Part shown: in pieces, positions 1 through 64,000 of the stretch | How the letters are laid out: every line of letters starts with the position of its first letter | How positions within the stretch are numbered: the stretch's first letter is position 1 | Assembly (NCBI RefSeq): GCF_030848575.1 | Contig: NZ_JAVDDX010000001.1 | Coordinates: forward strand, 496,001-560,000 | Length of the DNA: 64,000 bases | Origin: Haloarcula sp. H-GB4 | GTDB taxonomy: Archaea > Halobacteriota > Halobacteria > Halobacteriales > Haloarculaceae | Direction: 5' to 3' | The notes under the pieces: generated by a model | Told to the model about the DNA's origin: nothing | The model's database searches: none | Seen by the model: the letters and a program-made list of their open reading frames with translations, nothing else | Made by a program: the position numbers and the translations under genes

Positions 1-598
1 GGACCGACGCGTCCGATTCGGAACGCAGCGATTCGAGCCGATTCCGGAGCCGGTCATCTGCCGCCAGCGCGTCGATTGCGCCGGGCGAGAACACGCCCGA
101 GAACCGCTGCTCACCCGCGCTGACCCGCTCCTGAACGACCCGAATCGCCTGATTGTTGAACGCATGGGAGAACGTCCGGACTTCCTCGGCGTCTCGAAGC
201 AGGTCGAGCAGTCGCTGGACCGGCGCGTTCGGACGCGTCTGGCTCGGGACGGTTATTCTCGCGTCGGCTAGGTGTTGCAGGTCGAAGTCCATCGCATCGG
301 TAGGGAGATACTGGATGATGTCGCGCAGCCGCCGCTCGGTTTCGAGGCTGCCGAGCAGGTCGGTGAACCCGTCAGCGACGATACGACCCGTCGCCGTGGC
401 GACGTATTCGCCCCCTGTTCGACGAATCCACGACCGCTCCTCAAAGTCAGCGATGATTCGCCCGAGCGTCGCCTGTGATGCGCCGGTTTCTGCCGCCAGT
501 TCCCCGCGTGAGTGCGGTTCCGATGCGAGGAGCCGTAACACCTCGACCCGGTTCGAGGAGAGTGCGAGGAACTCGATCTCTTCGAGCGCCGATTCCAT
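1..598 (-). CDS. winged-helix transcriptional regulator, partial (runs off left edge)
   Basis: Reading leftwards from the ATG at 598-596 the frame stays open to base 1, so the C-terminus lies outside the window. The product begins MESALEEIEFLALSSNRVEV. Its first 60-70 residues form a winged helix: the recognition-helix stretch reads ELAAETGASQATLGRIIADFEER and is followed by a wing with TGGEYVATATG. The rest (YLPTDAMDFDLQHL and on) resembles the FilR1/DUF1724-type effector domain common in haloarchaeal regulators. It diverges from the EamA transporter starting at 823, with a 224-bp shared promoter region, so it may control that gene; this is inference. The regulator class is fairly sure, the ligand is unknown. 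Confidence 0.75.
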   Translation of the reverse strand, partial: MESALEEIEFLALSSNRVEVLRLLASEPHSRGELAAETGASQATLGRIIADFEERSWIRRTGGEYVATATGRIVADGFTDLLGSLETERRLRDIIQYLPTDAMDFDLQHLADARITVPSQTRPNAPVQRLLDLLRDAEEVRTFSHAFNNQAIRVVQERVSAGEQRFSGVFSPGAIDALAADDRLRNRLESLRSESDASV

Positions 599-822
599 AC
601 CGCCACGTTGGGGAGTCCGTCCTAAAGCGCTTTCGCAGTGTGAAATTATTTCACACCGTGAATGTCCGCCACGGGTGTTCGGCCGTTTCGCGTTATGTAA
701 TATTTTCTAAACGGGCCTATAAGCCTCGATACCGTACCGTAGAGTACGATGACTCAGGTTTCTTCACGTGCTCTCTCTGTCGGCTGTGCAGTCGTATCAG
801 AAACAAGATACGAGGTGGCGGT

Positions 823-1803
823 ATGATTTCGCGCCGGACGCTCGCCCTTGCTGCTGTTGCCAGTGTTCTGCTTGGTGGGACCTTCGTCGGCGCGAAGGCC
901 GGTCTGTCGTATCTCCCGCCACTTCTGTTCGTCGCCCTACGGTTCGATATCGCCGCCGTCGTGCTCCTCGGCTACGTTGTCGTGACGCGGTCCCGAGACG
1001 AACTGCTCCCACAGACCCGCGGCGACGTGCTGGGGATTCTCTCGACGGGCCTGTTCGCGCTCGGTCTCGCGAACGCACTGATATTCGTGGGTCAGCAGTC
1101 CGCCACCAGTGCGGTTGCCGCTATCATCTTCAGTCTCAACCCGATACTGACGCCGGTGTTCGCCGCTCTCTTGCTCTCCGACGAACGACTTTCGGCCCGC
1201 GGCGGTCTTGGGATGGTTATCGGCCTGCTCGGCGTCGGTCTCGTCGTCAGTCCCGATCCGGCGATGCTCCTGAGCGGGGGCATCGGCAAGCTCATCCTGT
1301 TCGCCGGCGCGACCAGCGCGGCGCTGGGTAGCGTCCTCATCCGGTGGTCCGGTGGCGGCCTGTCGAGCACGGTCCGGACCGCGTGGGCACTCCCCGTCGC
1401 CGCCGCGCTCTGTCACTCACTGAGCATCGGCATGGGCGAATCGGCGGCCACGGCGGTCTGGTCGCCGACTGCGATCGCGGCCCTGCTGTACGTCGGCATC
1501 TTCGCCGGGGCAATCGCCTACATTGCCTACTTCGGCCTGCTCGATATTACCGGTGCAATTCAGGCCAACCTCATCTTCTACGTGGTCCCCGTCGTGTCGA
1601 CGCTCGGCGGGTGGGCCCTGCTTGGCGAGGCGATCACCCCGACCGCAGTGGCGGGCTTCCTGACTATCTTCACGGGGTTCGTGGTACTCGGAAGCGAGTC
1701 GGTCAACATCCGGGCACTGTTCCCGGGTACTACTGACGAGTCTGACACTGTGTCTGAAAGCCTCGGGATGGCGGACGAGCCGCGCGGGTTCGAGTCTGAC
1801 TGA
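823..1803 (+). CDS. EamA/DMT-family transporter
   Basis: This 326-residue integral membrane protein is made almost entirely of hydrophobic segments, about ten helices in two EamA repeats. The first repeat starts near LGGTFVGAKAGL and the second near LFAGATSAALGSVLIRW. EamA proteins export or exchange small metabolites, but the substrate cannot be read from sequence. The frame is open further upstream, but I chose the ATG at 823 because a good ribosome-binding site (GAGGTGG) lies about 7 bases before it and the transmembrane repeat starts there. The C-terminal 35 residues are an acidic cytoplasmic tail. The gene is divergent from the partial regulator at 1-598. Confidence 0.85.
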   Translation: MISRRTLALAAVASVLLGGTFVGAKAGLSYLPPLLFVALRFDIAAVVLLGYVVVTRSRDELLPQTRGDVLGILSTGLFALGLANALIFVGQQSATSAVAAIIFSLNPILTPVFAALLLSDERLSARGGLGMVIGLLGVGLVVSPDPAMLLSGGIGKLILFAGATSAALGSVLIRWSGGGLSSTVRTAWALPVAAALCHSLSIGMGESAATAVWSPTAIAALLYVGIFAGAIAYIAYFGLLDITGAIQANLIFYVVPVVSTLGGWALLGEAITPTAVAGFLTIFTGFVVLGSESVNIRALFPGTTDESDTVSESLGMADEPRGFESD

Positions 1804-1923
1804 GATGGACGTAGGGCATCATATACTTGCTATCACCCCCATTTAGACTGGATAGTACACTGAGCCCGCCGGCCACAGAGGTTCAGTAAAGTATTCAGCC
1901 CACCGTTATGTATCCCCAAGGAC

Positions 1924-2139
1924 ATGAGTATCGGCGAAAATACACGCATTCGGCGACTATTGATACCGATAGGCGGACTGGCGCTAGTGCTTCAGTCGAT
2001 AGCGTTTGAGGGTACCTTCGGACTCGTGGAGCGTCCCGGTGTTTCCGGGCTCCTCAGAGACGTGCTGAGCGGTGGTCTATTGCTGGTAGCAACGGTCTGT
2101 CTCTTTGGTGGCGTGTATCTACGCCTCCACGATTCGTGA
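1924..2139 (+). CDS. small two-helix membrane protein, unknown function
   Basis: A 71-residue product starts with a basic N-terminus (NTRIRR). Two hydrophobic segments follow, around LIPIGGLALVLQSIAF and VLSGGLLLVATVCLFGGVYL. I do not recognise a family. The T/A-rich bases about 25-30 before the ATG could be a promoter. It stands alone between the EamA transporter and the convergent NSS symporter. The hydrophobic pattern makes coding plausible, but without homologues this stays a modest call. Confidence 0.5.
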   Translation: MSIGENTRIRRLLIPIGGLALVLQSIAFEGTFGLVERPGVSGLLRDVLSGGLLLVATVCLFGGVYLRLHDS

Positions 2140-2273
2140 GAGACATGCAGCCCTCCTCTACGTCCGTCTAGTCTGCCACGGCTGAAAAAACATCCCGCGA
2201 CGACCGCCCACACCGGGCGGTCACTGCGAACTGCTGAGAAGAAGGTCCGCGGGAAACCGACCCTGTTCGTCGT

Positions 2274-3611
2274 TTATATTGGCGGGATGATCGCGGGGTC
2301 CTCAGCGAGGAACAGCGTCTGCAGGCCGAGGGCCAGCGTCAGGACGACGCCGAGGATGACCACCGTTCGGACCATCCAGAGCCAGGTCGGACCGAATGCC
2401 CGGAGCCCACCCGTCCCCTGTCGGAGCTCGGCAACTGCGTTGGAGGAGAGCACCCAGCCGACGAACACTAGGATGAGCAGCACTGACAGCGGGAGGAACA
2501 GCTTGTACGCGAGCGTGTCGAACCAGCCGAACCACGCCAGGTCCCAGGCCGACGGCAGGCCCAGAATGAACAGTCCAACCCCGAGCATCGCCGACAGTGA
2601 CACCCGTGAGTATGACGTGTTGTCGACGCCGTAGGAGACTGCCACCTCAAGGAGGCTGATGGCAGAGGAGATCGCGGCGATGAGGACAACGCCGAAGAAC
2701 ACGACGCCGAGGAGTCGCCCTCCGGGGAGCTGTGGGAACGCCGACGCCATCGCGACGAAGATGGCCGACGGACCGCTGGTGTCGGGGCTGACGTTGATAG
2801 CGAAGAGAATCGGGAACACGACTAGCCCGGCCAGCACACCGACCATCGTGTTCGTCACGACGATGATGCCACCATCAACCGGGAGGCTCTCGTCGTCACC
2901 GATGTACGAGGAGTAGGTAATCATGGCCGCCATCCCCAGCGAGAGGGTGAAGAACGCCTGGCCAACTGCGAACGGAATCAGGTCGCCAGCGTTCGCCGCC
3001 AGCGTGGAGAAGTCCGGTGAGAGGAAGTAGCTGTAGCCAGCCCCAGCTCCCTCAAGCGTGGTGACCCAGGCCGCCATCCCGAGCATGAGAATCACGATAC
3101 TGGGGACCATCACCTTTGTCGCTTTCTCGATACCGTCCTCGACACCCACTGCGACGATACCGACACAGATCAGCAGGAACAGTGCCTGTCCGAGGACAGC
3201 TTCTGGCCCACTTGAGATGGCTCCGAAGTACTCCGCGGAATTTCCGAAGTATGCGCCCGTTGCGCTACCAAGGATATACCGCATGACCCACCCGCCGACG
3301 ACGTTGTAATACGAGAGGATCCAGAATCCCGTAAAGACGCCCAGACCACCGACGACCCGCCACTGCTTGAATCCGAGTTCAGCGAACGCGTCGACGGCAT
3401 TACGGTTCGTTCGCCGCCCGATGATGAACTCTGCCAGCATTGCCGGGAAGCCGATGAGCAATACGGCGGCGAGGTAAAAGACGAGGAACACTGCGCCGCC
3501 GTTTGTCGCGGTCTTGAACGGGAACTGCCAGATGTTTCCGAGACCAACTGCGCTACCGATTGCTGCGAGAAGGAACCCGAGCCGTGAGGCCCACGTTTCT
3601 CTGTCACTCAT
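2274..3611 (-). CDS. neurotransmitter:sodium symporter (NSS/SNF) family transporter
   Basis: The 445-residue protein has the LeuT-like fold layout, with 11-12 transmembrane segments. The N-terminal helix 1 region holds the signature RLGFLLAAIGSAVGLGNIW, where the unwound helix binds substrate and sodium, followed by FPF and GGAVFLVFY. Family members couple uptake of an amino acid or similar small molecule to the sodium gradient, which suits a halophile. Length fits prokaryotic NSS proteins. Exact substrate unknown. It is a single gene with its own promoter 26-33 bp upstream of the ATG. Confidence 0.93.
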   Translation of the reverse strand: MSDRETWASRLGFLLAAIGSAVGLGNIWQFPFKTATNGGAVFLVFYLAAVLLIGFPAMLAEFIIGRRTNRNAVDAFAELGFKQWRVVGGLGVFTGFWILSYYNVVGGWVMRYILGSATGAYFGNSAEYFGAISSGPEAVLGQALFLLICVGIVAVGVEDGIEKATKVMVPSIVILMLGMAAWVTTLEGAGAGYSYFLSPDFSTLAANAGDLIPFAVGQAFFTLSLGMAAMITYSSYIGDDESLPVDGGIIVVTNTMVGVLAGLVVFPILFAINVSPDTSGPSAIFVAMASAFPQLPGGRLLGVVFFGVVLIAAISSAISLLEVAVSYGVDNTSYSRVSLSAMLGVGLFILGLPSAWDLAWFGWFDTLAYKLFLPLSVLLILVFVGWVLSSNAVAELRQGTGGLRAFGPTWLWMVRTVVILGVVLTLALGLQTLFLAEDPAIIPPI

Positions 3612-3636
3612 TGTGATGCGGCATATTCTTTTGGGG

Positions 3637-3644
3637 TATAAAAA
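3637..3644 (-). promoter_or_regulatory. TATA box of the NSS transporter
   Basis: On the minus strand this reads TTTTTATA, centred about 29 bp before the ATG at 3611. That is the spacing expected for a leaderless or nearly leaderless haloarchaeal transcript. A second, similar A/T box lies near 3688. Confidence 0.6.
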
Positions 3645-3838
3645 CCACCATGATTCAGGTTCGCAATACCACCCTGTAATATCAGTATAAAAACACTATT
3701 TGTGAAGCCAAACAGCAGCAGTCGGGAGATTCGCGCTGATCCCGCTCTGTCCGCCGTTTCTCGACAATGCGGATACGTAACTACGAGAAACGCGTGATTG
3801 TGGCCGAACAGTAGGCAGACCAGATACAGCCTACAATA

Positions 3839-4549
3839 TCAGACCTCGCCGTACACCGGCACCGCCGCACCGCTGGTCACGGTTGCGGTGTCAGAACAGA
3901 GGAACAACAGGACGCCGGCGATGTCTTTCGGATCGACCCACGTCTCGAAGTCAGCGTCGGGCATCATCTCGCGGTTCATCGGGGTATCGATGACGCTGGG
4001 CATGACGGCGTTGGCTCGCACGGACCCGAGGTTCTCCGCCGCGATAGTCTCTGTTAGCAGTCGGACGCCGGCTTTCGACGCTCGGTAGAGTCCGTCGCCT
4101 GCACCGCCTTCGAGTGACGACCGCGCGGAGACAGAGACGATCGCGCCCTCGCCAGCCCGCAAGTGTGGAATCGCGTGTTTCGACGCCAGAAACATCGTCT
4201 TCAGGTTCACATCGAACAGGAAATCGAACGTATCCGCATCCGTCTCGTGGATCGGTGTGCCGCCGCGCCACGTTCCGGCGATGTTCAGCAAGTAGTCCAA
4301 CTGCCCGTGCTCGTCGACGACCGCGTCGATGGTGTCGGCGACGTCGTCCTCGTCGCTGAAGTCCGCCCGGTAGAAACCCACACGTTCGGGGTCGGCCAAC
4401 AGGAAATCCTCGGTGTTCGGTTCGACAATGTCACTGCCACAGACGGTCGCCCCGGCTTCGAGGAACGCGTTTGCGACCGCGCTGCCCAGCGCCCCGCCGA
4501 TACCCGTAACCAGTGCTACCTCGCCGTCGAAATTAAACTCGGCTGACAT
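3839..4549 (-). CDS. short-chain dehydrogenase/reductase (SDR)
   Basis: A 236-residue Rossmann-fold oxidoreductase. The nucleotide-binding glycine motif TGIGGALG lies near residue 14, the acidic residue after beta-2 (GSDIVEP) suggests NAD preference, NIAG is the conserved NAG-like element, and the catalytic serine (VSVSARSS) and YRASK (YxxxK) are in order. The frame is open further upstream, but the ATG at 4549 puts the first beta strand at the normal distance and gives the usual SDR length. The substrate is unknown. It follows the quinone-oxidoreductase-like gene on the same strand with a 94-bp gap, so the two may be co-transcribed. Confidence 0.88.
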   Translation of the reverse strand: MSAEFNFDGEVALVTGIGGALGSAVANAFLEAGATVCGSDIVEPNTEDFLLADPERVGFYRADFSDEDDVADTIDAVVDEHGQLDYLLNIAGTWRGGTPIHETDADTFDFLFDVNLKTMFLASKHAIPHLRAGEGAIVSVSARSSLEGGAGDGLYRASKAGVRLLTETIAAENLGSVRANAVMPSVIDTPMNREMMPDADFETWVDPKDIAGVLLFLCSDTATVTSGAAVPVYGEV

Positions 4550-4643
4550 GGATGTGTCAACGGATAGTGGAAAGATAAAGGCCCCTCCCGAAAACCCGAG
4601 GTTCGAGTCCGTGGACCGACGATGGACGGTAACACCGGTCTGA

Positions 4644-5600
4644 TTACGGCGTGACGACGAGTTTGCCGAGGAAGCTGTCGTTGAGCACGTCCTCGTGAGC
4701 AGCCGGGACTTCTGCAAGGTCGTAGCGGCGGGCGACGACTGGCGTTAGTTTGTCGTCGGCCATGAGGGTCGCCAGTCGGTCCAGTACCGCGCCGAACTCG
4801 GGCGTGTTGAACATCGAGACGTGGTGGACGCTGAGGGCTTTCGCCCGGCAGCGTGGAACGCTCTCGAACGTCGCCGCGGGGTCGGTGTTCCCGATGGCGG
4901 CGACCTGCGCGCCCTGCGCGGCCACCTCGGCGTCGAACCCGAGATAGTCGTCGAGCCGGTGGTCAAGAATCACGTCTGGCGCGCCGGCGCCGACCACCGC
5001 GTCGGCGAGGTCGTCCCGGCTGTAGTCGAACACGTCGTCCGCACCGAGGTCGGCAAGTCGGTCGTGGTATTTCGGTGCTGCCGTCGTCATCACCCGTGCG
5101 CCATTCGCCGCCGCTAACTGGACCGCAACGTGGCCGACACCGCCGCTCCCGCCGTGAATCAGCGCCCGCTCAGCCGGCTCCAGCGCGCAAGCGTCGACGA
5201 GCGTCTGCCAGGCGGTGACACCGACGAGCGCGACGGCCGCGCCCGTCTCGGCGGACACCCCCTCGGGGAGCTTTGCTAGGTGTGATTCGGGAACAGCGAC
5301 GTACTCCGCACAGGTTCCCTGGAGCCAGTTGCCCAGTCCGGTCGCGAACGCCCGGTCGTCTTCGGTGACGGAAGCCACGCGCTCGCCGGTCGCGGCGACG
5401 GTCCCGGCACAGTCGGAGCCGGGTATCCAGGGCAGTTCGCCCGGTTCGTAGTCGCCGGTCCGGAAGTACGTATCGACCGGATTGACCGCCGCTGCCTCGA
5501 CTTCGAGCAGGACCTCCTCCGGTCCCGGTGTGGGTCGTTCGATGTCGTCGACACGGAGCACGTCCGTCCCGCCGTATTCGTGGAATCGTACAGCACGCAT
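4644..5600 (-). CDS. NADPH:quinone oxidoreductase-like MDR family enzyme
   Basis: A 318-residue medium-chain dehydrogenase/reductase. The N-terminal GroES-like domain begins MRAVRFHEYGG and contains NPVDTYFRTG and PGSDCAGTV. The cofactor domain carries the glycine motif HGGSGGVGHVAVQLA followed by VMTTAAPKYHD. No structural zinc cysteine cluster is visible, which fits the zinc-free quinone reductase (QOR) branch. These enzymes reduce quinones or enones with NADPH. It is upstream of the SDR gene on the same strand. Substrate not determined. Confidence 0.88.
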   Translation of the reverse strand: MRAVRFHEYGGTDVLRVDDIERPTPGPEEVLLEVEAAAVNPVDTYFRTGDYEPGELPWIPGSDCAGTVAATGERVASVTEDDRAFATGLGNWLQGTCAEYVAVPESHLAKLPEGVSAETGAAVALVGVTAWQTLVDACALEPAERALIHGGSGGVGHVAVQLAAANGARVMTTAAPKYHDRLADLGADDVFDYSRDDLADAVVGAGAPDVILDHRLDDYLGFDAEVAAQGAQVAAIGNTDPAATFESVPRCRAKALSVHHVSMFNTPEFGAVLDRLATLMADDKLTPVVARRYDLAEVPAAHEDVLNDSFLGKLVVTP

Positions 5601-5849
5601 TGGGATATGCGTCAGGTGGTATCGGGAAAACCTTTCCCCACGGACTGAGCGGCCCCGGATACGGTTTCAACATATCGCAGTACGTGGCGTGGCATCGCCG
5701 ACACCGAACGAGTCAGGTCGGTGCTCATCTCGGTGACTGTAGGGTGTATCATCGGAGCAATAGACTGTCCCAACGGTAGCCGCTCTGAGGCGATAGATGT
5801 CCACAGTCGGCCGCAGTGCTTATCATCGGTGAGAATTGCGCAACAACCC

Positions 5850-5857
5850 TTTATTAG
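5850..5857 (+). promoter_or_regulatory. TATA box of the htrII-sopII operon
   Basis: TTTATTAG is centred about 27 bp before the ATG at 5880, the spacing of a leaderless haloarchaeal transcript. This supports the ATG at 5880 over the GTG one codon upstream. Confidence 0.55.
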
Positions 5858-5879
5858 CACGTTTGTGTAGAATTGGGTG

Positions 5880-8201
5880 ATGGAATCAGATAGGGACTCG
5901 CCGCTCCCGAGCTTTATTGCTGGCAGTTACGCCGCCAGGCTCGGGTTGGCGCTTTCATTCGCGATACTTGTCATTATCGCTGCTGGAGTCCTGACAAGCG
6001 TACAGGCGTCCGCCACTCTCGAGGAGGACGTGGCGGACGACATCACCGCGCTGTCAGAGACGCAAGCAGTACAGTTAGACGACTGGCTGACGACATCGCG
6101 TCGGAACGTCCGGTCGACGTCGCGACTTCCCGTGTTCACCGATGGAACAGACACGGAGAAACAGCAACGACTGGAGGAATTACAATCCAACGAGGAACTG
6201 CCACCCGGTGTCGTCGCAGTACACTACTTCGACACCGAGACAGACGAGATTCGTGCCAGTTCGAATCAGGACTTCATCGGGGTCAACGCTGCCGATCAAG
6301 GGGCTCCGTTCGCTACGGACCCGCCACAGTTCGACGGGCCTGACGACACGCACGTGACGGAGCCGTTCTCCGTCTCAGTCGTTGACCACCCGATAGTTGC
6401 TGTCGTTTCGCCAGTCCCAGGGGACGACGACAGGGCGCTCGTGTACATGATCGACCTCCGGGAGAAGGCAGATCAGATATCAAACCAGCGCGATGGGTCA
6501 TTTACCACGGTCGTCAACACTGAGGGTGAGTTCGTTTCTCACCCCAACACCTCGATGATCGGGTCGACAGCACCGATTTCGCAGATGGAGTCGGACCCGC
6601 TGGGTACAGTTGAACCCGGAAAGAGTGCCTTCCACGAGACAGGCAGTATGCTGATGGGCCTGAGCCGCCTCGAATCGCATGAGTGGGTCGTTATGGTCCA
6701 CTCTGACCCAGAGGCCGCATACGCCCTGAGCGATCAGATCAACTCCGATCTCATCGGGCTCATTCTGCTTGCCGTCGTCAACCTCGGACTCATTGGGGTC
6801 ACGATCGGCGGGAACACGATCGCTTCGCTGCGGCGGCTTTCGGTGAAGGCCGAATCGATGGCCGATGGTGAGCTTGACGTTGATCTTGACACCTCCCGCG
6901 AAGACGAGTTCGGAACGCTGTACGCGGCCTTCGATAACATGCGGGCGAACCTCCGTACACAGATATCCGAAGCCGAAACCGCCCGGCAGGAAGCGGAGGA
7001 AGCCAAAGAGCAGGCCGAGGCCGCCCGCAAGGATGTTGAATCCGAGCGCAACGAGATGGAGGCACTGACCGGCCACCTCGAACTCAAAGCAGAGCAGTAC
7101 AGCAATACGTTGGAAGCTGCCGCCAACGGGGACCTCACCGCACGGGTGGACACGGACAGCATGAACGACGCGATGGCGGAAGTCGGCGAGGACATCAATA
7201 CGACGCTTGATGCGCTCGAAGACACCATCGCCGATATGAAAGCGTTCGCGACGAACGTCATCCAGTCCAGCGACCGTGTCAACTCGAACGCGGAACGGGT
7301 CGACCGGGCCAGCAAGCAGGTGTCGAAGTCGATCAACGAGATCTTTGAGGGAACGACCGAGCAAAACGAAGGCCTCGAATCAGCGGCTGCCGAGATGCAG
7401 AACCTCTCTGCAACCGCACAGCAAGTCGCCTCCTCTGCCCAGCAGGTCGCTGACACGTCCCAATCGGCTGCAGAAGTTGGTGAGGACGGCCGTGAAGCCG
7501 CACAGGAAGCTATTGCGGAGATGAGCGCTATCGAGGACGAGACCGGCGAGACCGTCGAAGAGATCAATGCGCTCGACGACGAACTTGACGAGATCGGCGA
7601 GATCGTCGGCGTCATCACAAGTATTGTCGAGCAGACGAACATGCTGGCGCTGAACGCCTCCATTGAGGCTGCCCACGCCGACGGTGATGGCGAAGGGTTC
7701 GCCGTCGTCGCAGACGAGATCAAGGGCCTCGCGGAAGAGACGAAAGAGGCCGCCGCCGACATCGAAGGGCGCATTGAGGGCATCCAAGAGCAGGCCGGCG
7801 ACACTGTCGAGACGATGGAGTCGACCAGCACCCGGATCACCGAAGGCGTCTCGACGGTCGAGGAGACCGTCGACGCGCTGGAAACCATCGTCGAGTACAC
7901 GGAAGAGGTCGACACTGGTATCCAAGAGATTGATCGGGCGACCGAGGAGCAGGCCCGAACCGCACAGGACGTGATGGGGACTATCGACGACCTGACGACG
8001 ATCAGTCAGCAGACGGCGACGGAGGCAGACACCGTGGCCGGTGCAGCACAGGATCAGTCCGCGTCTATCGACGAAGTGTCGGACTCTGCGACGGAACTCA
8101 GGCAGCGTGCTGACGATCTCGAATCGCTACTGGACCGCTTCACTGTCGAAAACTCCGCTGGGACGGGCACTGACAGTACGGCCGCTGTGGGGGATGACTA
8201 A
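5880..8201 (+). CDS. htrII: sensory rhodopsin II transducer HtrII
   Basis: This 773-residue methyl-accepting transducer has TM1 at about residues 20-41, a periplasmic domain of roughly 240 residues and TM2 at about 289-311. HAMP segments follow, then a long coiled coil and the conserved hairpin tip with [21 protein letters not shown] near residues 590-610. The large outer domain and total length match Halobacterium HtrII (also a serine receptor there) rather than the shorter HtrI. Its stop is two bases before the sensory rhodopsin ATG, so the receptor and transducer are co-translated. It relays light signals to the CheA kinase to control swimming. Long open frames on the opposite strand are GC-driven shadows. 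Ligand sensing by the outer domain is inference. Confidence 0.93.
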
Positions 8202-8203
8202 CA

Positions 8204-8914
8204 ATGGCAACGATAACGACCTGGTTCACGCTGGGACTACTGGGTGAACTGCTCGGGACGGCGGTGCTGGCGTACGGCTACACGCTCGTCCCCGAAGAGG
8301 TGCGGAAGCGGTATCTGCTGCTGATCGCGATTCCGGGTATCGCAATCGTCGCCTACGCTCTGATGGCGCTTGGCTTCGGGTCGATACAGAGTGAGGGCCA
8401 CGCGGTGTACGTGATCCGGTACGTTGACTGGCTGTTGACGACGCCGCTCAACGTCTGGTTCCTGGCGCTGCTCGCTGGCGCGAGCCGGGAGGACACAGTG
8501 AAACTTGTCGTCCTGCAGGCGTTGACTATCGTCTTCGGATTCGCCGGCGCGGTCACTCCATCGCCGATTAGCTACGCGCTGTTCGCGGTCGGCGGAGCGC
8601 TGTTCGGCGGCGTCATCTCGCTCCTCTATCGGAACATTGCGGCGGCCGCAAAGTCGACCCTGTCCGACATCGAGATGAGCCTGTACCGCACGCTCCGGAA
8701 CTTCGTCGTCGTCCTCTGGCTCGTGTATCCGGTCGTCTGGGTACTCGGTGCGGCAGGAGTGGGCCTCATGGATGTCGAGACTGCGACGCTCGTAATCGTT
8801 TACCTCGACGTGGTCACGAAAGTCGGCTTTGGCGTCATTGCCTTGCTGGCGATGATCGACCTCGGCTCGGTCGGCGAGACTGCCGAGGAGTCGACGGCGG
8901 TTGCAGGGGACTAG
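8204..8914 (+). CDS. sopII: sensory rhodopsin II (phoborhodopsin)
   Basis: A 236-residue seven-helix retinal protein. The Schiff-base counterion is Asp75 in RYVDWLLTTPL, and helix G carries LDVVTKVGFG with the retinal lysine at 206. Tyr175 (VYPVVW) and Thr205 correspond to the Tyr174/Thr204 pair that SRII uses to signal to its transducer. The proton-donor carboxylate of pumps is replaced (WFLALLAGA), which fits a sensor. It lies directly after its transducer HtrII and should mediate repellent responses to blue light. The assignment as SRII rather than SRI rests on these residues and on the HtrII partner with a periplasmic domain. Confidence 0.93.
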   Translation: MATITTWFTLGLLGELLGTAVLAYGYTLVPEEVRKRYLLLIAIPGIAIVAYALMALGFGSIQSEGHAVYVIRYVDWLLTTPLNVWFLALLAGASREDTVKLVVLQALTIVFGFAGAVTPSPISYALFAVGGALFGGVISLLYRNIAAAAKSTLSDIEMSLYRTLRNFVVVLWLVYPVVWVLGAAGVGLMDVETATLVIVYLDVVTKVGFGVIALLAMIDLGSVGETAEESTAVAGD

Positions 8915-9007
8915 CGAAGGGCGCGACCGCAGGGAGCGCCCCTCGAAAATGCGAACGGCGACGGAAGGGGCCGTGCGCAGGGAGTGGCCCTCGTTGCTGT
9001 GAGCGAC
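8915..9007. repeat. dispersed intergenic repeat, two degenerate tandem copies
   Basis: Directly after the sopII stop, 8915-8957 is the inverted, about 85% identical counterpart of 19933-19976. Shared blocks (read on the minus strand here) are TCGCATTTTCGAGG and GCTCCCTGCGGTCGC. A second, more degenerate copy follows at about 8968-9007, sharing CGCAGGGAG and CCCTCG. No frame is coding. Related GC-rich extragenic motifs are common in haloarchaeal genomes, but their role is unknown. Confidence 0.6.
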
Positions 9008-9076
9008 CTTCATTACTGTGAGCGGCTCGATTTTGTGTGAATCGCTATACTCTCATACGATAACATCAGTGGCCAG

Positions 9077-9409
9077 TCAGGACCGACCCTCACTGACGGT
9101 CCCAGTGGTCTCTGCCTCATCAGTCGTGTCACTTCCCTCAGTCTCGTCGACGGTATCGAGTGCGTCTGGAAGCTGATCTTGGATCAGCCAGAACGTCAGC
9201 CGGTAGACGCCGTACCCGAGCAGGACGAACAGCACGAGGTCGATAAGATACAGTTCGACGAATTCGAGGACCGAAATCTCGCTGAGCGCGAGGTTGCCGG
9301 ACAGGATGAGAAACTCTAGCGTGGCGAGAACAAACAGCGCGGGTGCAAAGAGGACCACCAGTCCGATGACGAGAAGTGCAATCCGTTTCTGCGAGGGGGA
9401 AACAGGCAT
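9077..9409 (-). CDS. small membrane protein with acidic C-terminal tail
   Basis: The 110-residue product has a short basic N-terminus, a hydrophobic segment IALLVIGLVVLFAPALFVLATLEF split by a short loop, and a second segment LYLIDLVLFVLLGYGVYRLTFWL. A cytoplasmic tail rich in Asp, Glu, Thr and Ser follows. I do not recognise a named family. The composition (hydrophobic segments plus acidic tail) is typical of haloarchaeal membrane proteins and supports coding. It lies between the phototaxis operon and TFB with no clear operon partner. Confidence 0.65.
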   Translation of the reverse strand: MPVSPSQKRIALLVIGLVVLFAPALFVLATLEFLILSGNLALSEISVLEFVELYLIDLVLFVLLGYGVYRLTFWLIQDQLPDALDTVDETEGSDTTDEAETTGTVSEGRS

Positions 9410-9532
9410 ACCGACAGTTCGCTGCCCAGACAGATAGCTCTACACGTTGCTTGTTACCAATCCTGTAACAACCGGGTGAGTCGTACTATCAGTGGCAGTA
9501 TGTAGAGCGAACGGCGGACAGCGATACAACCG

Positions 9533-9548
9533 AATAAAAGGGGAAGCG
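9533..9548 (-). terminator. possible U-run terminator after tfb
   Basis: Read on the minus strand, a pyrimidine tract TTCCCCTTTTATT begins a few bases after the tfb stop and follows a short GC-rich stretch. Archaeal termination often uses such T-runs. There is no strong hairpin, so this is tentative. Confidence 0.3.
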
Positions 9549-9555
9549 CGGCCGG

Positions 9556-10515
9556 TCAGTGGATTCCCATCGCTTCGATCTGCTCCTGATACCGGTTCCG
9601 GATGGTGACCTCTGTTACCTGGGCCACGTCGGCGACCTCACGTTGGGTCTTCTTTTCGTTACAGAGCAGCGAGGCGGCGTAGATGGCTGCGGCGGCGTAG
9701 CCGGTCGGTGACTTCCCCGAGAGCAAGCCTTGCTCGGCGGTGGTGTCGATGATTTCGTTAGCCTTGGACTGGACTTCCTCGGAGAGTTCCAGTTCGGAGG
9801 CAAACCGCGGGACGTACTGCTTGGGGTCGACCGGTTCCATCTTCAGTTCGAGCTCTTGTGCAACGTATCGGTACGTCCGCCCGATTTCCTTCTGTTCGAC
9901 CCGGGAAACGTCCGACACCTCTTCCAGACTTCGTGGGATGCCTTCCTGTCGACAGGCCGCATACAGGCAGGCTGTGGCGACGCCCTCAATGGAGCGACCG
10001 CGGATGAGGTCCTCGTTGAGCGCCCGTCGGTAAATGACTGAGGCGACTTCGCGGACCGACCGGGGGACGCCCAGTGCGCTCGCCATGCGATCAATCTCCG
10101 ACAGCGCGAACTGTAGGTTCCGTTCGCCGGCATCCTTGGTTCGGATGCGTTCCTGCCACTTCCGAAGGCGGTGCATCTGGCTCCGCTTCTCCGAGGAGAG
10201 TGACCGACCGTAGGCGTCCTTGTCCTTCCAGTCGATCTGTGTGGTCAGCCCCTTGTCGTGCATCGTCTGGGTTGTGGGGGCTCCGACGCGTGACTTGGAC
10301 TGGCGTTCGGAGTGATTGAACGCCCGCCACTCCGGCCCGCGGTCGATGTTCTCGTCTTCGATGACGAGGCCACAGTCCTCGCAGACGAGTTCACCACCGC
10401 CGTCGCTAGATATGGACTCCGACTCACACTCAGGGCAGGTCTGCTGGCCCGTGCTCTCGGACTCCTCCTCGCGTTCCTCCTGTTCAGAATCCCGCTGGCG
10501 CGTCGGCCGTTCCAT
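9556..10515 (-). CDS. tfb: transcription initiation factor IIB (TFB)
   Basis: This 319-residue TFB recruits RNA polymerase to TBP-bound promoters. An acidic N-terminal extension precedes the zinc ribbon with Cys27, Cys30, Cys45 and Cys48 (CPEC and CEDC). The B-finger/B-reader region follows ([24 protein letters not shown]). Two cyclin repeats make up the rest: the first around [18 protein letters not shown], the second around [16 protein letters not shown]. It ends in a helix-turn-helix ([20 protein letters not shown]) that contacts the BRE. Haloarchaea carry several TFB paralogues; which one this is cannot be told here. Confidence 0.95.
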
Positions 10516-10545
10516 GTGTTCTTTTACGGAGAAAAGCCAATCACG

Positions 10546-10551
10546 TATAAA
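10546..10551 (-). promoter_or_regulatory. TATA box of tfb
   Basis: On the minus strand TTTATA sits in a context CCCAAACA-TTTATA with a purine/C-rich BRE-like stretch before it. It lies about 33 bp before the ATG at 10515, predicting a leader of only a few bases. Confidence 0.6.
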
Positions 10552-10779
10552 TGTTTGGGCGAGACCGACAGTTTTGCCTGATTTGGACGCTGTCTGTGAA
10601 TGCTAGATGGAAAAATCATGTTAAATTTAGCTAGAACTGTCTATCTTTCGAGCGACCGATGGGTGTAATGGGATGGCACACCTTGTTCTCACTCCGCGGT
10701 GACGGTGGAGCGCGGACAGCCAGCACTGTTCGTCCCACATATCGCGCTCTTTTAGTCCGGGACTCCCCCACCTTGCGGT

Positions 10780-11304
10780 ATGAGCAAGGTCAATATCGGG
10801 CTTCGGGGCTGGCGCTTCGATGAGGACGTGCTTGGGCCGGACGGGCGGGTCCGTCCGCTCAAGACGATGGAACCGGAAACCCGGCAGCGGCTACTGGTGC
10901 TTGCAGAACGAGTGGTCGACCCCTGTGATGCCTGTTGGCTGATTCACGGGGACGAAGACATTGAGCAGTGCAACGTTGCGGACGCTATCTACGGCGAGCC
11001 AATGGGTGAGGTAGTGGTCTGTTCGGACCACGAGACGGACTTCATTTACTGGTTCCGTGAGGAAGGCGGCGAGGCCTACGCCGGTGATACTGACCTGGCC
11101 TCGGCCTTCCACGAATGGTTCCTTGATGGGAACCGCGCGCCAGAGGAGTACGTCGGCCTCGAACACGTCGATGAGGATCCGACAGCGCTGCCAGAGGCCC
11201 CCGACAGGGACGAAGCGATTCCAGGACTTGAAGAGGAAGTCGAGCAGATGGACGAGGAGGATCTCGACACGATCGATATGGACCTCAGCGACCTGGACGT
11301 ATGA
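10780..11304 (+). CDS. conserved acidic protein of unknown function
   Basis: A 174-residue, strongly acidic soluble protein. The middle holds [12 protein letters not shown] and [13 protein letters not shown], so four cysteines or histidines could bind a metal. The last 45 residues are almost all acidic or proline ([19 protein letters not shown]). I do not recognise a named family. The stop overlaps the ATG of the TrmJ-like gene (ATGA), so translation is probably coupled and the protein may act in RNA or translation biology; this is inference from position. A T-rich box (CTTTTAGT) about 27 bp upstream of the ATG fits a leaderless promoter. Confidence 0.75.
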
Positions 11305-12026
11305 TCTCGGTCGCCGTCGTCGACGCGGAGACACCGGGCAACGTCGGCACCATTGCACGGTCGATGAAGAACTTCGGCCTGTCGGAGCTGTTGCTCGTCG
11401 ACCCACCGGAGCTGGACCCAGACGGCGAAGCGTATGGCTTTGCCGGCCAGGCCCGGGACGACATCCTTCCGAACGCCCGGACGGTGACATTCGACGACAT
11501 CGTCGAGAACTACCACACCGTCGCCTGCACGGCGACGACGAACGAGGACCCGGCCAACCACGTCCGGTATCCGGCGACGACGCCGGCCGACCTAGCCGAC
11601 TCGCTCCGGGACGTTGAGGGCGATATCTGCGTCGTCTTCGGCCGCGAGCGGGTCGGGCTCTCGAACGACGAACTCGCACGGCTGGATGTCATCTGCTCTA
11701 TCCCGGCCAGCGCGTCGTATCCGGTGTTGAATCTCGGCCAGGCGGCCACCATCGTTCTTTACGAACTCCGTGATCTAACTGTCGGCGAGACCCAGCACCC
11801 CGAGGAACTCCATACGCTCGCCGAGACGCCAGCGGTTGAGGGCCTACATGAGGAGTTCGACCGGTTCCTCGGGGCTATCGGTCACCCCGAAGAAAAACAG
11901 CACAAGGCTCGACGGCTGTTCCGGCGGGTCCTCGGGCGTGCACAACCGACCGGCCGAGAGACAAAGACGCTTCGCGGTCTGTTCCGGCAAGCCCGACAGC
12001 GAATCGAGCGTGCCGAAGACGACTGA
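11301..12026 (+). CDS. SPOUT-family tRNA 2'-O-methyltransferase, TrmJ-like
   Basis: A 241-residue SPOUT methyltransferase. It starts [20 protein letters not shown] (the N-terminal PxNxGxxAR motif), followed by a central [14 protein letters not shown] loop. The trefoil knot at [15 protein letters not shown] binds S-adenosylmethionine. This layout matches TrmJ/LasT-type enzymes; archaeal TrmJ methylates the ribose of cytidine 32 in tRNA. A C-terminal helical tail (residues 170-241) is typical of the family. Overlaps the stop of the preceding acidic protein by four bases. The exact target nucleotide is inferred from the family. Confidence 0.88.
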
Positions 12027-12029
12027 GGG

Positions 12030-14525
12030 TCAGCTGAGGTTCTCAGATCCGGTTCCGGAGTCGAATAGCGAACCGATAACAGCGTCGTGGGCCTTCCGCA
12101 ACCGGTAGTGTAAGGTCGGCGCGGAAATGTCGAGTGTCTCAGCCAGTTCCTCTGCGGAGCTCCCTCGCGGCCAGTCGTAGTAGCCGCGTGCATAGGCAGT
12201 CTTGAGTGCGGCGGCCTGTTTCGGAGTCAGCTGATCGCGTATCTGTGTCTGGAAATCTGTCACCGTAGAGACTGGCTGGTCGACGTACTGCTTGCTCCGT
12301 AGTTCTGTCCCGGGTGTTCCCTCCTGGATCGCCTCAACGACAGCACGGACGTTGATGTCCGGCGCCATCTCCGCTGTGAACCGCAGATCACCGTCCGCTG
12401 CAACGGCCTGCTGAACGGCCCCGCCGTAATCTGCGAGCGTGTCAAGCGGCGATGCGGATATCTCATCGAGCGTGACTTCGAGCAAGGGCACTCGGTTTTC
12501 CGCCGCCGTTTCCACGACGGCACAGGACTCGACCGACGGCATCTCAGTGAGCGCCCGACACACCCGGTCAGTGTCCACACCACTGGCGCGAACGTAGTGG
12601 AGACAGTTCCCGGAACTGATCGGAACGCGCCGTTCGAGCGTGAACGAACAGTCGAGCATCGCGGAGAGGCGGGCGAAGACGTCGTCGGAATCCGGCGTCA
12701 GGAACTCTAGTTTGACGGTCGTCGCCGCCAGCAATGACTGCTGACTGTGGACGCGCTGGATAGAAAGCGCGATAAGTCGCCCCAGATCGGCCAGGATGTC
12801 GGACTCACGACAGCCAATCGTGGCCCCAGTCGATGCGTAGACCATCAGTACGCCGTATGTCGTCACGCCAGTTGTCAGGGGAACTGCCGCAACGGAACAG
12901 TGGTCTGCAATTAGTGAACGGTCCATGTCGGCGTCCGAAGGCGTCGACACGCTGGCGATGTCCTCAACGACCTGTACCTCGCCGGTGTCGATGGCGTCGA
13001 TGGCGAGGCTGTGCTCGTCGGACGAAAGCTGCTCCGGCGCCGTGTCAATCCCAGCGGCGGCAGCCAGTGTTATGCTCGTGGCACCCCCGCGGCTCCCGGT
13101 CCAGACGGCCTGGTACAAGTCCGATTCAGTGAGATGCGCACACACTGCCGATTCGATTCCCTCACGTGTCTGTGTGTCCTGTAGTGCCTTTGCAATCTCT
13201 CTGCCCAGCACATTGAGCCGCTGTGCCTGCTTGAGTTCGTCACGCTGTCGCTCAAGTTCGGCTTGGCGATTCTTGTGAGCAGTGACGTCGCGAGCGACGA
13301 AGATGACAGTATCGAGGTCGTAGGCGCGACTTTCCAGCGGCGCGACCCGTGCCTCGAACCACCGCTTGCCATCGGGAACCCGTAGTTTGTACTCCACGGA
13401 CTGGAATGACCCGGTTCGCAGGGCCGCACGAACGGTCGTCAGGAGCGAATCAGCGGTGTCGTGGGGAAGAAACTCATGTAGCGTCTGGCCGACAAGCGTG
13501 TCTGTATCGTCTACCGTCAGCATTGTCTCGGGGTCGGTCAGGCAGTCGAGGAATCGCCCTTCCGCGTCGATGATGAAACTAGGGTCCGGAAAGGCGGTGT
13601 TCAACGCATCGCGCTGTTCCGTGTGGCGCTGTCGTTCGAGTTCATAGCCCGCCCAGTCGGAGAGCAACCGAACGAACGTCAGGTCCCACTGCGTGAACTC
13701 CGCTGTGCGCGGCTCCAGTCCGTAGAAGCAGAACGTTCCGTACACGGCCCCATCGACGACGACGGGTGCACCGATGTAGTTCGCAATGCCCCACTCAGGG
13801 TCAGCGAGGTCCGGCGCGTCCGTCTCAACGTCCCTGATCGCGAGCGGTTCGCGGTGTTCGACGACGTGCCTGCAGTTCGGGAGGTCCTCGATGCTGGTCG
13901 TTCTGCCGGCTTCGAGGTCGGCAGTCGTCGGTGCAGTGACTGCTTCAAACACGTATTCGTCGCCGTGGACCCGGGAGAGCGTCCCAAACGACGAACCGAG
14001 TGTCTCACAGCCGAGCTCTAACAGCGCGTTGAGTTGTTCCGTGAACGTCCGGCTCGAATCGGTACAGATGTCGTAGGCCGCTTCGAGCACCGACTCCCGT
14101 TGCTTCCGAGCCGTGATGTCGATATGTGCGATGGACGCGAACGTTGCTCCATCGACGGTGAACGGGGCAGCGTACAACCGGAACCACCGTTTCGACGACG
14201 GGGCGTGACACGGATATTCGAGTTCGAACGAGGATTGCTCGCCAGCGAGGACGGCCCTGATCCCGTCGGCTGCCTGTTGCCCGGTCGTGTCGTCAGCCAT
14301 GTCAGCGACGTCGAGATAGTTCACACCGACCGTATTCGGCGTCAACTCTGTTCCGTTTGCCCGGCCGAACTCGCTCCATGTCTCGTTCGTCGAGAGAATC
14401 ACCCCGGACGCATCTACAACCGCAAACATGAGGGGTAGTGTATCGATGGATGGCCCGTACAGAGTGGGAACATCGTAGCCATCCATGACACTTGGGACCA
14501 TGTATTTACTGTTGCGGCGAGCCAC
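12030..14525 (-). CDS. PAS/GAF sensor with Bat-type HTH_10 DNA-binding domain
   Basis: This 831-residue regulator belongs to the bacterio-opsin activator (Bat-like) group. In order: a PAS domain (about 29-135, LMFAVVDASGVILSTNETW), a GAF domain (about 150-300, ending with NYIGAPVVVDGAVYGTFCF), a second PAS (about 305-420, PSFIIDAEGRF), a second GAF (about 440-590) and a Bat-associated domain. The HTH_10 comes last (LTPKQAAALKTAYARGYYDWP, then ELAETLDISAPTLHYRLRKA). It lacks a kinase domain, so sensing and DNA binding are in one chain. The GTG at 14525 is given; the ATG at 14501 is a fair alternative. An AT-rich inverted repeat (GTTAG/CTAAC arms) at 14544-14557 overlaps the likely TATA position. 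Target genes unknown. Confidence 0.88.
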   Translation of the reverse strand: MARRNSKYMVPSVMDGYDVPTLYGPSIDTLPLMFAVVDASGVILSTNETWSEFGRANGTELTPNTVGVNYLDVADMADDTTGQQAADGIRAVLAGEQSSFELEYPCHAPSSKRWFRLYAAPFTVDGATFASIAHIDITARKQRESVLEAAYDICTDSSRTFTEQLNALLELGCETLGSSFGTLSRVHGDEYVFEAVTAPTTADLEAGRTTSIEDLPNCRHVVEHREPLAIRDVETDAPDLADPEWGIANYIGAPVVVDGAVYGTFCFYGLEPRTAEFTQWDLTFVRLLSDWAGYELERQRHTEQRDALNTAFPDPSFIIDAEGRFLDCLTDPETMLTVDDTDTLVGQTLHEFLPHDTADSLLTTVRAALRTGSFQSVEYKLRVPDGKRWFEARVAPLESRAYDLDTVIFVARDVTAHKNRQAELERQRDELKQAQRLNVLGREIAKALQDTQTREGIESAVCAHLTESDLYQAVWTGSRGGATSITLAAAAGIDTAPEQLSSDEHSLAIDAIDTGEVQVVEDIASVSTPSDADMDRSLIADHCSVAAVPLTTGVTTYGVLMVYASTGATIGCRESDILADLGRLIALSIQRVHSQQSLLAATTVKLEFLTPDSDDVFARLSAMLDCSFTLERRVPISSGNCLHYVRASGVDTDRVCRALTEMPSVESCAVVETAAENRVPLLEVTLDEISASPLDTLADYGGAVQQAVAADGDLRFTAEMAPDINVRAVVEAIQEGTPGTELRSKQYVDQPVSTVTDFQTQIRDQLTPKQAAALKTAYARGYYDWPRGSSAEELAETLDISAPTLHYRLRKAHDAVIGSLFDSGTGSENLS

Positions 14526-14801
14526 TTAACGCCCAGTGTCTGGTTAGAATACTAACATTCTCGCAGAGAACATATTTGCCGTGAATATCATGCCGAATTG
14601 GGGTTAAAGGACTGTAAAATGGATCTATTCAAATGAACGCCTGCCAGACCACCCACCAAATATCCATATATTAACCAATTACCGACTGGCCCGGATATAT
14701 CAAACAGGATTCTGTCTCACCCCGATTTATTCTAGGGACCTAGAGAGAGTGTTTAGGATGGTGACCACTGTAGCGACCCACAGGATACGCACTACCTCAC
14801 T

Positions 14802-15290
14802 ATGGACTCCACTGTCAATCCAGTTCGCGTCGAACTGTTCGTCCGGTCCCTGTGTCCGGAAGATACAACGCAACAACAGAATTACGTGCTTGATCGATTA
14901 CAGGCTCTTGAGAACGCTGGCCGTATCGAGGACCTGTCGATACTGATCTGGGGACGCCGGATCGAACCACGACTCGCACAGCGGACTGCGGAGGGACGAC
15001 ACCTGCTGGAACGGCTGTCCATGTTCGAACAGTGGGAGCGGGACGCCGATGCCTCGCTTGACGCATTCGACTGGCAGCACCCGGTGACGAACATGGTTTC
15101 CGATGAGTCGGTCACCGTCATCACGCTGCCCACGCTTGCCCTCGCTGAATACGTTGACGGTGACCTCCAGCACGTCGCCCCCTGCACGCGGGATGGGACG
15201 GTCCACCGCGTCGCGGATCGTGTTAGACACCTCTCAGATACCGCAGACATAGCCGACGAATTCGACCATGAGCGTACCGTGGTACAATAG
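14802..15290 (+). CDS. haloarchaeal conserved protein, possibly HTH-associated
   Basis: The 162-residue soluble protein has an N-terminal strand-helix section (RVELFVRSLCPED, VLDRLQALENAGRIEDLSILIWGRRIEP) and a C-terminal half with ITLPTLALAEYVDGDLQHVAPC. I recall this pattern from small haloarchaeal proteins that sit beside Bat-type or DUF7344 regulators, but I cannot name the family with certainty. It is divergent from the Bat-like regulator across a 276-bp AT-rich gap and just upstream of a DUF7344-type HTH protein on the same strand, so a role in regulation is a reasonable guess. Confidence 0.7.
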   Translation: MDSTVNPVRVELFVRSLCPEDTTQQQNYVLDRLQALENAGRIEDLSILIWGRRIEPRLAQRTAEGRHLLERLSMFEQWERDADASLDAFDWQHPVTNMVSDESVTVITLPTLALAEYVDGDLQHVAPCTRDGTVHRVADRVRHLSDTADIADEFDHERTVVQ

Positions 15291-15351
15291 CATCCGAACC
15301 GCCCCAAACCTAACACGCTGACCGTCCAGATCCAGCACCATACCAGGTAAC

Positions 15352-15771
15352 ATGAATACGAAACAAACCGAGATACCGGATTCGCTACCACTGGACGACC
15401 GGCTGTCGCTCCTGTCGTCGCACTATCGACGGTTCCTCCTGTACGGGCTTTCACAGTACACGACCCCGGTTTCACTGGCTGTACTTACGGACACGGTGAC
15501 CGAATTCGAACACGAGGCACCGGCCGAACACTACCGTGACGAGCGACTCAAGATCTACACGGCTCTCTATCACAACCACCTTCCGCGGCTGGTCGATGCC
15601 GGTGTCGTCCAGTACAACCAGTCGGAAGATATGGTCGATATCGGGCCGAACGCGCCAGCCCTCGTCCCGCTACTCGAGTCGACGATCGAACACGACCTGT
15701 CGGCGAACGGTAACGACCTATCATCGAACGCCGTCGATGTCAATTCCTTACAGCCCGAGCGACGCAATTAA
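15352..15771 (+). CDS. DUF7344-type winged-helix protein
   Basis: A 139-residue protein dominated by one winged-helix unit. DDRLSLLSSHYRRFLLYGLS forms the first helices, VSLAVLTDTVTEFE the second, and KIYTALYHNHLPRLVDAGVV the recognition helix and wing. QSEDMVDIGPNA closes it. This is the pattern I associate with the haloarchaeal DUF7344 family, small DNA-binding proteins of unknown targets. It follows the 162-residue gene by 61 bp. Its stop overlaps the gatE stop by four bases, tail to tail. Confidence 0.8.
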   Translation: MNTKQTEIPDSLPLDDRLSLLSSHYRRFLLYGLSQYTTPVSLAVLTDTVTEFEHEAPAEHYRDERLKIYTALYHNHLPRLVDAGVVQYNQSEDMVDIGPNAPALVPLLESTIEHDLSANGNDLSSNAVDVNSLQPERRN

Positions 15772-17639
15772 GCCCGCTTTTGTATCTCCGAGCGCAACAC
15801 GTCGCTCACCGTATCACCGTCAGCTTTGCCACGGAGTGCGCCCATGCACTCGCCCATCAGCGCCGAGAACGCGCCCATTCCTTCCTCGGCGACTTGGTCC
15901 TCATGGCGTTCGACGACTTCGGCAACGGCGTCACGGACTTCTGACTCGTCGACGCCGCCCAGCCCTTCCTGCTCGACGGCCGCCTCGGCCGTCAGCGACG
16001 GGTTCTCGGCGAGTGCCGTCAGGAGGTCTTCTATACCCTCACGGGGCACATCTCCGCTGTCGACCAGCAGGATAGCCCCTTTGAGGTGCTCGTCGGTGAG
16101 ATGCCCGACGGGCACATCGTCGCGGCGGAGTTCGGTCAGCGTCGACTCCAGCGTCCCGGCAGCCAGCGTCGGGTCAACACCTTCGCCCGCCACCAGTGCC
16201 TCGAACAGCGGCCACCGCTGGCCGTAGGCGACCTGCTCGGCGAGGCCGGAGCCGAGGTCGAACTCGCGCTCGTACCGGTCGACCTTCTCGGTGAGCAGTT
16301 CCGGGGTCTCGACTTCGGTTACGTCGGGTTCGACGGGCGGCACGTCCGTCTCGGGGTACATCCGTGCCGCGCCGGGGAGCGGGCGGAGGTACCGCGACGT
16401 AGCGTCCTCATTCGCGTCGCGGGTCTCCTCCGGGACGCCCTCAAGCGCCGTCTCGGCCCGCTCCGCAACGGCGTCGATGGCCAGTTCGGCGGTCTCCGGG
16501 TCGTCAGCGACGATAGCGACGGCGTCCTCGGGACTGGCTCCAACAGCGTCCCGCAGCGCCTCGACTTCCGCCTCGGTGACGCCGTAGGCCGGGAGCTCGT
16601 CGGTGTGGAAGATGCCGCCCGCGCCGTGGCGCTTGGCGTGGTCGGACAGTTCGGTCCCAAGCCGTCGGTCGGGCTGAATCTCCCGGCCGACGAGCCCGTC
16701 GAAGCCGGACAGCAGGAGGCCCTGTACTTTGCCGCCTGAGGAGAGCGCGCCCTCGATGACGCCGGACTCCGTATCTTCGAACACCTCCGTCACGTCCTGT
16801 GGCTCGCCGACTGTTGCGTCGCGCTCGGTGAGTTCTTCGGCGATGTCCAGCAGTTCGACCTGCCGGCGGACCTCGTTGCGGACGAGGTCGTCGATGTCAT
16901 CGAGGCTCTGGACGCCTTTCAGTTCGATCCGTGCGCCATCCTCGATAGAGACGTTCACGTCCTGGCGGATGGTCCCAAGGCCGCGCTTGACCTTCCCGGT
17001 CGAACGGAGGAGCATCCCGATGCGCTCGGCGGCCTCGCGGGCCTGCTCGGGCGACCTGATGTCCGGCTTCGTGCCGATTTCGACCAGCGGGATGCCAAGG
17101 CGGTCAAGCGAGAAGCGCACGCCGTTCTCGGTTTCCTCGACGCGCTGGCAGGACTCTTCTTCCAGTAGCATATCCTCGATGCCGACTGGGCCGGCGCTCG
17201 TCTCGATGGCCCCGTCGTTGGCGACCAGCATCGAGCGCTGGAACCCCGTGGTGTTCGAGCCGTCGACGACGATTTTCCGCATGACGTTCACCTGGTCGAT
17301 GACGGACATATCCAGTAGCTGGGCGATCTCGAGCGTCGTTTCCATCGCCTCGCGATCGACACGGTGGGGTGGCTCGTCGTCCTCCTCGACGAGACAGGTC
17401 GTGTCGTAGGCCAGGTACTCGAACTCCCGGTCGACCATGCTCTCCTCCAGCGCCGCCTCGTCGATCTCCCCGAGTTCGCTCTTGGTCGGGTGCAGATAGC
17501 GGGTAAAGGAGCGCTCGCTCTCCTCGGGCTCGCGGATCGTCGTCGGACAGTCACAGAACAGCTTCGTCGCGGTATCGAGTTGCTGGTGGATCTCCAGGCC
17601 GGCGACGAGCCCCAGCTCCTCGTAGTCGTACTCAGTCAT
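15768..17639 (-). CDS. gatE: Glu-tRNA(Gln) amidotransferase subunit E
   Basis: GatE with GatD converts misacylated Glu-tRNA(Gln) to Gln-tRNA(Gln) in archaea. The 623-residue protein begins MTEYDYEELGLVAGLEIHQQ, the GatB/GatE cradle start, and contains TKLFCDCPTT and FTRYLHPTKSELGE. QVNVMRKIVVDGSNTTGFQRS and RLGIPLVEIGTKPDI follow. An insertion in the middle (about residues 290-400) is the AspRS-like domain that sets GatE apart from GatB. The C-terminal helical and YqeY-like domains end at SEIQKRA. The frame is open about 100 codons further upstream; the ATG at 17639 was chosen because homology starts there. The partner gatD is not in this window. GltX at 60.5 kb provides the misacylated substrate. 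Confidence 0.95.
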   Translation of the reverse strand: MTEYDYEELGLVAGLEIHQQLDTATKLFCDCPTTIREPEESERSFTRYLHPTKSELGEIDEAALEESMVDREFEYLAYDTTCLVEEDDEPPHRVDREAMETTLEIAQLLDMSVIDQVNVMRKIVVDGSNTTGFQRSMLVANDGAIETSAGPVGIEDMLLEEESCQRVEETENGVRFSLDRLGIPLVEIGTKPDIRSPEQAREAAERIGMLLRSTGKVKRGLGTIRQDVNVSIEDGARIELKGVQSLDDIDDLVRNEVRRQVELLDIAEELTERDATVGEPQDVTEVFEDTESGVIEGALSSGGKVQGLLLSGFDGLVGREIQPDRRLGTELSDHAKRHGAGGIFHTDELPAYGVTEAEVEALRDAVGASPEDAVAIVADDPETAELAIDAVAERAETALEGVPEETRDANEDATSRYLRPLPGAARMYPETDVPPVEPDVTEVETPELLTEKVDRYEREFDLGSGLAEQVAYGQRWPLFEALVAGEGVDPTLAAGTLESTLTELRRDDVPVGHLTDEHLKGAILLVDSGDVPREGIEDLLTALAENPSLTAEAAVEQEGLGGVDESEVRDAVAEVVERHEDQVAEEGMGAFSALMGECMGALRGKADGDTVSDVLRSEIQKRA

Positions 17640-17727
17640 TGTCGAGGTGTCCGGGACCGGGGGCCAAAAAACGCACCCTTCCCGCGCTCGCCGCCGCCCT
17701 TTTGACTGTCTCGTCCTCACTGTCGAT

Positions 17728-18522
17728 ATGCGCTGGCTGTCGACAGCCGCGGTGGTCGTTCTTCTTCTGACCGGCGGCTGTAACGCTTTCGTCGGCGCTG
17801 ACACCGCCGATAAGGGGACCGTCACGCCAGCCCCGGTCCCGACCGCAGCGGAGTCGGACACAGCAACATCGCTGGACCCGCCGCCCGGCGTTACCACGGA
17901 CCGGCTCGATAACGTTGCCCTCCTGTCGGCTGCCCACCGGCAGGCGCTCAACGGCACTACCTACACCCTGAACGAACGTTACAGCGAGTTCACAATCGGG
18001 AACGACAGCACTTCCGTCCGGCGTGAAGAGACTGTCGCCGTCGAATCACCGACCCGGTACCGCGACGAGATGGTAAGAATGACGACTGACTCAAACGGGG
18101 CCGTCAAGCGGTACGAACAGTCGACCTACGCTGACGGCACCAACTGGTATGAGCGTCGTGACAACGGCACAGTCGAGCGCCAGCGTGGTGAGGTCCGGTT
18201 CAGCCGCGACAAGTACGCCTACCGGACGGCGTTCTATCTTAACCGCTACGCCGTGGTCAACCAGAGCGCCACGGACGTCGTCACACGGGACGGCAGTCGG
18301 CTCTACCGGATTCGGGGCTCCGGCGGCGAGATTCCGACCACGGAACGGCTGGAGGAGTTCCGAATCGAACTGCTGGTCGAACCTGCCGGCCTCGTCCGCC
18401 GATTCAGCGTCTGGTACCGCACCGAAGATCGCATCGTCGAATACAGCTTCTGGTACGAGGATATCGGTGAGACGACGGCGGAGCGGCCAGCGTGGCTCAA
18501 CGAATCAACACCGGCGGACTGA
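17728..18522 (+). CDS. secreted lipoprotein, haloarchaeal DUF7537-like
   Basis: The 264-residue precursor has a signal peptide MRWLSTAAVVVLLLTGGC with a lipobox ending at Cys18. A Thr/Pro/Ala-rich linker leads to a soluble domain of beta-strand-like segments (YTLNERYSEFTIGNDS, TRYRDEMVRMTTDSN, RLYRIRGSGGEIP). I associate this with haloarchaeal lipoproteins labelled DUF7537, of unknown function. The frame is open upstream, but the ATG at 17728 gives the signal peptide directly and has a T-rich box (CCCTTTTGACT) about 27 bp upstream. It is divergent from gatE with an 88-bp gap. Confidence 0.82.
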   Translation: MRWLSTAAVVVLLLTGGCNAFVGADTADKGTVTPAPVPTAAESDTATSLDPPPGVTTDRLDNVALLSAAHRQALNGTTYTLNERYSEFTIGNDSTSVRREETVAVESPTRYRDEMVRMTTDSNGAVKRYEQSTYADGTNWYERRDNGTVERQRGEVRFSRDKYAYRTAFYLNRYAVVNQSATDVVTRDGSRLYRIRGSGGEIPTTERLEEFRIELLVEPAGLVRRFSVWYRTEDRIVEYSFWYEDIGETTAERPAWLNESTPAD

Positions 18523-18554
18523 GGGGGCCGGTAGGCAACAGCGCACGTCAGCGG

Positions 18555-18851
18555 CTACAGACGATCAGTCTCAGTTCGAACATCGTCGGTTCCGGACGTG
18601 CTCCCGGCCCGGTCGTCGTAGTACTTTCGGCCGATGAAGTCGTCGTCAAGATTCCCGACCAGAGAGTTGTACAGCCCATCTGCGGACTGGTACGTGGCTT
18701 CGCTGGTCCGAGCCAGTACCTCACTCATTTCGATCGAGTCGCCGTTCTGGGCGACCAGCTCAACGTCGCCGAGTTGCCGGACGACAGCGGCATGGTCAGC
18801 GGGGAACTCACAGGCCTGGTCGAACAACTGCAACGTTTCGGAGTAACGCAT
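18555..18851 (-). CDS. DUF5789-like small haloarchaeal protein
   Basis: A 98-residue acidic soluble protein. The core reads QLFDQACEFPADHAAVVRQL, then VELVAQNGDSIEMSEVLA and YQSADGLYNSLVGNL. It ends with IGRKYYDDRAGS and a disordered tail. This order of motifs (a VGRKxYxDR ending after a helix) matches the haloarchaeal DUF5789 family as I remember it. Function unknown. It is convergent with the lipoprotein gene, separated by 32 bp, and divergent from the acetyltransferase at 19010. Confidence 0.78.
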   Translation of the reverse strand: MRYSETLQLFDQACEFPADHAAVVRQLGDVELVAQNGDSIEMSEVLARTSEATYQSADGLYNSLVGNLDDDFIGRKYYDDRAGSTSGTDDVRTETDRL

Positions 18852-19009
18852 CTGTACTACACATCCGTATTCATCATCAAAAAATATTATGAATTCTGGT
18901 TATCCGGTAATCGGCTTCACTGACCAGATCCGGTTGTTGAGACGAGACCTGATATTTCGCTCCAATCGGTGCGGGAAAACATTTCAAAGATCATGGCATA
19001 TGTTTTCGT

Positions 19010-19510
19010 ATGTCAATTAGCCTGGCAACTCCGGACGATGTAACGGCGATCAATCAGGTGGCAACGGCAGCCTGGGAGACGGACTACCCCCTGCTCACCC
19101 AGGAAACGGTTGAAGACGGCGTTCACGACTGGTATTCGCCCGAGCAGCTCGAATCGGAACTGGTCGAACCGCAGACCCTCTTGCTTGTCGCCGAGCGCGA
19201 GGAGCACGTTGTCGGGTTCGCACACGCGACGTGGCACGAGACTGACCACACGGGGTATATTCTCCGGCTGTACGTCCATCCTGACTCCCGGCGCGAGGGA
19301 ATCGGCCAGTCACTGCTAGAACGGACCTGCGAGGAACTGTTCGAGCACGATATCGACCGGATCAACGCGATGGTCCTCTCGGCGAACGAACCGGGAGCCG
19401 AGTTCTACGAGCAGTTCGGATTCGAGTTCGCCGACGAGAGCGACACCGAAATCGGCGGCGAGCGCTACCCCGAGAGCCGCTACGTCCTTGCGGACGAGTC
19501 ACGGGTATAG
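19010..19510 (+). CDS. GNAT-family N-acetyltransferase
   Basis: A 166-residue GCN5-related acetyltransferase. The acetyl-CoA loop motif A is IGQSLLERTCEELFE, preceded by the strand ILRLYVHPDSRREG (R/QxxGxG/A type). The N-terminal SLATPDDVTAINQVATAAW and the C-terminal NEPGAEFYEQFGFEFADES also match the fold. It transfers an acetyl group from acetyl-CoA to an amine; the substrate cannot be predicted. It has its own short upstream region and appears to be a single gene. Confidence 0.88.
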   Translation: MSISLATPDDVTAINQVATAAWETDYPLLTQETVEDGVHDWYSPEQLESELVEPQTLLLVAEREEHVVGFAHATWHETDHTGYILRLYVHPDSRREGIGQSLLERTCEELFEHDIDRINAMVLSANEPGAEFYEQFGFEFADESDTEIGGERYPESRYVLADESRV

Positions 19511-19558
19511 GTCACAGAGTCACTTACGGGAAAGCCGTCGCTCTCCGAGGCTATCGTC

Positions 19559-19792
19559 CTAAGAAAGGTGCGTGACGAGTTCCGTAACGCGCCCACCCGG
19601 GTACTCGACCTCGTCGACCTCCTGCTCGACAACGTCACCGGCGAGGCCTGTCACGTTGGAGAGCGGAATAACGCGCTCCTGTCCGTCGCCCTCCGGTACG
19701 GCCCAGACGACGTTTCCCATGATTTTAGCTGTCGTACACTCGATACTGGTGTCGCCGTCCATCGAACTGTCGAGGAACACTGTCGCGCTCAT
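19559..19792 (-). CDS. small conserved-looking protein, function unknown
   Basis: A 77-residue product starts MSATVFLDSSMDGDTSIECT. Segments such as KIMGNVVWAVPEGDG, ERVIPLSNVTGLAGDV and VEYPGGRVTELVTHL read like a small all-beta domain. I do not recognise a family. The frame also allows a GTG start six codons upstream (19810); the ATG at 19792 is the simpler choice. It lies between the acetyltransferase (convergent) and a repeat-containing intergenic region. Confidence 0.6.
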   Translation of the reverse strand: MSATVFLDSSMDGDTSIECTTAKIMGNVVWAVPEGDGQERVIPLSNVTGLAGDVVEQEVDEVEYPGGRVTELVTHLS

Positions 19793-20117
19793 TGTGGTAC
19801 CCTTTGACACGATAGGACATAACCGATACGGTCAGGTCGGAGTGGCGGTTGGCGTCCCAGCTGCCACTCAAAGCAGGGTCGAACAGAAACCTGTTAAAGC
19901 AAGAGTCTCTGCTGCTCACGGATCACTCTGTTCCCGCTCGCATTTTCGAGGTAGCTCCCTGCGGTCGCTCCCTCGCTACTCCCTCGCTACTCCCTCACGG
20001 CGCCTCACGGCACCGTTCCAGTACGAGAGCCCTCACTCCGTTCGACTCTCGCTACTCGCGGGTCGCTATCGCTCTCCCCTCGCACTAACGAGGGCCGCGC
20101 TTCGCGCGCGCTCCTCG
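19793..20117. other. 325-bp intergenic region with repeats, no gene seen
   Basis: No convincing gene is visible. The left third is AT-richer and holds the promoter side of the small gene ending at 19559. The right two thirds are a run of C/T- and CG-rich motifs, including the dispersed repeat and short tandem units, up to the end of the fumarase gene. The stretch 20030-20117 is rich in CTCGCTA-like words. Confidence 0.6.
19933..20000. repeat. dispersed intergenic repeat plus 11-bp tandem units
   Basis: 19933-19976 is about 85% identical, in inverted orientation, to 8915-8957 (TCGCATTTTCGAGG at 19938-19951 and GCTCCCTGCGGTCGC at 19954-19968). It runs into an 11-bp direct repeat CTCCCTCGCTA at 19968 and 19979, with a third degenerate unit from 19990. 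Non-coding in all frames. Confidence 0.65.
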
Positions 20118-21524
20118 CTATTCCTCGCCCAGGATGCCACGCTTCGTCATCTTCTCGGGGTCGAGTACGTCGTCGACCTCATCTTCGTCGAGATAGCCCT
20201 CTTCGAGGACGACCTCGCGGATGGTCTTCTCCTCGGCGAGCGCCTTCTTCGCTACCTTGCTTGCCTTGTCGTAGCCGATAGCTGGGTTGAGCGCCGTTGC
20301 CAGCGCCATGCTCTGCTCGACGCGCTCGGCGCAGTGGTCGGCGTCGGCCTCCAGTTTGGCGACGAACTTCTCGCCGAACACCGCGCTGCTGTTGGCGATG
20401 AGCTTGGCCGACTGCAGGAAGTTCGAAGCCAGCACGGGCTTGTAGAGGTTGAGGTCGATCTGGCCCTCGGCAGCGCCAGCCGAGACGGCAGCGTCGTTAC
20501 CGACGACCTGCTTGTGGACCTGATTGACCGCTTCGGCGACAACGGGGTTGATTTTCCCGGGCATGATCGAGGAGCCGGGCTGGTTCTCCGGCTGGTCGAT
20601 CTCGCCGAGGCCGTTGCGGGGACCGGACGCCAGCAGACGGAGGTCGTTGGCGATCTTATTCAGTGAACCAGCGACCGTCCGGAGCGCACCGTGGGCCTCG
20701 GCCATCGCGTCGTGGGCGGCCTGGGCCTCGAAGTGATTGTCCGCCTCGCGGAAGTTGAGGTCGGTCTCTTCGCTGATGTACGTCGCGGCTTTTTCGGGGA
20801 ATTCAGGATGGGTGTTCAGGCCAGTCCCGACCGCGGTTCCGCCGAGTGCGAGTTCAGCGAGGCGACCGTGAACGTCCTGTACGCGGGAGATGCCCTTCTC
20901 GACCTGCGTGCGGTAGCCGGAGAACTCCTGGCCCAGCGTCACCGGCGTCGCGTCTTGGAGGTGGGTTCGCCCGGTCTTGACGACGTTGTCGAACTCGTTC
21001 TCTTTGGCTTCGAGTTCGTCACGCAGCGTCTTCAGGCCCGGAATGACGTCCTTCTCGACCGCTTCGAGGGAGGCGACGTGCATCGCCGTCGGAATCACGT
21101 CGTTGCTGGACTGACCGAAGTTGACGTGGTCGTTCGGGTGGATCTCGCGGGTCCCGATGTCGCCGCCGTACAGCTCCGTGGCGCGGTTGGAGATGACCTC
21201 ATTGGCGTTCATGTTCGACGACGTGCCCGACCCGGTCTGGAACACGTCGACGGGGAACTGGTCGTCGTGCTCGCCGGCGATGACCTCATCGGCGGCCTCG
21301 ATGATACAGTCCGCCTTGTCCTCTGGAATCGTTTCGAGGTCGCGGTTCGCCTGTGCGGCCGCTTTCTTGACAACGCCAAGCGCTCGGATGAATCGCCGCC
21401 CGAACGTCACGTCGCTGATCGGGAAGTTCTCGACGGCACGTTGCGTCTGTGCGCCCCAGTACGCGTCGGCTGGCACCTGCATTTCACCGAGGCTATCCTG
21501 CTCTGTCCGGTACTCGTCGGTCAT
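20118..21524 (-). CDS. fumC: class II fumarate hydratase
   Basis: A 468-residue fumarase of the tricarboxylic acid cycle, interconverting fumarate and L-malate. The N-terminus has YRTEQDSLGEMQVPADAYWG and QTQRAVENFPIS. The middle has QTGSGTSSNMNANEV and SSNDVIPTAMHVA, then GRTHLQDATPVTLGQE with the catalytic histidine. The superfamily signature GSSIMPGKINP lies near residue 318. Length and motif order match class II enzymes, not aspartase, though the two families are close. It stands alone, with a 562-bp gap before the ABC operon on the other strand. Confidence 0.95.
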   Translation of the reverse strand: MTDEYRTEQDSLGEMQVPADAYWGAQTQRAVENFPISDVTFGRRFIRALGVVKKAAAQANRDLETIPEDKADCIIEAADEVIAGEHDDQFPVDVFQTGSGTSSNMNANEVISNRATELYGGDIGTREIHPNDHVNFGQSSNDVIPTAMHVASLEAVEKDVIPGLKTLRDELEAKENEFDNVVKTGRTHLQDATPVTLGQEFSGYRTQVEKGISRVQDVHGRLAELALGGTAVGTGLNTHPEFPEKAATYISEETDLNFREADNHFEAQAAHDAMAEAHGALRTVAGSLNKIANDLRLLASGPRNGLGEIDQPENQPGSSIMPGKINPVVAEAVNQVHKQVVGNDAAVSAGAAEGQIDLNLYKPVLASNFLQSAKLIANSSAVFGEKFVAKLEADADHCAERVEQSMALATALNPAIGYDKASKVAKKALAEEKTIREVVLEEGYLDEDEVDDVLDPEKMTKRGILGEE

Positions 21525-22086
21525 ACGTCCGGGGGGTGGTCCGCCCGGTCGTAAAACCCACCGGTACGAGTCGGGACACCACTCGGCACAGCCCTGTAAC
21601 CGCCGGGACAGTCACTCACGGGGTGCCACGAGTCCCTCCTCGGACAGCGGAGACCGTAGGGCTCAGCACCCATGACTTGGATAAACGTGTATTATCATTC
21701 GGAAATATTAAGTAGAATCTCTCTCCACTTACCATGAGTTCGACGCCACAGAGACGTTCATGACTGATGGCCTACAATGCCCGGTGACGGCGGTGTGTTG
21801 CTGCCGTCGTCGGCTGTTAGGGCCCGATGGGACACCGACGGACGTGACACATCGCGAACGCTCGCGGCCGGTGTACCCGCCGCGTTGCAATCGCTCGCCC
21901 ACTCGGCACGACGACGGGATGGCACACCCGTCATCTGGCGTTCCCATGCTGCCTGCCGGCCTGTGTTGGTGCGACAGGCTGTGCGGGTCGCGTGGTCTGC
22001 GTGCTAGCTGGCGAGTCTATGTGACTGACGACACATCCGTCGGGACGATGGACGGCGAACTCACGTCGGCGAACCACTGACCAACC
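21525..22086 (+). other. 562-bp region before the ABC operon, possible binding-protein remnant
   Basis: No intact gene is recognisable. A good promoter at 21703-21710 is followed at the leaderless distance by an ATG at 21734 that encodes only MSSTPQRRS before a TGA. The twin arginine recalls the start of a Tat-exported lipoprotein such as a sugar-binding protein. One open frame (21760-22080) ends six bases before the permease ATG, at operon-like spacing, but its translation is Cys- and Arg-rich and unlike a haloarchaeal protein. The region could be the eroded 5' and 3' ends of a deleted substrate-binding-protein gene, or a regulatory leader. Confidence 0.4.
21703..21710 (+). promoter_or_regulatory. 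TATA-like box ahead of the ABC operon
   Basis: AAATATTA lies about 27 bp before the ATG at 21734, in an AT-rich stretch between GC-rich neighbours. It is the only clear promoter-like element between fumC and the permease gene, so the ABC operon is probably transcribed from here. Confidence 0.5.
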
Positions 22087-23151
22087 ATGCGCGAGATACT
22101 CAGTAGACTCCTCGCCACCGGGGGTAGGCTCCGGTCGGCGGTATCGAGAGACGAATCGGACGGCGACCAACTGGCAACAGACGGAGGGGCGACGGTGAAA
22201 ACGACCCGGAGAGACTCGCTCCGGAACTCACTGCCGGTCGAGTGGGAACTCATCGAATCCGCCCCGTTCTGGCTGCCGCCAGTCCTGTTTGCGGGCTTTT
22301 TCGTCTACGGCGCTATCGCCTGGAACTTCCTCCTGTCGCTGACCGACTACAGCGGCCTGGGTGGTGCACAGTACGAGACCTTCGATCTCAGTATGTACAG
22401 CCGCATACTGAACGACGGGGCGTTCTGGCAGGCGGCACAGAATACGGTGGTGTTACTTGTCGTGTTCACCGCCCTCTGTCTGGCGCTTGGCCTGTTTGTG
22501 GCCATCCTCATCGACCAGCAGATACGCTTCGAGAACACGTTCCGGACCATCTACCTGCTCCCGATGAGCCTCTCGTTCGTCGTCACGGCGACGATGTGGG
22601 CGTGGGTGTACAACGCCCGTAACGGCGTTCTCAACCAATTTCTCCGCGTGTTCAATCTCGAAGGGGCCATCGTGGGACTACTCCGGCCGGCTGGAGTCAA
22701 CGCTGAGGTCATTCAGTGGCTCTCTTGGAACACGACCGCACTGGCGGCGGTCATCTTCGCGCTTATCTGGCAGTTCAGCGGCTACGCGATGGTTGTCTTC
22801 CTCGCCGGCCTCCGTGCAATCCCGACCGAACACTACGAGGCTGCGCGGGTCGACGGGGCGTCGACGGTTCGGATGTACGCGCGAGTAATCATCCCACAGC
22901 TCCGTGCTTCCGCGGTGTCCGCGTCGGTGGTGCTGATGGTGTTTGCGCTGAAAGCGTTCGACTTCATCTACGCGCTTCGTGGCTCACAGCCGGGGGCGAA
23001 CATGGACATTCTGGCGACGATGATGTATCGGGTTGCGTTCGACAGCCTCCAGTGGGCGTATGGGTCAGCCGTCGCTATTGTGCTGTTTGCCCTCGCACTG
23101 CTGGTCATCGGACCATATCTCTACAGCGAATACCGACGGGGTGAACTATGA
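22087..23151 (+). CDS. carbohydrate-type ABC transporter permease (MalF/UgpA-like)
   Basis: A 354-residue inner-membrane subunit of a CUT1-type importer. A long cytoplasmic N-terminus is followed by about six helices, with the first around LPPVLFAGFFVYGAIAWNF. The EAA loop that docks to the ATPase reads EAARVDGASTVRMYARVIIP near residue 255. It is the first recognisable gene of a three-gene unit with a second permease (overlap of four bases) and an ATPase. A sugar or glycerol-phosphate-like substrate is expected from the family, but the gene for a binding protein is missing. Confidence 0.92.
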   Translation: MREILSRLLATGGRLRSAVSRDESDGDQLATDGGATVKTTRRDSLRNSLPVEWELIESAPFWLPPVLFAGFFVYGAIAWNFLLSLTDYSGLGGAQYETFDLSMYSRILNDGAFWQAAQNTVVLLVVFTALCLALGLFVAILIDQQIRFENTFRTIYLLPMSLSFVVTATMWAWVYNARNGVLNQFLRVFNLEGAIVGLLRPAGVNAEVIQWLSWNTTALAAVIFALIWQFSGYAMVVFLAGLRAIPTEHYEAARVDGASTVRMYARVIIPQLRASAVSASVVLMVFALKAFDFIYALRGSQPGANMDILATMMYRVAFDSLQWAYGSAVAIVLFALALLVIGPYLYSEYRRGEL

Positions 23152-24077
23152 GTATCAGAGACGGCGGTTTCATCGACGAACTTCGTAGTACAGAGAACAG
23201 CCGTATCGGCCTGTATGCCCTCCTGCTGGCGGGCATTGTCTTCTACCTTTTCCCGGTGGAGACGGCCGTGATGACGATGTTCAAGACCGAGAGCGCGTTC
23301 GCCCGGACGCTTCCGTTCGCGCCGCCGGGCACTGACGGCTTCACGCTTGACGCGCTCACTACCGCCTGGAACACGCTCCGGCCGGGACTTATAAACTCGC
23401 TGCTGATGGCGATTCCCGCGACGATTGTGTCGGCGCTGCTGGGCAGTATGACTGCGTACGGACTGACGACGATTAGCTGGCGCGGGCAGGTCGGCGTGGT
23501 CGTCCTCATCATCGCGGGCATCTTCATTCCCTATCAGGCCGTGCTGGTCCCGCTGGCACAGTTCTGGTTCCAGGTGCTTCCGGGACTGCTCAACGGCTTC
23601 GTCAACACTGTCTTTGGCTTCATCACGGGTGGCAACTGGCAGTATCCGAGCCGTAATGGGTACGTGCAGTTGCTGCAGTTGTCGATTACCCACGCCGCGT
23701 ACGGGATTCCGATCTGTACACTGCTGTTCCGGTCGTATTACCAGAGCATCTCCGACGAGATGATTGAGGCCGCTCGCCTCGACGGCGCGAGTGCGTTCAG
23801 CATCTACCGCAACATCATCCTCCCGCTGTCGCTGCCGATGTTCGCGGTGACGCTCATATACCAGTTCACGCAGGTCTACAACGATCTGTTGTTCGCACTC
23901 GTGCTCGTTAACGAACCGGCTTCGCAGGTGGCGACCCAGCGCCTTGCGGCGCTCACTGGTGGGGTCGTCCAGTCGTTTAACACCACGATGGCAGGGGCCA
24001 TCGTCGCAGCACTTCCGACGCTGCTCGTCTACATCATGTTCGGCGAACAGTTCGCGAAAGGCGTCGCTGGAGAATAA
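23148..24077 (+). CDS. carbohydrate-type ABC transporter permease (MalG/UgpE-like)
   Basis: The second membrane subunit, 309 residues, with six hydrophobic segments from GLYALLLAGIVFYLFPVETA to MAGAIVAALPTLLVYIMFG. The EAA loop reads EAARLDGASAFSIYRNIILP near residue 205, as in MalG-type subunits. Starts inside the stop of the first permease (ATGA overlap) and ends 17 bp before the ATPase ATG, so the three genes form one operon. Together the two permeases form the translocation pore. Confidence 0.93.
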   Translation: MSIRDGGFIDELRSTENSRIGLYALLLAGIVFYLFPVETAVMTMFKTESAFARTLPFAPPGTDGFTLDALTTAWNTLRPGLINSLLMAIPATIVSALLGSMTAYGLTTISWRGQVGVVVLIIAGIFIPYQAVLVPLAQFWFQVLPGLLNGFVNTVFGFITGGNWQYPSRNGYVQLLQLSITHAAYGIPICTLLFRSYYQSISDEMIEAARLDGASAFSIYRNIILPLSLPMFAVTLIYQFTQVYNDLLFALVLVNEPASQVATQRLAALTGGVVQSFNTTMAGAIVAALPTLLVYIMFGEQFAKGVAGE

Positions 24078-24094
24078 TCACGGAGGTATTCACA

Positions 24095-25234
24095 ATGGCA
24101 CAACTCACACTGGACGAGGTAACGAAGACGTTCCAAGACGACGACGGCGAAATTATCGCAGTTGACGAGATATCGGTCGACATCGAGGACGGCGAGTTCC
24201 TCTGTGTCGTCGGTCCATCTGGCTGTGGAAAATCAACGACACTGCGGATGATTGCCGGGCTCGAAGACATCACGCGCGGCGAAATCCGACTGAACGGTCA
24301 GATAATCAACGATCAGCCGCCGGCCCGTCGGAACGTGGCCATGGTGTTCCAGTCCTACGCCCTGTACCCGCACATGACCGTGCGGGAGAACATGGCGTTC
24401 GGGCTGGAGGAATCGACAGATATGCCCGACGACGAGATCAACGAGCGCGTTGAGAAGGCGTGCAAGGATATGGGCATCTTCGAGCTCATCGACCGCAAAC
24501 CAGGCGAACTCTCCGGCGGGCAGCAACAGCGTGTGGCGCTGGGCCGCGCTATCGTCCGGGACCCCGAAGTGTTCCTGATGGACGAACCGCTGGCGAATCT
24601 GGACGCGAAGCTCAAAGCCGAGATGCGAACCGAACTTCAGGAGCTCCAGCAAGATCTTGACGTGACGACGGTGTACGTCACCCACGACCAGACGGAGGCG
24701 ATGACGATGAGTGACCGCATTGCAATCCTCAACGACGGCGTCCTCCAGCAGTGCGCGACGCCGCTTGAGTGTTACCACGAGCCGAACAACCTCTTTGTCG
24801 CTGGCTTCATCGGCGAGCCGTCGATGAATTTCTTCCCGATGACGCTGGAGGGGTCGACGCTCAAAGGGGAGTGGTTCGAGTACGAACTCAGCGACGAGAC
24901 GATCGCCGCGGTCGAGGGGACGACCGACATCACGCTTGGTATCAGGCCTGAAGATATCGAATTCATTCAGAGCGACGCCGGCCCGAACGTGTTTGATTCG
25001 ACGGTCCACGTCGTTGAGCCACGCGGGAACGAGAACACGGCGCACCTGCAGTTCGACGAGTCGATGGACGACCAGTTCATCGCGACAGTCGGCGGGATGA
25101 AACAGCTCAAAGCCGGCCAGCGCGTCAAAGTCCGGTTCCCCGAAAACGCCATCCACCTCTTCGACACGGCCAGTGGAGAGGCCATCCGGAACCGTACGCT
25201 CGACGAGATCGAAACCGTCGAATCTGTCGTCTGA
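24095..25234 (+). CDS. sugar ABC transporter ATP-binding protein (UgpC/MalK-like)
   Basis: A 379-residue ATPase that drives the importer. Walker A is GPSGCGKST (about residue 39), the Q-loop is VFQSYALYPHMTV, the signature is LSGGQQQR and Walker B is VFLMDEPLANLD. The switch histidine sits in YVTHDQTEAM. Past residue 240 a TOBE/OB-fold domain follows, containing GIRPEDIEF, as in MalK/UgpC. A ribosome-binding sequence (GGAGG) precedes the ATG. Last gene of the ABC operon. Confidence 0.95.
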   Translation: MAQLTLDEVTKTFQDDDGEIIAVDEISVDIEDGEFLCVVGPSGCGKSTTLRMIAGLEDITRGEIRLNGQIINDQPPARRNVAMVFQSYALYPHMTVRENMAFGLEESTDMPDDEINERVEKACKDMGIFELIDRKPGELSGGQQQRVALGRAIVRDPEVFLMDEPLANLDAKLKAEMRTELQELQQDLDVTTVYVTHDQTEAMTMSDRIAILNDGVLQQCATPLECYHEPNNLFVAGFIGEPSMNFFPMTLEGSTLKGEWFEYELSDETIAAVEGTTDITLGIRPEDIEFIQSDAGPNVFDSTVHVVEPRGNENTAHLQFDESMDDQFIATVGGMKQLKAGQRVKVRFPENAIHLFDTASGEAIRNRTLDEIETVESVV

Positions 25235-25291
25235 GCGGAACCCGTCGTAGCCGTCCTTATTCCGCTGTTGGTCGGTCGTGAGCCTCTGCTG

Positions 25292-26272
25292 TCACGCCCA
25301 ACGGTCGAGTCCGGTCTGGACGACTGAGTCGTCAATGCGTTCGAACCCGCGAGCGACTTCGTCAGCGTCGACCTCCCACTGCTCGGTGACAAATGCACGG
25401 GCGGCATCGATGTCCGGCTCGATGCTGTCCGGAATCTCGTAGTCGTCACTCACCGCGGGGTCGAGAAACAGGCCCCGGATGCGGTCTGCGTGGTCGATGT
25501 GTTCGTCGCGGGCATCAAGCACCGCGTAGAGGTCGCCGTGCTCGTGGAGGTCCTTGACGGCTGTTTTGGGGCCGATGCCGGAGATTCCCTCGTTGAAGTC
25601 CGTCCCCATCAGAATCGCCGCGTCGACCAGTTGCTCCCAGGTAAGGTCGTGCCGCTCAAGCGTGGCCTCAAAGTCCATCAGTTCGGGGTCGCCCTTCGAC
25701 GTGATCTGCCGGAGTGTCATCGGCGCACCGAACAGGAGCGCGTCGTAGTCTTCAGTCCCGACGTAGTCTACGTCGCCCCGCCGGGCCATCACCGACGCCT
25801 GCCCCTCGCCTTCTGCTGGGGCATCGACGATAGGCACGTCGAGTAGTTCCAGCAGGTCCCGCGTCGTATCGACGATAGTGTCGGTCAGCCGCTGCGTGCG
25901 CGAGTCAAGCTTGGCGACGCGGGTGCTGTCACCAGCTTCCCGGGCTGCCTCCAGTTCGGACTCGTATTTCTCGCGTTGCTCGCGTCGCTTCTCGACCTCG
26001 TCATCCTTGAGGTCCGTGACCGCGCCGTCGAAGACGAACACCGGCGTGAGGTCGTGCTCGAAGAACTTCGGCAGGCCCTGCACGACGCCGATGAGGTTCG
26101 CCACCTCCTCGCCGTCGCTGGTGGTGTATTTCGACTCACTGGTGAACTTCACCGTCGTCGTCAGGTAGCGATAGAGCCAGTTGTGGGCATCCACGGCGAC
26201 GACACTCCCGCCGAGGTCGTCGAACGACACGTCCGACAGGGCCGCGAGCGACCGCAAATCAGCGTTTCCCAT
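25292..26272 (-). CDS. fen: flap endonuclease 1
   Basis: This 326-residue structure-specific nuclease removes 5' flaps during Okazaki-fragment maturation and repair. The N-terminal XPG domain has [14 protein letters not shown] and [10 protein letters not shown]. The internal XPG domain has [20 protein letters not shown], with [15 protein letters not shown] providing metal-binding acids. The helix-hairpin-helix reads [14 protein letters not shown]. The C-terminus ends [10 protein letters not shown], a PIP-box-like peptide for binding the PCNA clamp. It is slightly shorter than typical archaeal FEN-1 but has all active-site regions. Convergent with the ABC operon. Confidence 0.95.
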
Positions 26273-26358
26273 TGGCAGGCCTTTGGCCGACAGCGGTTTG
26301 AATCTCTCGGAGACGACGTATTACTCCGTGATGGCGCAGTCGGTGTCGGTCGGGCGAC

Positions 26359-26907
26359 TCAGTCGGTCCGTGCGGACGGCTGCTCGGTCCAGTTGGCGAG
26401 GACTGGCGGCGGGTCGGTGTCGGCCTTCGCCGCGAGAAACGACTCCTCATCGGGCGAGAGGTCGCGCTCTCGAAACAGGTCAAGCCCGGCCTGATACCGC
26501 TCAGTACTGCGGTCGCCCGGCCAGACGAGGTCGAGTTCGGCCATCCCTGACTCCGCGCCGCTGAAGCAAAACCCGGCTCGGTAGGCGGCCTGATACGAAA
26601 ACGGATTGTTGACGCCAATAGACACACGTTCGAAGCCCCGTTCCGTAGCTCGCTCTCGAACGAACCGAAGGAGACGGGCACCGAGCCGGTTGCCCTGCCG
26701 GTCCTGCCGAACGGTGATGTACCGGACACAGAGGGTGTCAGAGTCCGTCCGGTCGGCATCGAACGCAGCCGCGGCCACGACCCCATCGTCCCCGACGACG
26801 GCCTTTCCGGTCGAGGTCATCACGAACTTGCCCGCGTACGCGAACTGCTCGTGGTCCAACCGGAGCCGGTGACCGTCCTCGGGCCAGCCGAGCAGCGTGA
26901 ACTCCAT
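26359..26907 (-). CDS. GNAT-family acetyltransferase
   Basis: A 182-residue protein with the GNAT fold core: the strand LCVRYITVRQDRQGNRLGARLLRFV contains the acetyl-CoA motif (Q/RxxGxG/A as RQGNRLGA), and IGVNNPFSYQAAYRAGFCFSG is the C-terminal strand-helix part. The frame continues upstream, but the ATG at 26907 (MEFTLLGWPEDG) is the likeliest start. The substrate is unknown. It is on the same strand as fen, 86 bp upstream of it, and could share its transcript. Confidence 0.82.
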   Translation of the reverse strand: MEFTLLGWPEDGHRLRLDHEQFAYAGKFVMTSTGKAVVGDDGVVAAAAFDADRTDSDTLCVRYITVRQDRQGNRLGARLLRFVRERATERGFERVSIGVNNPFSYQAAYRAGFCFSGAESGMAELDLVWPGDRSTERYQAGLDLFRERDLSPDEESFLAAKADTDPPPVLANWTEQPSARTD

Positions 26908-27018
26908 AGTCCAACTGAACAGGCCGCCCAGTGTAATCAGTACTGGTCGCTGTTTCAGGATACTAACCGTTGTCGTCAAATCCGAGGGAGGGAAGTGCCC
27001 GGAGTCAGAACTCTCTGT

Positions 27019-27432
27019 ATGAGCGTCTCGACGGTGGGGAACGGTCGTATCGAACTGTCCGCTCGGACGGCGCTGGTCGCCGTCGGTGACTTGCTGGCGA
27101 TTGCCCTGTTCGTCGGTGTCGGCGAGCTAACCCACGGTACCAATCCGATACTCAGTCCCGGTCGGTTCGTTGGGGCGCTGACGCCCTTTTATATCGGGTG
27201 GCTCCTCGTTGCAGGACTTGGGGGACTGTACACCGCCGCCGCGACCGCAACGATTCGAGTGGCTCTCGGCCGCACTATCGTGGGGTGGGTGCTGGCAGTC
27301 GGGATCGCACAGGGACTTCGGTCAACGGCGATGTTCCCCGGTAATGCGGCGCTGACATTCGCGCTCGTATCCGTGATCATTGGTGGCACGCTGCTGCTGC
27401 TCTGGCGCAGTGCAGTTGCAGTCGTAAAATAG
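27019..27432 (+). CDS. DUF3054-family membrane protein
   Basis: A 137-residue protein with four hydrophobic segments: ALVAVGDLLAIALFVGVGE, FYIGWLLVAGLGGLYTAA, TIVGWVLAVGIAQGL and FALVSVIIGGTLLLLW. LGRTIVGW and the TxGDLLAI start match the DUF3054 family as I know it. Function unknown. The upstream-extended frame was rejected because the ATG at 27019 gives the usual length. Divergent from the acetyltransferase at 26907. Confidence 0.82.
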   Translation: MSVSTVGNGRIELSARTALVAVGDLLAIALFVGVGELTHGTNPILSPGRFVGALTPFYIGWLLVAGLGGLYTAAATATIRVALGRTIVGWVLAVGIAQGLRSTAMFPGNAALTFALVSVIIGGTLLLLWRSAVAVVK

Positions 27433-27467
27433 GCGGCCCGTAGTAGAACTGGGGTGTCGATGACGGA

Positions 27468-27635
27468 CTATCGCAGGTCGGCGACTTCGAGCGACTCTGT
27501 CGACTGAATCCATGCCTGGTGGTTCTCTCGGTCGTAAATTACGAACTCTTCGTCTCCGATGTTCAGTTCGGCGTAGCGTCGTTCTTGGTCGTCGGTCGCG
27601 GCGTCCGTCGTGTTGTCCGTTGCGTTCGTGCTCAT
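27468..27635 (-). CDS. small haloarchaeal protein, DUF7331-like
   Basis: A 55-residue acidic soluble protein: an Asn/Thr/Asp-rich start (MSTNATDNTTDAATDD) and a compact second half, RYAELNIGDEEFVIYDRENH then QAWIQSTESLEVADL. The pattern of a strand ending in IYDRE followed by AWIQS is one I associate with the haloarchaeal DUF7331 family. The frame allows a longer N-terminus, but the ATG at 27635 fits the family length. Convergent with the DUF3054 gene. Function unknown. Confidence 0.68.
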   Translation of the reverse strand: MSTNATDNTTDAATDDQERRYAELNIGDEEFVIYDRENHQAWIQSTESLEVADLR

Positions 27636-28112
27636 TGTCTCGTTTGGAAGTCGGCGTTCCGTTTTTCTCCGGTTCAATGTATCTTGGCGTAGTTAATAAG
27701 CACACGGACCCAGTTATCATTGGAGAAAATAGCCTGCATTACCACTCCACGAATGGCCAAATCCCGTTCTCAAATTCTGAAAACAGACGTATAACCGGGT
27801 CCTATACCGAGAAACAGATAGCCGTTACAGCACCTACCGCACAACGGTTGGTAAACACTGTATTCCTGCTTTGTAGTAACATTACATATCCTGCGCGTGA
27901 CTGCAGCCAGGAATAACGGATCGTCTCTGTCCTTATATTGTGAAAGACTCACAGGAATAGAACCATATTAATCTTTTCCCCATATCCAACTCATAACTTA
28001 TGAAATTGTTACGCAGCGGGTACTGAGTAAATTTGTAGGGGCCATTGAGTGTATTATCCCGTATTTTAGGGAAACATTCATATACCACACTACCGTAGAA
28101 TAATTCATACTT
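27636..28112. other. 477-bp AT-rich gap, no gene seen
   Basis: This stretch is clearly richer in A and T than its neighbours and has no convincing coding frame on either strand. Its right end holds the promoter of the small membrane protein at 28113. The composition could mean old imported DNA or simply a relaxed intergenic region; I see no repeats or integrase traces. Confidence 0.6.
28078..28084 (+). promoter_or_regulatory. TATA box of the 76-residue membrane protein gene
   Basis: TTCATATA(CC) lies about 30 bp before the ATG at 28113, in the AT-rich gap. The spacing predicts a leaderless or nearly leaderless transcript. Confidence 0.5.
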
Positions 28113-28343
28113 ATGACGGGTTATTACGACATCATTCTCGGACTCATTCCGCTCGCCATGGCCGGCATCACTGCCACTCTGTTCGTTGTCGGCTTCGAAC
28201 TGACGACGGCGATTCCGATGGCCTCTGTCGTAACGGTCGGCCTTATCGGCCACGCGATGTTCGTCCGTGCTCCCGTTGACCCGGTTCCAAACGAGACGTC
28301 AGCCCAGAGTGCACAGTCGGATCCGGTCCAGACCGCGGATTAG
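28113..28343 (+). CDS. small two-helix membrane protein
   Basis: The 76-residue product has two hydrophobic segments (IILGLIPLAMAGITATLFVVG and AIPMASVVTVGLIGHAMFV) and a polar tail with DPVPNETSAQSAQSDPVQTAD. I do not know its function; small proteins of this form are common in haloarchaea. The well-placed TATA box upstream supports expression. Located between the AT-rich gap and the ornithine-cyclodeaminase-family gene. Confidence 0.7.
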   Translation: MTGYYDIILGLIPLAMAGITATLFVVGFELTTAIPMASVVTVGLIGHAMFVRAPVDPVPNETSAQSAQSDPVQTAD

Positions 28344-28459
28344 GCGCTTTCCACCCGTCTTCTCTCCTGTTTTCGATAGAAACTCAGTAACTGCATACCC
28401 GATCGAACACACTGGCCACCGCCGGGCAGTATAAGGGTTGGTCGCCCAAACGACGGAGT

Positions 28460-29467
28460 ATGACAACAGATGCGACAGCGCTGTTCTTGCAGAGTGATGA
28501 GGTCGCTGACCTCGCTGAACCCGCCGAGTACGTTGACGCCGTCCGGGAGGGGTATCGCCAGCGTGGTGAAGGGGCCCCGGCAACTCCCAGAACAACGCTG
28601 TTCTCGGACGAGCCCGCAGGCATGTTGACGGGCTATCTCGCGATCCTCCCCGACACCGGCGCGATGGGTGGGTACACCTATGCAGCTGGGTTCAGCGGAC
28701 GTGATGCACACTTCACACTCCCGATTTTTGACGCCGACAGCGGCGACCCGCTCGCTGTCCTTGATGGTGCGAGCATGAACCCGCACAAGACTGGCGCGGT
28801 CGGGGCTGTCGGTGTCGACGCACTGGCCCGCCGTGACGCCAGCGACCTCGCAATCATCGGCAGTGGCGCACAGGCACGCGGCCAGGTCCGTGCGACGGCG
28901 ACGGTCCGTGATTTTGACCGCATTGAGGTGTACTCGCCGACAGCCGATAACCGGGAGTCGTTCGCCGCGGAGATGAACGACGCGCTGGACCCGACAGTTG
29001 CAGCCGTTGCGTCCCCGGCCGCAGCAATCGAAGGGGCCGATGTCGTTATCACGGCGACTAACGCGAGCGAGCCGGTGTTCGACGGCGACCTTCTGGAACC
29101 GGGAACACACGTGACTGCGATGGGTCAGTACCACCCCGAGAAGAACGAACTGGACGCGACGACAATCGAGCGCGCCACGTACGTTCCGGACCTGCGCGAG
29201 CGAGTGACACAGGACGCCGGATCGTTCATCAATGCCCTTGATGCGGGCGTCGTCGACGAAGATCACGTCCACGCAGAACTGGGTGACATCGTCGCTGGAA
29301 ACGCATCCGGGCGGCAGTCACCCGAGGAGATTACAGTCTTCGACTCCGGGGGCACGGCCATCGAAACCGTCGCTGCGGGCCATATGCTATACGAGCGGGC
29401 GACGGCAGACGGTCGCGGCGAAGAGATCGACTTCGCGCCCGCGAGCAAGGCTCTGACCGGCCGGTAG
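28460..29467 (+). CDS. ornithine cyclodeaminase / alanine dehydrogenase family enzyme
   Basis: A 335-residue NAD(P)-dependent enzyme of the mu-crystallin superfamily. Substrate-side motifs include RTTLFSDEPAG, GGYTYAAGFSG and LDGASMNPHKTGAVGAVGVD. The Rossmann glycine motif is IIGSGAQARGQ near residue 138. Archaeal members include alanine dehydrogenases, and related enzymes make proline from ornithine or reduce cyclic imines, so the reaction cannot be fixed. It stands alone and is convergent with the presenilin-like protease gene. Confidence 0.88.
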   Translation: MTTDATALFLQSDEVADLAEPAEYVDAVREGYRQRGEGAPATPRTTLFSDEPAGMLTGYLAILPDTGAMGGYTYAAGFSGRDAHFTLPIFDADSGDPLAVLDGASMNPHKTGAVGAVGVDALARRDASDLAIIGSGAQARGQVRATATVRDFDRIEVYSPTADNRESFAAEMNDALDPTVAAVASPAAAIEGADVVITATNASEPVFDGDLLEPGTHVTAMGQYHPEKNELDATTIERATYVPDLRERVTQDAGSFINALDAGVVDEDHVHAELGDIVAGNASGRQSPEEITVFDSGGTAIETVAAGHMLYERATADGRGEEIDFAPASKALTGR

Positions 29468-29485
29468 CGGTCGCAGGAATGCTAA

Positions 29486-30520
29486 TTAGAGATACGGGCC
29501 GAGACCGAGGGCGTCGACCAGACTGATGCCCGCGGCGAGCGCGCCGACGATGTAGCCGGCGATAGTTCCACCGTTCAACAGTGGGAGTCCTGCGTGCGCA
29601 CGTCCTTTTAATACCATCCAGAGCAGTATCGTCAGGCCAAGGTAGGACCCGATCATCGCGGTCAGCGCCGGCAACGGAACGCCGAACACCGACGGTACGT
29701 CCGATGAGGCAAAGAACGCGGCGCTAGCGACGAGTATCGACGGAATAATCGCATCACCGAGGCCGATAAACAGCGCGTCGCGCTCTAGCGGGTCGGCGTG
29801 AACGTCGTCACCTTCGTCTGCTTCGTCAGTGCCCGTCGCCCCCTCAGTTGTGTCGTCTGCCGTCGAGTCGTCGCTCGTCTCGTCTTCCGCCGTTGGGTTT
29901 GGCGTCGTCGCGTCGAGATAGGAGTACGACAGCGTCATGGGAATCACGAGGACGACAGGGACCCTGAGGTCCATGACGCCCGAGGCCAGCGTGAGCATGT
30001 GCTCGGTCCCGTAGACGCTGACTGCGTCGTACACGGCAAGGACAGTCAGCAGAACGAGCGCCGGTAACACGCCGAAACTGATACCGAACAGGCCAGCGGC
30101 GGCGGCCCCCATTACAGCACCGGCACCGTCGATGACGTACCACTCGGGATAGACCAGCAGCGCCGTCCCCAGACCCAGCGCTAATAGGGCGGCAACGACG
30201 TTGATGCCGGCGTACGTGAACACCGGCGGCACCAGCACCTGAAACACGTACAGAGAGAGCCAGGCCGACGAGAAGACGATAAGCCCGCGGATGAGCTGAT
30301 CGACATCGTAGCGGAAAGCAAGCAATATAAGTGCCGTCGCGACCAGAATCGCCCCGATGTACATGAGGCTGTTCGTAGGGTCAGACGGATCCTCGACGGC
30401 TTGGTAGCCAGCCGATTCGAAGGGCTGGACCAGCGCTAGCGCGCCGAGTTGGACGAACAGAAAGATACCAGCGATAAGGCCACAGCCGCCGAGGATTCGC
30501 CACCGTCTCTCCATGCACAC
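29486..30520 (-). CDS. presenilin-like A22 intramembrane aspartyl protease
   Basis: A 344-residue membrane protein with about nine helices. The two catalytic aspartates are in the family motifs: YD at residues 164-165 (LTVLAVYDAVSVYG) and GLGD at 253-256. The PAL motif follows at 284-286 (PLPALTAM). Between the two active-site helices a loop of about 45 residues is almost entirely Asp, Glu and Thr. Archaeal presenilin homologues cut peptides within the membrane, for example signal-peptide remnants. Its neighbours upstream (Gar1, SRP19) include an SRP protein, which fits but does not prove a link to protein export. Confidence 0.92.
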   Translation of the reverse strand: MCMERRWRILGGCGLIAGIFLFVQLGALALVQPFESAGYQAVEDPSDPTNSLMYIGAILVATALILLAFRYDVDQLIRGLIVFSSAWLSLYVFQVLVPPVFTYAGINVVAALLALGLGTALLVYPEWYVIDGAGAVMGAAAAGLFGISFGVLPALVLLTVLAVYDAVSVYGTEHMLTLASGVMDLRVPVVLVIPMTLSYSYLDATTPNPTAEDETSDDSTADDTTEGATGTDEADEGDDVHADPLERDALFIGLGDAIIPSILVASAAFFASSDVPSVFGVPLPALTAMIGSYLGLTILLWMVLKGRAHAGLPLLNGGTIAGYIVGALAAGISLVDALGLGPYL

Positions 30521-30589
30521 ACGTCCTGCAGGAACCGGTTTGAGCGTTACGAAGCAGGTGCGGACACGTGTCGGCGGATCGGAGTGCTG

Positions 30590-30817
30590 TTATCGCGCGT
30601 ACAGGACCGTGCCGACCAGCGCCGGGAGATGCACGCTGTCGTTCGGCGAGACTGCGAGATATGGGCGCTCGACCGGACCGAACACGTCGACAACGGAGCC
30701 AACCGTCTGGAGTTCCTCGTCCACGACGTCGGTTCCGACGGACGCGTACTCGTCGTCAGGTGCCCGGACAACCGCTAGTCCCTGTGTGACCCGCGAGACA
30801 GTGCCGATACGTTTCAT
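30590..30817 (-). CDS. gar1: H/ACA RNP protein Gar1
   Basis: The 75-residue protein is a single small beta-barrel: [45 protein letters not shown]. The GxVxDVFGPV motif is typical of Gar1. Gar1 helps the Cbf5 pseudouridine synthase act on RNA-guided sites. Its start overlaps the stop of SRP19 (ATGA at 30814-30817), so the two are translated together. Short but matches the archaeal Gar1 size. Confidence 0.88.
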
Positions 30818-31092
30818 TCACGGAGCGCCTGCATGTAGGCCGCTACGGCCCCAAGCAGGTCGCTTTTCGTCGCATCGTCCGCGTCCTTGACGACGACTCG
30901 CCCGCGGCCTTCGTACTCGCGTGGATACGTCTTGTCCCGTTCAATGACCGCATCATAACCAACCTGCTGGACGGCTTTGGCGATCTCGTCGACAGTCGGG
31001 TCCTCGACGGCTAGATCCAGTGATACACGACGCCCATCGCTTCGCGAACGGTTGGCGTCGAGTGCCGCCGGCCAGATAACGTTCTCGACCAT
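30814..31092 (-). CDS. srp19: signal recognition particle 19 kDa protein
   Basis: The 92-residue protein begins [20 protein letters not shown], the RNA-binding start of SRP19, followed by [21 protein letters not shown] and [20 protein letters not shown]19 binds the 7S RNA and helps SRP54 load. The ATG at 31092 matches the family start; an upstream ATG at 31116 is possible. An A/T box (CCATATATG) lies about 20 bp upstream. Forms an operon with gar1. Confidence 0.9.
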
Positions 31093-31214
31093 ACCGGCAG
31101 TGGCCGCCCGTGGCATATATGGGTTATCGTCACCGTCGACAGTAGGAGAAATGAAAATCAGATTAGGTAAATGAAGAATCAAGCTTACATACCTCTGTAA
31201 TCTATTCGTTGTAT

Positions 31215-31991
31215 ATGGTAAAGAAAGGGTTACTCGCTATCGCCGCCGTGGTACTCCTCGTGGTTCTGGGGACGGGAGTCCTTGTCGGAGCACAGTTCGC
31301 GGGCGGGACAGCGGACACGACGACACAGACAACCGATTCACAGAACGGCGATGGCGGCGGCGGTAATGACGGTAGCTCAACGGCGACGGCGACAGCGGGC
31401 AATAGTACGACGCCGACACCGACACCGGGAGCAAATGGAACGGCGACCGAGACAGCGACTCCACAGCAGAAGTCGATCCCGGCACGACAGTTCAACGAAC
31501 AGAACGTCTCGGACTACGTCCGACAGTTCCTCAACGAAGAACGCGAGGCTGCAGGAGTCCCACCGTTCGAATCAGGACTTCGGACGGAAAAAGACCTCAA
31601 CGAGATGGCAAAGAACCACAGCAAGCAGATGTCCATCGAAGGGAAGGCGATTCACAAGGTCGACGGCGTCTCCAGTAAGGACCGGTACAAAAACACCGGC
31701 CTTTACGACCGGTGCACGTTCAACTCTGCAGAAGGCGAGTACATCGAGCAACCAGACCGAAACCGGTTCGAGGCGGTTGAGAAGACAGTCGCTGGACAAA
31801 CGTACGAGGAGGGTGGCAAAGAGCGATTCCACGCTACCGATAAGGAAGTCGCCAGAAAGATCGTTGATGACTGGATGGCGTGGCCAGACTACCGCGAACG
31901 GCTCACGCTCCGCAACGCTAATCTCGTCGGCATCGGCGTGGAGATAACCGACACTGGTAACGTGTACGTGACTGCCAACATCTGCAGCTAA
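31215..31991 (+). CDS. secreted CAP-domain (SCP/PR1) protein
   Basis: The 258-residue precursor has an N-terminal membrane anchor or signal segment ([20 protein letters not shown]). A Thr/Gly/Asn-rich linker of about 60 residues follows, then a CAP domain from about residue 95 ([32 protein letters not shown]). The domain ends [21 protein letters not shown] domains occur in many secreted proteins, some with protease or lipid-binding activity; the function here is unknown. Neighbouring DNA is AT-richer than average. The ATG at 31215 is preferred over a TTG two codons upstream. Confidence 0.88.
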
Positions 31992-32241
31992 CTGCTGGAC
32001 GGGCTAATCGGCACAGCGACTGTTCTGATGGCCGGGCCGTTTATGAGCGCTGTCTTGCCGCCACCGCTCTACATCTCTGCCCAAACTCTATACTTCCCCA
32101 AATGCGAGCAGTGTCGTTGTTACTCCGCTTCTCTCTGTGGTGAGCGTTCGGAAATCGCTGGTGTCAGTACTCACTCAGTCAGCAGAGATCCTCAACCTAA
32201 TTTCTCACAAGACACTTACACAACCCATTTCACCAGCTATT

Positions 32242-32700
32242 ATGAATCGTCGACAACTCCTCTCAATCTCAGCACTTTCCATACCTCTGACCGGTTGTGT
32301 CAAGTGGGATTTTGATGGCGCAACCGAAAATAATTCCCCAGCACAGAAGATGACCGAAACGCCGAGCAAAACCGCCACTGAAACTGGGACGACGCCTTCC
32401 GAGGTATCGACACCGGAATGTTGGCCATCGATGTGTGAAGGGTCGCAGCTCGTGGAAGCCCAAGTCGTCGGCGGGTTCTCGGGTGCCGTTGTTCTAATAG
32501 CCACATGCCGGGACAAGGAGCTTTCAATCCAAGCAGGGGAACCAGTCCGAATTAACCGCGATACAGATGCGCAGACCTGTCGAATTGTGTTATCTGTCGA
32601 CGGTAAGCAAGAATTCAGTGAAACGGTCAACAGCCACCAAAGCGTGAATCTGACCGTGGGTTCGGACGGCGAAATGACTGAAAGATGGATCGTTCAGTAA
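32242..32700 (+). CDS. Tat-type lipoprotein, function unknown
   Basis: The 152-residue precursor starts MNRRQLLSISALSIPLTGC: twin arginines, a short hydrophobic core and a lipobox ending in Cys19, all as expected for a Tat-exported haloarchaeal lipoprotein. The mature part begins with a Thr/Glu linker and has cysteines in PECWPSMCEG, ATCRDKE and QTCRIVLS that may pair. No family recognised. The frame is open upstream, but the ATG at 32242 gives the signal peptide. Codon use is AT-richer than in neighbours, as in the CAP-domain gene before it, hinting at transfer. Confidence 0.75.
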   Translation: MNRRQLLSISALSIPLTGCVKWDFDGATENNSPAQKMTETPSKTATETGTTPSEVSTPECWPSMCEGSQLVEAQVVGGFSGAVVLIATCRDKELSIQAGEPVRINRDTDAQTCRIVLSVDGKQEFSETVNSHQSVNLTVGSDGEMTERWIVQ

Positions 32701-32847
32701 CGGACAGGCCCGCTTCAGTTCGCTCTCTTGTGGTACTTCGATTTGGTCGTGACTCCCGTTCCGTACGGAAACGTACGGTGTGCCGGGTGATCGTAATATT
32801 CCGTAGTTCGCCAGTTCTCGAAGCGAAAAAGCCGCTCAGTTACCGCG

Positions 32848-33612
32848 CTACTCGCCGCTGCCTTCGGAGCCGTTACCGCCGCCTTTCTGCTCTGCCAGCC
32901 AGTCCTCATACTCGTCCTGCGGGACGACCTCAACGGTCCCGAGCATCTGTGAGTGGCCAGAGCCACAGTACTCGGCACAGTAGAGCTGGTATGTCCCGGT
33001 GTTACCCGCGTTGGTTCGGAGGCGGTTGTACTGGCCGGGGAACGCATCGGATTTCAGTCCAAGTCCAGGCACGTGGAACGCGTGTAGCCAGTCCTTCGAT
33101 GTAACCCGCAAGGAGACGTCCTGATTGGCTGGTATCTTCAGGTCCGTTCTAGTGGTTACTTCTGCCTCGCCGTCCCAGCTTGATTCGTTGTAGTAGAACG
33201 TCCAGCCGTACCGCTGGGCTTCGACGGTAATGAGTTCAGTGTCCTGTTCCTGTAGTGCGGCCTGATCACCGGCCTCGGCGGTGACGTACGGGCTAGCCAT
33301 AACTTGGTAGGAGGCGACGCCCACGAACAGGAGAATAATTGCTGTCGCGATGGTCCAAGTCACTTCGAGTCGACGGTTCTCTCGCGTTGGAAGCGCCTCT
33401 TCCTGATTACGGAACCGCCAGACGGTATAGACCAGAATCCCTTCGACGAGGACTGTAATCGGGAGAGCAACGTACAGGAGGTTCATGTTTAGCCCCCAGA
33501 TGAGGCTATCCGTCGTCGAGTCCTGAATCTGTGCGGCGGCGGCCGGCTCGGCGGCGAGCGCGAGTAACGCAGCACCGAACAGAGCGACCAGACCGGCGCG
33601 TTTCCGGGTCAT
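32848..33612 (-). CDS. coxB: cytochrome c oxidase subunit II
   Basis: A 254-residue subunit II of a haem-copper oxidase. It has a cleavable-looking signal (ALFGAALLALAAEPAAAAQ), two membrane helices at about 45-65 and 86-106, then a cupredoxin domain. The CuA centre is intact: His177 in LHAF, and CAEYCGSGHSQM with Cys212, Cys216, His220 and Met223. It passes electrons from a soluble donor such as halocyanin to subunit I, which is not in this window. It is divergent from the ctaB-type gene, which makes the haem for the oxidase. Confidence 0.93.
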   Translation of the reverse strand: MTRKRAGLVALFGAALLALAAEPAAAAQIQDSTTDSLIWGLNMNLLYVALPITVLVEGILVYTVWRFRNQEEALPTRENRRLEVTWTIATAIILLFVGVASYQVMASPYVTAEAGDQAALQEQDTELITVEAQRYGWTFYYNESSWDGEAEVTTRTDLKIPANQDVSLRVTSKDWLHAFHVPGLGLKSDAFPGQYNRLRTNAGNTGTYQLYCAEYCGSGHSQMLGTVEVVPQDEYEDWLAEQKGGGNGSEGSGE

Positions 33613-33635
33613 GAATGCGGCTTAGGATTTCGGAG

Positions 33636-33643
33636 ATAAATAA
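33636..33643 (-). promoter_or_regulatory. TATA box of coxB
   Basis: On the minus strand the box reads TTATTTATC, about 28 bp before the ATG at 33612, fitting a leaderless transcript. Confidence 0.55.
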
Positions 33644-33754
33644 CTGCTGTCTTCGCCGCAGGCCCCCGATTTGCAGCAATAGGGAAGCAGAACTGCTCCG
33701 GACAGAGACAGCAGAATCGCGAGGTCTAAGTGGCCAGCATCGAAGTATACAATA

Positions 33755-35146
33755 ATGGCAGAGAGCCGGACCTTCACCGGGCTGCTCGCCGCGACCGCTG
33801 TCGGCGTGTACTTGCTAGTTCTCGCCGGCGCGACGACAACGCTCACGGATGCGGCAGCAGCCTGTACGACCTGGCCGCTGTGTGACGGACCGGTCGACGT
33901 GACGAACACGGCCCTGTTGGTCGCCTGGGGACATCGACTTGTCGCAGCCGCTGTCGGACTCCTCGTGGTGGCTATGGCCGTCGTCGGGCTCCGGTCCGGC
34001 TGTCGTGGCCGTGTCAAAGCGGCGATTCTTCTTGGGGCTGCGCTGTACCCAGTCCAGATAGCGCTCGGTGCTGTCGTCGCGACGAGCACCGAGACGGCAC
34101 TCCCTGGGGCCCACCTCGCTCTGGGGATGGGTATCTTCGGCTCGTTCGTGCTGGCCTTGGCGTGGCACCTCGAAGCTGAGACGGGCAGTGATGATGAGTC
34201 TCCGGTGAAGAACCCAACACTCGCACCGGAGCCGACCGGAGACGAAACCGCCGGCCGGACTCCAACACTCTCCCTCCGTGAACGGCTTGTCGGGACCGCG
34301 TCTGCGTACTTCCGCCTGATGAAACCCCGGCTGATGTGGCTCCTGTGTCTGGTCGCCGCGGCCGGGATGGCACTCGCCGCTGGACAGACGCTTACCGTTC
34401 GAACGGTGCTACTCACACTTGGGGGCGGCGTCCTCTCTATCGGCGCGTCGGGAACGTTCAACCATGTCCTCGAACGTGATATCGACAAGCGGATGGACCG
34501 AACCTCGGACCGTCCCATTGCGACCCACCAGATTCCGGTCCGGAACGCGCTGGCTTTCGGCCTGCTCCTGTCGTTCGCCTCGCTATGGCTGTTCTGGCAG
34601 GTGAACGCGCTCGTAGCGGTCCTCGGACTGACCGCGATTGTGTTCTACAGCATTATCTACACGCTCGTGCTGAAGCCCAATACCGTCCAGAACACTGTCA
34701 TCGGCGGGGCTGCCGGTGCACTACCGGCGCTCATCGGCTGGGTCGCTGCTGACGGATCGGTCGGCCTCCCGGGCGTCGTCCTTGCCGTGGTCATCTTCCT
34801 CTGGACGCCAGCGCATTTTTACAATCTCGCGCTCGCGTACAAGGACGACTACGAGGCGGGTGGTTTCCCGATGATGCCGGTCGTCCGTGGCGAGACGGAG
34901 ACGCGCAAGCACATCGTCTACTATCTCGGGGCGACGCTCATCGCTGCGGGTGTTCTGGGCGTACTCACGCCGCTTGGCTGGTTGTACGCCGTCACGTCGG
35001 TGTTGCTGGGGGCAGTGTTCCTCTGGGCTGTCATCCTGCTCCACCGCGAGCAGACCGAAGCGGCGGCGTTCCGGGCGTTCCACGCATCGAACGCCTACCT
35101 TGGGGCAGTTCTGGTCGCCATCGTCGTCGACGCACTGGCACTATGA
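33755..35146 (+). CDS. ctaB: fused CtaA-like half and protoheme IX farnesyltransferase (haem O synthase)
   Basis: This 463-residue protein joins two parts. Residues 1-135 have four helices with haem A synthase-like features (VYLLVLAGATTTLTDAAAAC, WGHRLVAAAVGLLVV, AHLALGMGIFGSFVLALAWH), resembling one half of CtaA. After a linker, residues from about 180 are a UbiA-type prenyltransferase: NHVLERDIDKRMDRTSDRP near 236 holds the NxxxDxxxD-like motif, and YKDDYEAGGFPMMPVVRG is the second. The second part adds a farnesyl group to haem B to give haem O. Similar fusions occur in other haloarchaea. The next gene overlaps the stop by four bases. Confidence 0.92.
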   Translation: MAESRTFTGLLAATAVGVYLLVLAGATTTLTDAAAACTTWPLCDGPVDVTNTALLVAWGHRLVAAAVGLLVVAMAVVGLRSGCRGRVKAAILLGAALYPVQIALGAVVATSTETALPGAHLALGMGIFGSFVLALAWHLEAETGSDDESPVKNPTLAPEPTGDETAGRTPTLSLRERLVGTASAYFRLMKPRLMWLLCLVAAAGMALAAGQTLTVRTVLLTLGGGVLSIGASGTFNHVLERDIDKRMDRTSDRPIATHQIPVRNALAFGLLLSFASLWLFWQVNALVAVLGLTAIVFYSIIYTLVLKPNTVQNTVIGGAAGALPALIGWVAADGSVGLPGVVLAVVIFLWTPAHFYNLALAYKDDYEAGGFPMMPVVRGETETRKHIVYYLGATLIAAGVLGVLTPLGWLYAVTSVLLGAVFLWAVILLHREQTEAAAFRAFHASNAYLGAVLVAIVVDALAL

Positions 35147-35844
35147 GCACCACGACAGCCACGCTCAGGGATGCGATACCGGACACGCGCTCGCTCGTAA
35201 CCGGGGCAGTCGTACTGAACGCGGAATTAATCCTCATTCTGGGCTACGTCGTCAACACGGCCCAGCCCGCAACGGACCCGTTTTTGCTGGTGTTCCCGTT
35301 CATCTGGCTCAATATCGCCGGTCTCGTTGCCCTGCGAGTGCGGCCGGAACTGACCGACCGCCGTCGGACGGTCAGCAGTGCGGTTGTCGCTCTCGGCTAT
35401 CTACTTGTGCTGGGGTATGTCGGTGGCGTGTACGGCACGGGCGGCCAGGGGACTGGTCTCCGGCTAGTCACACAGGCTCCGCCAGGGTTCTCGCCGACGG
35501 TCGTGTTCAGCGGCGCGACCCTGAGTGTGGTGCTCATCCCGTGGAAGGTCGCCGGCTATCTGGCGCTCTCGTATCTTGTGTTCGTGACTGCCGTTGATGC
35601 GAGCGGCGGCGCGGTGGGCGGCATCGTTGGCCTCTTTTCGTGTGTCTCCTGTGTCCTCCCGATCATCGCGTCGATACTGGGCGGGTTCGTGGGTGTCGGA
35701 GCAACGCTGTCACAGGCAGCCTTGTCCCAGTCGTACGGGCTCTCCACGGTGGTGTTCGTCACCTCGGTTGGACTGCTGTACGGCGTCCACCGCTTCGACG
35801 TGACGCTCGTCGGTCGGCTCCGAACACTGATCGGCCGGCCATAG
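35143..35844 (+). CDS. CxxC-containing membrane protein of the oxidase cluster
   Basis: A 233-residue protein with about six hydrophobic segments. One of them contains CVSC (VGGIVGLFSCVSCVLPIIASI), so two cysteines face each other within or near the membrane, as in metal or disulfide handling proteins. No named family recognised with certainty. Its overlap with the haem O synthase gene and the CoxB gene nearby suggest a role in oxidase assembly, perhaps copper or thiol handling; that is inference. Confidence 0.8.
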   Translation: MSTTTATLRDAIPDTRSLVTGAVVLNAELILILGYVVNTAQPATDPFLLVFPFIWLNIAGLVALRVRPELTDRRRTVSSAVVALGYLLVLGYVGGVYGTGGQGTGLRLVTQAPPGFSPTVVFSGATLSVVLIPWKVAGYLALSYLVFVTAVDASGGAVGGIVGLFSCVSCVLPIIASILGGFVGVGATLSQAALSQSYGLSTVVFVTSVGLLYGVHRFDVTLVGRLRTLIGRP

Positions 35845-35875
35845 CGCTTTCAGGCCGACAGGCGTAAGGGCCGGT

Positions 35876-36115
35876 ATGAGTTCTGTCGAAATCGAATACT
35901 GTGTTCCGTGTGGGTTCCGCGAGCGAGCAGTAAACGTCCAGCAAGCGATCTTATCCGGACTCGAGCGGGAACTCGACAGCGTCCGGCTGGTCATGGGCGA
36001 CCACGGCGTGTTCCGGATTAGCGTGGATGACGAGACTGTCTACGACAAGGCCGAGGCCGGTGATGAGTTCGATGTGGACGCTATCGTGCGCGAGATCCGG
36101 TCGCACGTCATGTAG
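35876..36115 (+). CDS. SelW/Rdx-family thioredoxin-fold protein
   Basis: The 79-residue protein starts SSVEIEYCVPCGFRERAVNV, with the CxxC redox motif (Cys9, Cys12) at the end of the first strand as in SelW/SelT/Rdx proteins. It continues with LERELDSVRLVMGDHGVFRIS and DDETVYDKAEAGDEFD, matching the Rdx pattern of a glycine-rich turn and VYDK motif. All cysteine, no selenocysteine. Family members are thiol redox proteins of unclear partner. It follows the CxxC membrane protein by 31 bp, in the same direction. Confidence 0.9.
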   Translation: MSSVEIEYCVPCGFRERAVNVQQAILSGLERELDSVRLVMGDHGVFRISVDDETVYDKAEAGDEFDVDAIVREIRSHVM

Positions 36116-36183
36116 CAGGCCACTGTGCTACTGTCGGCGGAATATCGTGGCGAAGCTATCCTCGGTTTGTGACTGCCTACCGC

Positions 36184-36202
36184 ACAACAAACTATTTGTT
36201 GT
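36184..36202 (+). promoter_or_regulatory. perfect 8-bp inverted repeat, possible operator
   Basis: Arms ACAACAAA (36184-36191) and TTTGTTGT (36195-36202) are exact complements, separated by CTA. The centre lies about 32 bp before the ATG of the 35-residue zinc ribbon, where a TATA box is expected (AAACTATTT overlaps it). A bound regulator here would compete with TBP; this is inference. Confidence 0.5.
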
Positions 36203-36224
36203 TCTGGTGTGACACTTTCGGCAA

Positions 36225-36332
36225 ATGGCGACGAAAACCGAATTCTGTGACCACTGTGAAGAGACCATGCCAGTCGTCACGGACAAGCCGTGGCTCCCCG
36301 CTGTCTGTCTGGAATGTGGCCGCAACGTGTAG
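36225..36332 (+). CDS. 35-residue zinc-ribbon microprotein
   Basis: The 36-codon frame encodes a 35-residue product. Two CxxC pairs (Cys8-Cys11 in FCDHCE and Cys28-Cys31 in VCLECG) are 16 residues apart, the spacing of a small zinc ribbon. It opens MATKTEFCDHCEE and ends CLECGRNV. Short zinc-finger microproteins are known to be common in haloarchaea, with roles in stress and biofilm. Too short for normal gene finders. The upstream inverted repeat and the 55-bp gap to the ABC ATPase suggest a regulated small gene, perhaps co-transcribed with it. Confidence 0.75.
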   Translation: MATKTEFCDHCEETMPVVTDKPWLPAVCLECGRNV

Positions 36333-36387
36333 CCCATAGTCGCGCGAGAACGGAACTGCTTTCGGCCACCCGACCGGACGAGGGCGC

Positions 36388-37329
36388 ATGGACGAGGTAC
36401 TGGTCGCGTCGGATGTCGGGCGGCGCTACGGCGATACGGTCGCACTTGACGGCGTTTCGCTGACGGCGACCACTGGAGAGGTGCTCGCGCTGGTCGGTCC
36501 TAACGGGGCTGGCAAGACGACGCTGGTGCGGGCGTTGACCGGAACAACAGATGCGACTGGCGAGGTACGGCTGTTCGGCCAGTCACCCAGAACGGTCGCT
36601 CGCGACCGACTTGGCCTGTTGCCACAGTCGTTTTCGCCCCACGAGCGACTGACGGCGCGGGAACTGCTTGAATACTACGCCGGCCTGTACGACGATACCC
36701 GCGACGTCGAGGCTGTTCTCGACGATGTGGGTCTAGCCGACACCGCAAGCACCACATACGAGAATCTCTCGGGCGGGCAGCAGCGCCGGACCTGCGTCGC
36801 GACGGCGCTCATCAACGATCCGGACCTCCTTGTGCTGGACGAACCGACCACCGGCATCGACCCGGCCGGTCGGCGGGATCTCTGGCGACTGCTGGAGGGA
36901 CTCGCCGACCGCGGCGTGACGATACTCGTCACGACACACTACATGGAGGAGGCTCAGCGGCTCGCGGACCGCGTCGGCCTCCTCGCTGACGGGACACTCA
37001 TCGCACTTGACTCGCCGGAGCAGCTCGTGGCCGAACACGGTGGCGACAGCCAGCTCATCGTTGATGGATCCTTCGACGAAGCTGCCGTCTCAGCCATCGA
37101 CTATCCGGCGGAGACAGCGATCCGGAACGGCCGGCTGGTCGTCTACGGCATCCGCCCGGAGTCCATCGGCAACATCACTGAGCAACTGGGGCAGGCGGGC
37201 ATCGAGTACGACAGCCTGACCTGGAAACAGCCGGACTTGGAGGACGTCTACCTCGAACTGACCGGAACGGCCGTCGGTCAGCGCGGTGAGCCACAACAGG
37301 CGGAGCCGGTCGCGGGTGGTGCCCAATGA
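36388..37329 (+). CDS. ABC-2 exporter ATP-binding protein
   Basis: A 313-residue ATPase: Walker A GPNGAGKTT (about residue 38), signature LSGGQQRR, Walker B LLVLDEPTTGIDP and H-loop VTTHYMEEAQRLAD. Past residue 220 there is a C-terminal region found in drug- and NodI/CcmA-type exporters. Overlaps the permease that follows by four bases. The substrate is unknown; its position next to haem O synthase and redox genes raises the possibility of a role in oxidase maturation. Confidence 0.92.
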   Translation: MDEVLVASDVGRRYGDTVALDGVSLTATTGEVLALVGPNGAGKTTLVRALTGTTDATGEVRLFGQSPRTVARDRLGLLPQSFSPHERLTARELLEYYAGLYDDTRDVEAVLDDVGLADTASTTYENLSGGQQRRTCVATALINDPDLLVLDEPTTGIDPAGRRDLWRLLEGLADRGVTILVTTHYMEEAQRLADRVGLLADGTLIALDSPEQLVAEHGGDSQLIVDGSFDEAAVSAIDYPAETAIRNGRLVVYGIRPESIGNITEQLGQAGIEYDSLTWKQPDLEDVYLELTGTAVGQRGEPQQAEPVAGGAQ

Positions 37330-38066
37330 GCCGGCTGGGACGACTCACAGCGGAGACGCGTGCGGCGTCGCTGGCCTTCCTCCGGCGACGGACGGCCGTC
37401 TTCTTCACGTTCTTTTTCCCGGTCATCATCGTCGTCATCTTCGGCGTACTGGTCCAGACCCAGCCGGGCGGCGGCGGGCTGTTCACCGAGCCGCCGAGCT
37501 TCTACGCACCGGGCTATCTGGCCGTCGTCGTCCTGTTTACGCCGCTCTCCCGCGTCGGTAGCGAAGTGGCGCGGCATCGGGACGGCAACCGCTTCGAGAA
37601 GCTGGCGACGACACCGCTGACCCGGACCGAGTGGCTGCTGGCACAGACGCTCGTCAACGTCGTCATCATCGGCATCGCCGGCCTGCTGATACTCGGTATG
37701 ATGGTATGGCTCACCGGCGCAACCATCCATCTGTCGGGGCTGTTGCTTCCCTTTGTCGGCCTCGGCGTCGCGCTGTTCTGTGCCGTCGGCGCGATGCTGG
37801 GTAGTCTCGCGGACTCACAGGACGGCGTCATTGCGGCGAGCAACGGCCTCGCGCTCCCGCTGCTCTTTCTCTCGGAGACGTTTGTCCCACAGACACTTCT
37901 GCCCGCGTGGCTGCCGACGTGGCTCTCGCCGCTGACGTACTTCTCCCGTGGCGTCCGTGCGGCGACGACCGGTACTGGCGATGCACTCGGGCCGCTGGCT
38001 GTTCTCACAGTCTGTGCTGTCGTCGGCTTTGTGATCGGTGCGCGACTCCTCCCGCAGACGGATTGA
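37326..38066 (+). CDS. ABC-2 type exporter permease
   Basis: The 246-residue partner of the preceding ATPase has six hydrophobic segments, from AVFFTFFFPVIIVVIFGVLV to LAVLTVCAVVGFVIGARLL. The middle has LEKLATTPLTRTEWLLAQ-like sequence (FEKLATTPLTRTEWLLA) and AASNGLALPLLFLSETFVP near LPTWLSPLTYFSRGVR, both typical of ABC-2 membrane proteins. It forms the exporter pore. Ends 16 bp before the convergent phosphatase gene. Confidence 0.92.
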   Translation: MSRLGRLTAETRAASLAFLRRRTAVFFTFFFPVIIVVIFGVLVQTQPGGGGLFTEPPSFYAPGYLAVVVLFTPLSRVGSEVARHRDGNRFEKLATTPLTRTEWLLAQTLVNVVIIGIAGLLILGMMVWLTGATIHLSGLLLPFVGLGVALFCAVGAMLGSLADSQDGVIAASNGLALPLLFLSETFVPQTLLPAWLPTWLSPLTYFSRGVRAATTGTGDALGPLAVLTVCAVVGFVIGARLLPQTD

Positions 38067-38082
38067 GTTCTGGCGGGACCTT

Positions 38083-38622
38083 CTATAGGCGTGCGACTGA
38101 CGATAGCAGCCCGGACAGCTCTGCTTCAGTCGCGTTCCCTGATTCGATAGCGTCTCTGGGGTCACGACCCATCTCCTGAACGGTCTCGATGGCGCGGTTG
38201 GGGCCGTAGTCATAGTGATACACCAGCCACGCGGCGAGCACCTGTCCGGTGCGGCCGATGCCGGCCAGGCAATGAACCACGACTCGCTCCTCTGCCTCAC
38301 AGGCGTCAACTAAGAACGGCAGGACATCGTCGTGAAGGCGGTCTTGAGGGATAAGTCGGTGGTCGGGAACCGGTACGTGGCGGACTGATGACGCTCCGAA
38401 GGCCTCTCGATAGCGCTGGATATTGGCCCCAGCATCGTCGAGTTGTCGCCCGGGAAGCAGACAGCAGATCCGCTCAATGTCGTGGGCCTGCATATGTGCA
38501 ATCCAATCATCAAGAGCGTCCTGATGCGTGGCGGCCGTATGCCAGCCCGGTGCACAGGACCCGTAGACGTACTCTTCGTTGGAGGCTGCAGGCGCGAAGC
38601 GGTGTGGATTCACGATGGGCAT
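38083..38622 (-). CDS. dual-specificity-type protein phosphatase
   Basis: A 179-residue cysteine-based phosphatase. The P-loop HCLAGIGRTG contains the nucleophile Cys118 and Arg124, and DHRLIPQDRLHD upstream supplies the general-acid loop. The second half is helical (DALDDWIAHMQAH precedes it). Substrates of the archaeal enzymes may be phosphoproteins or phosphorylated small molecules. The frame is open upstream, but the ATG at 38622 (MPIVNPHRF) is preferred. Divergent from cofD. Confidence 0.88.
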   Translation of the reverse strand: MPIVNPHRFAPAASNEEYVYGSCAPGWHTAATHQDALDDWIAHMQAHDIERICCLLPGRQLDDAGANIQRYREAFGASSVRHVPVPDHRLIPQDRLHDDVLPFLVDACEAEERVVVHCLAGIGRTGQVLAAWLVYHYDYGPNRAIETVQEMGRDPRDAIESGNATEAELSGLLSSVARL

Positions 38623-38751
38623 AGCACCCGTTACCCTGCCTATCCTACCGACCCCCTTCACTCTACCCACCCAGTTCTCAGCTGTGATTCTCTGAATAGA
38701 ACACTGTCCCCGCCGGACCGCTTTCCAGCCTGACCAGCTTCAGTGACCACG

Positions 38752-38757
38752 TTTATA
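38752..38757 (+). promoter_or_regulatory. TATA box of the cofD operon
   Basis: TTTATA is centred about 28 bp before the cofD ATG at 38783. The spacing predicts a leaderless transcript for the four overlapping genes that follow. Confidence 0.6.
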
Positions 38758-38782
38758 CTGTCAGTTCCCCCTACGTCGAGAC

Positions 38783-39775
38783 ATGGTGACGTTTCTCGCC
38801 GGCGGGACGGGAACGCCGAAGCTCCTCGTCGGTGCCGACGACGTGTTTTCGCCGGAAGCCACGACTGTTGTCGCCAACACTGGCGACGATATCGAGCTGG
38901 GAGGCCACCTTGTCTGCCCGGACCTCGACACCGTGCTGTTTCTGGACGGGGAAGTCCTCGACCGTGAGACATGGTGGGGTATCGCCGACGACACCGCTGA
39001 GACACACGCCGAACTGACACGGCTCGCCGATGCCGCCGGGCTCGACGGCGGACCGCGATACCTTTCCGACGACGCGCAAATTGAGGGCCGAGACATTGCC
39101 CACTGGCGGCGATTCTCCGGCGTCGCTGAGTTCATGCACATCGGCGACCAGGACCGCGCGGTCCACGTCACGCGGACCTCGTTGCTCGACGAGGGCCGCT
39201 CACTGACAGACGTAACGCGTACGCTCGCCGATGCATTCGGGCTGGAACGGACGCTGTTACCGATGAGCGACGACCCTGTCGCGTCAATCATACACACGCC
39301 GAGCGGTCCAATGCACTTTCAGGAGTGGTGGGTCGGTCATGAGGGGGAGCTGCCGGTCGAAGATGTTGAGTTCAGAGGCGCAGAACGGGCCAGCGCGACG
39401 GACGCCGTCCTGACCGCACTCGACGATACTGTTGTCATCGGTCCGTCGAACCCTGTGACTTCGCTCGGGCCGATGCTCGCCATTGACGACATCGAACGGG
39501 CACTACACGAGACAACGGTCGTCGCCGTCTCGCCGTTCATCGAGGATACGGTGTTCTCGGGGCCGGCGGCGGACCTCATGGCCGGTGTCGGGCTGGAGCC
39601 AAGCACTGCCGGCGTGGCCGAGGCCTACCCCTTCGCTGATGCGTTCGTGCTGGACGGCGAGGACTCGACACCGCTTGACGTGCCGGTTGTCCAAACCGAC
39701 ACGACCCTCAACGACGCGGCCGACGCCGAGCGAGTGAACCGTGCGGTCGAGACTGCTCTTTCGGAGGTGTCCTGA
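38783..39775 (+). CDS. cofD: 2-phospho-L-lactate transferase CofD
   Basis: A 330-residue CofD transfers a phospholactyl (or related) group from an LPPG-type donor to FO, building the deazaflavin coenzyme F420. The N-terminus [19 protein letters not shown] is the nucleotide-binding start; [20 protein letters not shown] and [10 protein letters not shown] follow. [14 protein letters not shown] and [19 protein letters not shown] complete the active-site half. Its stop and the next start overlap by one base (TGATG), so translation is coupled to the Dus-like gene. Confidence 0.95.
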
Positions 39776-40521
39776 TGTTCGAGCCGCGCGTCGCCCTCGC
39801 GAGTCTGAGTGGCGAGGCCGACGCGTCGTGGGCCCGCGCGGTCAAGTCCCACGTCGGATGTGCGTTCCTCGGCGGCATCGCGCTCGACAACCAGACGCGC
39901 AAGGCCGCCCGGGCGATGACCGACCGCGACCGCTCCGAGTTCCTGCCGGACGATCCGATTGCGTTCATCGATGAACAGCTCGGCGCACTTGCGGACGCAC
40001 CGCTTCGATCTGGTTTCAACGTCCGGAGCGCGACACCTGCCCCCGTCGAGCGTGCCGCCTCCGTCTGTCGGCGCCACGACGCCATCATCGAAATCAACGC
40101 TCACTGCCGGCAGGACGAGATGTGCGCTGCGGGTGCCGGTGAGTCGCTCCTTCGGGAGCCGGAGCGACTGGCGGCGTTCGTGGAAGCAGCAGCGTCGACA
40201 GGGGCGACGGTTTCGGTGAAGGGGCGTGCCGAACTCGACGGTGTCTCGCTTCCGGCCGTTGCTCGAGCCATCGAAGATGCCGGTGGTGATGTATTCCACG
40301 TCGACGCGATGGACTCGGAGTCGGTCATCGCCGACGTGACCGACGCCACCGACCTGTTCGTCGTGGCGAACAACGGCGTTCGCGGGACGGCGACCACACT
40401 GGAGTACCTCTCGTACGGTGCTGACGCCGTCAGCGTCGGTCGCGCAAGCGACAGGCCGGAGTTACTTGACGAGGTCCGGGCGACGACAGCGGAGTGGTTC
40501 GCCTCGGAGGTGTCACCGTGA
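39775..40521 (+). CDS. Dus-like TIM-barrel protein of the CofD cluster
   Basis: A 248-residue (beta/alpha)8 protein related to tRNA-dihydrouridine synthases. The motif IIEINAHCRQDEMCAAGAGES corresponds to the family's N-x-x-C active-site strand, and VSVKGRAELDG to the K-G motif of strand five. DLFVVANNGVRGT and GADAVSVGRASDRP fit the FMN phosphate-binding loops. It is much shorter than true DusA/B enzymes and lacks the C-terminal tRNA-binding domain, so tRNA is a doubtful substrate. Overlaps both neighbours. I recall similar short Dus-like proteins in methanogens; the reaction is unknown. Confidence 0.82.
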   Translation: MFEPRVALASLSGEADASWARAVKSHVGCAFLGGIALDNQTRKAARAMTDRDRSEFLPDDPIAFIDEQLGALADAPLRSGFNVRSATPAPVERAASVCRRHDAIIEINAHCRQDEMCAAGAGESLLREPERLAAFVEAAASTGATVSVKGRAELDGVSLPAVARAIEDAGGDVFHVDAMDSESVIADVTDATDLFVVANNGVRGTATTLEYLSYGADAVSVGRASDRPELLDEVRATTAEWFASEVSP

Positions 40522-41357
40522 CCGAGCGGTCTGTTGCACAGAACGCCCAGCTGGCACTGTTACTGGAGGTCTCCGGCACGCCGAAGCCCGGCAACGTCGA
40601 CCGCCAGCGGGAGTACGACGACCTCCGGTTCGAGCACTTCATGGCCGGTGCCGTGGGGGCGCGTCCGGGCCTCGACCGCGCGGCCGCGGGCGACCCTATC
40701 GGTCCTGCGTTCGAGACCGCTGTCGAAGGGATGGCGGGCCAATCCGGCGGGAACACCCAGTTCGGGGCCTTGCTGGTGCTCACACCGCTGGTGGCCGCGG
40801 CGAGTGATGGCCGGCTGTCCCCATCTGGCGTCGATGCTGTGGTTCGTGGGACGATAGTCGAAGACGCGGCGGCATTCTACCGCGCCTTCGAGCACGTCGA
40901 CGTGGCTGTCGACGACCCGCCGGACGGGCTGGAACCGCTCGATGTTCGCCGCGGAAGCGACGCGGTTCCGGCACTCCAGGCGCGCGAGATGACGCTGTTC
41001 GACGTGATGGAGTCCAGCGCCGATACCGACGGCGTGGCCGCCGAGTGGGTCTCCGACTTCGAGCGCGTATTCGAGGCCAGCGAGAGGCTACTGGACGGGT
41101 CTGGTCCGGTCGCCGACCGCGCGTCCGAGGTCTTCCTCGAACTGCTCGCGGCGGAACCGGACACGTTCGTCGTCACGCGTCAGGACCGCGAAACCGCCGA
41201 GGAGGTCCAAGAGCGGGCACAGGCTGTTCTCGACGGCGACGGAGACGCAACCGATCTCGCCGAGGAGTTCGTCAGGCGTGACATCAATCCCGGAACGACT
41301 GCCGACATCGTTGCCGGTGCGCTGTTCGTCGCGCTGGAACGGGGGCTCGAAGTGTGA
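40518..41357 (+). CDS. CitG/MdcB-like triphosphoribosyl-dephospho-CoA synthase homologue
   Basis: A 279-residue all-helical protein. It has LEVSGTPKPGNVDRQREYDDL and FEHFMAGAVGARPGLDRAA near the start, and QSGGNTQFGALLVLTPLVAAA in the middle. These are the CitG-type nucleotide-binding motifs (KPGxV and GGNTxxGxxL). Bacterial CitG makes the prosthetic group of citrate lyase, but no citrate lyase is in sight, so this archaeal homologue probably does a related transfer on another cofactor. A GTG at 40518 overlaps the preceding stop and is chosen as start; a GTG eight codons upstream is possible. Overlaps DUF447 by four bases. Confidence 0.82.
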   Translation: MTERSVAQNAQLALLLEVSGTPKPGNVDRQREYDDLRFEHFMAGAVGARPGLDRAAAGDPIGPAFETAVEGMAGQSGGNTQFGALLVLTPLVAAASDGRLSPSGVDAVVRGTIVEDAAAFYRAFEHVDVAVDDPPDGLEPLDVRRGSDAVPALQAREMTLFDVMESSADTDGVAAEWVSDFERVFEASERLLDGSGPVADRASEVFLELLAAEPDTFVVTRQDRETAEEVQERAQAVLDGDGDATDLAEEFVRRDINPGTTADIVAGALFVALERGLEV

Positions 41358-41980
41358 CTGGGGCTCCTTCGACAGGCGATGGTCCGGACTCTGGTGAGTC
41401 CGAGACACAGTGGCCCGTCACGCTTGCTGGCGTCTCCGAGACAGTCGTCACAACACTGGGCCCGAACGAGCGCTGGAACGTGGCTGCGCTGGGTGTGCAT
41501 GCACCGGATGACGATGGGCCAGCTACGGCGACGACGTGGGGCCGAACCCGGACTTGGCGGAACTTCCGGGAGCGAGAGGGTGGCTACGTTCAGTTCACGC
41601 GCGACTCGGTCGATTTCGCCGAGGCGGCGCTGTCGGTCCGCGAGGAGGACGACCCCGTCCTCGACAGCGCGGACGCCTGGGTACAGGTCAATGTCGAACG
41701 GCGTGACTCCGGTACTGAGGGCAACACGCAGTGGGTCGAGTGGGCGCTACACCCCGTCGACAGCACTGTCGAGCGCCGCGTCGTCCCGACGACGAACCGC
41801 GGCCACGCCGCCGTCGTCGAGGCGACCGTCGCAGCCTCACGGCTGGATGTACCGAGCTACGACCGCGAGACGCTGCTGGATCGTCTCGCGTACTTCGAGT
41901 CCGTGGTCGAAACAGCCGGCGGTGAGCGCGAGCGCGCGGCCTTCGAGCGCGTCCGCGACTTGGTCGACACCGACTGGTAG
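41354..41980 (+). CDS. DUF447-family protein
   Basis: A 208-residue protein whose first half (WPVTLAGVSETVVTTLGPNE, WNVAALGVHAP, TWGRTRTWRNFREREGGYVQF) has the split beta-barrel layout of flavin-reductase-like domains. The second half (NRGHAAVVEATVAASRLDVP, LLDRLAYFESVVETAGGERE) is helical. This matches archaeal DUF447, known mainly from methanogens and haloarchaea. Function unknown; a flavin or deazaflavin link is likely from fold and from the CofD operon. The start overlaps the CitG-like stop. Confidence 0.85.
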   Translation: MTGAPSTGDGPDSGESETQWPVTLAGVSETVVTTLGPNERWNVAALGVHAPDDDGPATATTWGRTRTWRNFREREGGYVQFTRDSVDFAEAALSVREEDDPVLDSADAWVQVNVERRDSGTEGNTQWVEWALHPVDSTVERRVVPTTNRGHAAVVEATVAASRLDVPSYDRETLLDRLAYFESVVETAGGERERAAFERVRDLVDTDW

Positions 41981-42171
41981 GGGACTTCGAACGGAATTTG
42001 GGGCATGCAGGTGACACACGACGGTCCGAGACAGGCTGTGTCGCACTCTTGCGGGACCTGCCACGGCAACGATCAGCGCACGGTTGCGGGTCGTCCCACC
42101 CCTACTGATAAACATTCGCGTGCGTGGTCCGTTCCGAACCCTTTTTGAGTGCGACCAAGCAAGTAGCGCGC

Positions 42172-42363
42172 ATGGCAATCAAACCCGCCTACGTCAAGAA
42201 GACCGGGACGCTCCTCATGGAGCGATACCCTGACGCCTTCGGTGCAGACTTCGAACACAACAAAGACGTCGTCGAGGAACTGACCAACATCGAGTCCAAG
42301 GGTGTCCGCAACCGCATCGCCGGCTACGTCACCCGGAAGATGAACAACCCGGTCGAAGCGTAA
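42172..42363 (+). CDS. rps17e: 30S ribosomal protein S17e
   Basis: The 63-residue protein begins [20 protein letters not shown] and continues [21 protein letters not shown] and IAGYVTRKM, as S17e does throughout archaea and eukaryotes. The ATG at 42172 gives the full-length protein; earlier in-frame starts were rejected. A T-run CTTTTTGAG about 27 bp upstream could serve as the promoter, giving a leaderless mRNA. It follows the CofD cluster but is separated by 191 bp. Confidence 0.93.
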
Positions 42364-42425
42364 CTCGGTTCTTTCTCTCTGTCTCCCGCGGCATCTGAGC
42401 TACTGCTCTCTTCAGTCGCTGCCCG

Positions 42426-43487
42426 CTACTGTTCGGGCTGAGCGCGCTGGCTGTCGCTCTGTCGCTTCCGGTGGATGATGCCCTGCATGTTCGCGGTGCG
42501 AGCGGCGATGTCGCGGAACGATTCACCAACGTCGCTATCCTCATCGAGCACGAGCGGTTCGCCAGTGGCTCCACCCTCCCTGACTTCGGGGTCGAGAGGA
42601 ATCTCGCCAAGGAACGGCATCTCCGTCTCGTCGGCGAACTCGCGGCCGCCGCCGCTGCCGAAGATATCGTGCGTGCCACCACAGTCCGGACAGACGAACG
42701 ACGACATGTTCTCGACGATGCCCAGAACCGGCGTCTCGTGGCGACCGAACATCCGCAGGCCCTTCCGGGCGTCGTCGAGCGCGACCTCCTCCGGCGTGGT
42801 GACGATGACGGCCCCGGAGACGGGCACCTGCTGGAGCATCGTCAGTTGCGTGTCGCCGGTCCCCGGCGGCAGGTCCACGACCATGTAGTCGAGCTCGCCC
42901 CAGAGCACGTCGTCCCACAGTTGCGTGAGGACGTTGTCGACCATCGGACCACGGAAGATAACTGGGTCGTCCTTGCCGACAAGGAAGTCCATGCTCATCA
43001 GTCGCATCCCGTGTTTCTCCACGGGAATTATCTCTTCGTCCTCTGTCGCTTGTGGCTGTTCGTCAGCATCGAGCATCCGCGGGACGTTCGGCCCGTACAC
43101 GTCGGCGTCGAACAGGCCAACGCGGGCACCGAGCCGCGAGAGACCGGCAGCGAGGTTCACTGCGACGGTCGACTTGCCCACCCCACCCTTGCCCGAGGCG
43201 ACCGCGATGACGTTCTTGACCTTCGGCAGTGGGTCCTCTGCTTCCGGGACGCCGCGGTCGACGCTCGCCGAGAGGTCGATCTCGCGGTCAAGGTCACCCA
43301 GCGCCTCGCGGACCTCGTTCGCGATGCTCGTCTCCGTCGGCGAGTACGGCGCACCGAGCGCCAGGTCGATGCTGACTTGGTCGTCAGTCACGTCGATGCT
43401 GTTGATCAGCCCGAGCGAGACAATGTCGTCCCCAAGATCCGGGTCCTCGACCGCTTGCAGGCGCTCGCGTACGTCATCTGTATTCAT
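42426..43487 (-). CDS. Mrp/ApbC-family P-loop ATPase (Fe-S cluster carrier)
   Basis: A 353-residue protein: an N-terminal MIP18/DUF59 domain (MNTDDVRERLQAVEDPDLGD, LGAPYSPTETSIANEV) and then an ATPase. The deviant Walker A is AVASGKGGVGKSTVAVNLA near residue 99, followed by FDADVYGPNVPRML. GTGDTQLTMLQQVPVSGAV and FVCPDCGGTHDIFGSGGG follow; the CPDC pair is the metal-binding CxxC. Family members carry or assemble iron-sulfur clusters. The frame is open upstream but the ATG at 43487 fits the family. Convergent with rps17e. Confidence 0.92.
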   Translation of the reverse strand: MNTDDVRERLQAVEDPDLGDDIVSLGLINSIDVTDDQVSIDLALGAPYSPTETSIANEVREALGDLDREIDLSASVDRGVPEAEDPLPKVKNVIAVASGKGGVGKSTVAVNLAAGLSRLGARVGLFDADVYGPNVPRMLDADEQPQATEDEEIIPVEKHGMRLMSMDFLVGKDDPVIFRGPMVDNVLTQLWDDVLWGELDYMVVDLPPGTGDTQLTMLQQVPVSGAVIVTTPEEVALDDARKGLRMFGRHETPVLGIVENMSSFVCPDCGGTHDIFGSGGGREFADETEMPFLGEIPLDPEVREGGATGEPLVLDEDSDVGESFRDIAARTANMQGIIHRKRQSDSQRAQPEQ

Positions 43488-43652
43488 GCACAGGGTTAGG
43501 CTCTGGAGGTGCGATAAGGATTGTGACACCGCCGGACACGGCAGTAACCGAATTGGCGGCATCGAGATGTGCTGGCTCCAGTTATCGTAGCTCTCGCGTA
43601 CGCAAGCGCACGAGGTCAAATAACGAAAATCGGTACAGCAGCCGTCTCGGAC

Positions 43653-43955
43653 TCAAGGGCGTCGAAACACGTAGATGCCGCCGTCGTCAAGTTCGGCGCG
43701 TAGCTCACCGCTGTCGTGGTCGAACACGAGCCGCTCCGGCGTCCCAGCAAAGGAGTGTAGCGGCATGCCGGTGTCTATCGCGCCGTCGGGGGCCACTGTG
43801 ACGTGTGTGCGGCCGCCGAAGTCGGCCCGGAGCGTTCCGTCGTCCGCCTCGGTCACGGCGTCCGGTCCCGCGAACCGTTCCAGCTGGCCGCGAACCGCCG
43901 TTCGGTCGGTCGGGTCGATGCCACCGCCGCCGCCGTCGGTGATCTGTCGGCGCAT
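43653..43955 (-). CDS. small haloarchaeal protein, function unknown
   Basis: A 100-residue soluble protein. It starts MRRQITDGGGGGIDPTDRTA and then has an alternating beta-type core: VTEADDGTLRADFGGRTHV, VAPDGAIDTGMPLHSF, ERLVFDHDSGELRAELDDGG. No family recognised. It lies upstream of the mrp-type gene on the same strand (165-bp gap) and divergent from the tRNA-Ser operon, which supports it being a separate gene. GC-rich, acidic composition fits the host. Confidence 0.72.
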   Translation of the reverse strand: MRRQITDGGGGGIDPTDRTAVRGQLERFAGPDAVTEADDGTLRADFGGRTHVTVAPDGAIDTGMPLHSFAGTPERLVFDHDSGELRAELDDGGIYVFRRP

Positions 43956-44076
43956 ACGTTGACATGTGGTCCCAGTGATGAGTGTATTGTGCCGGCCCCG
44001 TCAACGACCTGAGGCCTGTTACTCCATGCCTCAGTGGGTATGCCTTACAATCACGCGCCCGGCCCCCTTCGTTGCG

Positions 44077-44132
44077 TTTAAATACAACCCCGGAATAGAA
44101 TCGGATAGACTCGTGTAGGGGGACCGGCCCCC
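44077..44132 (+). promoter_or_regulatory. promoter and leader hairpin of the tRNA-Ser / rps13 operon
   Basis: TTTAAATA at 44077-44084 is a strong TATA box with a GTTGCG stretch before it. Transcription should begin near 44108, about 65 bp before the tRNA. The leader includes a perfect hairpin: GGGGG (44118-44122), loop ACCGG, CCCCC (44128-44132). The leader is probably removed when the tRNA is processed. Confidence 0.6.
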
Positions 44133-44171
44133 GAGTCCGCGTGCTGCGGGCGCGAGTGTCATAGAACGCGT

Positions 44172-44256
44172 GTCGTGGTAGCCAAGCCTGGCCCAAGGCG
44201 CAGGGTTGCTAACTCTGTGGCGTACAGCCTCCGGGGTTCGAATCCCCGCCACGACG
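44172..44256 (+). tRNA. tRNA-Ser (anticodon GCT)
   Basis: An 85-nt class II tRNA. The acceptor stem pairs GTCGTGG with CCACGAC and the discriminator is G. The anticodon stem is CAGGG/CTCTG with loop TTGCTAA, anticodon GCT at 44208-44210. A long variable arm and a T loop with GGTTCGAATCC follow. Together these identify tRNA-Ser reading AGC/AGU. No CCA is encoded and no intron is seen. It sits 21 bp before rps13 and is probably the first gene of that transcript. Confidence 0.95.
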
Positions 44257-44277
44257 CTCACCCATCAGTACCTACAT

Positions 44278-44811
44278 ATGAGTGCAGAAGACCCCAACGC
44301 GGGCGAGGACGCGGATGCCGAAGAGGAGGAGGACATCCGCTATTTCGTCCGTATCGGACAGACAGACCTCGACGGGACGAAATCCGTCGAGCGAGCACTG
44401 ACAGAACTGAACGGTATCGGCCACCGGGCCGCCCGAATTATCGCCCAGAAGGCGGACGTCGACCGGCGCGCTGTCTTCGGCAAGCTCGACGACGACGTCA
44501 TTGAGCGCGTTGTCGACCGCGTCGAGAACTTCGCCGACGATGTGCCCGAGTGGATGACCAACCACCAGAAGGATTACTTCACTGGTGAAACCACCCACGA
44601 GACTGGCAACGACCTCCAGCTTACCCGCCGGCAGGACATCAACCGCATGAAGATGATCGACTCCTACCGCGGTGTCCGCCACAAGCGCGGCCAGAAGGTC
44701 CGTGGACAGCGTACCAAGTCCACCGGCCGGACGGAGGGAACCATCGGCGTCAACGTCGAGGCGATCAAGGAAGAGCAAGCCGAGGAAGCCGCTGCGGAGG
44801 ATGACGAATAA
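44278..44811 (+). CDS. rps13: 30S ribosomal protein S13
   Basis: A 177-residue S13 with an acidic haloarchaeal N-terminus (MSAEDPNAGEDADAEEEED) and a highly acidic tail. The core has RIGQTDLDGTKSVERALTEL and NGIGHRAARIIAQKA, then SYRGVRHKRGQKVRGQRT, the rRNA- and tRNA-contacting motif. The ATG at 44278 is the family start. It overlaps rps4 by one base (TAATG). First protein of the tRNA-Ser operon. Confidence 0.96.
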   Translation: MSAEDPNAGEDADAEEEEDIRYFVRIGQTDLDGTKSVERALTELNGIGHRAARIIAQKADVDRRAVFGKLDDDVIERVVDRVENFADDVPEWMTNHQKDYFTGETTHETGNDLQLTRRQDINRMKMIDSYRGVRHKRGQKVRGQRTKSTGRTEGTIGVNVEAIKEEQAEEAAAEDDE

Positions 44812-45326
44812 TGGCGCTTGGTTCAAACACGAAGTTCTACGAGACGCCGAATCATCCCTTCCAGGGCGAACGCATCGCCGACGAGGCCAATCTCATCGGC
44901 CGCTACGGCCTGAAGAACAAAGAAGAGCTCTGGCGCGCACAGTCCGAGCTTCGTGGCTACCGCCGTGAGGCACGGAAGCTGCTGGGCAGCGCCGGCGAGC
45001 ACGAGACCGAGTCCGAGGAGTTCCTCGCTCGGCTCAAGCGCTACGGCATCCTCAACGAGCAGGACCAGCTCGACGACGTCCTGTCGCTTGACGTGACTGA
45101 CGTGCTGGAACGCCGCCTGCAGACGGTCGTCTACCGCAAGGGCTACGCGAACACGCCCGAGCAGGCCCGCCAGTTCATCGTCCACGGACATATCGTGCTG
45201 GACGACGCTCGCGTTACCCGACCCGGCATGACGGTGGAGAACGCCGTCGAAAGCTCGGTCGGCTTCGACGAGCACAGCTCTCTGTCGGACGAACTCCATC
45301 CTGAGCGCGCGGAGGCCCAAGAATGA
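44811..45326 (+). CDS. rps4: 30S ribosomal protein S4
   Basis: A 171-residue S4. The N-terminus [20 protein letters not shown] and the S4 RNA-binding fold [37 protein letters not shown] are intact. An acidic C-terminus ends PERAEAQE. S4 nucleates 30S assembly. Overlaps rps13 by one base and rps11 by four, so the operon is translated in a coupled way. Confidence 0.96.
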
Positions 45327-45712
45327 GCGAAGAAACCGAAGACATCTGGGGCATCGCCCACGTGCACGCATCGTTCAACAACACGATTATCACCATCACC
45401 GACCAGACCGGCGCGGAAACGCTCGCAAAGAGCTCCGGCGGGACGGTTGTCAAGCAGAACCGCGACGAAGCGTCGCCGTACGCGGCGATGCAGATGGCTG
45501 AGGTCGTTGCCGAAAAGGCCCTCGACCGTGGCGTCGAAGGCGTCGATGTTCGGGTCCGTGGTCCCGGCGGCAACCTCCAGACCTCGCCCGGTCCGGGTGC
45601 GCAGGCGACGATCCGCGCACTCGCCCGAGCGGGTCTGGAGATCGGTCGCATCGAGGACGTCACGCCGACCCCGCACGACGGCACTCGTGCACCCAAGAAC
45701 TCCGGATTCTAA
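45323..45712 (+). CDS. rps11: 30S ribosomal protein S11
   Basis: A 129-residue S11: [20 protein letters not shown] at the start, [20 protein letters not shown] in the middle and [20 protein letters not shown] at the end are the classic platform-protein motifs. Start overlaps the rps4 stop. Ends four bases before rpoD. Confidence 0.97.
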
Positions 45713-45715
45713 CCA

Positions 45716-46495
45716 ATGACACAGGACTACGAGGTTGAGTTCGTCGAACGCGGCGAGCGCGAGGCGCGGATCCTCGTGCGCGGCATCACGCCGGCCTTCG
45801 CCAACGGCATCCGGCGAGCGATGGTCGCGGACGTACCGACGTTCAGTATCGACACCGTCCGCGTCATCGAGAACACCAGCGTGATGTTCAACGAGCAGAT
45901 CGGTCTCCGACTGGGACTGGTCCCGCTGACGACCGACCTCGACGACTTCGAGATCGGCGACGAAGTGACGCTGTCGCTGTCCGTCGACGGGCCGAGCACG
46001 GCCTACTCCAGCGACCTCGTCTCTTCGGACCCGATGGTCGAGGCCGCCGACGACAACATCCCGATCATCGACCTCAAGGAAGGCCAACGTCTCGAAGTCG
46101 AGGCAGACGCCGTCCTCGATACCGGTCGGGAACACGCCAAACACCAGGGCGGCGTGGCCGTCGGCTACCGACACCTCCAGCAGGTGGAGGTCGTCGGCGA
46201 CCTCGGCGAGTTCGAGGACGACGACCCGAACATCCTGCGTGGCGTCATCGAAGAGCAGGCGGCCGAACACGCCGCCGGCGACGCCACCAACGGCGAACTT
46301 GTCGCGACAGACGAGTTCGATAACGACCTTCGGAACCGCTACCCCGGCAAGGACGTCGAGGTATCGGACGTGCCGAACGCGTTCGTGTTCCACGTCGAGA
46401 CGGACGGGTCGTTCACCACCGAGGAACTGGTCCTGCGTGCGGTCGAGACGCTGCGTGACCGCGCGACCGAACTGAAAGACGCAGTCCAGCTGTAA
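45716..46495 (+). CDS. rpoD: DNA-directed RNA polymerase subunit D (Rpo3)
   Basis: The 259-residue archaeal alpha-like subunit starts [20 protein letters not shown] and has [21 protein letters not shown], the conserved dimerisation region shared with bacterial alpha. It scaffolds RNA polymerase together with subunit L. There is no cysteine in the entire chain, so the Fe-S cluster found in some archaeal D subunits is absent here. Follows rps11 with a 3-bp gap. Gene symbol follows archaeal practice (rpo3). Confidence 0.95.
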
Positions 46496-46599
46496 CGATA
46501 CAATGCCCCGACACACCCCACTACTACCGATGACCGCCCGCTCCCCGAGCGCGAGGACCGAAAGGGGTTTTACGGGGCACGCAAAACGAACAATCGCGC

Positions 46600-46684
46600 G
46601 CAGGGATAGCCAAGTTTGGCCAACGGCGCAGCGTTCAGGGCGCTGTCCCGTAGGGGTCCGCAGGTTCAAATCCTGCTCCCTGCA
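46600..46684 (+). tRNA. tRNA-Leu (anticodon CAG)
   Basis: An 85-nt class II tRNA with acceptor stem GCAGGGA/TCCCTGC and discriminator A, the leucine identity base. The anticodon stem is CAGCG/CGCTG with loop TTCAGGG, anticodon CAG at 46636-46638. The T arm has GGTTCAAATCC. No intron or encoded CCA. A T-rich box (GGGGTTTTACGG) lies about 35 bp upstream. It heads the S9 operon, as known in Haloarcula marismortui. Confidence 0.95.
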
Positions 46685-46708
46685 CTTTTCCCACAACGGA
46701 GGAATCAT

Positions 46709-47059
46709 ATGAGTAAGACGAACCCGAGACTCAGTAGTCTCATCGCCGACCTGAAGTCAGCCGCCCGCAGTTCGGGCGGTGCTGTCTGGGGCGACGTCGC
46801 CGAGCGCTTAGAAAAGCCACGGCGCACACACGCGGAAGTCAACCTCGGCCGTATCGAACGATACGCCCAGGAAGACGAAACCGTCGTTGTGCCCGGCAAG
46901 GTGCTTGGCTCCGGTGTCCTGCAGAAGGACGTCACCGTCGCCGCTGTCGACTTCTCCGGAACCGCCGAGACGAAGATCGACCAGGTTGGAGAGGCTGTAT
47001 CACTCGAACAGGCAATTGAAAACAACCCAGAAGGCTCCCACGTCCGGGTGATCCGATGA
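46709..47059 (+). CDS. rpl18e: 50S ribosomal protein L18e
   Basis: The 116-residue L18e begins [20 protein letters not shown] and contains [39 protein letters not shown]. The ATG at 46709 has a good ribosome-binding site (GGAGGA) 5-10 bases upstream and is just 24 bp after the tRNA. Overlaps rpl13 by four bases. Historically called HL29 in Haloarcula. Confidence 0.95.
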
Positions 47060-47493
47060 GCGTCGCAGAGTTCGACGCGGATGTCATCGTTGATGCCCGC
47101 GACTGTATCATGGGCCGCGTCGCATCACAGGTCGCCGAACAGGCTCTCGATGGCGAGACGGTCGCTGTCGTCAACGCCGAACGCGCCGTGATCACCGGCC
47201 GAGAGGAGCAGATCGTAGAGAAGTACGAGAAACGTGTCGACATCGGTAACGACAACGGGTACTTCTACCCCAAGCGACCGGACGGCATCTTCAAACGCAC
47301 CATCCGTGGCATGCTGCCCCACAAGAAGCAGCGTGGCCGCGAGGCGTTCGAGAGCGTCCGTGTCTACCTCGGCAACCCGTACGACGAGGACGGCGAGGTT
47401 CTAGACGGCACGTCGCTTGACCGACTGTCGAACATCAAGTTCGTCACGCTGGGCGAGATCAGCGAAACGCTTGGAGCGAACAAGACATGGTAA
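47056..47493 (+). CDS. rpl13: 50S ribosomal protein L13
   Basis: A 145-residue L13 with [38 protein letters not shown] and [20 protein letters not shown], the conserved rRNA-binding core. It ends GANKTW. Overlaps rpl18e by four bases and rps9 by seven, one of the tightest joins in this operon. Confidence 0.96.
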
Positions 47494-47885
47494 CGAACAC
47501 GTCTGGCAAGAAGAAGACCGCCGTCGCCCGCGCGACCGTTCGCGAGGGTGAGGGCCGCGTGCGTATCGACTCGCAGCCGGTCGAACTCGTCGACCCCGAG
47601 CTGGCGCAGCTCAAGATGCTGGAACCGTTCCGCATCGCCGAGGACGACCTCCGCGGCGAGGTCGACGTGGAAGTGTCCGTCGAAGGTGGCGGTGTCATGG
47701 GGCAGGCAGATGCCGCCCGAACCGCCATCGCTCGCGGACTTGTCGACCACACCAACGACGCCGAACTCCGTGACGCGTTCATGGAGTTCGACCGCTCGCT
47801 GCTGGTCAACGATGTTCGCCAGTCCGAACCCAAGAAGTGGGGCGGCCCCGGTGCGCGGGCCCGCTACCAGAAATCGTACCGCTAA
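47487..47885 (+). CDS. rps9: 30S ribosomal protein S9
   Basis: A 132-residue S9. [20 protein letters not shown] opens the fold, [20 protein letters not shown] is the middle, and [13 protein letters not shown] is the C-terminal tail that reaches the P-site tRNA. Its start lies seven bases inside rpl13. A 12-bp gap separates it from rpo10. Confidence 0.96.
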
Positions 47886-47897
47886 GGTGATTCAGGT

Positions 47898-48098
47898 ATG
47901 ATGGTACCGGTTCGGTGTTTCACGTGCGGTAATGTCGTCGGCGAGCACTGGGAAGAGTTCAAAGCACGCACCCGCGAGGCCGAGGAGCCTGAGGACCCGG
48001 AGAAGGTCCTTGATGAACTCGGCGTCGAGCGGCACTGCTGTCGCCGGATGCTCGTCTCGCACAAGGACCTCGTCGACATCGTCTCACCCTACCAATGA
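47898..48098 (+). CDS. rpoN: DNA-directed RNA polymerase subunit N (Rpo10)
   Basis: A 66-residue zinc-bundle subunit starting [20 protein letters not shown], with CFTC and the later CCRRM supplying the four zinc-binding cysteines. The double Met start is typical of this gene in Haloarcula (the old OrfMMV). It helps assemble the D-L-N-P platform of RNA polymerase. Overlaps rpo6 by four bases. Confidence 0.96.
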
Positions 48099-48268
48099 AC
48101 GCACAGGAAAGCCGCTACGAGAAGGCCCGCAAACTCGGCGCGCGAGCGCTGCAGTTGGCCCACGGTGCTCCCGTGCTCATCGAGACGGAACACACCCAGC
48201 CGATACTCATCGCCGCCGAGGAGTACGACGCTGGCGTCCTACCGTTTACGGTCAACAGGAGTGATTAA
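48095..48268 (+). CDS. rpoK: DNA-directed RNA polymerase subunit K (Rpo6)
   Basis: The 57-residue subunit starts [20 protein letters not shown] and ends [20 protein letters not shown], covering the conserved omega/Rpb6 core ([19 protein letters not shown] and the IxIAxxE motif). The N-terminal acidic arm of eukaryotic Rpb6 is missing, as in other archaea. Its ATG lies inside the rpo10 stop (ATGA), and it ends two bases before eno. This is the old OrfMNA of the Haloarcula S9 operon. Confidence 0.93.
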
Positions 48269-48270
48269 CG

Positions 48271-49476
48271 ATGACGCTCATCACTGACATCCGACTCCGC
48301 CGCGTCCTCGACTCCCGCGGGAACGCGACTGTCGAGGCCGACGTTCTCACTGAGAGTGGGGGCTTCGGTCGTGGCAAGGCACCGAGCGGCGCAAGCACGG
48401 GTGAGTACGAGGCCATCGAACTCCCCGCCAACGAGGCCATCGCCAAGGCCCGTGAGGAGGCACTCCCACGACTCATCGGTGAGGTCCACGCCGGGAACCA
48501 GCGTGACGTCGACGCGGCGCTTCACGCCGCCGATGGCACTGACGACTTCTCCGGCATCGGAGCCAACAGCGCTGTCGCCATCTCGATGGCGGCCGCAAAG
48601 GCTGGTGCTGATGTGCTGGGCGCACCGCTGTACCAGCACCTCGGTGGCACGTTCCGGGGCAACGCGTACCCGACGCCACTGGGCAACATCATCGGCGGCG
48701 GCGAACACGCCGCGGATGCAACCAACATTCAGGAGTTCCTCGCGGCCCCCGTCGGCGCGCCGAGCGTCGAAGAGGCCGTCTTCGCCAACGCCGCGGTCCA
48801 CCAGGAAGTCCACGACATCCTGGCTGACCGCGACTTGCCAGCGGGCAAGGGTGACGAGGGAGCCTGGGCACCGTCCGTCTCGGACGACGAAGCGTTCGAG
48901 ATCATGGACGAGGCCGTTGAGACCGTTGCCGACGACTTCGGCTTCGCAATCTCTTTCGGCCTCGACGTCGCTGGCGCGGAACTCTACGACGACGAGGAGG
49001 ACGGCTACGTCTACGATGACGGCGTCAAGTCCACCGAAGCGCAGATCGAGTACATCGCCGAGAAGGTCGAGGAGTACGACCTCGTCTACGTCGAGGACCC
49101 ACTCGACGAGAATGATTACGAGGCCTTCGCGGACCTGACCGCACAGGTCGGTGACCAGACGCTCGTCTGTGGCGACGACCTGTTCGTCACGAACGTCGAG
49201 CGCCTGCAGGCCGGTATCAACGCCGACGCCGGTAACTCCATCCTGATCAAGCCGAACCAGATCGGGACGCTTACCGACGCTGTCGACGCCATCGAACTGG
49301 CGACGGCAAACGGCTACGAGTCCGTCGTCTCCCACCGCAGCGGTGAGACGGAAGACACGACGATTGCACACCTCGCTGTCGCCACTGACGCACCGTTCAT
49401 CAAGACCGGCGCGGTCGGCGGCGAGCGCACAGCCAAGCTGAACGAACTAATCCGTATCGAGGACAACGCAGTATGA
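48271..49476 (+). CDS. eno: enolase
   Basis: The 401-residue enolase interconverts 2-phosphoglycerate and phosphoenolpyruvate. Markers: [19 protein letters not shown] near the start, [18 protein letters not shown] with metal ligands, [31 protein letters not shown] with the catalytic lysine, and [20 protein letters not shown]. It is somewhat shorter than bacterial enolase but complete. In Haloarcula it is co-transcribed with ribosomal proteins, as here. Overlaps rps2 by four bases. Confidence 0.97.
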
Positions 49477-50294
49477 GCGGCAACGAAAAAGAAGGTCTCG
49501 ACGCGTCCGATTCCGACTTCGACCCGTCCGACGAGGACGACGAAGCGGTCGACGCGGAGACCGAAACGGAAGCCGAACAGCCCGCCGACGACGCCGAAGA
49601 GGCGACAGAGGCCGAACCAACTGATGACGACACGGAAGCCGACGAAGCGGCCGACGCCGACGAGGCTGCCGGCCCACAGCTGGACGAGGACGTCATGCCC
49701 GACGAGCAGTCGGAGGCCGACCTCCTCATCCCCGTCGAGGACTACCTCGGCGCCGGTGTCCACATCGGGACCCAGCAGAAGACCCAGGACATGGAGCGGT
49801 TCATCCACCGCGTCCGGACCGACGGGCTCTACGTGCTGGACGTCTCGATGACCGACGAGCGTATCCGCACCGCCGCGGACTTCCTGGCCAACTACGAGCC
49901 GGAGCAGATCCTGGCCGCATCGTCGCGCCAGTACGGCCGGTTCCCGGCAGAGAAGTTCGCCGAAGCGATCGGCGCGCGCGTCCGCACCGGTCGGTTCATC
50001 CCCGGCACGCTGACCAATCCCGACTACGACGGCTACATCGAGCCTGACATCGTGGTCGTCACCGACCCGATCGGTGACGCCCAGGCTGTCAAGGAGGCCA
50101 TCACAGTCGGGATCCCGGTCATCGCAATGTGTGACTCCAACAACACCACGTCGAACGTCGACCTGGTAGTCCCGACGAACAACAAGGGGCGAAAGGCGCT
50201 GTCAGTCGTCTACTGGCTGCTGGCCAACGAGACGCTCGACCGCCGCGGTGCCGAGCCGACGTACGGACTCGACGACTTCGAGTCCGACCTCTAA
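49473..50294 (+). CDS. rps2: 30S ribosomal protein S2
   Basis: A 273-residue S2 with an unusually long acidic N-terminal extension (about 75 residues of mainly Asp, Glu and Ala). Then the core: [78 protein letters not shown]. Last gene of the S9 operon. The start lies in the eno stop. The extension is a haloarchaeal feature and would not fold in low salt. Confidence 0.96.
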
Positions 50295-50395
50295 CGTCGC
50301 TGAACTGTTTCGTTTTCCGGCCCGTTGCCGCACAAGTGGCGACGCCGGTGTCGCCAACACAAAACATACCACGAGCCCCGGAGTAGCTCCGGGAA

Positions 50396-50779
50396 ATGGC
50401 AGAAGGAGACACGTTTGTCAACGCTATCATCGGTGCTGTCGCGACCGCACTGCTGAGTGGGTTTGTCCCGCTCGCACCGCTCCTTGGTGGTGGCATCGCT
50501 GGCTATCTCGAAGGCGGTGAGCGAGCCGACGGGGTTCGCGTCGGGTTCCTGTCCGGCGTCATCGGGCTGGCAATATCGCTGGTCTTCCTGCTGGTTGTGT
50601 TCGTCTTCCTGACTGTGTTTCTGGCGTTCGCTCCCGAAGCGCTGGGCGTGTTCGGTGCGATGGGGCTGCTCGTGCTCGTTCTGGGAACGCTCACGACGGC
50701 CACGTACTTCCTCGGTCTGAGTGCCCTCGGCGGCTGGCTGGGCAACTACGTCAGATACGACACCACCATTGGTGATTAA
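50396..50779 (+). CDS. DUF5518-type four-helix membrane protein
   Basis: A 127-residue membrane protein with about four helices. The first part AIIGAVATALLSGFVPLAPLLGGGIAGYLEGG and the GL(S)ALGGWLGNYV end are the pattern I associate with DUF5518. Function unknown. A second, similar protein follows 58 bp downstream, so this is a tandem pair. Promoter not clear; the pair lies between rps2 and the P450 gene. Confidence 0.72.
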   Translation: MAEGDTFVNAIIGAVATALLSGFVPLAPLLGGGIAGYLEGGERADGVRVGFLSGVIGLAISLVFLLVVFVFLTVFLAFAPEALGVFGAMGLLVLVLGTLTTATYFLGLSALGGWLGNYVRYDTTIGD

Positions 50780-50837
50780 CCGGCCAGCCGCGCTGTCGGT
50801 AACTACATCACTGGAGATACCGCTACTACCAACGCAT

Positions 50838-51218
50838 ATGCGTGAGACGGTGACCAACGCCGGTATTGGGGCACTTGTTACGGTTGCGCTGTCGTTCATC
50901 CCCTTTTCGTCGGTGGCTGGCGGTGCCGTGGCCGCGGCGAACCACGGTGGCGGCTACCGGACCGGGCTCTGGCTGGGGACGCTGGCCGGCGCCTGCGCGA
51001 TGGTCCCCTTGCTCGCCCTCTTCATCCCGGCACTGTACATCGCCGGCCTCCTCGGCCTTGGGATTCCGCCCGGGACGCCCGGGTACGGCCTGTTCCTGGC
51101 GCTCGTGTTCACGTTCTTTCTGCTGTACACTGTCGGTCTCAGCGCCCTTGGTGGCCTCGGCGGCGTCTGGATATCGGTACACACTGACTGGCACATAGAT
51201 GCCGACCGCTGGCTCTGA
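50838..51218 (+). CDS. DUF5518-type four-helix membrane protein (second copy)
   Basis: A 126-residue protein of the same shape as the gene before it: IGALVTVALSFIPFSSVAGGAVAAANHGGG, a polar loop, two helices, then TVGLSALGGLGGVWISVH. The shared start and LSALGG ending suggest tandem duplication with strong divergence. The start is the ATG at 50838, although the frame is open upstream. Function unknown. Confidence 0.72.
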   Translation: MRETVTNAGIGALVTVALSFIPFSSVAGGAVAAANHGGGYRTGLWLGTLAGACAMVPLLALFIPALYIAGLLGLGIPPGTPGYGLFLALVFTFFLLYTVGLSALGGLGGVWISVHTDWHIDADRWL

Positions 51219-51288
51219 ACGTGCCAGAACCGCCTGCTACCCGACATTTGGCATACCATTCAAGCGTGTCCGACACTAACAGTAGTCG

Positions 51289-52626
51289 ATGTCAAAGACG
51301 CCGCCCGGACCGAAGGGCGAACCGCTGTTCGGCAGTAGTCGAACGTACGCACAGGACCCATTCCGGTTCATTTCGGCGCTGGAGCGGGCCTACGGCGACG
51401 TCGCTCGATTCGACATGGGGCCGATGGACACGGTCATGCTGTGTGACCCGACGGCACTCGAGCGCGTACTGGTTTCGGAGGCCGATCGGTTCCGCAAGCC
51501 CGATTTTCAGGGCGATGCGCTCGGGGACCTGCTGGGTGACGGACTGCTGTTGAGCGAAGGCGAGACGTGGGAGCAGCAGCGAAAGCTCGCGAACCCCGCG
51601 TTCTCAATGGCGCGGCTATCGGGGATGGCTGATCGCATCACCGACCACGCGGAGGACCGCATCGCCGACTGGTCCCACGGTGATGTCATCGACGCCGAGC
51701 AGTCAATGACCCGAGTGACGCTGGACGTGATTCTGGACCTGATGATGGGTGTCCAACTCTCTGAGCAGCGAGTCCAGACCATCGAGGAGCAACTGCTGCC
51801 GCTGGGCCAGCGGTTCGAACCGGACCCGATCCGGTTTGCTATGCCAGAGTGGATGCCGATGCCCGACGACGCAGAGTTCAACCGCGCCGTGCGGACGCTT
51901 GACGAGGTACTGGACGACATTATCGAGGTCCGTGAGGACTCGGTCGGGTCCGGTGACGACGGCCCGATGGACTTCCTGTCGGTGCTCCTGCGTGCCCGCG
52001 ACGAAGGGAATCAGTCGCCCGAGCAACTGCGCGATGAAATGATGACGATGCTGCTCGCGGGCCACGACACGACGGCACTGACGCTTACCTACACCTGGTT
52101 CCTGCTGTCGGAACACCCCGAAGTCGAACAGCGAGTCCACGAAGAACTGGACGATGTCATCGGCGACGAGCGGCCGGGGATGGAACACGTCCGCGAACTG
52201 GACTACCTCGAATGGGTGATTCAGGAAGCGATGCGGCTCTACCCGCCAGTGTACACAATCTTCCGAGAGCCGACCGAAGACGTGACGCTGTCGGGATATG
52301 ATGTCGAGGCCGGGACGACGCTGATGGTCCCACAGTGGGGCGTCCACCGGTCCGAACGGTTCTACGATGACCCCGAAGCGTTCGACCCGGAGCGCTGGAA
52401 GCCCGAGCGAGCGAGCGAGCGCCCGCGGTTCGCCTACTTCCCCTTCGGTGGTGGCCCGCGCCACTGTATCGGGAAGCACCTCGCAATGCTCGAAGCGCAG
52501 CTCATCACCGCAACAACGGCCAGTCAGTACCGACTGGAATTTCAGGGGGAGACGCCGCTGGAACTGCTTCCGTCGCTGACTGCCCACCCCCGACAGGAGA
52601 TGTCGATGCGCGTACAGGAACGGTAA
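51289..52626 (+). CDS. cytochrome P450
   Basis: A 445-residue soluble P450 mono-oxygenase. The I-helix has LAGHDTTALTLTYTW with the acid-threonine pair, the K-helix EAMR (ExxR) is at QEAMRLYPPVY, and the haem loop FPFGGGPRHCIGKHLAM carries the axial cysteine. An acidic surface fits the halophile. Haloarchaeal P450s of this type are few; substrates are unknown. It sits just before the mevalonate kinase, prenyl diphosphate cluster, which could hint at an isoprenoid substrate, but this is only positional. Confidence 0.94.
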   Translation: MSKTPPGPKGEPLFGSSRTYAQDPFRFISALERAYGDVARFDMGPMDTVMLCDPTALERVLVSEADRFRKPDFQGDALGDLLGDGLLLSEGETWEQQRKLANPAFSMARLSGMADRITDHAEDRIADWSHGDVIDAEQSMTRVTLDVILDLMMGVQLSEQRVQTIEEQLLPLGQRFEPDPIRFAMPEWMPMPDDAEFNRAVRTLDEVLDDIIEVREDSVGSGDDGPMDFLSVLLRARDEGNQSPEQLRDEMMTMLLAGHDTTALTLTYTWFLLSEHPEVEQRVHEELDDVIGDERPGMEHVRELDYLEWVIQEAMRLYPPVYTIFREPTEDVTLSGYDVEAGTTLMVPQWGVHRSERFYDDPEAFDPERWKPERASERPRFAYFPFGGGPRHCIGKHLAMLEAQLITATTASQYRLEFQGETPLELLPSLTAHPRQEMSMRVQER

Positions 52627-52696
52627 CACAGACGCCGATGGGACCACCCTGTTGACGCACGGTTCGAATTCTCCGATATCGGCACCGCTTCCGAGT

Positions 52697-52724
52697 ATTA
52701 TACCGACGGTCGTCCTGACCGTCG
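52697..52724 (+). promoter_or_regulatory. promoter with perfect 8-bp inverted repeat ahead of mevalonate kinase
   Basis: TATTATA (52697-52703) is a TATA box. Right after it, arms CGACGGTC (52704-52711) and GACCGTCG (52717-52724) are exact complements separated by GTCCT. The repeat lies between TATA and the expected start near 52726, a usual place for a repressor site, with the ATG at 52766. Function not shown. Confidence 0.55.
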
Positions 52725-52765
52725 ACTCCGAAAACGCCTAACGCCCTGGGAGCACACGAGCGGGT

Positions 52766-53749
52766 ATGGTCACGTCGAGCGCTCCCGGGAAGGTGTACCT
52801 GTTCGGGGAGCACGCAGTCGTCTACGGCGAGCCGGCGGTGCCCTGCGCCATTGAGCGGCGGGTGCACGTGACGGCAACCGAAATCGATGAGGGATTGCGC
52901 ATCCACGCGAACGACTTGCAACTGGACGGCTTTACCGTCGAGTACTCCGGTGACGGGGAGAGCCATCCGGACGTGGATGTCGCCGAGTCTCTCGTCGAAG
53001 CTGGGATGGGATACGTCAACGAAGCGGTCGCACAGGCCCGTGATGCGGCCGATTCGCCTGAAGCGGGCTTCGAGATCTCCGTCGAGGGTGACATCCCGCT
53101 CGGGGCAGGGCTGGGGTCGTCGGCCGCGCTCGTCGTCGCAGCGATAGACGCGGCGACTAGGGAACTCGGCGTCGAACTATCGGCGAGCGAGATCGCCGAC
53201 CGCGCCTATCAGGTCGAACACGAGGTACAGGACGGACAGGCCTCGCGGGCGGACACGTTCTGCTCGGCGATGGGCGGGGCAGTTCGTGTGGAGGGCGATG
53301 ACTGCCGGCGGCTGAAGGGCATCGACACCCTCCCTTTCGTTATCGGTTACGACGGCGGAGCTGGCGACACCGGGGCGCTCGTCGCCGGCGTCCGGGACCT
53401 CCGTGGGAAGTACGATTTCGCTGCCGACACCGTCGCAGCAATCGGCGACATCGTTCGCGAGGGCGAGTCAGTACTGGGAACGGGCGACTACGAACGGCTC
53501 GGGGAGCTGATGGATTTCAACCACGGACTGCTCTCGGCGCTGGGGGTCTCTTCGCGGTCGCTGGACTCGATGGTGTGGGCGGCCCGCAACGCCGACGCCC
53601 ATGGCGCGAAACTCACTGGGGCCGGTGGCGGCGGCTGTATCGTCGTGCTGGACGAGACGGATGACGCGCTCACGGCGCTGAAGTACACGCCGGGGTGTGA
53701 GGACGTCTTCCGGGCTGAACTGGACACCGACGGAGTCCGACAGGAATGA
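52766..53749 (+). CDS. mvk: mevalonate kinase
   Basis: A 327-residue GHMP kinase that phosphorylates mevalonate. Motif 1 is SAPGKVYLFGEHAVVYGEPA, the ATP loop is IPLGAGLGSSAALVVAAI near residue 115, and motif 3 is KLTGAGGGGCIVVL near 285. Archaeal-like length. The next gene, isopentenyl phosphate kinase, overlaps it by four bases; together they belong to the modified mevalonate pathway that makes isoprenoid lipids. Confidence 0.95.
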   Translation: MVTSSAPGKVYLFGEHAVVYGEPAVPCAIERRVHVTATEIDEGLRIHANDLQLDGFTVEYSGDGESHPDVDVAESLVEAGMGYVNEAVAQARDAADSPEAGFEISVEGDIPLGAGLGSSAALVVAAIDAATRELGVELSASEIADRAYQVEHEVQDGQASRADTFCSAMGGAVRVEGDDCRRLKGIDTLPFVIGYDGGAGDTGALVAGVRDLRGKYDFAADTVAAIGDIVREGESVLGTGDYERLGELMDFNHGLLSALGVSSRSLDSMVWAARNADAHGAKLTGAGGGGCIVVLDETDDALTALKYTPGCEDVFRAELDTDGVRQE

Positions 53750-54498
53750 CGGTCGTCCTCAAACTCGGTGGGAGCGTCATCACCGAAAAAGACGAACCTG
53801 AGACGGTCGACCGAACTGCGCTATCGGCGGCGGTGTCAGCTATCGCTGACTCGGCAGTCGGCGAGGATATCGTCATCGTGCATGGCGGGGGGAGCTTCGG
53901 CCACCACCACGCCGCCGAATATGGCGTTAGCACGACCGAAGGAACCCACGACGTAAACGGCGTGCAGGCCATCCACGGCGCGATGTGCCGGCTCAACGCC
54001 GCTGTCGTAGATGCGCTCTCCGAGGCAGGCGTTCCGGCTGTTCCGGTCCACCCGTTCTCGGCGGCTGCACGCGACACAGGTGGCGATATCTCGCTACCGA
54101 CGGCGCAGGTCACGACGCTGCTTGAGGAAGGGTTCGTTCCAGTCCTGCACGGCGACCTCGTCGCACACGCCGGCGCGGGCGCGACGGTTCTGAGCGGCGA
54201 CGAACTGGTCGTCGAACTCGCGCCCGCCGTCGACGCCGACCGCGTCGGCGTCTGCTCGACCGTTCCCGGCGTTCTCTATGAAGACGGGACCGTCATTGAC
54301 CGTATCGAGGCATTCGAGGCTGTAGCATCGGCCCTGGGTGGGAGCGACACGACGGATGTGTCGGGCGGGATGGCCGGCAAGGTCCGTGCGCTGCTTGCAC
54401 TTTCGGCCCCCGCTCTCGTGTTCGGCCCCGACGCGCTCCCTGCGTTTCTCGCCGGTGAGAGTCCGGGGACGACTATCGCTGGTAATGACAGCGACTGA
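53746..54498 (+). CDS. ipk: isopentenyl phosphate kinase
   Basis: A 250-residue amino-acid-kinase-fold enzyme that converts isopentenyl phosphate to the diphosphate. It starts TVVLKLGGSVITEKDEPETV and contains VHGGGSFGHHHAAEYGV (catalytic histidine and Gly-rich loop) and VLHGDLVAHAGAGATVLSGDELV. The ending VSGGMAGKVRALLAL is also typical. It overlaps mvk, so the pair is one unit of the archaeal alternative mevalonate route. Confidence 0.94.
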   Translation: MTVVLKLGGSVITEKDEPETVDRTALSAAVSAIADSAVGEDIVIVHGGGSFGHHHAAEYGVSTTEGTHDVNGVQAIHGAMCRLNAAVVDALSEAGVPAVPVHPFSAAARDTGGDISLPTAQVTTLLEEGFVPVLHGDLVAHAGAGATVLSGDELVVELAPAVDADRVGVCSTVPGVLYEDGTVIDRIEAFEAVASALGGSDTTDVSGGMAGKVRALLALSAPALVFGPDALPAFLAGESPGTTIAGNDSD

Positions 54499-54671
54499 TA
54501 GAATCGCTAGCCCTGTCGTCGGCTGACTCTGCCCAGAGTGTGAATACTCGAACTCAAGCCCAAACGGACTGATGGAGCGGTATCACTGCTCGCTCTCAGC
54601 GGACAGGTAATCTAAATATCACTTCCTCGACTGTCGTAACATATTTGTCCTCTGTTATCAATTATGCGACT

Positions 54672-56075
54672 ATGTCTGCAGTAGGTCTGACCGACGTCTA
54701 TCGATACGGAACGAGGTTTCTCGGGATATTGCTTGTCGTCGCCGGCGTCGGTGGCGGCCTCATCGCTGCAGGGTACGTGTTGATACAGAACGGCTCGCTC
54801 GCCTCGCTATCGGGGAACGCGGGCTATCGTGCGGTACTCGGCATCGTCGTCGGGGCGCTCGGTGGACTCCTGTTGCTCTCCGGCGTGCTCGGCTTGACCC
54901 ACAAGCTCATCGCTGACGCGGCAATGGCGGGCACGCTCGCGGCACAGACAGCACAGCGTGATGCGACCGATGTGGCATCCGGGGCCCCTCCGGCCAGTGA
55001 CCAGACAGCAACTGAAACTGCCGAGGATAGCGCTGCACCCGCCACCGAACTGACTTCGGATTCCGACGACCCGACACCGGAGCCAACCGAGCCTGAGCCA
55101 GCGGCTTCCCGGGATACCGAACCGGCTGCTGACCCGGCGGTTGCCGAGTCGGCAATGGGCGAGTCCGAGGTGTCGGAACCGGTCGCTGACTCCGAACCGG
55201 ACGCCGACTCGACCGGTGAACCGGGAGTCCACGCGCCCGCACAGCGACCCCCTGAGCAATCCGATGGGGCAGCGCTGTCTACTCCGTCCGACACTGCGGT
55301 GGCCGAGACTGACGACGCGCCGGTGACGGCGGCCGACGATGATCCGCTGGCAGATGCTGACCCAGCGACGGATGCTGGCCCGGTGACGGACGAAGACGCG
55401 GTAGAGACAGCCCCGGCGGACCAGGACGAACAGATATCGAACCAGCAGCCGGCGGAAAACGTTGCCGGACCGGAACCTGAAGCGGTGGACGACACTACGG
55501 CGGAGCCATCCCAAACGGATCTCGCCGAGGACTCGGAAACGGTGGGTCCGCAGTCAGACCCCACCGAGCAGTCGGACCGTGACCTGCTTGCTTCGGACGC
55601 CGCCGAGGAGTCGGAGCCGAGCACGGAGCCACAGGAATGGACCCCGCCGGACCCTGCGGAGTTCGACACGCAGGGCGAGGAACCCGCGGCAGCTGACGAC
55701 CGGGGGGCAGATGAGCCAGCACCGGCCGACGACTGGGAAACCGAACCTGAAGCCGATGCTGAACCCACTGGTGCCGGCACGCCGGATACCGACCAGGCGG
55801 ACCAGCACGACGCCGTGACTCAGGACACCCGATTACTCGACGAATCGGATGAGAAAGACACGTCCGGTGGCCCGCGGACGACGGACGACCTGTTCGGCGG
55901 TGCTGATGACGGCCAACCTGGAACCGACGCTGACGAGAGCGTGCAGGGCGAGGGGGAGTCTCAGGATACGGACACACCTGCTGGCGAGGACGCGACGCTC
56001 GCGGACGACGGTGTCACTGGCTTCGACGTCTCCAGTGACGACGACCCGCTCTCGGACCCCTTAGACGACGAGTAG
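54672..56075 (+). CDS. membrane-anchored protein with long acidic low-complexity tail
   Basis: The 467-residue protein has two N-terminal helices (about residues 14-38, FLGILLVVAGVGGGLIAAGYVLI, and 53-75, AVLGIVVGALGGLLLLSGVLG). After them come about 380 residues of Asp, Glu, Pro, Thr, Ala and Ser with no aromatic core. Such tails are probably disordered. I do not recognise a family. The ATG at 54672 was chosen since the membrane part starts right after. It lies between ipk and RNase J in the same direction. The large apparent open frames on the other strand are shadows of the repetitive composition. Confidence 0.7.
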   Translation: MSAVGLTDVYRYGTRFLGILLVVAGVGGGLIAAGYVLIQNGSLASLSGNAGYRAVLGIVVGALGGLLLLSGVLGLTHKLIADAAMAGTLAAQTAQRDATDVASGAPPASDQTATETAEDSAAPATELTSDSDDPTPEPTEPEPAASRDTEPAADPAVAESAMGESEVSEPVADSEPDADSTGEPGVHAPAQRPPEQSDGAALSTPSDTAVAETDDAPVTAADDDPLADADPATDAGPVTDEDAVETAPADQDEQISNQQPAENVAGPEPEAVDDTTAEPSQTDLAEDSETVGPQSDPTEQSDRDLLASDAAEESEPSTEPQEWTPPDPAEFDTQGEEPAAADDRGADEPAPADDWETEPEADAEPTGAGTPDTDQADQHDAVTQDTRLLDESDEKDTSGGPRTTDDLFGGADDGQPGTDADESVQGEGESQDTDTPAGEDATLADDGVTGFDVSSDDDPLSDPLDDE

Positions 56076-56339
56076 CGACGAACCCACACCGTTTTAAGAA
56101 GCGCCGTTGTAGACCGACGTAACCGAGCGCACGGCCGCCCGTGGACTGCGGTTCGGCGGCCGGCAGACGGCGGATGTAAGTTGCGGGACGGAAGTCCCTC
56201 CCACTGCGGTTGCACAGGCTACGGGCGTACCCGACTGGCCTGGAGCGCCGACGCGGACGAAGTCGCCTACATTGCAGATACCGTCGTTGCCGTGCCCCAC
56301 CGGATGCCCGCGGCCGGCTTTCCACTCGGAGCTACAACC
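56076..56339 (+). other. 264-bp structured leader before RNase J, possible RNA
   Basis: A TATA-like TTTTAAG at about 56091-56097 predicts a start near 56120, giving a leader of about 220 bases, unusual in a genome of leaderless genes. It has two strong stems: CGGCCGCC (56132-56139) with GGCGGCCG (56155-56162), and GGGAC (56185-56189) with GTCCC (56194-56198) capped by a GGAA tetraloop. A frame from 56181 is open in phase with RNase J, so a long N-terminal form or a leader peptide is an alternative. Confidence 0.45.
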
Positions 56340-57686
56340 ATGGAAGTCGAAATTGCGACAATTGGCGGTTACGAGGCTGTAGGCCGACAGATGACGGCCG
56401 TCCGTGCAGGGGACGACGTCGTCATCTTCGACATGGGCCTGAACCTCTCGAAGGTACTGATTCACGACAACGTCGAGACGGAACGGATGCACTCGCTGGA
56501 CCTCATCGACATGGGTGCCATTCCGGACGACCGGGTCATGTCCGACCTGGAAGGCGACGTGAAGGCTATCGTGCCGACACACGGTCACCTTGACCACATC
56601 GGCGCGATATCCAAGCTCGCCCACCGCTACGACGCACCGATCGTCGCGACGCCCTTTACAATCGAGCTCGTCAAACAGCAGATCAAGAGCGAGGAGAAGT
56701 TTGGCGTCCAGAACGACCTCGTCAAGATGGATGCCGGCGAGACGATGTCAATCGGCGAGCGCAACGAACTGGAGTTCGTCAACGTCACACACTCCATCAT
56801 CGACGCCATCAACCCCGTCCTCCACACGCCGGAAGGGTCGGTCGTCTACGGGCTGGACAAGCGGATGGACCACACGCCGGTCATCGGTGACCCAATCGAC
56901 ATGAAGCGGTTCCGAGAGATCGGCCGCGAGGGCGAGGGCGTCCTCTGTTACATTGAGGACTGTACGAACGCAGGCAAGAAGGGCCGCACGCCCTCTGAGT
57001 CCGTGGCGCGTCGCCACCTCAAAGACGTGATGGACAGCGTCGCCGACTACGACGGCGGGATCGTCGCGACGACGTTCTCCTCACACATCGCTCGTGTCAA
57101 GAGCCTCGTCGAGTTCGCCGACGACATCGGCCGTCAGCCGGTGCTGCTCGGTCGCTCGATGGAGAAGTACTCCGGCACGGCCGAACGGCTTGACTTCGTT
57201 GACTTCCCGGAAGATCTGGGGATGTACGGCCACCGCAAGTCCGTTGACCGGACGTTCAAGCGGATCATGAACGAGGGCAAGGAGAACTTCCTTCCGATCG
57301 TCACCGGCCATCAGGGCGAGCCACGCGCGATGCTCACCCGTATGGGCCGCGGCGAGACGCCCTACGAGCTAGACGACGGCGACAAGGTCATCTTCTCGGC
57401 TCGGGTCATTCCGGAGCCGACCAACGAGGGCCAGCGCTACCAGTCCGAGAAGCTTCTGGGCATGCAGGGCGCACGCATCTACGACGATATCCACGTTTCG
57501 GGCCACCTCCGCGAAGAGGGCCACTACGAAATGATCGACGCGCTCCAGCCGAAGAACATCATTCCGGCCCACCAGAGCCTCGAAGGGTTCGCACCGTATG
57601 TCGACCTCGCCGAAAACATGGGCTACAAAGCCGGACGGGACCTCCACATCACCCGCAACGGCAACATGATCAAGCTCACCGAGTAA
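56340..57686 (+). CDS. rnj: ribonuclease J
   Basis: A 448-residue metallo-beta-lactamase/beta-CASP nuclease. The metal site reads THGHLDHIG with His81, His83, Asp85 and His86. [20 protein letters not shown] and [20 protein letters not shown] are the beta-CASP motifs, and [20 protein letters not shown] closes the active site. Archaeal RNase J works as a 5' to 3' exonuclease in RNA turnover. The ATG at 56340 matches the family start. A four-base gap separates it from the prenyltransferase gene, so the two are co-transcribed. Confidence 0.95.
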
Positions 57687-57690
57687 ATCG

Positions 57691-58731
57691 ATGTCCGAAC
57701 GCCATCAGCAGGTCGAAGACGCGATTGTCGCCCGACGAGACCGGGTCAACGATGCCCTGCCAGAGGACCTTCCGGTACAGAAGCCGGACCACCTCTACGA
57801 GGCGTCGCGATACCTGCTGGACGCGGGCGGGAAACGACTCCGCCCGACGGTCCTGCTGCTGGTCGCGGAGTCGCTACTTGATGTCGACCCGCTGACGGCA
57901 GACTACCGTGACTTCCCGACACTCGGAGGCGGGCAAGCCGACATGATGTCGGCCGCCCTCGCCATCGAGGTCATCCAGACGTTCACGCTTATTCACGACG
58001 ACATCATGGACGACGACGCGCTCCGCCGTGGAGTGCCCGCCGTTCACAAGGAGTACGACCTCTCAACGGCAATTCTCGCCGGCGACACGCTGTACTCGAA
58101 AGCGTTCGAGTTCCTGCTTGAGACGGGCGCGGCCCACGATCGGACCGTCGACGCGAACAAGCGACTCGCGACGACGTGTACCCGCATCTGCGAGGGCCAG
58201 TCCCTCGACATCGAGTTCGAGCAACGCGATGTCGTCACGCCTGAGGAGTACTTGGAGATGGTCGAACTCAAGACGGCCGTGCTGTACGGCGCGGCCGCCT
58301 CGATTCCGGCCACGCTGCTGGGGGCCGACGAGGAAACCGTCGATGCCCTGTACAACTACGGGCTCGACGTGGGGCGTGCGTTCCAGATTCAGGACGACCT
58401 GCTGGACCTGACGACGCCCTCGGAGAAACTGGGCAAGCAACGGGGCTCGGACCTCGTCGAAGAAAAGCAGACGCTGGTAACACTGCACGCCCGCCAGCAG
58501 GGTGTCGATGTCGGCGATCTGGTCGACACGGACTCCGTGGAGGCCGTTTCGGAAGCCGAAATCGATGACGCCGTCGAGCGCCTGCGAGAGGTGGGGTCAA
58601 TCGAATACGCCCGCCAGACCGGGCAAGACCTCATCGCGAGCGGCAAGCAGAACCTCGAAGTCCTCCCGGACAACGAAGCTCGCTACCTGCTCGAAGGCAT
58701 CGCGAACTACCTCGTTGAGCGCGACTACTGA
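57691..58731 (+). CDS. idsA: geranylgeranyl/farnesyl diphosphate synthase
   Basis: A 346-residue trans-prenyl diphosphate synthase. YLLDAGGKRLRPTVLLLVAE binds diphosphate, the first Asp-rich motif is IHDDIMDDDALRRG near residue 105 and the second is FQIQDDLLDLTT near 233. It makes the C15/C20 precursors of archaeal membrane lipids. It follows RNase J by four bases and completes the local isoprenoid set with mvk and ipk. Confidence 0.95.
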   Translation: MSERHQQVEDAIVARRDRVNDALPEDLPVQKPDHLYEASRYLLDAGGKRLRPTVLLLVAESLLDVDPLTADYRDFPTLGGGQADMMSAALAIEVIQTFTLIHDDIMDDDALRRGVPAVHKEYDLSTAILAGDTLYSKAFEFLLETGAAHDRTVDANKRLATTCTRICEGQSLDIEFEQRDVVTPEEYLEMVELKTAVLYGAAASIPATLLGADEETVDALYNYGLDVGRAFQIQDDLLDLTTPSEKLGKQRGSDLVEEKQTLVTLHARQQGVDVGDLVDTDSVEAVSEAEIDDAVERLREVGSIEYARQTGQDLIASGKQNLEVLPDNEARYLLEGIANYLVERDY

Positions 58732-58818
58732 GCGCGCCGGCGGTCAGTTTTCCCGCGTCGCTTCGACCCTGACTAGTGCTGGTCAGCAACTAAGACACGT
58801 CGCTCCCTAGCGACGCCC

Positions 58819-59754
58819 GTGACTCGATTCGTCCTCTACGGCGGCAAGGGCGGCGTCGGCAAGACGACCGTGGCCGCGGCGACTGGCTATCGGCTGGCGA
58901 GGACGGGCCACGAGACACTCGTTGTCTCTACCGACCCCGCCCACTCGCTGGCCGACGCCGTCGAGACCGAGGTCGGTGGCGACCCGACAAAAATCCGGTC
59001 GGGGCTGTGGGGTGTCGAGGTCGACCCACAGACTGGAATCGACCGCTACCGGTCGCTGTTCGAGGCGCTCGCGTCGGAGTTCTCCGATGCCGGCATTCGG
59101 ATGGACGAGGACGAAATCGCCGACCTGTTCACCACCGGCGTGATGCCCGGTAGCGACGAACTGGCGGCTATCGAAGGCATGGCGACGTACATCGAGAGCG
59201 ACCGCTGGGACCGCGTGGTGTTCGACACCGCTCCGACCGGCCACACGCTCCGCCTGCTTGACCTCCCGTCGGTGATGGACCGTGGCGTTGCGACGGCGAT
59301 GGACCTGCGCGATCAGGTCCGCCGGAAGGTCAACACCGCTCGGACGATGATGTTCGGCCCGATGGCGAGTCGGCGCGACGACGGCCCGGACGACTTCACC
59401 GAGATGCGCACGCGGATGGAGCGGGTCGGCACGGTGCTTCGGGACCCCGAACAGACCGCGTTCCGGGTCGTCACCATCCCCGAGACGATGGCCGTCCGCG
59501 AGACGGAGCGGCTGGTCGGGAAACTCCGCGAGTTCGACGTGCCGGTGACGACGCTGGTCGTGAACAAGGTTATCGAGGATGCTGGTGACTGTCAGCGGTG
59601 TCAGGGCAAGCAGGCAGTGCAGGAGGCGGCTATTGCACAACTCCGGGAGTCGCTGCCCGAACTGGATATCTGGACGATTACCGATCAGTCCGGTGAGGTG
59701 ACTGGTCTTAGCGCGCTGGAACGGGTCGCGGACTCATTGGGTGCTGTTGAGTGA
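58819..59754 (+). CDS. ArsA/Get3-family ATPase
   Basis: A 311-residue deviant-Walker ATPase. The P-loop YGGKGGVGKTTVAAATG is at the start (lysine signature at both sides), the switch STDPAHSLADAVE follows, and the A-loop region is VVFDTAPTGHTLRLLDLP. Near residue 257 there is a CQRC pair (CxxC) that in Get3 joins two subunits by zinc. Get3 sorts tail-anchored membrane proteins; ArsA drives arsenite pumps. The CxxC and single ATPase domain favour the Get3 type. The GTG start at 58819 is the only one before the P-loop. Confidence 0.9.
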   Translation: MTRFVLYGGKGGVGKTTVAAATGYRLARTGHETLVVSTDPAHSLADAVETEVGGDPTKIRSGLWGVEVDPQTGIDRYRSLFEALASEFSDAGIRMDEDEIADLFTTGVMPGSDELAAIEGMATYIESDRWDRVVFDTAPTGHTLRLLDLPSVMDRGVATAMDLRDQVRRKVNTARTMMFGPMASRRDDGPDDFTEMRTRMERVGTVLRDPEQTAFRVVTIPETMAVRETERLVGKLREFDVPVTTLVVNKVIEDAGDCQRCQGKQAVQEAAIAQLRESLPELDIWTITDQSGEVTGLSALERVADSLGAVE

Positions 59755-59856
59755 CCACTCTTCGTTTGCGGGGAACCGTCCTGCGTAGAATACACAGCCC
59801 GTCTGCGAACGTACCAACCGGAAAACACATGGGGCCAGAGGTGAGTTGCTTGCGTC

Positions 59857-60372
59857 ATGAATCTGCGTCCGCTTCTTGCGGTGTTTCTCATTATTACTGT
59901 CGGCATCGTAGCTTCGCTACTCCTGTTTCCAACCCTTTCTGCCCACAGCGGCCCGCCCGATGTAACGACGACTGACACGCCGACGATTGATCCATCTGTT
60001 CCAGCACCATACCAAGGAACGAAAGCCAACCCCTCTGTCGTCATCCAAGTCGGTGCAACTGGGAATGGGTTGCCGATTCAGGTTTGGAATGCTAGCCCGA
60101 TGAATCAAACCGTATCCGTCGAACTAATACATAATGACAGTGACTCTTCAGTCGTAACCCGTACAGAAACACTCCCACAGAACGGGACACTTTGGTTAGA
60201 AATTCCGTCTCCAGGGTACCTCCTCACAGTGACGGACGTGTCAACACAGGCGAATGGAACGTACCCAGTGACAACTGACCATTTCGACTGTAATTCCCGG
60301 TTTGCAGAAGTCCGTATCGATAGCAACGGAACAGTCGATTCTCGGACCGTCTCCACAAGTATGGGCTGTTGA
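59857..60372 (+). CDS. secreted or membrane-anchored protein, function unknown
   Basis: A 171-residue protein with an N-terminal hydrophobic segment (LLAVFLIITVGIVASLLLFP) that is a signal peptide or anchor. A Thr/Pro linker leads to a beta-rich domain: SVVIQVGATGNGLPIQVWN, QTVSVELIHNDSDSSVVT, SRFAEVRIDSNGTVDSRTV. Two cysteines, one in DCNSRF and one at the end (MGC), may bond. No family recognised. The codons use more A/T than neighbours, a hint of transfer. It sits alone between the Get3-type ATPase and gltX. Confidence 0.72.
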   Translation: MNLRPLLAVFLIITVGIVASLLLFPTLSAHSGPPDVTTTDTPTIDPSVPAPYQGTKANPSVVIQVGATGNGLPIQVWNASPMNQTVSVELIHNDSDSSVVTRTETLPQNGTLWLEIPSPGYLLTVTDVSTQANGTYPVTTDHFDCNSRFAEVRIDSNGTVDSRTVSTSMGC

Positions 60373-60525
60373 CGGTGCTCGCTGTACTAACCAGTGTGTT
60401 TCCCCCTGTACCGAGTGAAGCGAATCGTTGTAGACATAGGGCTATGTGAACGCTTGCTGACACCCTGCCCCCATAGCTGGCTGAACCCGACGGCGTTTTG
60501 ACCCTCCCAGTCGCAGGTCCCGGTA

Positions 60526-62265
60526 ATGGACGACGAGCTGCGAGACCGAATCACGGAGGCGGCGGAGACGAGCGCCCTCCTCAACGCGGTCAAACACGAC
60601 AGCGAGGCACAGGTCGGCGCAATAATGGGCCCGCTCATGGGCGAGAATCCGGAGTTCCGCGAGTACGGCGACGAGATACCCGGCGTTATCGCGCCGGTCG
60701 TTGAGCGAGTCAACGGGATGGATGCCGAGGAGCGCCGGGAGCGGCTGGCCGAACTCGCTCCGGAGAAACTCGAAGAGCTGGAGGCCGAGGATGAGGGCGA
60801 GGACCACCCGCTGCCAGACCTGCCCAACGCCGAAGAGTACGACACCGTCCGGATGCGCGTTGCGCCAAACCCCAACGGCCCGTGGCACATCGGCCACGCG
60901 CGGATGGCCGCCGTCGTCGGCACGTACAAACAGCGCTACGACGGGGAGTTCATCTGCCGCTTTGACGACACCGACCCCGAGACCAAGCGGCCGGATCTGG
61001 ATGCCTACGACGCAATCCTGGACGCTATCGGCTATCTGGGCTTCGAACCCGACGACGTGGTCAACGCCAGCGACCGCGTCGAGACGTACTACGAGTACGC
61101 CCGCGAGCTCATCGACAAGGGCGGGGCCTACACCTGCTCGTGCCCGCAGGGCGAGTTCTCCGATCTGAAGAATAACGGCAAGGCCTGTCCGCATCGCGAC
61201 AAGGACGCCGAGACCACGCGCTCGGAGTTCGAGGCGATGGTCGACGGCGAGTACGACAGCGGCGAGATGGTACTGCGGGTCCGGACCGACATTACGCATA
61301 AGAACCCCGCACTGCGGGACTTCGTCGCGTTCCGGATGGTGGACACACCACACCCGCGAACGGCGGCCGAGGAGTACCGCTGCTGGCCGATGCTGGACTT
61401 CCAGAGCGGGCTGGACGACCACCTGCTGGGGGTCACGCACATCATCCGCGGTATCGACCTGCAGGACTCCGCGAAGCGCCAGCAGTTCGTCTACGACTAC
61501 TTCGACTGGGAATACCCCGAGGTCATCCACTGGGGCCACGTCCAGGTCGATGCTTACGACGTACCGCTGTCCACATCGAGCATCGCCGAACTCATCGCTG
61601 ACGGCGAACTCGCGGACTGGGACGATCCGCGAGCGCCGACCGTCGCCAGCCTCGAACGGCGCGGCATCCGCGGTGAGGCCGTCGTCGATGCGATGATTCA
61701 GCTGGGTACGTCCACCTCGAACGTCGATCTGGCGATGTCCTCTATCTACTCGAACAACCGCGATCTCATTGACGACGACTCAGACCGGGCGTTCTTCGTC
61801 CGGGACAGCGACGACCACGGCGGTCTCGTTGAGCGCCAGATCGTCGGCGGGCCGGACGCTGGCGAACCGCCGTTGCATCCGGACCACGAGGAGCGTGGCC
61901 GCCGCGAGATTCCGGTGACCAGCGGTGTCGTCGTTGAGGGCGACGACCTGCCGGAACACGGCGATCGTATATGGCTCAAAGGATACGGCTGCGTGCGCCA
62001 CACCCGCGACGCATTCGAATACACCGGCGACGACATTGACGCCGTCCGCGAGGAGGGCGTCGACGTGATTCACTGGGCACCGGCTGATGGGCCAAAGTTC
62101 CGCTTGCGCACGATGGACGGCGACGTGTCTGGCGTGGCGGAATCTGGACTACTCGATTACGACGCCGACAAAGTCGTTCAGTTCGAGCGTATCGGGTTCG
62201 CCCGACTCGACGAGATCGCGGACGACTCAGACGCGGAGTCTGTCGCGTACTTCACACATCCCTGA
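60526..62265 (+). CDS. gltX: glutamyl-tRNA synthetase
   Basis: A 579-residue class I synthetase of the archaeal/eukaryotic type. The HIGH motif is RVAPNPNGPWHIGHARMAAV near residue 122, and the KMSKS-like loop VPLSTSSIAELI is near 348. A helical N-terminal part of about 100 residues and a C-terminal beta-barrel domain complete the form. It charges both tRNA-Glu and, as GatE implies, tRNA-Gln. It has its own T-rich promoter region (CGGCGTTTTGACC). Confidence 0.96.
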   Translation: MDDELRDRITEAAETSALLNAVKHDSEAQVGAIMGPLMGENPEFREYGDEIPGVIAPVVERVNGMDAEERRERLAELAPEKLEELEAEDEGEDHPLPDLPNAEEYDTVRMRVAPNPNGPWHIGHARMAAVVGTYKQRYDGEFICRFDDTDPETKRPDLDAYDAILDAIGYLGFEPDDVVNASDRVETYYEYARELIDKGGAYTCSCPQGEFSDLKNNGKACPHRDKDAETTRSEFEAMVDGEYDSGEMVLRVRTDITHKNPALRDFVAFRMVDTPHPRTAAEEYRCWPMLDFQSGLDDHLLGVTHIIRGIDLQDSAKRQQFVYDYFDWEYPEVIHWGHVQVDAYDVPLSTSSIAELIADGELADWDDPRAPTVASLERRGIRGEAVVDAMIQLGTSTSNVDLAMSSIYSNNRDLIDDDSDRAFFVRDSDDHGGLVERQIVGGPDAGEPPLHPDHEERGRREIPVTSGVVVEGDDLPEHGDRIWLKGYGCVRHTRDAFEYTGDDIDAVREEGVDVIHWAPADGPKFRLRTMDGDVSGVAESGLLDYDADKVVQFERIGFARLDEIADDSDAESVAYFTHP

Positions 62266-62417
62266 CACGGGCGAACCGCTGGCTCTGCTGGCCTAATACC
62301 GCTTTCTGTACCGCAACGACTCGCTTACGTTCTATCTGTCGTATGGCATCAGTTAACATGATTGGGGATTTTTTACGAACCACAACAATAGTGTCAAATA
62401 GATGGGGGTGATGGCCA

Positions 62418-62624
62418 ATGGCACTGCCAACAACCACACCGAGTTCATCGATGCGCGGTCTCGACCTCTCGTCCCGCTTGTTCGAAACCGGTAGTGACGA
62501 CTACGAACTGTACGAGGAAGACGAGGGAATCGCTGCGAACTACATGAACGGTATCCTCGAAGTGCGCCTACCCGTTGAGACGGGCGCGACAGCCCGTGGC
62601 AAGCAGATCGAGGTCGAAGGCTGA
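62418..62624 (+). pseudogene. Hsp20-like gene with internal deletion of the alpha-crystallin domain
   Basis: The 68-residue product opens MALPTTTPSSSMRGLDLSSR and LFETGSDDYELYEEDEG, like the start of haloarchaeal Hsp20 proteins. It jumps straight to IAANYMNGILEVRLPVETGA and IEVEG, the last strands and I-x-I/V tail of the domain. The central strands, about 50-60 residues, are absent, and the join (EED-EG) stays in frame. The frame is intact, so a short protein could still be made, but it should lack chaperone activity. The ribosome-binding site is good (GGGGGTGATGG). A T-run TTTTTTACGAA lies upstream. Confidence 0.65.
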
Positions 62625-62780
62625 CCGTCGGGCCACAGACGCACCGCCCGAGAGCCGACCTTTTTCACTTCGTTCGGAGGGAGGCAACTGACGATCAAGC
62701 CAGTCCCAACAGACCACGGTGGGATAGCGATGCCGACGCGTCGTTCAACTCCGGGACCGAGAGCTGATAGCGTCGGGCTT

Positions 62781-63764
62781 ATGTCCGCGACGGCCCGACC
62801 AATGCCCGTGACAGAACGCGCCCCGGAGTCAGTGACAGTGCAGCGCGACATTCCGTTCCATGAGGCGGGTGGCGAGACGCTGACGCTCGACCTGTACGAC
62901 GCAACGGCGGCCAGCGGCCCGAAGCCGGTTGCCGTGCTCGTCCGAGGTGGCGCGTTCACGTCTGGCGACAAGGGCGAGTTCGCCCGGCACGCGCTTGATC
63001 TCGCCGCGGACGGCTTTCTGGTCATCGAGCCGCAGTATCGGCTCGCACCGGAATGGACGTTCCCAGCGGCGCTGATCGACGTGAAGGCCGCTATCGAGTG
63101 GGCACGGACGGAGGGAGAGAGCTACGGCGCGGACACCGACCGAGTTGTCGGCATCGGCCACTCCGCGGGCGCAAACCTCGTTGTTCTGGCCGCGCTGACG
63201 GCAGATGAGCCCGGATTCGAACCCGAACTGTACCCCGGTTCGTCCTCGGCACTGTCAGTCGTCGTCGGCTATGCTGGCGTCTACGACTTCCACGCGCTCG
63301 ACACTGCCACTGACGTCCCAGCGGGTGAGGGCCATCGAGCGTATCTCGGCGGCGGGCCCGACGGTGAACCCGCAGCCTACGACCTCGCCTCGCCGGTCGC
63401 ACAGGTGGATATCGACGCCCCGCCGACGCTGCTGCTCCATGGGACCCACGACGACGTCGTGCCGCCGGCACAGTCCGAATTGCTGGCTGATGCCCTCGGT
63501 CCCATGACCGATGTGGTCCACGAGACGGTGCCGTCGGACCACGGGTTCCCGTTCCACGGCGCTCACTACGACGACGTGTACGAACGGACCGTCGAGTTCA
63601 TTCGGCGAATCGGAACCGACAGTCCGGGCACTGACGGCCCAGGGGGCACAGGCGAGGACACCGGCTTGCCCGACAGCAATCTGCCAGGATCGACCGACCG
63701 CATTGACGACCTCGGGTCGGGGGATATTCGCGGCTCGGATCGCCGCAACGGCCCCGGATTCTGA
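62781..63764 (+). CDS. alpha/beta-hydrolase (esterase/lipase type)
   Basis: A 327-residue alpha/beta-hydrolase. The oxyanion region is VAVLVRGGAFTSGDKGEFAR (RGG instead of HGG), followed by EPQYRLAPEWTFPAALIDVK. The nucleophile elbow is GIGHSAGANLVVLAAL, the acid is in LLHGTHDDVVPPAQSELL and the histidine in SDHGFPFHGAH. The pattern is that of HSL/BD-FAE-like esterases. A disordered Gly/Asp/Thr-rich C-terminal tail follows. The ATG at 62781 is preferred; one at 62730 gives a longer N-terminus. Confidence 0.88.
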   Translation: MSATARPMPVTERAPESVTVQRDIPFHEAGGETLTLDLYDATAASGPKPVAVLVRGGAFTSGDKGEFARHALDLAADGFLVIEPQYRLAPEWTFPAALIDVKAAIEWARTEGESYGADTDRVVGIGHSAGANLVVLAALTADEPGFEPELYPGSSSALSVVVGYAGVYDFHALDTATDVPAGEGHRAYLGGGPDGEPAAYDLASPVAQVDIDAPPTLLLHGTHDDVVPPAQSELLADALGPMTDVVHETVPSDHGFPFHGAHYDDVYERTVEFIRRIGTDSPGTDGPGGTGEDTGLPDSNLPGSTDRIDDLGSGDIRGSDRRNGPGF

Positions 63765-63802
63765 CGGGGCAGGTCGAAAAGTTAAGTAGCTCCCAAAAGT
63801 GA

Positions 63803-64000
<198 letters not shown>

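Follow-up and report, generated by a model that had tools for sequence, protein, structure and literature searches.

The region between a gene for an Rdx/SelW-like protein and the genes of an ABC-2 exporter in Haloarcula sp. H-GB4 raises two questions: is a very short open reading frame located there a gene, and does an inverted repeat in front of it serve as an operator? The region was analysed within a stretch of 64,000 nucleotides (NZ_JAVDDX010000001.1, positions 496,001 to 560,000), in the following called the window. A sequence-only reading had described an ORF of 35 residues with two CxxC pairs, 16 residues between them, and had placed it between a SelW-like redox protein and an ABC-2 exporter. 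The ORF was found at 36225-36332 on the forward strand, and the identity of the neighbours was confirmed by matches to PF10262 and to PF00005 and PF01061, respectively. The genes are arranged as follows.

35876-36115, forward strand: neighbouring gene for an Rdx/SelW-like protein (Pfam PF10262, E=1e-19)
36225-36332, forward strand: ORF of 35 residues, gene for a C4 zinc-ribbon-type microprotein (CxxC-x16-CxxCG)
36388-37329, forward strand: neighbouring gene for an ABC-2 exporter ATPase (PF00005)
37326-38066, forward strand: neighbouring gene for an ABC-2 permease (PF01061)

Upstream of this region, a heme o synthase fusion and a DUF7546 protein are encoded. The gene at 32848-33612 is presumably cox2.

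The microprotein and its relatives

The Cys pairs of the microprotein are C8/C11 (CDHC) and C28/C31 (CLECG), 16 residues apart. Among 22 aligned members, C8, C11, W23, C28, C31, and G32 are invariant, and P22 and P25 are nearly so. The AlphaFold2 model of the peptide is a small beta-hairpin with a mean pLDDT of 87 and a pTM of 0.51; according to PMC11241148, metal-site formation by Cys residues is not correctly predicted by AlphaFold2. Zinc would be bound via C8, C11, C28, and C31.

With 35 codons and no Pfam or NCBIfam model reaching its cut-off, the ORF could have arisen simply by chance or could be part of the 5' leader of the ABC gene. Conservation of the peptide in relatives, which the sequence-only reading had suggested as a check, was detected in 17 out of 32 Haloarcula genomes (E<=0.01), with the four Cys residues kept. 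Three of the 15 genomes without a match are at most 80% complete. Over the 17 sequences, 20 of the 35 codon columns show synonymous variation only, 11 show changes of the residue, and four are invariant. Differences from the window sequence amount to 37, 40, and 132 at codon positions 1, 2, and 3, respectively, and dN was smaller than dS in 14 out of 16 comparisons of orthologs with the window; for L085 and L090, dN was not below dS, both being about 0.05. A profile search across the order (E<=0.001) revealed peptide matches in 53 out of 392 genomes, representing 21 out of 95 genera, although the weak matches of this search may be other zinc ribbons. One homolog, 57% identical and the only one detected in an annotated record, is located on a Halarchaeum plasmid (NZ_CP054708.1; L080, 4001-4105), where no gene is entered in the plasmid gene table, a table stated to be incomplete. 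Since 17 of the 32 genus genomes match and codon variation is mostly synonymous, the peptide is, judged by its sequence, the product of a real gene beyond chance. The synonymous pattern, the four Cys residues invariant over 22 members, and the homologs in other genera and on the plasmid all argue against a chance ORF or a piece of leader, which we regard as extremely improbable.

CPxCG-related proteins have been defined by two Cys/His patterns 7-40 residues apart with at least one CPxCG, CPxCx, or CxxCG (PMC2253796). In the peptide, CDHC and CLECG are 16 residues apart within a single domain of 35 residues (less than 70), and by this published sequence definition it is a CPxCG-related zinc-finger microprotein. 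It resembles the haloarchaeal members described (PMC2253796, PMC11241148) in having fewer than 70 residues, Cys pairs 16 apart, one CxxCG, and a single domain, but its first pair is CDHC and not CPxC, and its length is below the range of 50-70 residues in which such proteins are most frequent (PMC2253796). Of 14 CPxCG-type proteins covered in PMC11241148, nine bound zinc and five did not.

Three better known proteins and one Pfam family are suitable for comparison. Brz of Halobacterium salinarum, compared here by its description, is likewise a small zinc-finger protein, whose gene directly precedes another one on the same strand. While deletion of brz lowers the mRNA of the neighbouring bop, in the case studied here the neighbour is present without the peptide in many relatives. 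HVO_0758 and HVO_2753 of Haloferax volcanii are microproteins with C(P)XCG motifs; their deletion mutants are impaired in swarming, and in each of them about 110 transcripts are altered (PMC10716476). They differ from the peptide in their length of 56 and 59 residues, and an HVO_2753-like chain was matched at E 4.9 only; therefore, no close kinship was seen. To the double zinc ribbon of Pfam (DZR, PF12773), 15 of the 22 members show similarity at E<=0.05 (best 0.00047), but the window protein reaches 18.5 bits, which is below the cut-off of 27.3, and contains four Cys residues only.

Foldseek searches with the peptide model produced 26 matches, none of them significant among solved structures (best E 2.5). 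Sequence searches for a solved relative gave nothing convincing: the two matches with the lowest E values are multi-finger proteins, in neither of which a single stretch passes, and the best match with a passing stretch is ribosomal protein S27e (E 0.062). Searches in PHROGs yielded weak matches only (best E 0.0056), and the next best match to the peptide in its own genome was at E 0.31. A viral origin of the peptide was rejected after one scan of IMG/VR contigs, in which six pattern matches were obtained and none confirmed, and a search of phage records with just two chance-level matches (E 0.4).

The promoter region and the inverted repeat

An inverted repeat with 8-bp arms around a 3-bp centre, located on the TATA region about 32 bp before the ATG, had been noted in the sequence-only reading. 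It is present at 36184-36202, and its centre is 32 bp before the start codon of the microprotein gene. In the following list, locus orthologs are the 15 orthologs located between the SelW-like gene and the ABC gene, and negative numbers refer to the ATG.

36184-36202, no strand assigned: inverted repeat ACAACAAA-CTA-TTTGTTGT (8+3+8), read as BRE plus TATA box; perfect in two of 15 locus orthologs
36184-36191, forward strand: A-rich element, left arm of the repeat, putative BRE (-41 to -34); six of eight columns identical in 15/15
36193-36200, forward strand: TATA box, centre at about -28; TATTTGTT in the window and one other, TATTTATT in 12/15, TATTTATC in 1/15
36208-36214, forward strand: conserved TGTGACA, probably a promoter-proximal element (-17 to -11); six of seven columns identical in 15/15, the other in 14/15

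In the locus orthologs, a block from -41 to -11 with the consensus ACAACAAACTATTTATTGTTCTGCTGTGACA is kept, while much of the flanks is variable. CTATTT is found at -33 to -28 in all 15. These upstream sequences align without gaps, and no insertion or deletion is present between the box and the ATG. In haloarchaea, the TATA motif has been described as TTWT and the BRE as CGAAA, and 72% of the protein-coding transcripts of Haloferax volcanii are leaderless (PMC4983044). The A-rich ACAACAAA before the box is only a loose match to CGAAA. Three features are in agreement with a leaderless haloarchaeal transcript: a box of the TTWT type centred about 28 bp upstream of the ATG, the A-rich sequence preceding it, and the constant spacing in 15 sequences. 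A difference from such a promoter is that, in this strain, the two elements happen to be complementary. In the two orthologs located elsewhere, the upstream sequence is different, with the TATA-like CTTTAAC at nearly the same distance from the ATG.

Conservation of this degree upstream of a gene is usual for gene starts in the neighbourhood. In an ungapped comparison with up to 12 rows, the best 24 nt upstream of the peptide scored 0.955, a value exceeded by seven out of 14 other gene starts nearby, one of the 14 having only four rows. Among the higher-scoring starts are those of cox2, ctaB, ABC, and 38783; the starts at 44261 and 44278, which also belong to the seven, overlap with or lie next to a gene for tRNA-Ser (44172-44257).

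Comparison of the repeat itself among the locus orthologs showed no mismatch in two, one in nine, and two or more in four, and the dyad is perfect in neither of the two orthologs located elsewhere. Conservation of the perfect repeat in other Haloarcula, also proposed as a check, was thus not observed. The base at -27, which completes the palindrome, is G in the window and in G017 and A in the other 13 locus orthologs, giving ACTATTTATTG. Over the whole dyad, 85% of the cells pair, and 198 out of 500 shuffles reached this level, a comparison of low power with its five distinct rows. One compensating pair was detected in one row (L015). In a tree calculated from 1200 bases of the downstream ABC region, the window and G017 do not group together; support is modest, with 83/88 for a clade of 12 rows that excludes G017 and 82/95 for the grouping of the window with G019 and G005. 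Therefore, the perfect form may have arisen twice.

Repeats of this kind are not beyond chance in the window, since 20 perfect ones (arms of at least 8, spacer of at most 10) were observed and 17.85 on average (range 11-26) in 20 dinucleotide shuffles. Two figures point in the opposite direction, both for a site chosen after being seen: such a repeat occurs in only 66 out of 5000 shuffles of the 60-bp promoter (1.3%), and a window should contain its exact letter pattern 0.01 times by expectation. Elsewhere in the own genome, the spaced dyad was detected at one place only with at most one mismatch; at three mismatches there was no excess over the reversed control (6 versus 9 forward), and the conserved form of the repeat has no second copy within three mismatches.

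According to the sequence-only reading, the repeat is an operator, at which a dimeric repressor bound to the dyad would block TBP at the peptide promoter. The exact dyad does sit on the TATA box, 11 of the 15 locus orthologs have at most one mismatch, and both the compensating pair of L015 and the rarity of such repeats in promoter shuffles speak in favour of this reading. An operator that tolerates an imperfect dyad would also be compatible with the strictly kept left arm and the nine orthologs with a single mismatch. It is difficult to reconcile with an operator, however, that the dyad is perfect in two locus orthologs only, that its pairing is matched by many shuffles, that repeats in the window are as common as in shuffled sequence, that the genome contains a single further site within one mismatch, and that the kept block is one-sided. 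Running from -41 to -11, this block can be interpreted as a BRE followed by a TATA box and a proximal element. As the dyad is neither conserved nor compensated and no regulon copies were seen in the own genome, a finding that a single-target operator would fit, the palindromic operator was rejected as the main reading; we consider it quite improbable.

Most likely, the palindrome is incidental and the sequence is the normal promoter of the gene. TFB would recognise the A-rich left arm, the T-rich right arm would serve as TATA box, and an A-to-G variant in the box would have made the arms complementary by chance in this strain and in one other. Transcription would start at or next to the ATG, resulting in a leaderless mRNA. 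We therefore favour, with good though not full confidence, the view that a haloarchaeal zinc-finger microprotein of the CPxCG type is encoded here by a stand-alone gene, which has its own ordinary core promoter and is probably leaderless.

The gap between SelW and the exporter

The gap between the SelW-like gene and the ABC gene was compared across genomes. In 15 out of 32 Haloarcula genomes it contains the peptide gene, in another 15 SelW and ABC are together without it, and in the remaining two, which are incomplete, SelW was not matched. The 15 gaps without the peptide comprise 13 read in one set, G022, and G011. The peptide was not matched anywhere in 13 of these genomes, one of which, G011, is 71% complete, and two, G014 and G021, carry it elsewhere. 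Ten extra stretches were examined, one from a genome of the genus and nine from other genera; SelW and ABC are together in G022 and, in other genera, in G033, G035, and G055, while the other six are without an ABC match. No zinc ribbon was seen in four gaps outside Haloarcula (G033, G035, G055, and G039), which measure 248, 49, 39, and 72 bp, respectively. Since the gap is without peptide in 15 Haloarcula genomes and in four of other genera, this is probably the older state. The gene is optional in the genus and probably entered the gap of this lineage later. The 248-bp gap of G033 (L111) appears, as judged by eye, to contain another very short ORF (about 30 residues, hydrophobic), and therefore the gap may accept microprotein genes.

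Upstream of the ABC gene, a further element was detected.

36348-36365, forward strand: GAACGGAACTGCTTTCGG, promoter-like element of the ABC gene itself, 22 nt before its ATG

Its core, GAACGGAACNGCTTTCGG, is found 22 nt before the ABC ATG in 29 of the 30 Haloarcula genomes that were read, 14 of which lack the peptide in this gap. This count is based on 29 of 31 loci from 28 genomes (G004 is present in two loci) and on G022, with the spacing determined by eye; the loci are L001-L015, L037-L039, L041-L048, L050-L052, and L110. One base varies, giving GAGCGG in some loci, and the TATA box is poor. In the remaining genome, G011 (L040), a diverged form was seen by eye at a distance of 21 nt from the ATG, and L049, from another family, is without the element. 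In 13 genomes without the peptide in the gap, the element follows the SelW stop codon after 0-9 bp. The sequence between GAACGGAACNGCTTTCGG and the ATG is variable and the distance constant, which points to a leaderless promoter of the exporter's own. Control shared with SelW and the exporter, as envisaged in the sequence-only reading, is therefore not needed: the fixed-distance element of the ABC gene is also present in the 14 gaps without the peptide.

Two side observations concern the SelW-like gene. GCTTTCAG is located at 35846-35853, 22 nt before its ATG, and more distant relatives have CTTTGTC, TTTACC, or TTTGTGAC near this site. Its stop codon lies within a short inverted repeat, GTAGCA-N8-TGCTAC, at 36112-36131 (by eye).

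The arrangement could nevertheless mean that the peptide works together with the SelW-like protein and the exporter, for instance as a metal or redox helper in cytochrome oxidase biogenesis, and that it is co-transcribed with the exporter. It occupies the same gap in 15 Haloarcula orthologs, genes for heme o synthase and a DUF7546 protein are located upstream, and only 55 bp separate the peptide stop from the ABC ATG; no terminator was seen there by eye, so that read-through into ABC is possible. Such a partnership is weakened by the 13 match-less Haloarcula genomes and the two with the peptide elsewhere, in all of which SelW and ABC are together without it, by the varied neighbours of homologs in other genera (from a rough ORF listing), and by the element that ABC has of its own. 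That the peptide is present because of a link with SelW and ABC loses support through the peptide-less junctions and the copies elsewhere, and we judge the partnership unlikely, if less so than the operator.

Role and distribution of the microprotein

The product of the stand-alone gene would most likely be a small adaptor that acts in trans on a bound protein or nucleic acid and adjusts expression in certain conditions, as has been reported for Brz and HVO_0758. When either of these two is deleted, the transcription of other genes is altered (PMC10716476 among the sources), and a phenotype has been described for 12 out of 16 Haloferax deletion mutants (PMC10716476, PMC2253796, and PMC6562870 among the sources). 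A helper role for SelW, the exporter, or the oxidase is possible but less likely.

In other genera, homologs have varied neighbours according to the rough ORF listing. In two relatives (L093, L094), the peptide gene is divergent from another gene, which we take to be TrmY-like. In five loci of genus g50 (L061, L062, L064, L065, and L069), TATATCACACATAGT-SGR-TACTATA is conserved within 60 nt before the ATG of the homolog; this stretch holds a short dyad, ATAGT/ACTAT, and is unlike the Haloarcula promoter. Tentatively, and with some doubt, the peptide and its homologs could belong to an uncatalogued haloarchaeal single-ribbon family (C-x2-C, PW-x-P, C-x2-CG), which would travel as a self-contained leaderless gene. 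On the same tentative footing, one Haloarcula lineage would carry it in the SelW-exporter gap and two relatives next to a different gene, and its sites in other genera would be scattered. Keyword searches of the open-licence literature revealed no report on the Haloarcula peptide.

From the sequence-only reading, a real gene for a zinc-ribbon-type microprotein and a repeat on the TATA region have been retained, but not the operator and the shared control. The analysis adds a well-conserved but ordinary microprotein gene, whose product stays below the cut-offs of all Pfam and NCBIfam models, and marks by comparison the promoter-like element of the exporter gene as unusually constant. It also calls for caution, since a palindrome covering the TATA box of an archaeal promoter, even a perfect one, can consist of nothing but a BRE rich in A and, behind it, a TATA box rich in T.

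Follow-up and report, generated by a model that had tools for sequence, protein, structure and literature searches.

Short peptides with activity that derive from small heat-shock proteins have been described (the alpha-crystallin mini-chaperones), and these peptides derive from the central strands. Among the haloarchaeal proteins, Hsp5 of Halobacterium is heat-induced (PMC1971269). The genes hsp5 and cdc48d appear there as entries 6201 and 6199 (PMC1971269), and the BRE/TATA core promoter of hsp5 has been reported to be sufficient for the heat response (PMC9133787). At 15 loci from several genera (e.g. L105, positions 4001-6651) an Hsp5-type hsp20 gene immediately precedes the gene for a Cdc48-type AAA ATPase, and these ATPases were 71-92% identical to the Halobacterium one. 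At the four Haloarcula loci of our named-genome scan gltX was nearby, and no match to cdc48 was obtained. Searching the literature for Hsp20 pseudogenes in haloarchaea returned nothing relevant.

The stretch analysed here (hereafter named the window) comprises 64,000 nucleotides from Haloarcula sp. H-GB4 and carries an open frame of 68 codons, which is very probably what remains of an Hsp5-type Hsp20 chaperone gene that became a pseudogene recently (Table 1). An earlier sequence-only reading had described this frame as an Hsp20 remnant in which the two ends of the protein are fused, and its open reading frame, coordinates and translation were all exact. The product (MALPTTTPSSSMRGLDLSSRLFETGSDDYELYEEDEGIAANYMNGILEVRLPVETGATARGKQIEVEG) corresponds to codons 1-35 of a 123-residue Hsp20 parent fused to codons 91-123. 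When the 68-amino-acid product was compared with Pfam HSP20 (PF00011), a score of 15.1 bits (E=0.024) was obtained, which does not reach the cut-off of 20.8 bits, and the match was confined to residues 34-66, i.e. the last strands. The C-terminal I-x-I/V motif is present as IEV within QIEVEG.

Table 1. Features of the hsp20 remnant and its surroundings (positions in the window).
Feature	Coordinates	Strand	Basis
gltX (glutamyl-tRNA synthetase; named from sequence), upstream neighbour fixing synteny	60526..62265	+	Present in all 32 genomes of the genus
Promoter core element TTTTTTACGAA, retained from the parent gene	62369..62379	+	Intact Haloarcula copies and other genera
Weakened Shine-Dalgarno sequence GGGGTGAT	62405..62412	+	Alignment
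Hsp20 gene remnant (very probable pseudogene), 68 codons	62418..62624 (stop codon included)	+	Open reading frame and alignment
Parent codons 1-35 (N-terminal arm, strand beta-2; private W11S, P18S)	62418..62522	+	Alignment
GACGA microhomology at the deletion join	62520..62524	+	Most parents with GACGACGAG at both ends
Parent codons 91-123 (strands beta-8 and beta-9, C-terminal IEV motif; private T98M)	62523..62621	+	Alignment
Alpha/beta hydrolase (esterase-like; named from sequence), downstream neighbour fixing synteny	62730..63764	+	Locus survey

A DNA search with positions 62380-62700 was performed in 32 genomes of the genus. Each of the nearest intact relatives gave two matches (positions 1-145 and 138-321 of the query, 84-91% identity), which bracket sequence absent from the window, and these relatives encode the 123-residue Hsp20 at the same locus. 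This confirms that both ends of the remnant are derived from an hsp20 gene, as had been proposed. The weak Pfam score of the product alone might suggest that it belongs to a separate family of small proteins with no relation to Hsp20; this reading, to which we give almost no credence, was refuted by synteny and by the DNA alignment, which shows homology to intact hsp20 at the same locus, to the left of the join as well as to its right. A chance resemblance to Hsp20 was rejected on the DNA homology flanking the join at the syntenic locus.

The locus was then surveyed in 31 relatives, which were read from gltX onwards. The hsp20 gene was intact between gltX and the alpha/beta hydrolase gene in eight of them (G007, G011, G012, G014, G017, G024, G030 and G031), and in some of these gltX and hsp20 are about 2.6 kb apart, with other sequence in between. 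In G014 a gene of 812 residues (L067, positions 713-3151, minus strand), apparently for a PAS-type sensor histidine kinase, lies in this interval; a similar 2.6-kb gap was seen in several other relatives, and none in the window, G012, G030 or G011. The true start of the hydrolase in the window is probably downstream of the first ATG (within 62730-62810), since in the more distant relatives most matches set in only at residues 10-34.

Alignment with the parents revealed that exactly 165 bp, corresponding to parent codons 36-90 (55 codons), are absent from the window. With the deletion ends located, the loss of the central alpha-crystallin strands and the conservation of the frame, both claimed from the sequence alone, were confirmed. 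Of the six intact relatives closest to the window, five have the 9-bp direct repeat GACGACGAG at both ends of the deleted segment, so that the short direct repeats sought in the parent sequence do exist; in G014, the remaining one, the right end reads GACGATGAG. The remnant retains GACGAG at the join, which fits either a join over GACGA with a shift of one GAC unit or a deletion of 162 bp accompanied by the loss of one GAC. As the join falls inside the 9-bp repeat, replication slippage or microhomology-mediated deletion would account for the removal of the 165 bp, and the frame would have been kept by chance (1 in 3), aided by the codon-phased GAC/GAG repeat. The deletions of two other genomes, G019 and G008, likewise end at or adjoin the right-hand GACGACGAG, and because of these three cases the motif may be a deletion hotspot.

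The structural consequence was assessed by AlphaFold2. For the intact L095 protein, strands were predicted at residues 29-34, 37-43, 52-57, 60-69, 74-83, 94-98 and 101-108; the deletion removes strands 2-5 of these seven (parent residues 37-43, 52-57, 60-69 and 74-83). With four of the seven predicted strands deleted, the alpha-crystallin beta-sandwich would be incomplete in the remnant, for which no confident fold was predicted (pLDDT 55, pTM 0.19). The deleted region of the parent is covered by sequence matches to solved Hsp20 structures.

Signs of decay were also found in the part of the gene that is left. Three private amino-acid changes were identified in the remnant (W11S, P18S and T98M), and W11S and P18S fall on residues that do not vary among 37 haloarchaeal homologues. 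A leave-one-out count over these columns gave at most one private departure for any of the intact homologues. The ribosome-binding site, which had been called good, is better described as weakened, since GGGGTGAT replaces the GAGGTGA of all intact Haloarcula copies: a base invariant in those eight copies has been lost (GGGGTGA in the window versus GAGGTGA in 8/8). These changes bear on whether an assembly error in the draft genome accounts for the missing 165 bp between short repeats. The draft comprises 15 contigs, it is the single genome available for its species and a repeat coincides with the join; however, a 9-bp repeat is far shorter than usual reads or k-mers, and such an error would not create W11S, P18S or the Shine-Dalgarno change, which makes this explanation highly improbable.

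Other properties of the remnant count against a pseudogene. The frame is open and the promoter core is intact; TTTTTTACGAA is also found upstream of intact Haloarcula copies, and other haloarchaeal genera have TTTTTTACGAA or TTTATTACGAA. The kept codons show 3 nonsynonymous and 4 synonymous private changes; these counts do not by themselves differ from those of the intact relatives and are too few to show a relaxed constraint, for which the two changes at invariant residues do speak. An open frame, a promoter and such substitution counts indicate a recent deletion or else a residual constraint. Since the promoter core has been kept, the remnant may still be transcribed, probably with no working chaperone being made.

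The same properties would be expected of a trimmed chaperone fragment made on heat shock, whose N-terminal arm and I-x-V tail cap, seed or inhibit Hsp20 oligomers. The open frame, the heat-shock-type promoter core and the C-terminal IEV have all been kept, and pairwise omega over the kept codons (Nei-Gojobori) is as low as between intact genes, with few changes to count. We nevertheless consider such a fragment very unlikely: no confident fold was predicted for the remnant, two invariant N-terminal residues have been lost, the form is absent from the other genomes among the 32 of the genus and gene loss in other species leaves no comparable product. Five other Hsp20 genes are present in the window genome, and because these paralogues are no more than 27-39% identical to the parent, the remnant would lack a cognate partner. 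A full-length protein of the same subfamily was not found in the window genome, and hence a cap or inhibitor of full-length Hsp20, as suggested in the sequence-only reading, is unlikely and gained no positive support. A heat-induced, translated 68-residue product that modulates the remaining Hsp20 proteins despite lacking the alpha-crystallin core is equally hard to credit; judged from the sequence, expression of the remnant is possible and a function unlikely.

Differently broken copies were detected at the same locus in seven genomes (G001, G008, G016, G019, G020, G025 and G026). Only 3' pieces are left in G001, G008, G020 and G025, whereas G016 retains about codons 57-123, its 5' end being absent, and in G026 the frame is lost after about codon 87. 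G019 (L078) carries a 60-bp in-frame internal deletion and has lost the start codon (now AGG) and the stop. This deletion, which ends at GACGACGAG as that of the window does, is the second in-frame internal deletion of the gene. No hsp20 copy was detectable near gltX in most other genomes of the 31 relatives surveyed. The 68-residue form itself was found in none of the other genomes among the 32 of the genus, and was absent from the 46 loci of the named-genome scan (full-length query; the species of the window was perhaps omitted). The same form at a different locus in related strains with no longer homologue, which would have counted against the sequence-only reading, was not found, and a longer homologue exists at the locus. 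About six independent decay events appear to be a fair minimum, since some of the pieces could be nested (G000/G001, G008/G020). A gltX tree was built to count the independent losses, and because its deep nodes were poorly supported, this minimum rests mainly on break points that cannot nest in one another.

Taken together, the repeat-flanked precise deletion, the loss of invariant residues and the independent decay in other species bear out the suggestion of a decaying pseudogene. An intact orthologue is present at the locus in eight genomes, and the lesion of 165 bp has GACGA/GACGACGAG ends. As other Haloarcula species broke the same gene differently, we are almost certain that the remnant is a gene in ordinary decay and no new mini-protein; the gene has decayed several times independently in Haloarcula, and the window holds one of these cases. 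The gene would be dispensable in the genus, perhaps since other Hsp20 paralogues remain. Taken alone, this is an ordinary pseudogene, and the wider pattern is of modest value: because the Hsp5-type gene without a cdc48 neighbour at the Haloarcula locus was broken differently in several species, the genus offers a natural series, from intact copies through partly deleted ones to others nearly erased, in which chaperone redundancy and microhomology deletion could be studied.

With regard to known systems, the parent (G007 copy) shares 69% identity with the homologue of Halobacterium salinarum, which is encoded directly before a Cdc48-type ATPase gene, as would be expected of hsp5, and we infer from this cdc48-adjoining homologue that the parent is of the Hsp5 type. 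The Halobacterium homologue shares the promoter core TTTTTTACGAA with the window; in contrast to it, the window copy lacks residues 36-90 and has gltX and the hydrolase gene as its neighbours, not cdc48. The strands from which the alpha-crystallin mini-chaperones derive are part of what has been deleted in the remnant. Although the window copy is still open in frame and has kept its promoter core, it resembles deletion pseudogenes between short direct repeats in the exact deletion at a repeat, the loss of invariant residues and the parallel decay in relatives.
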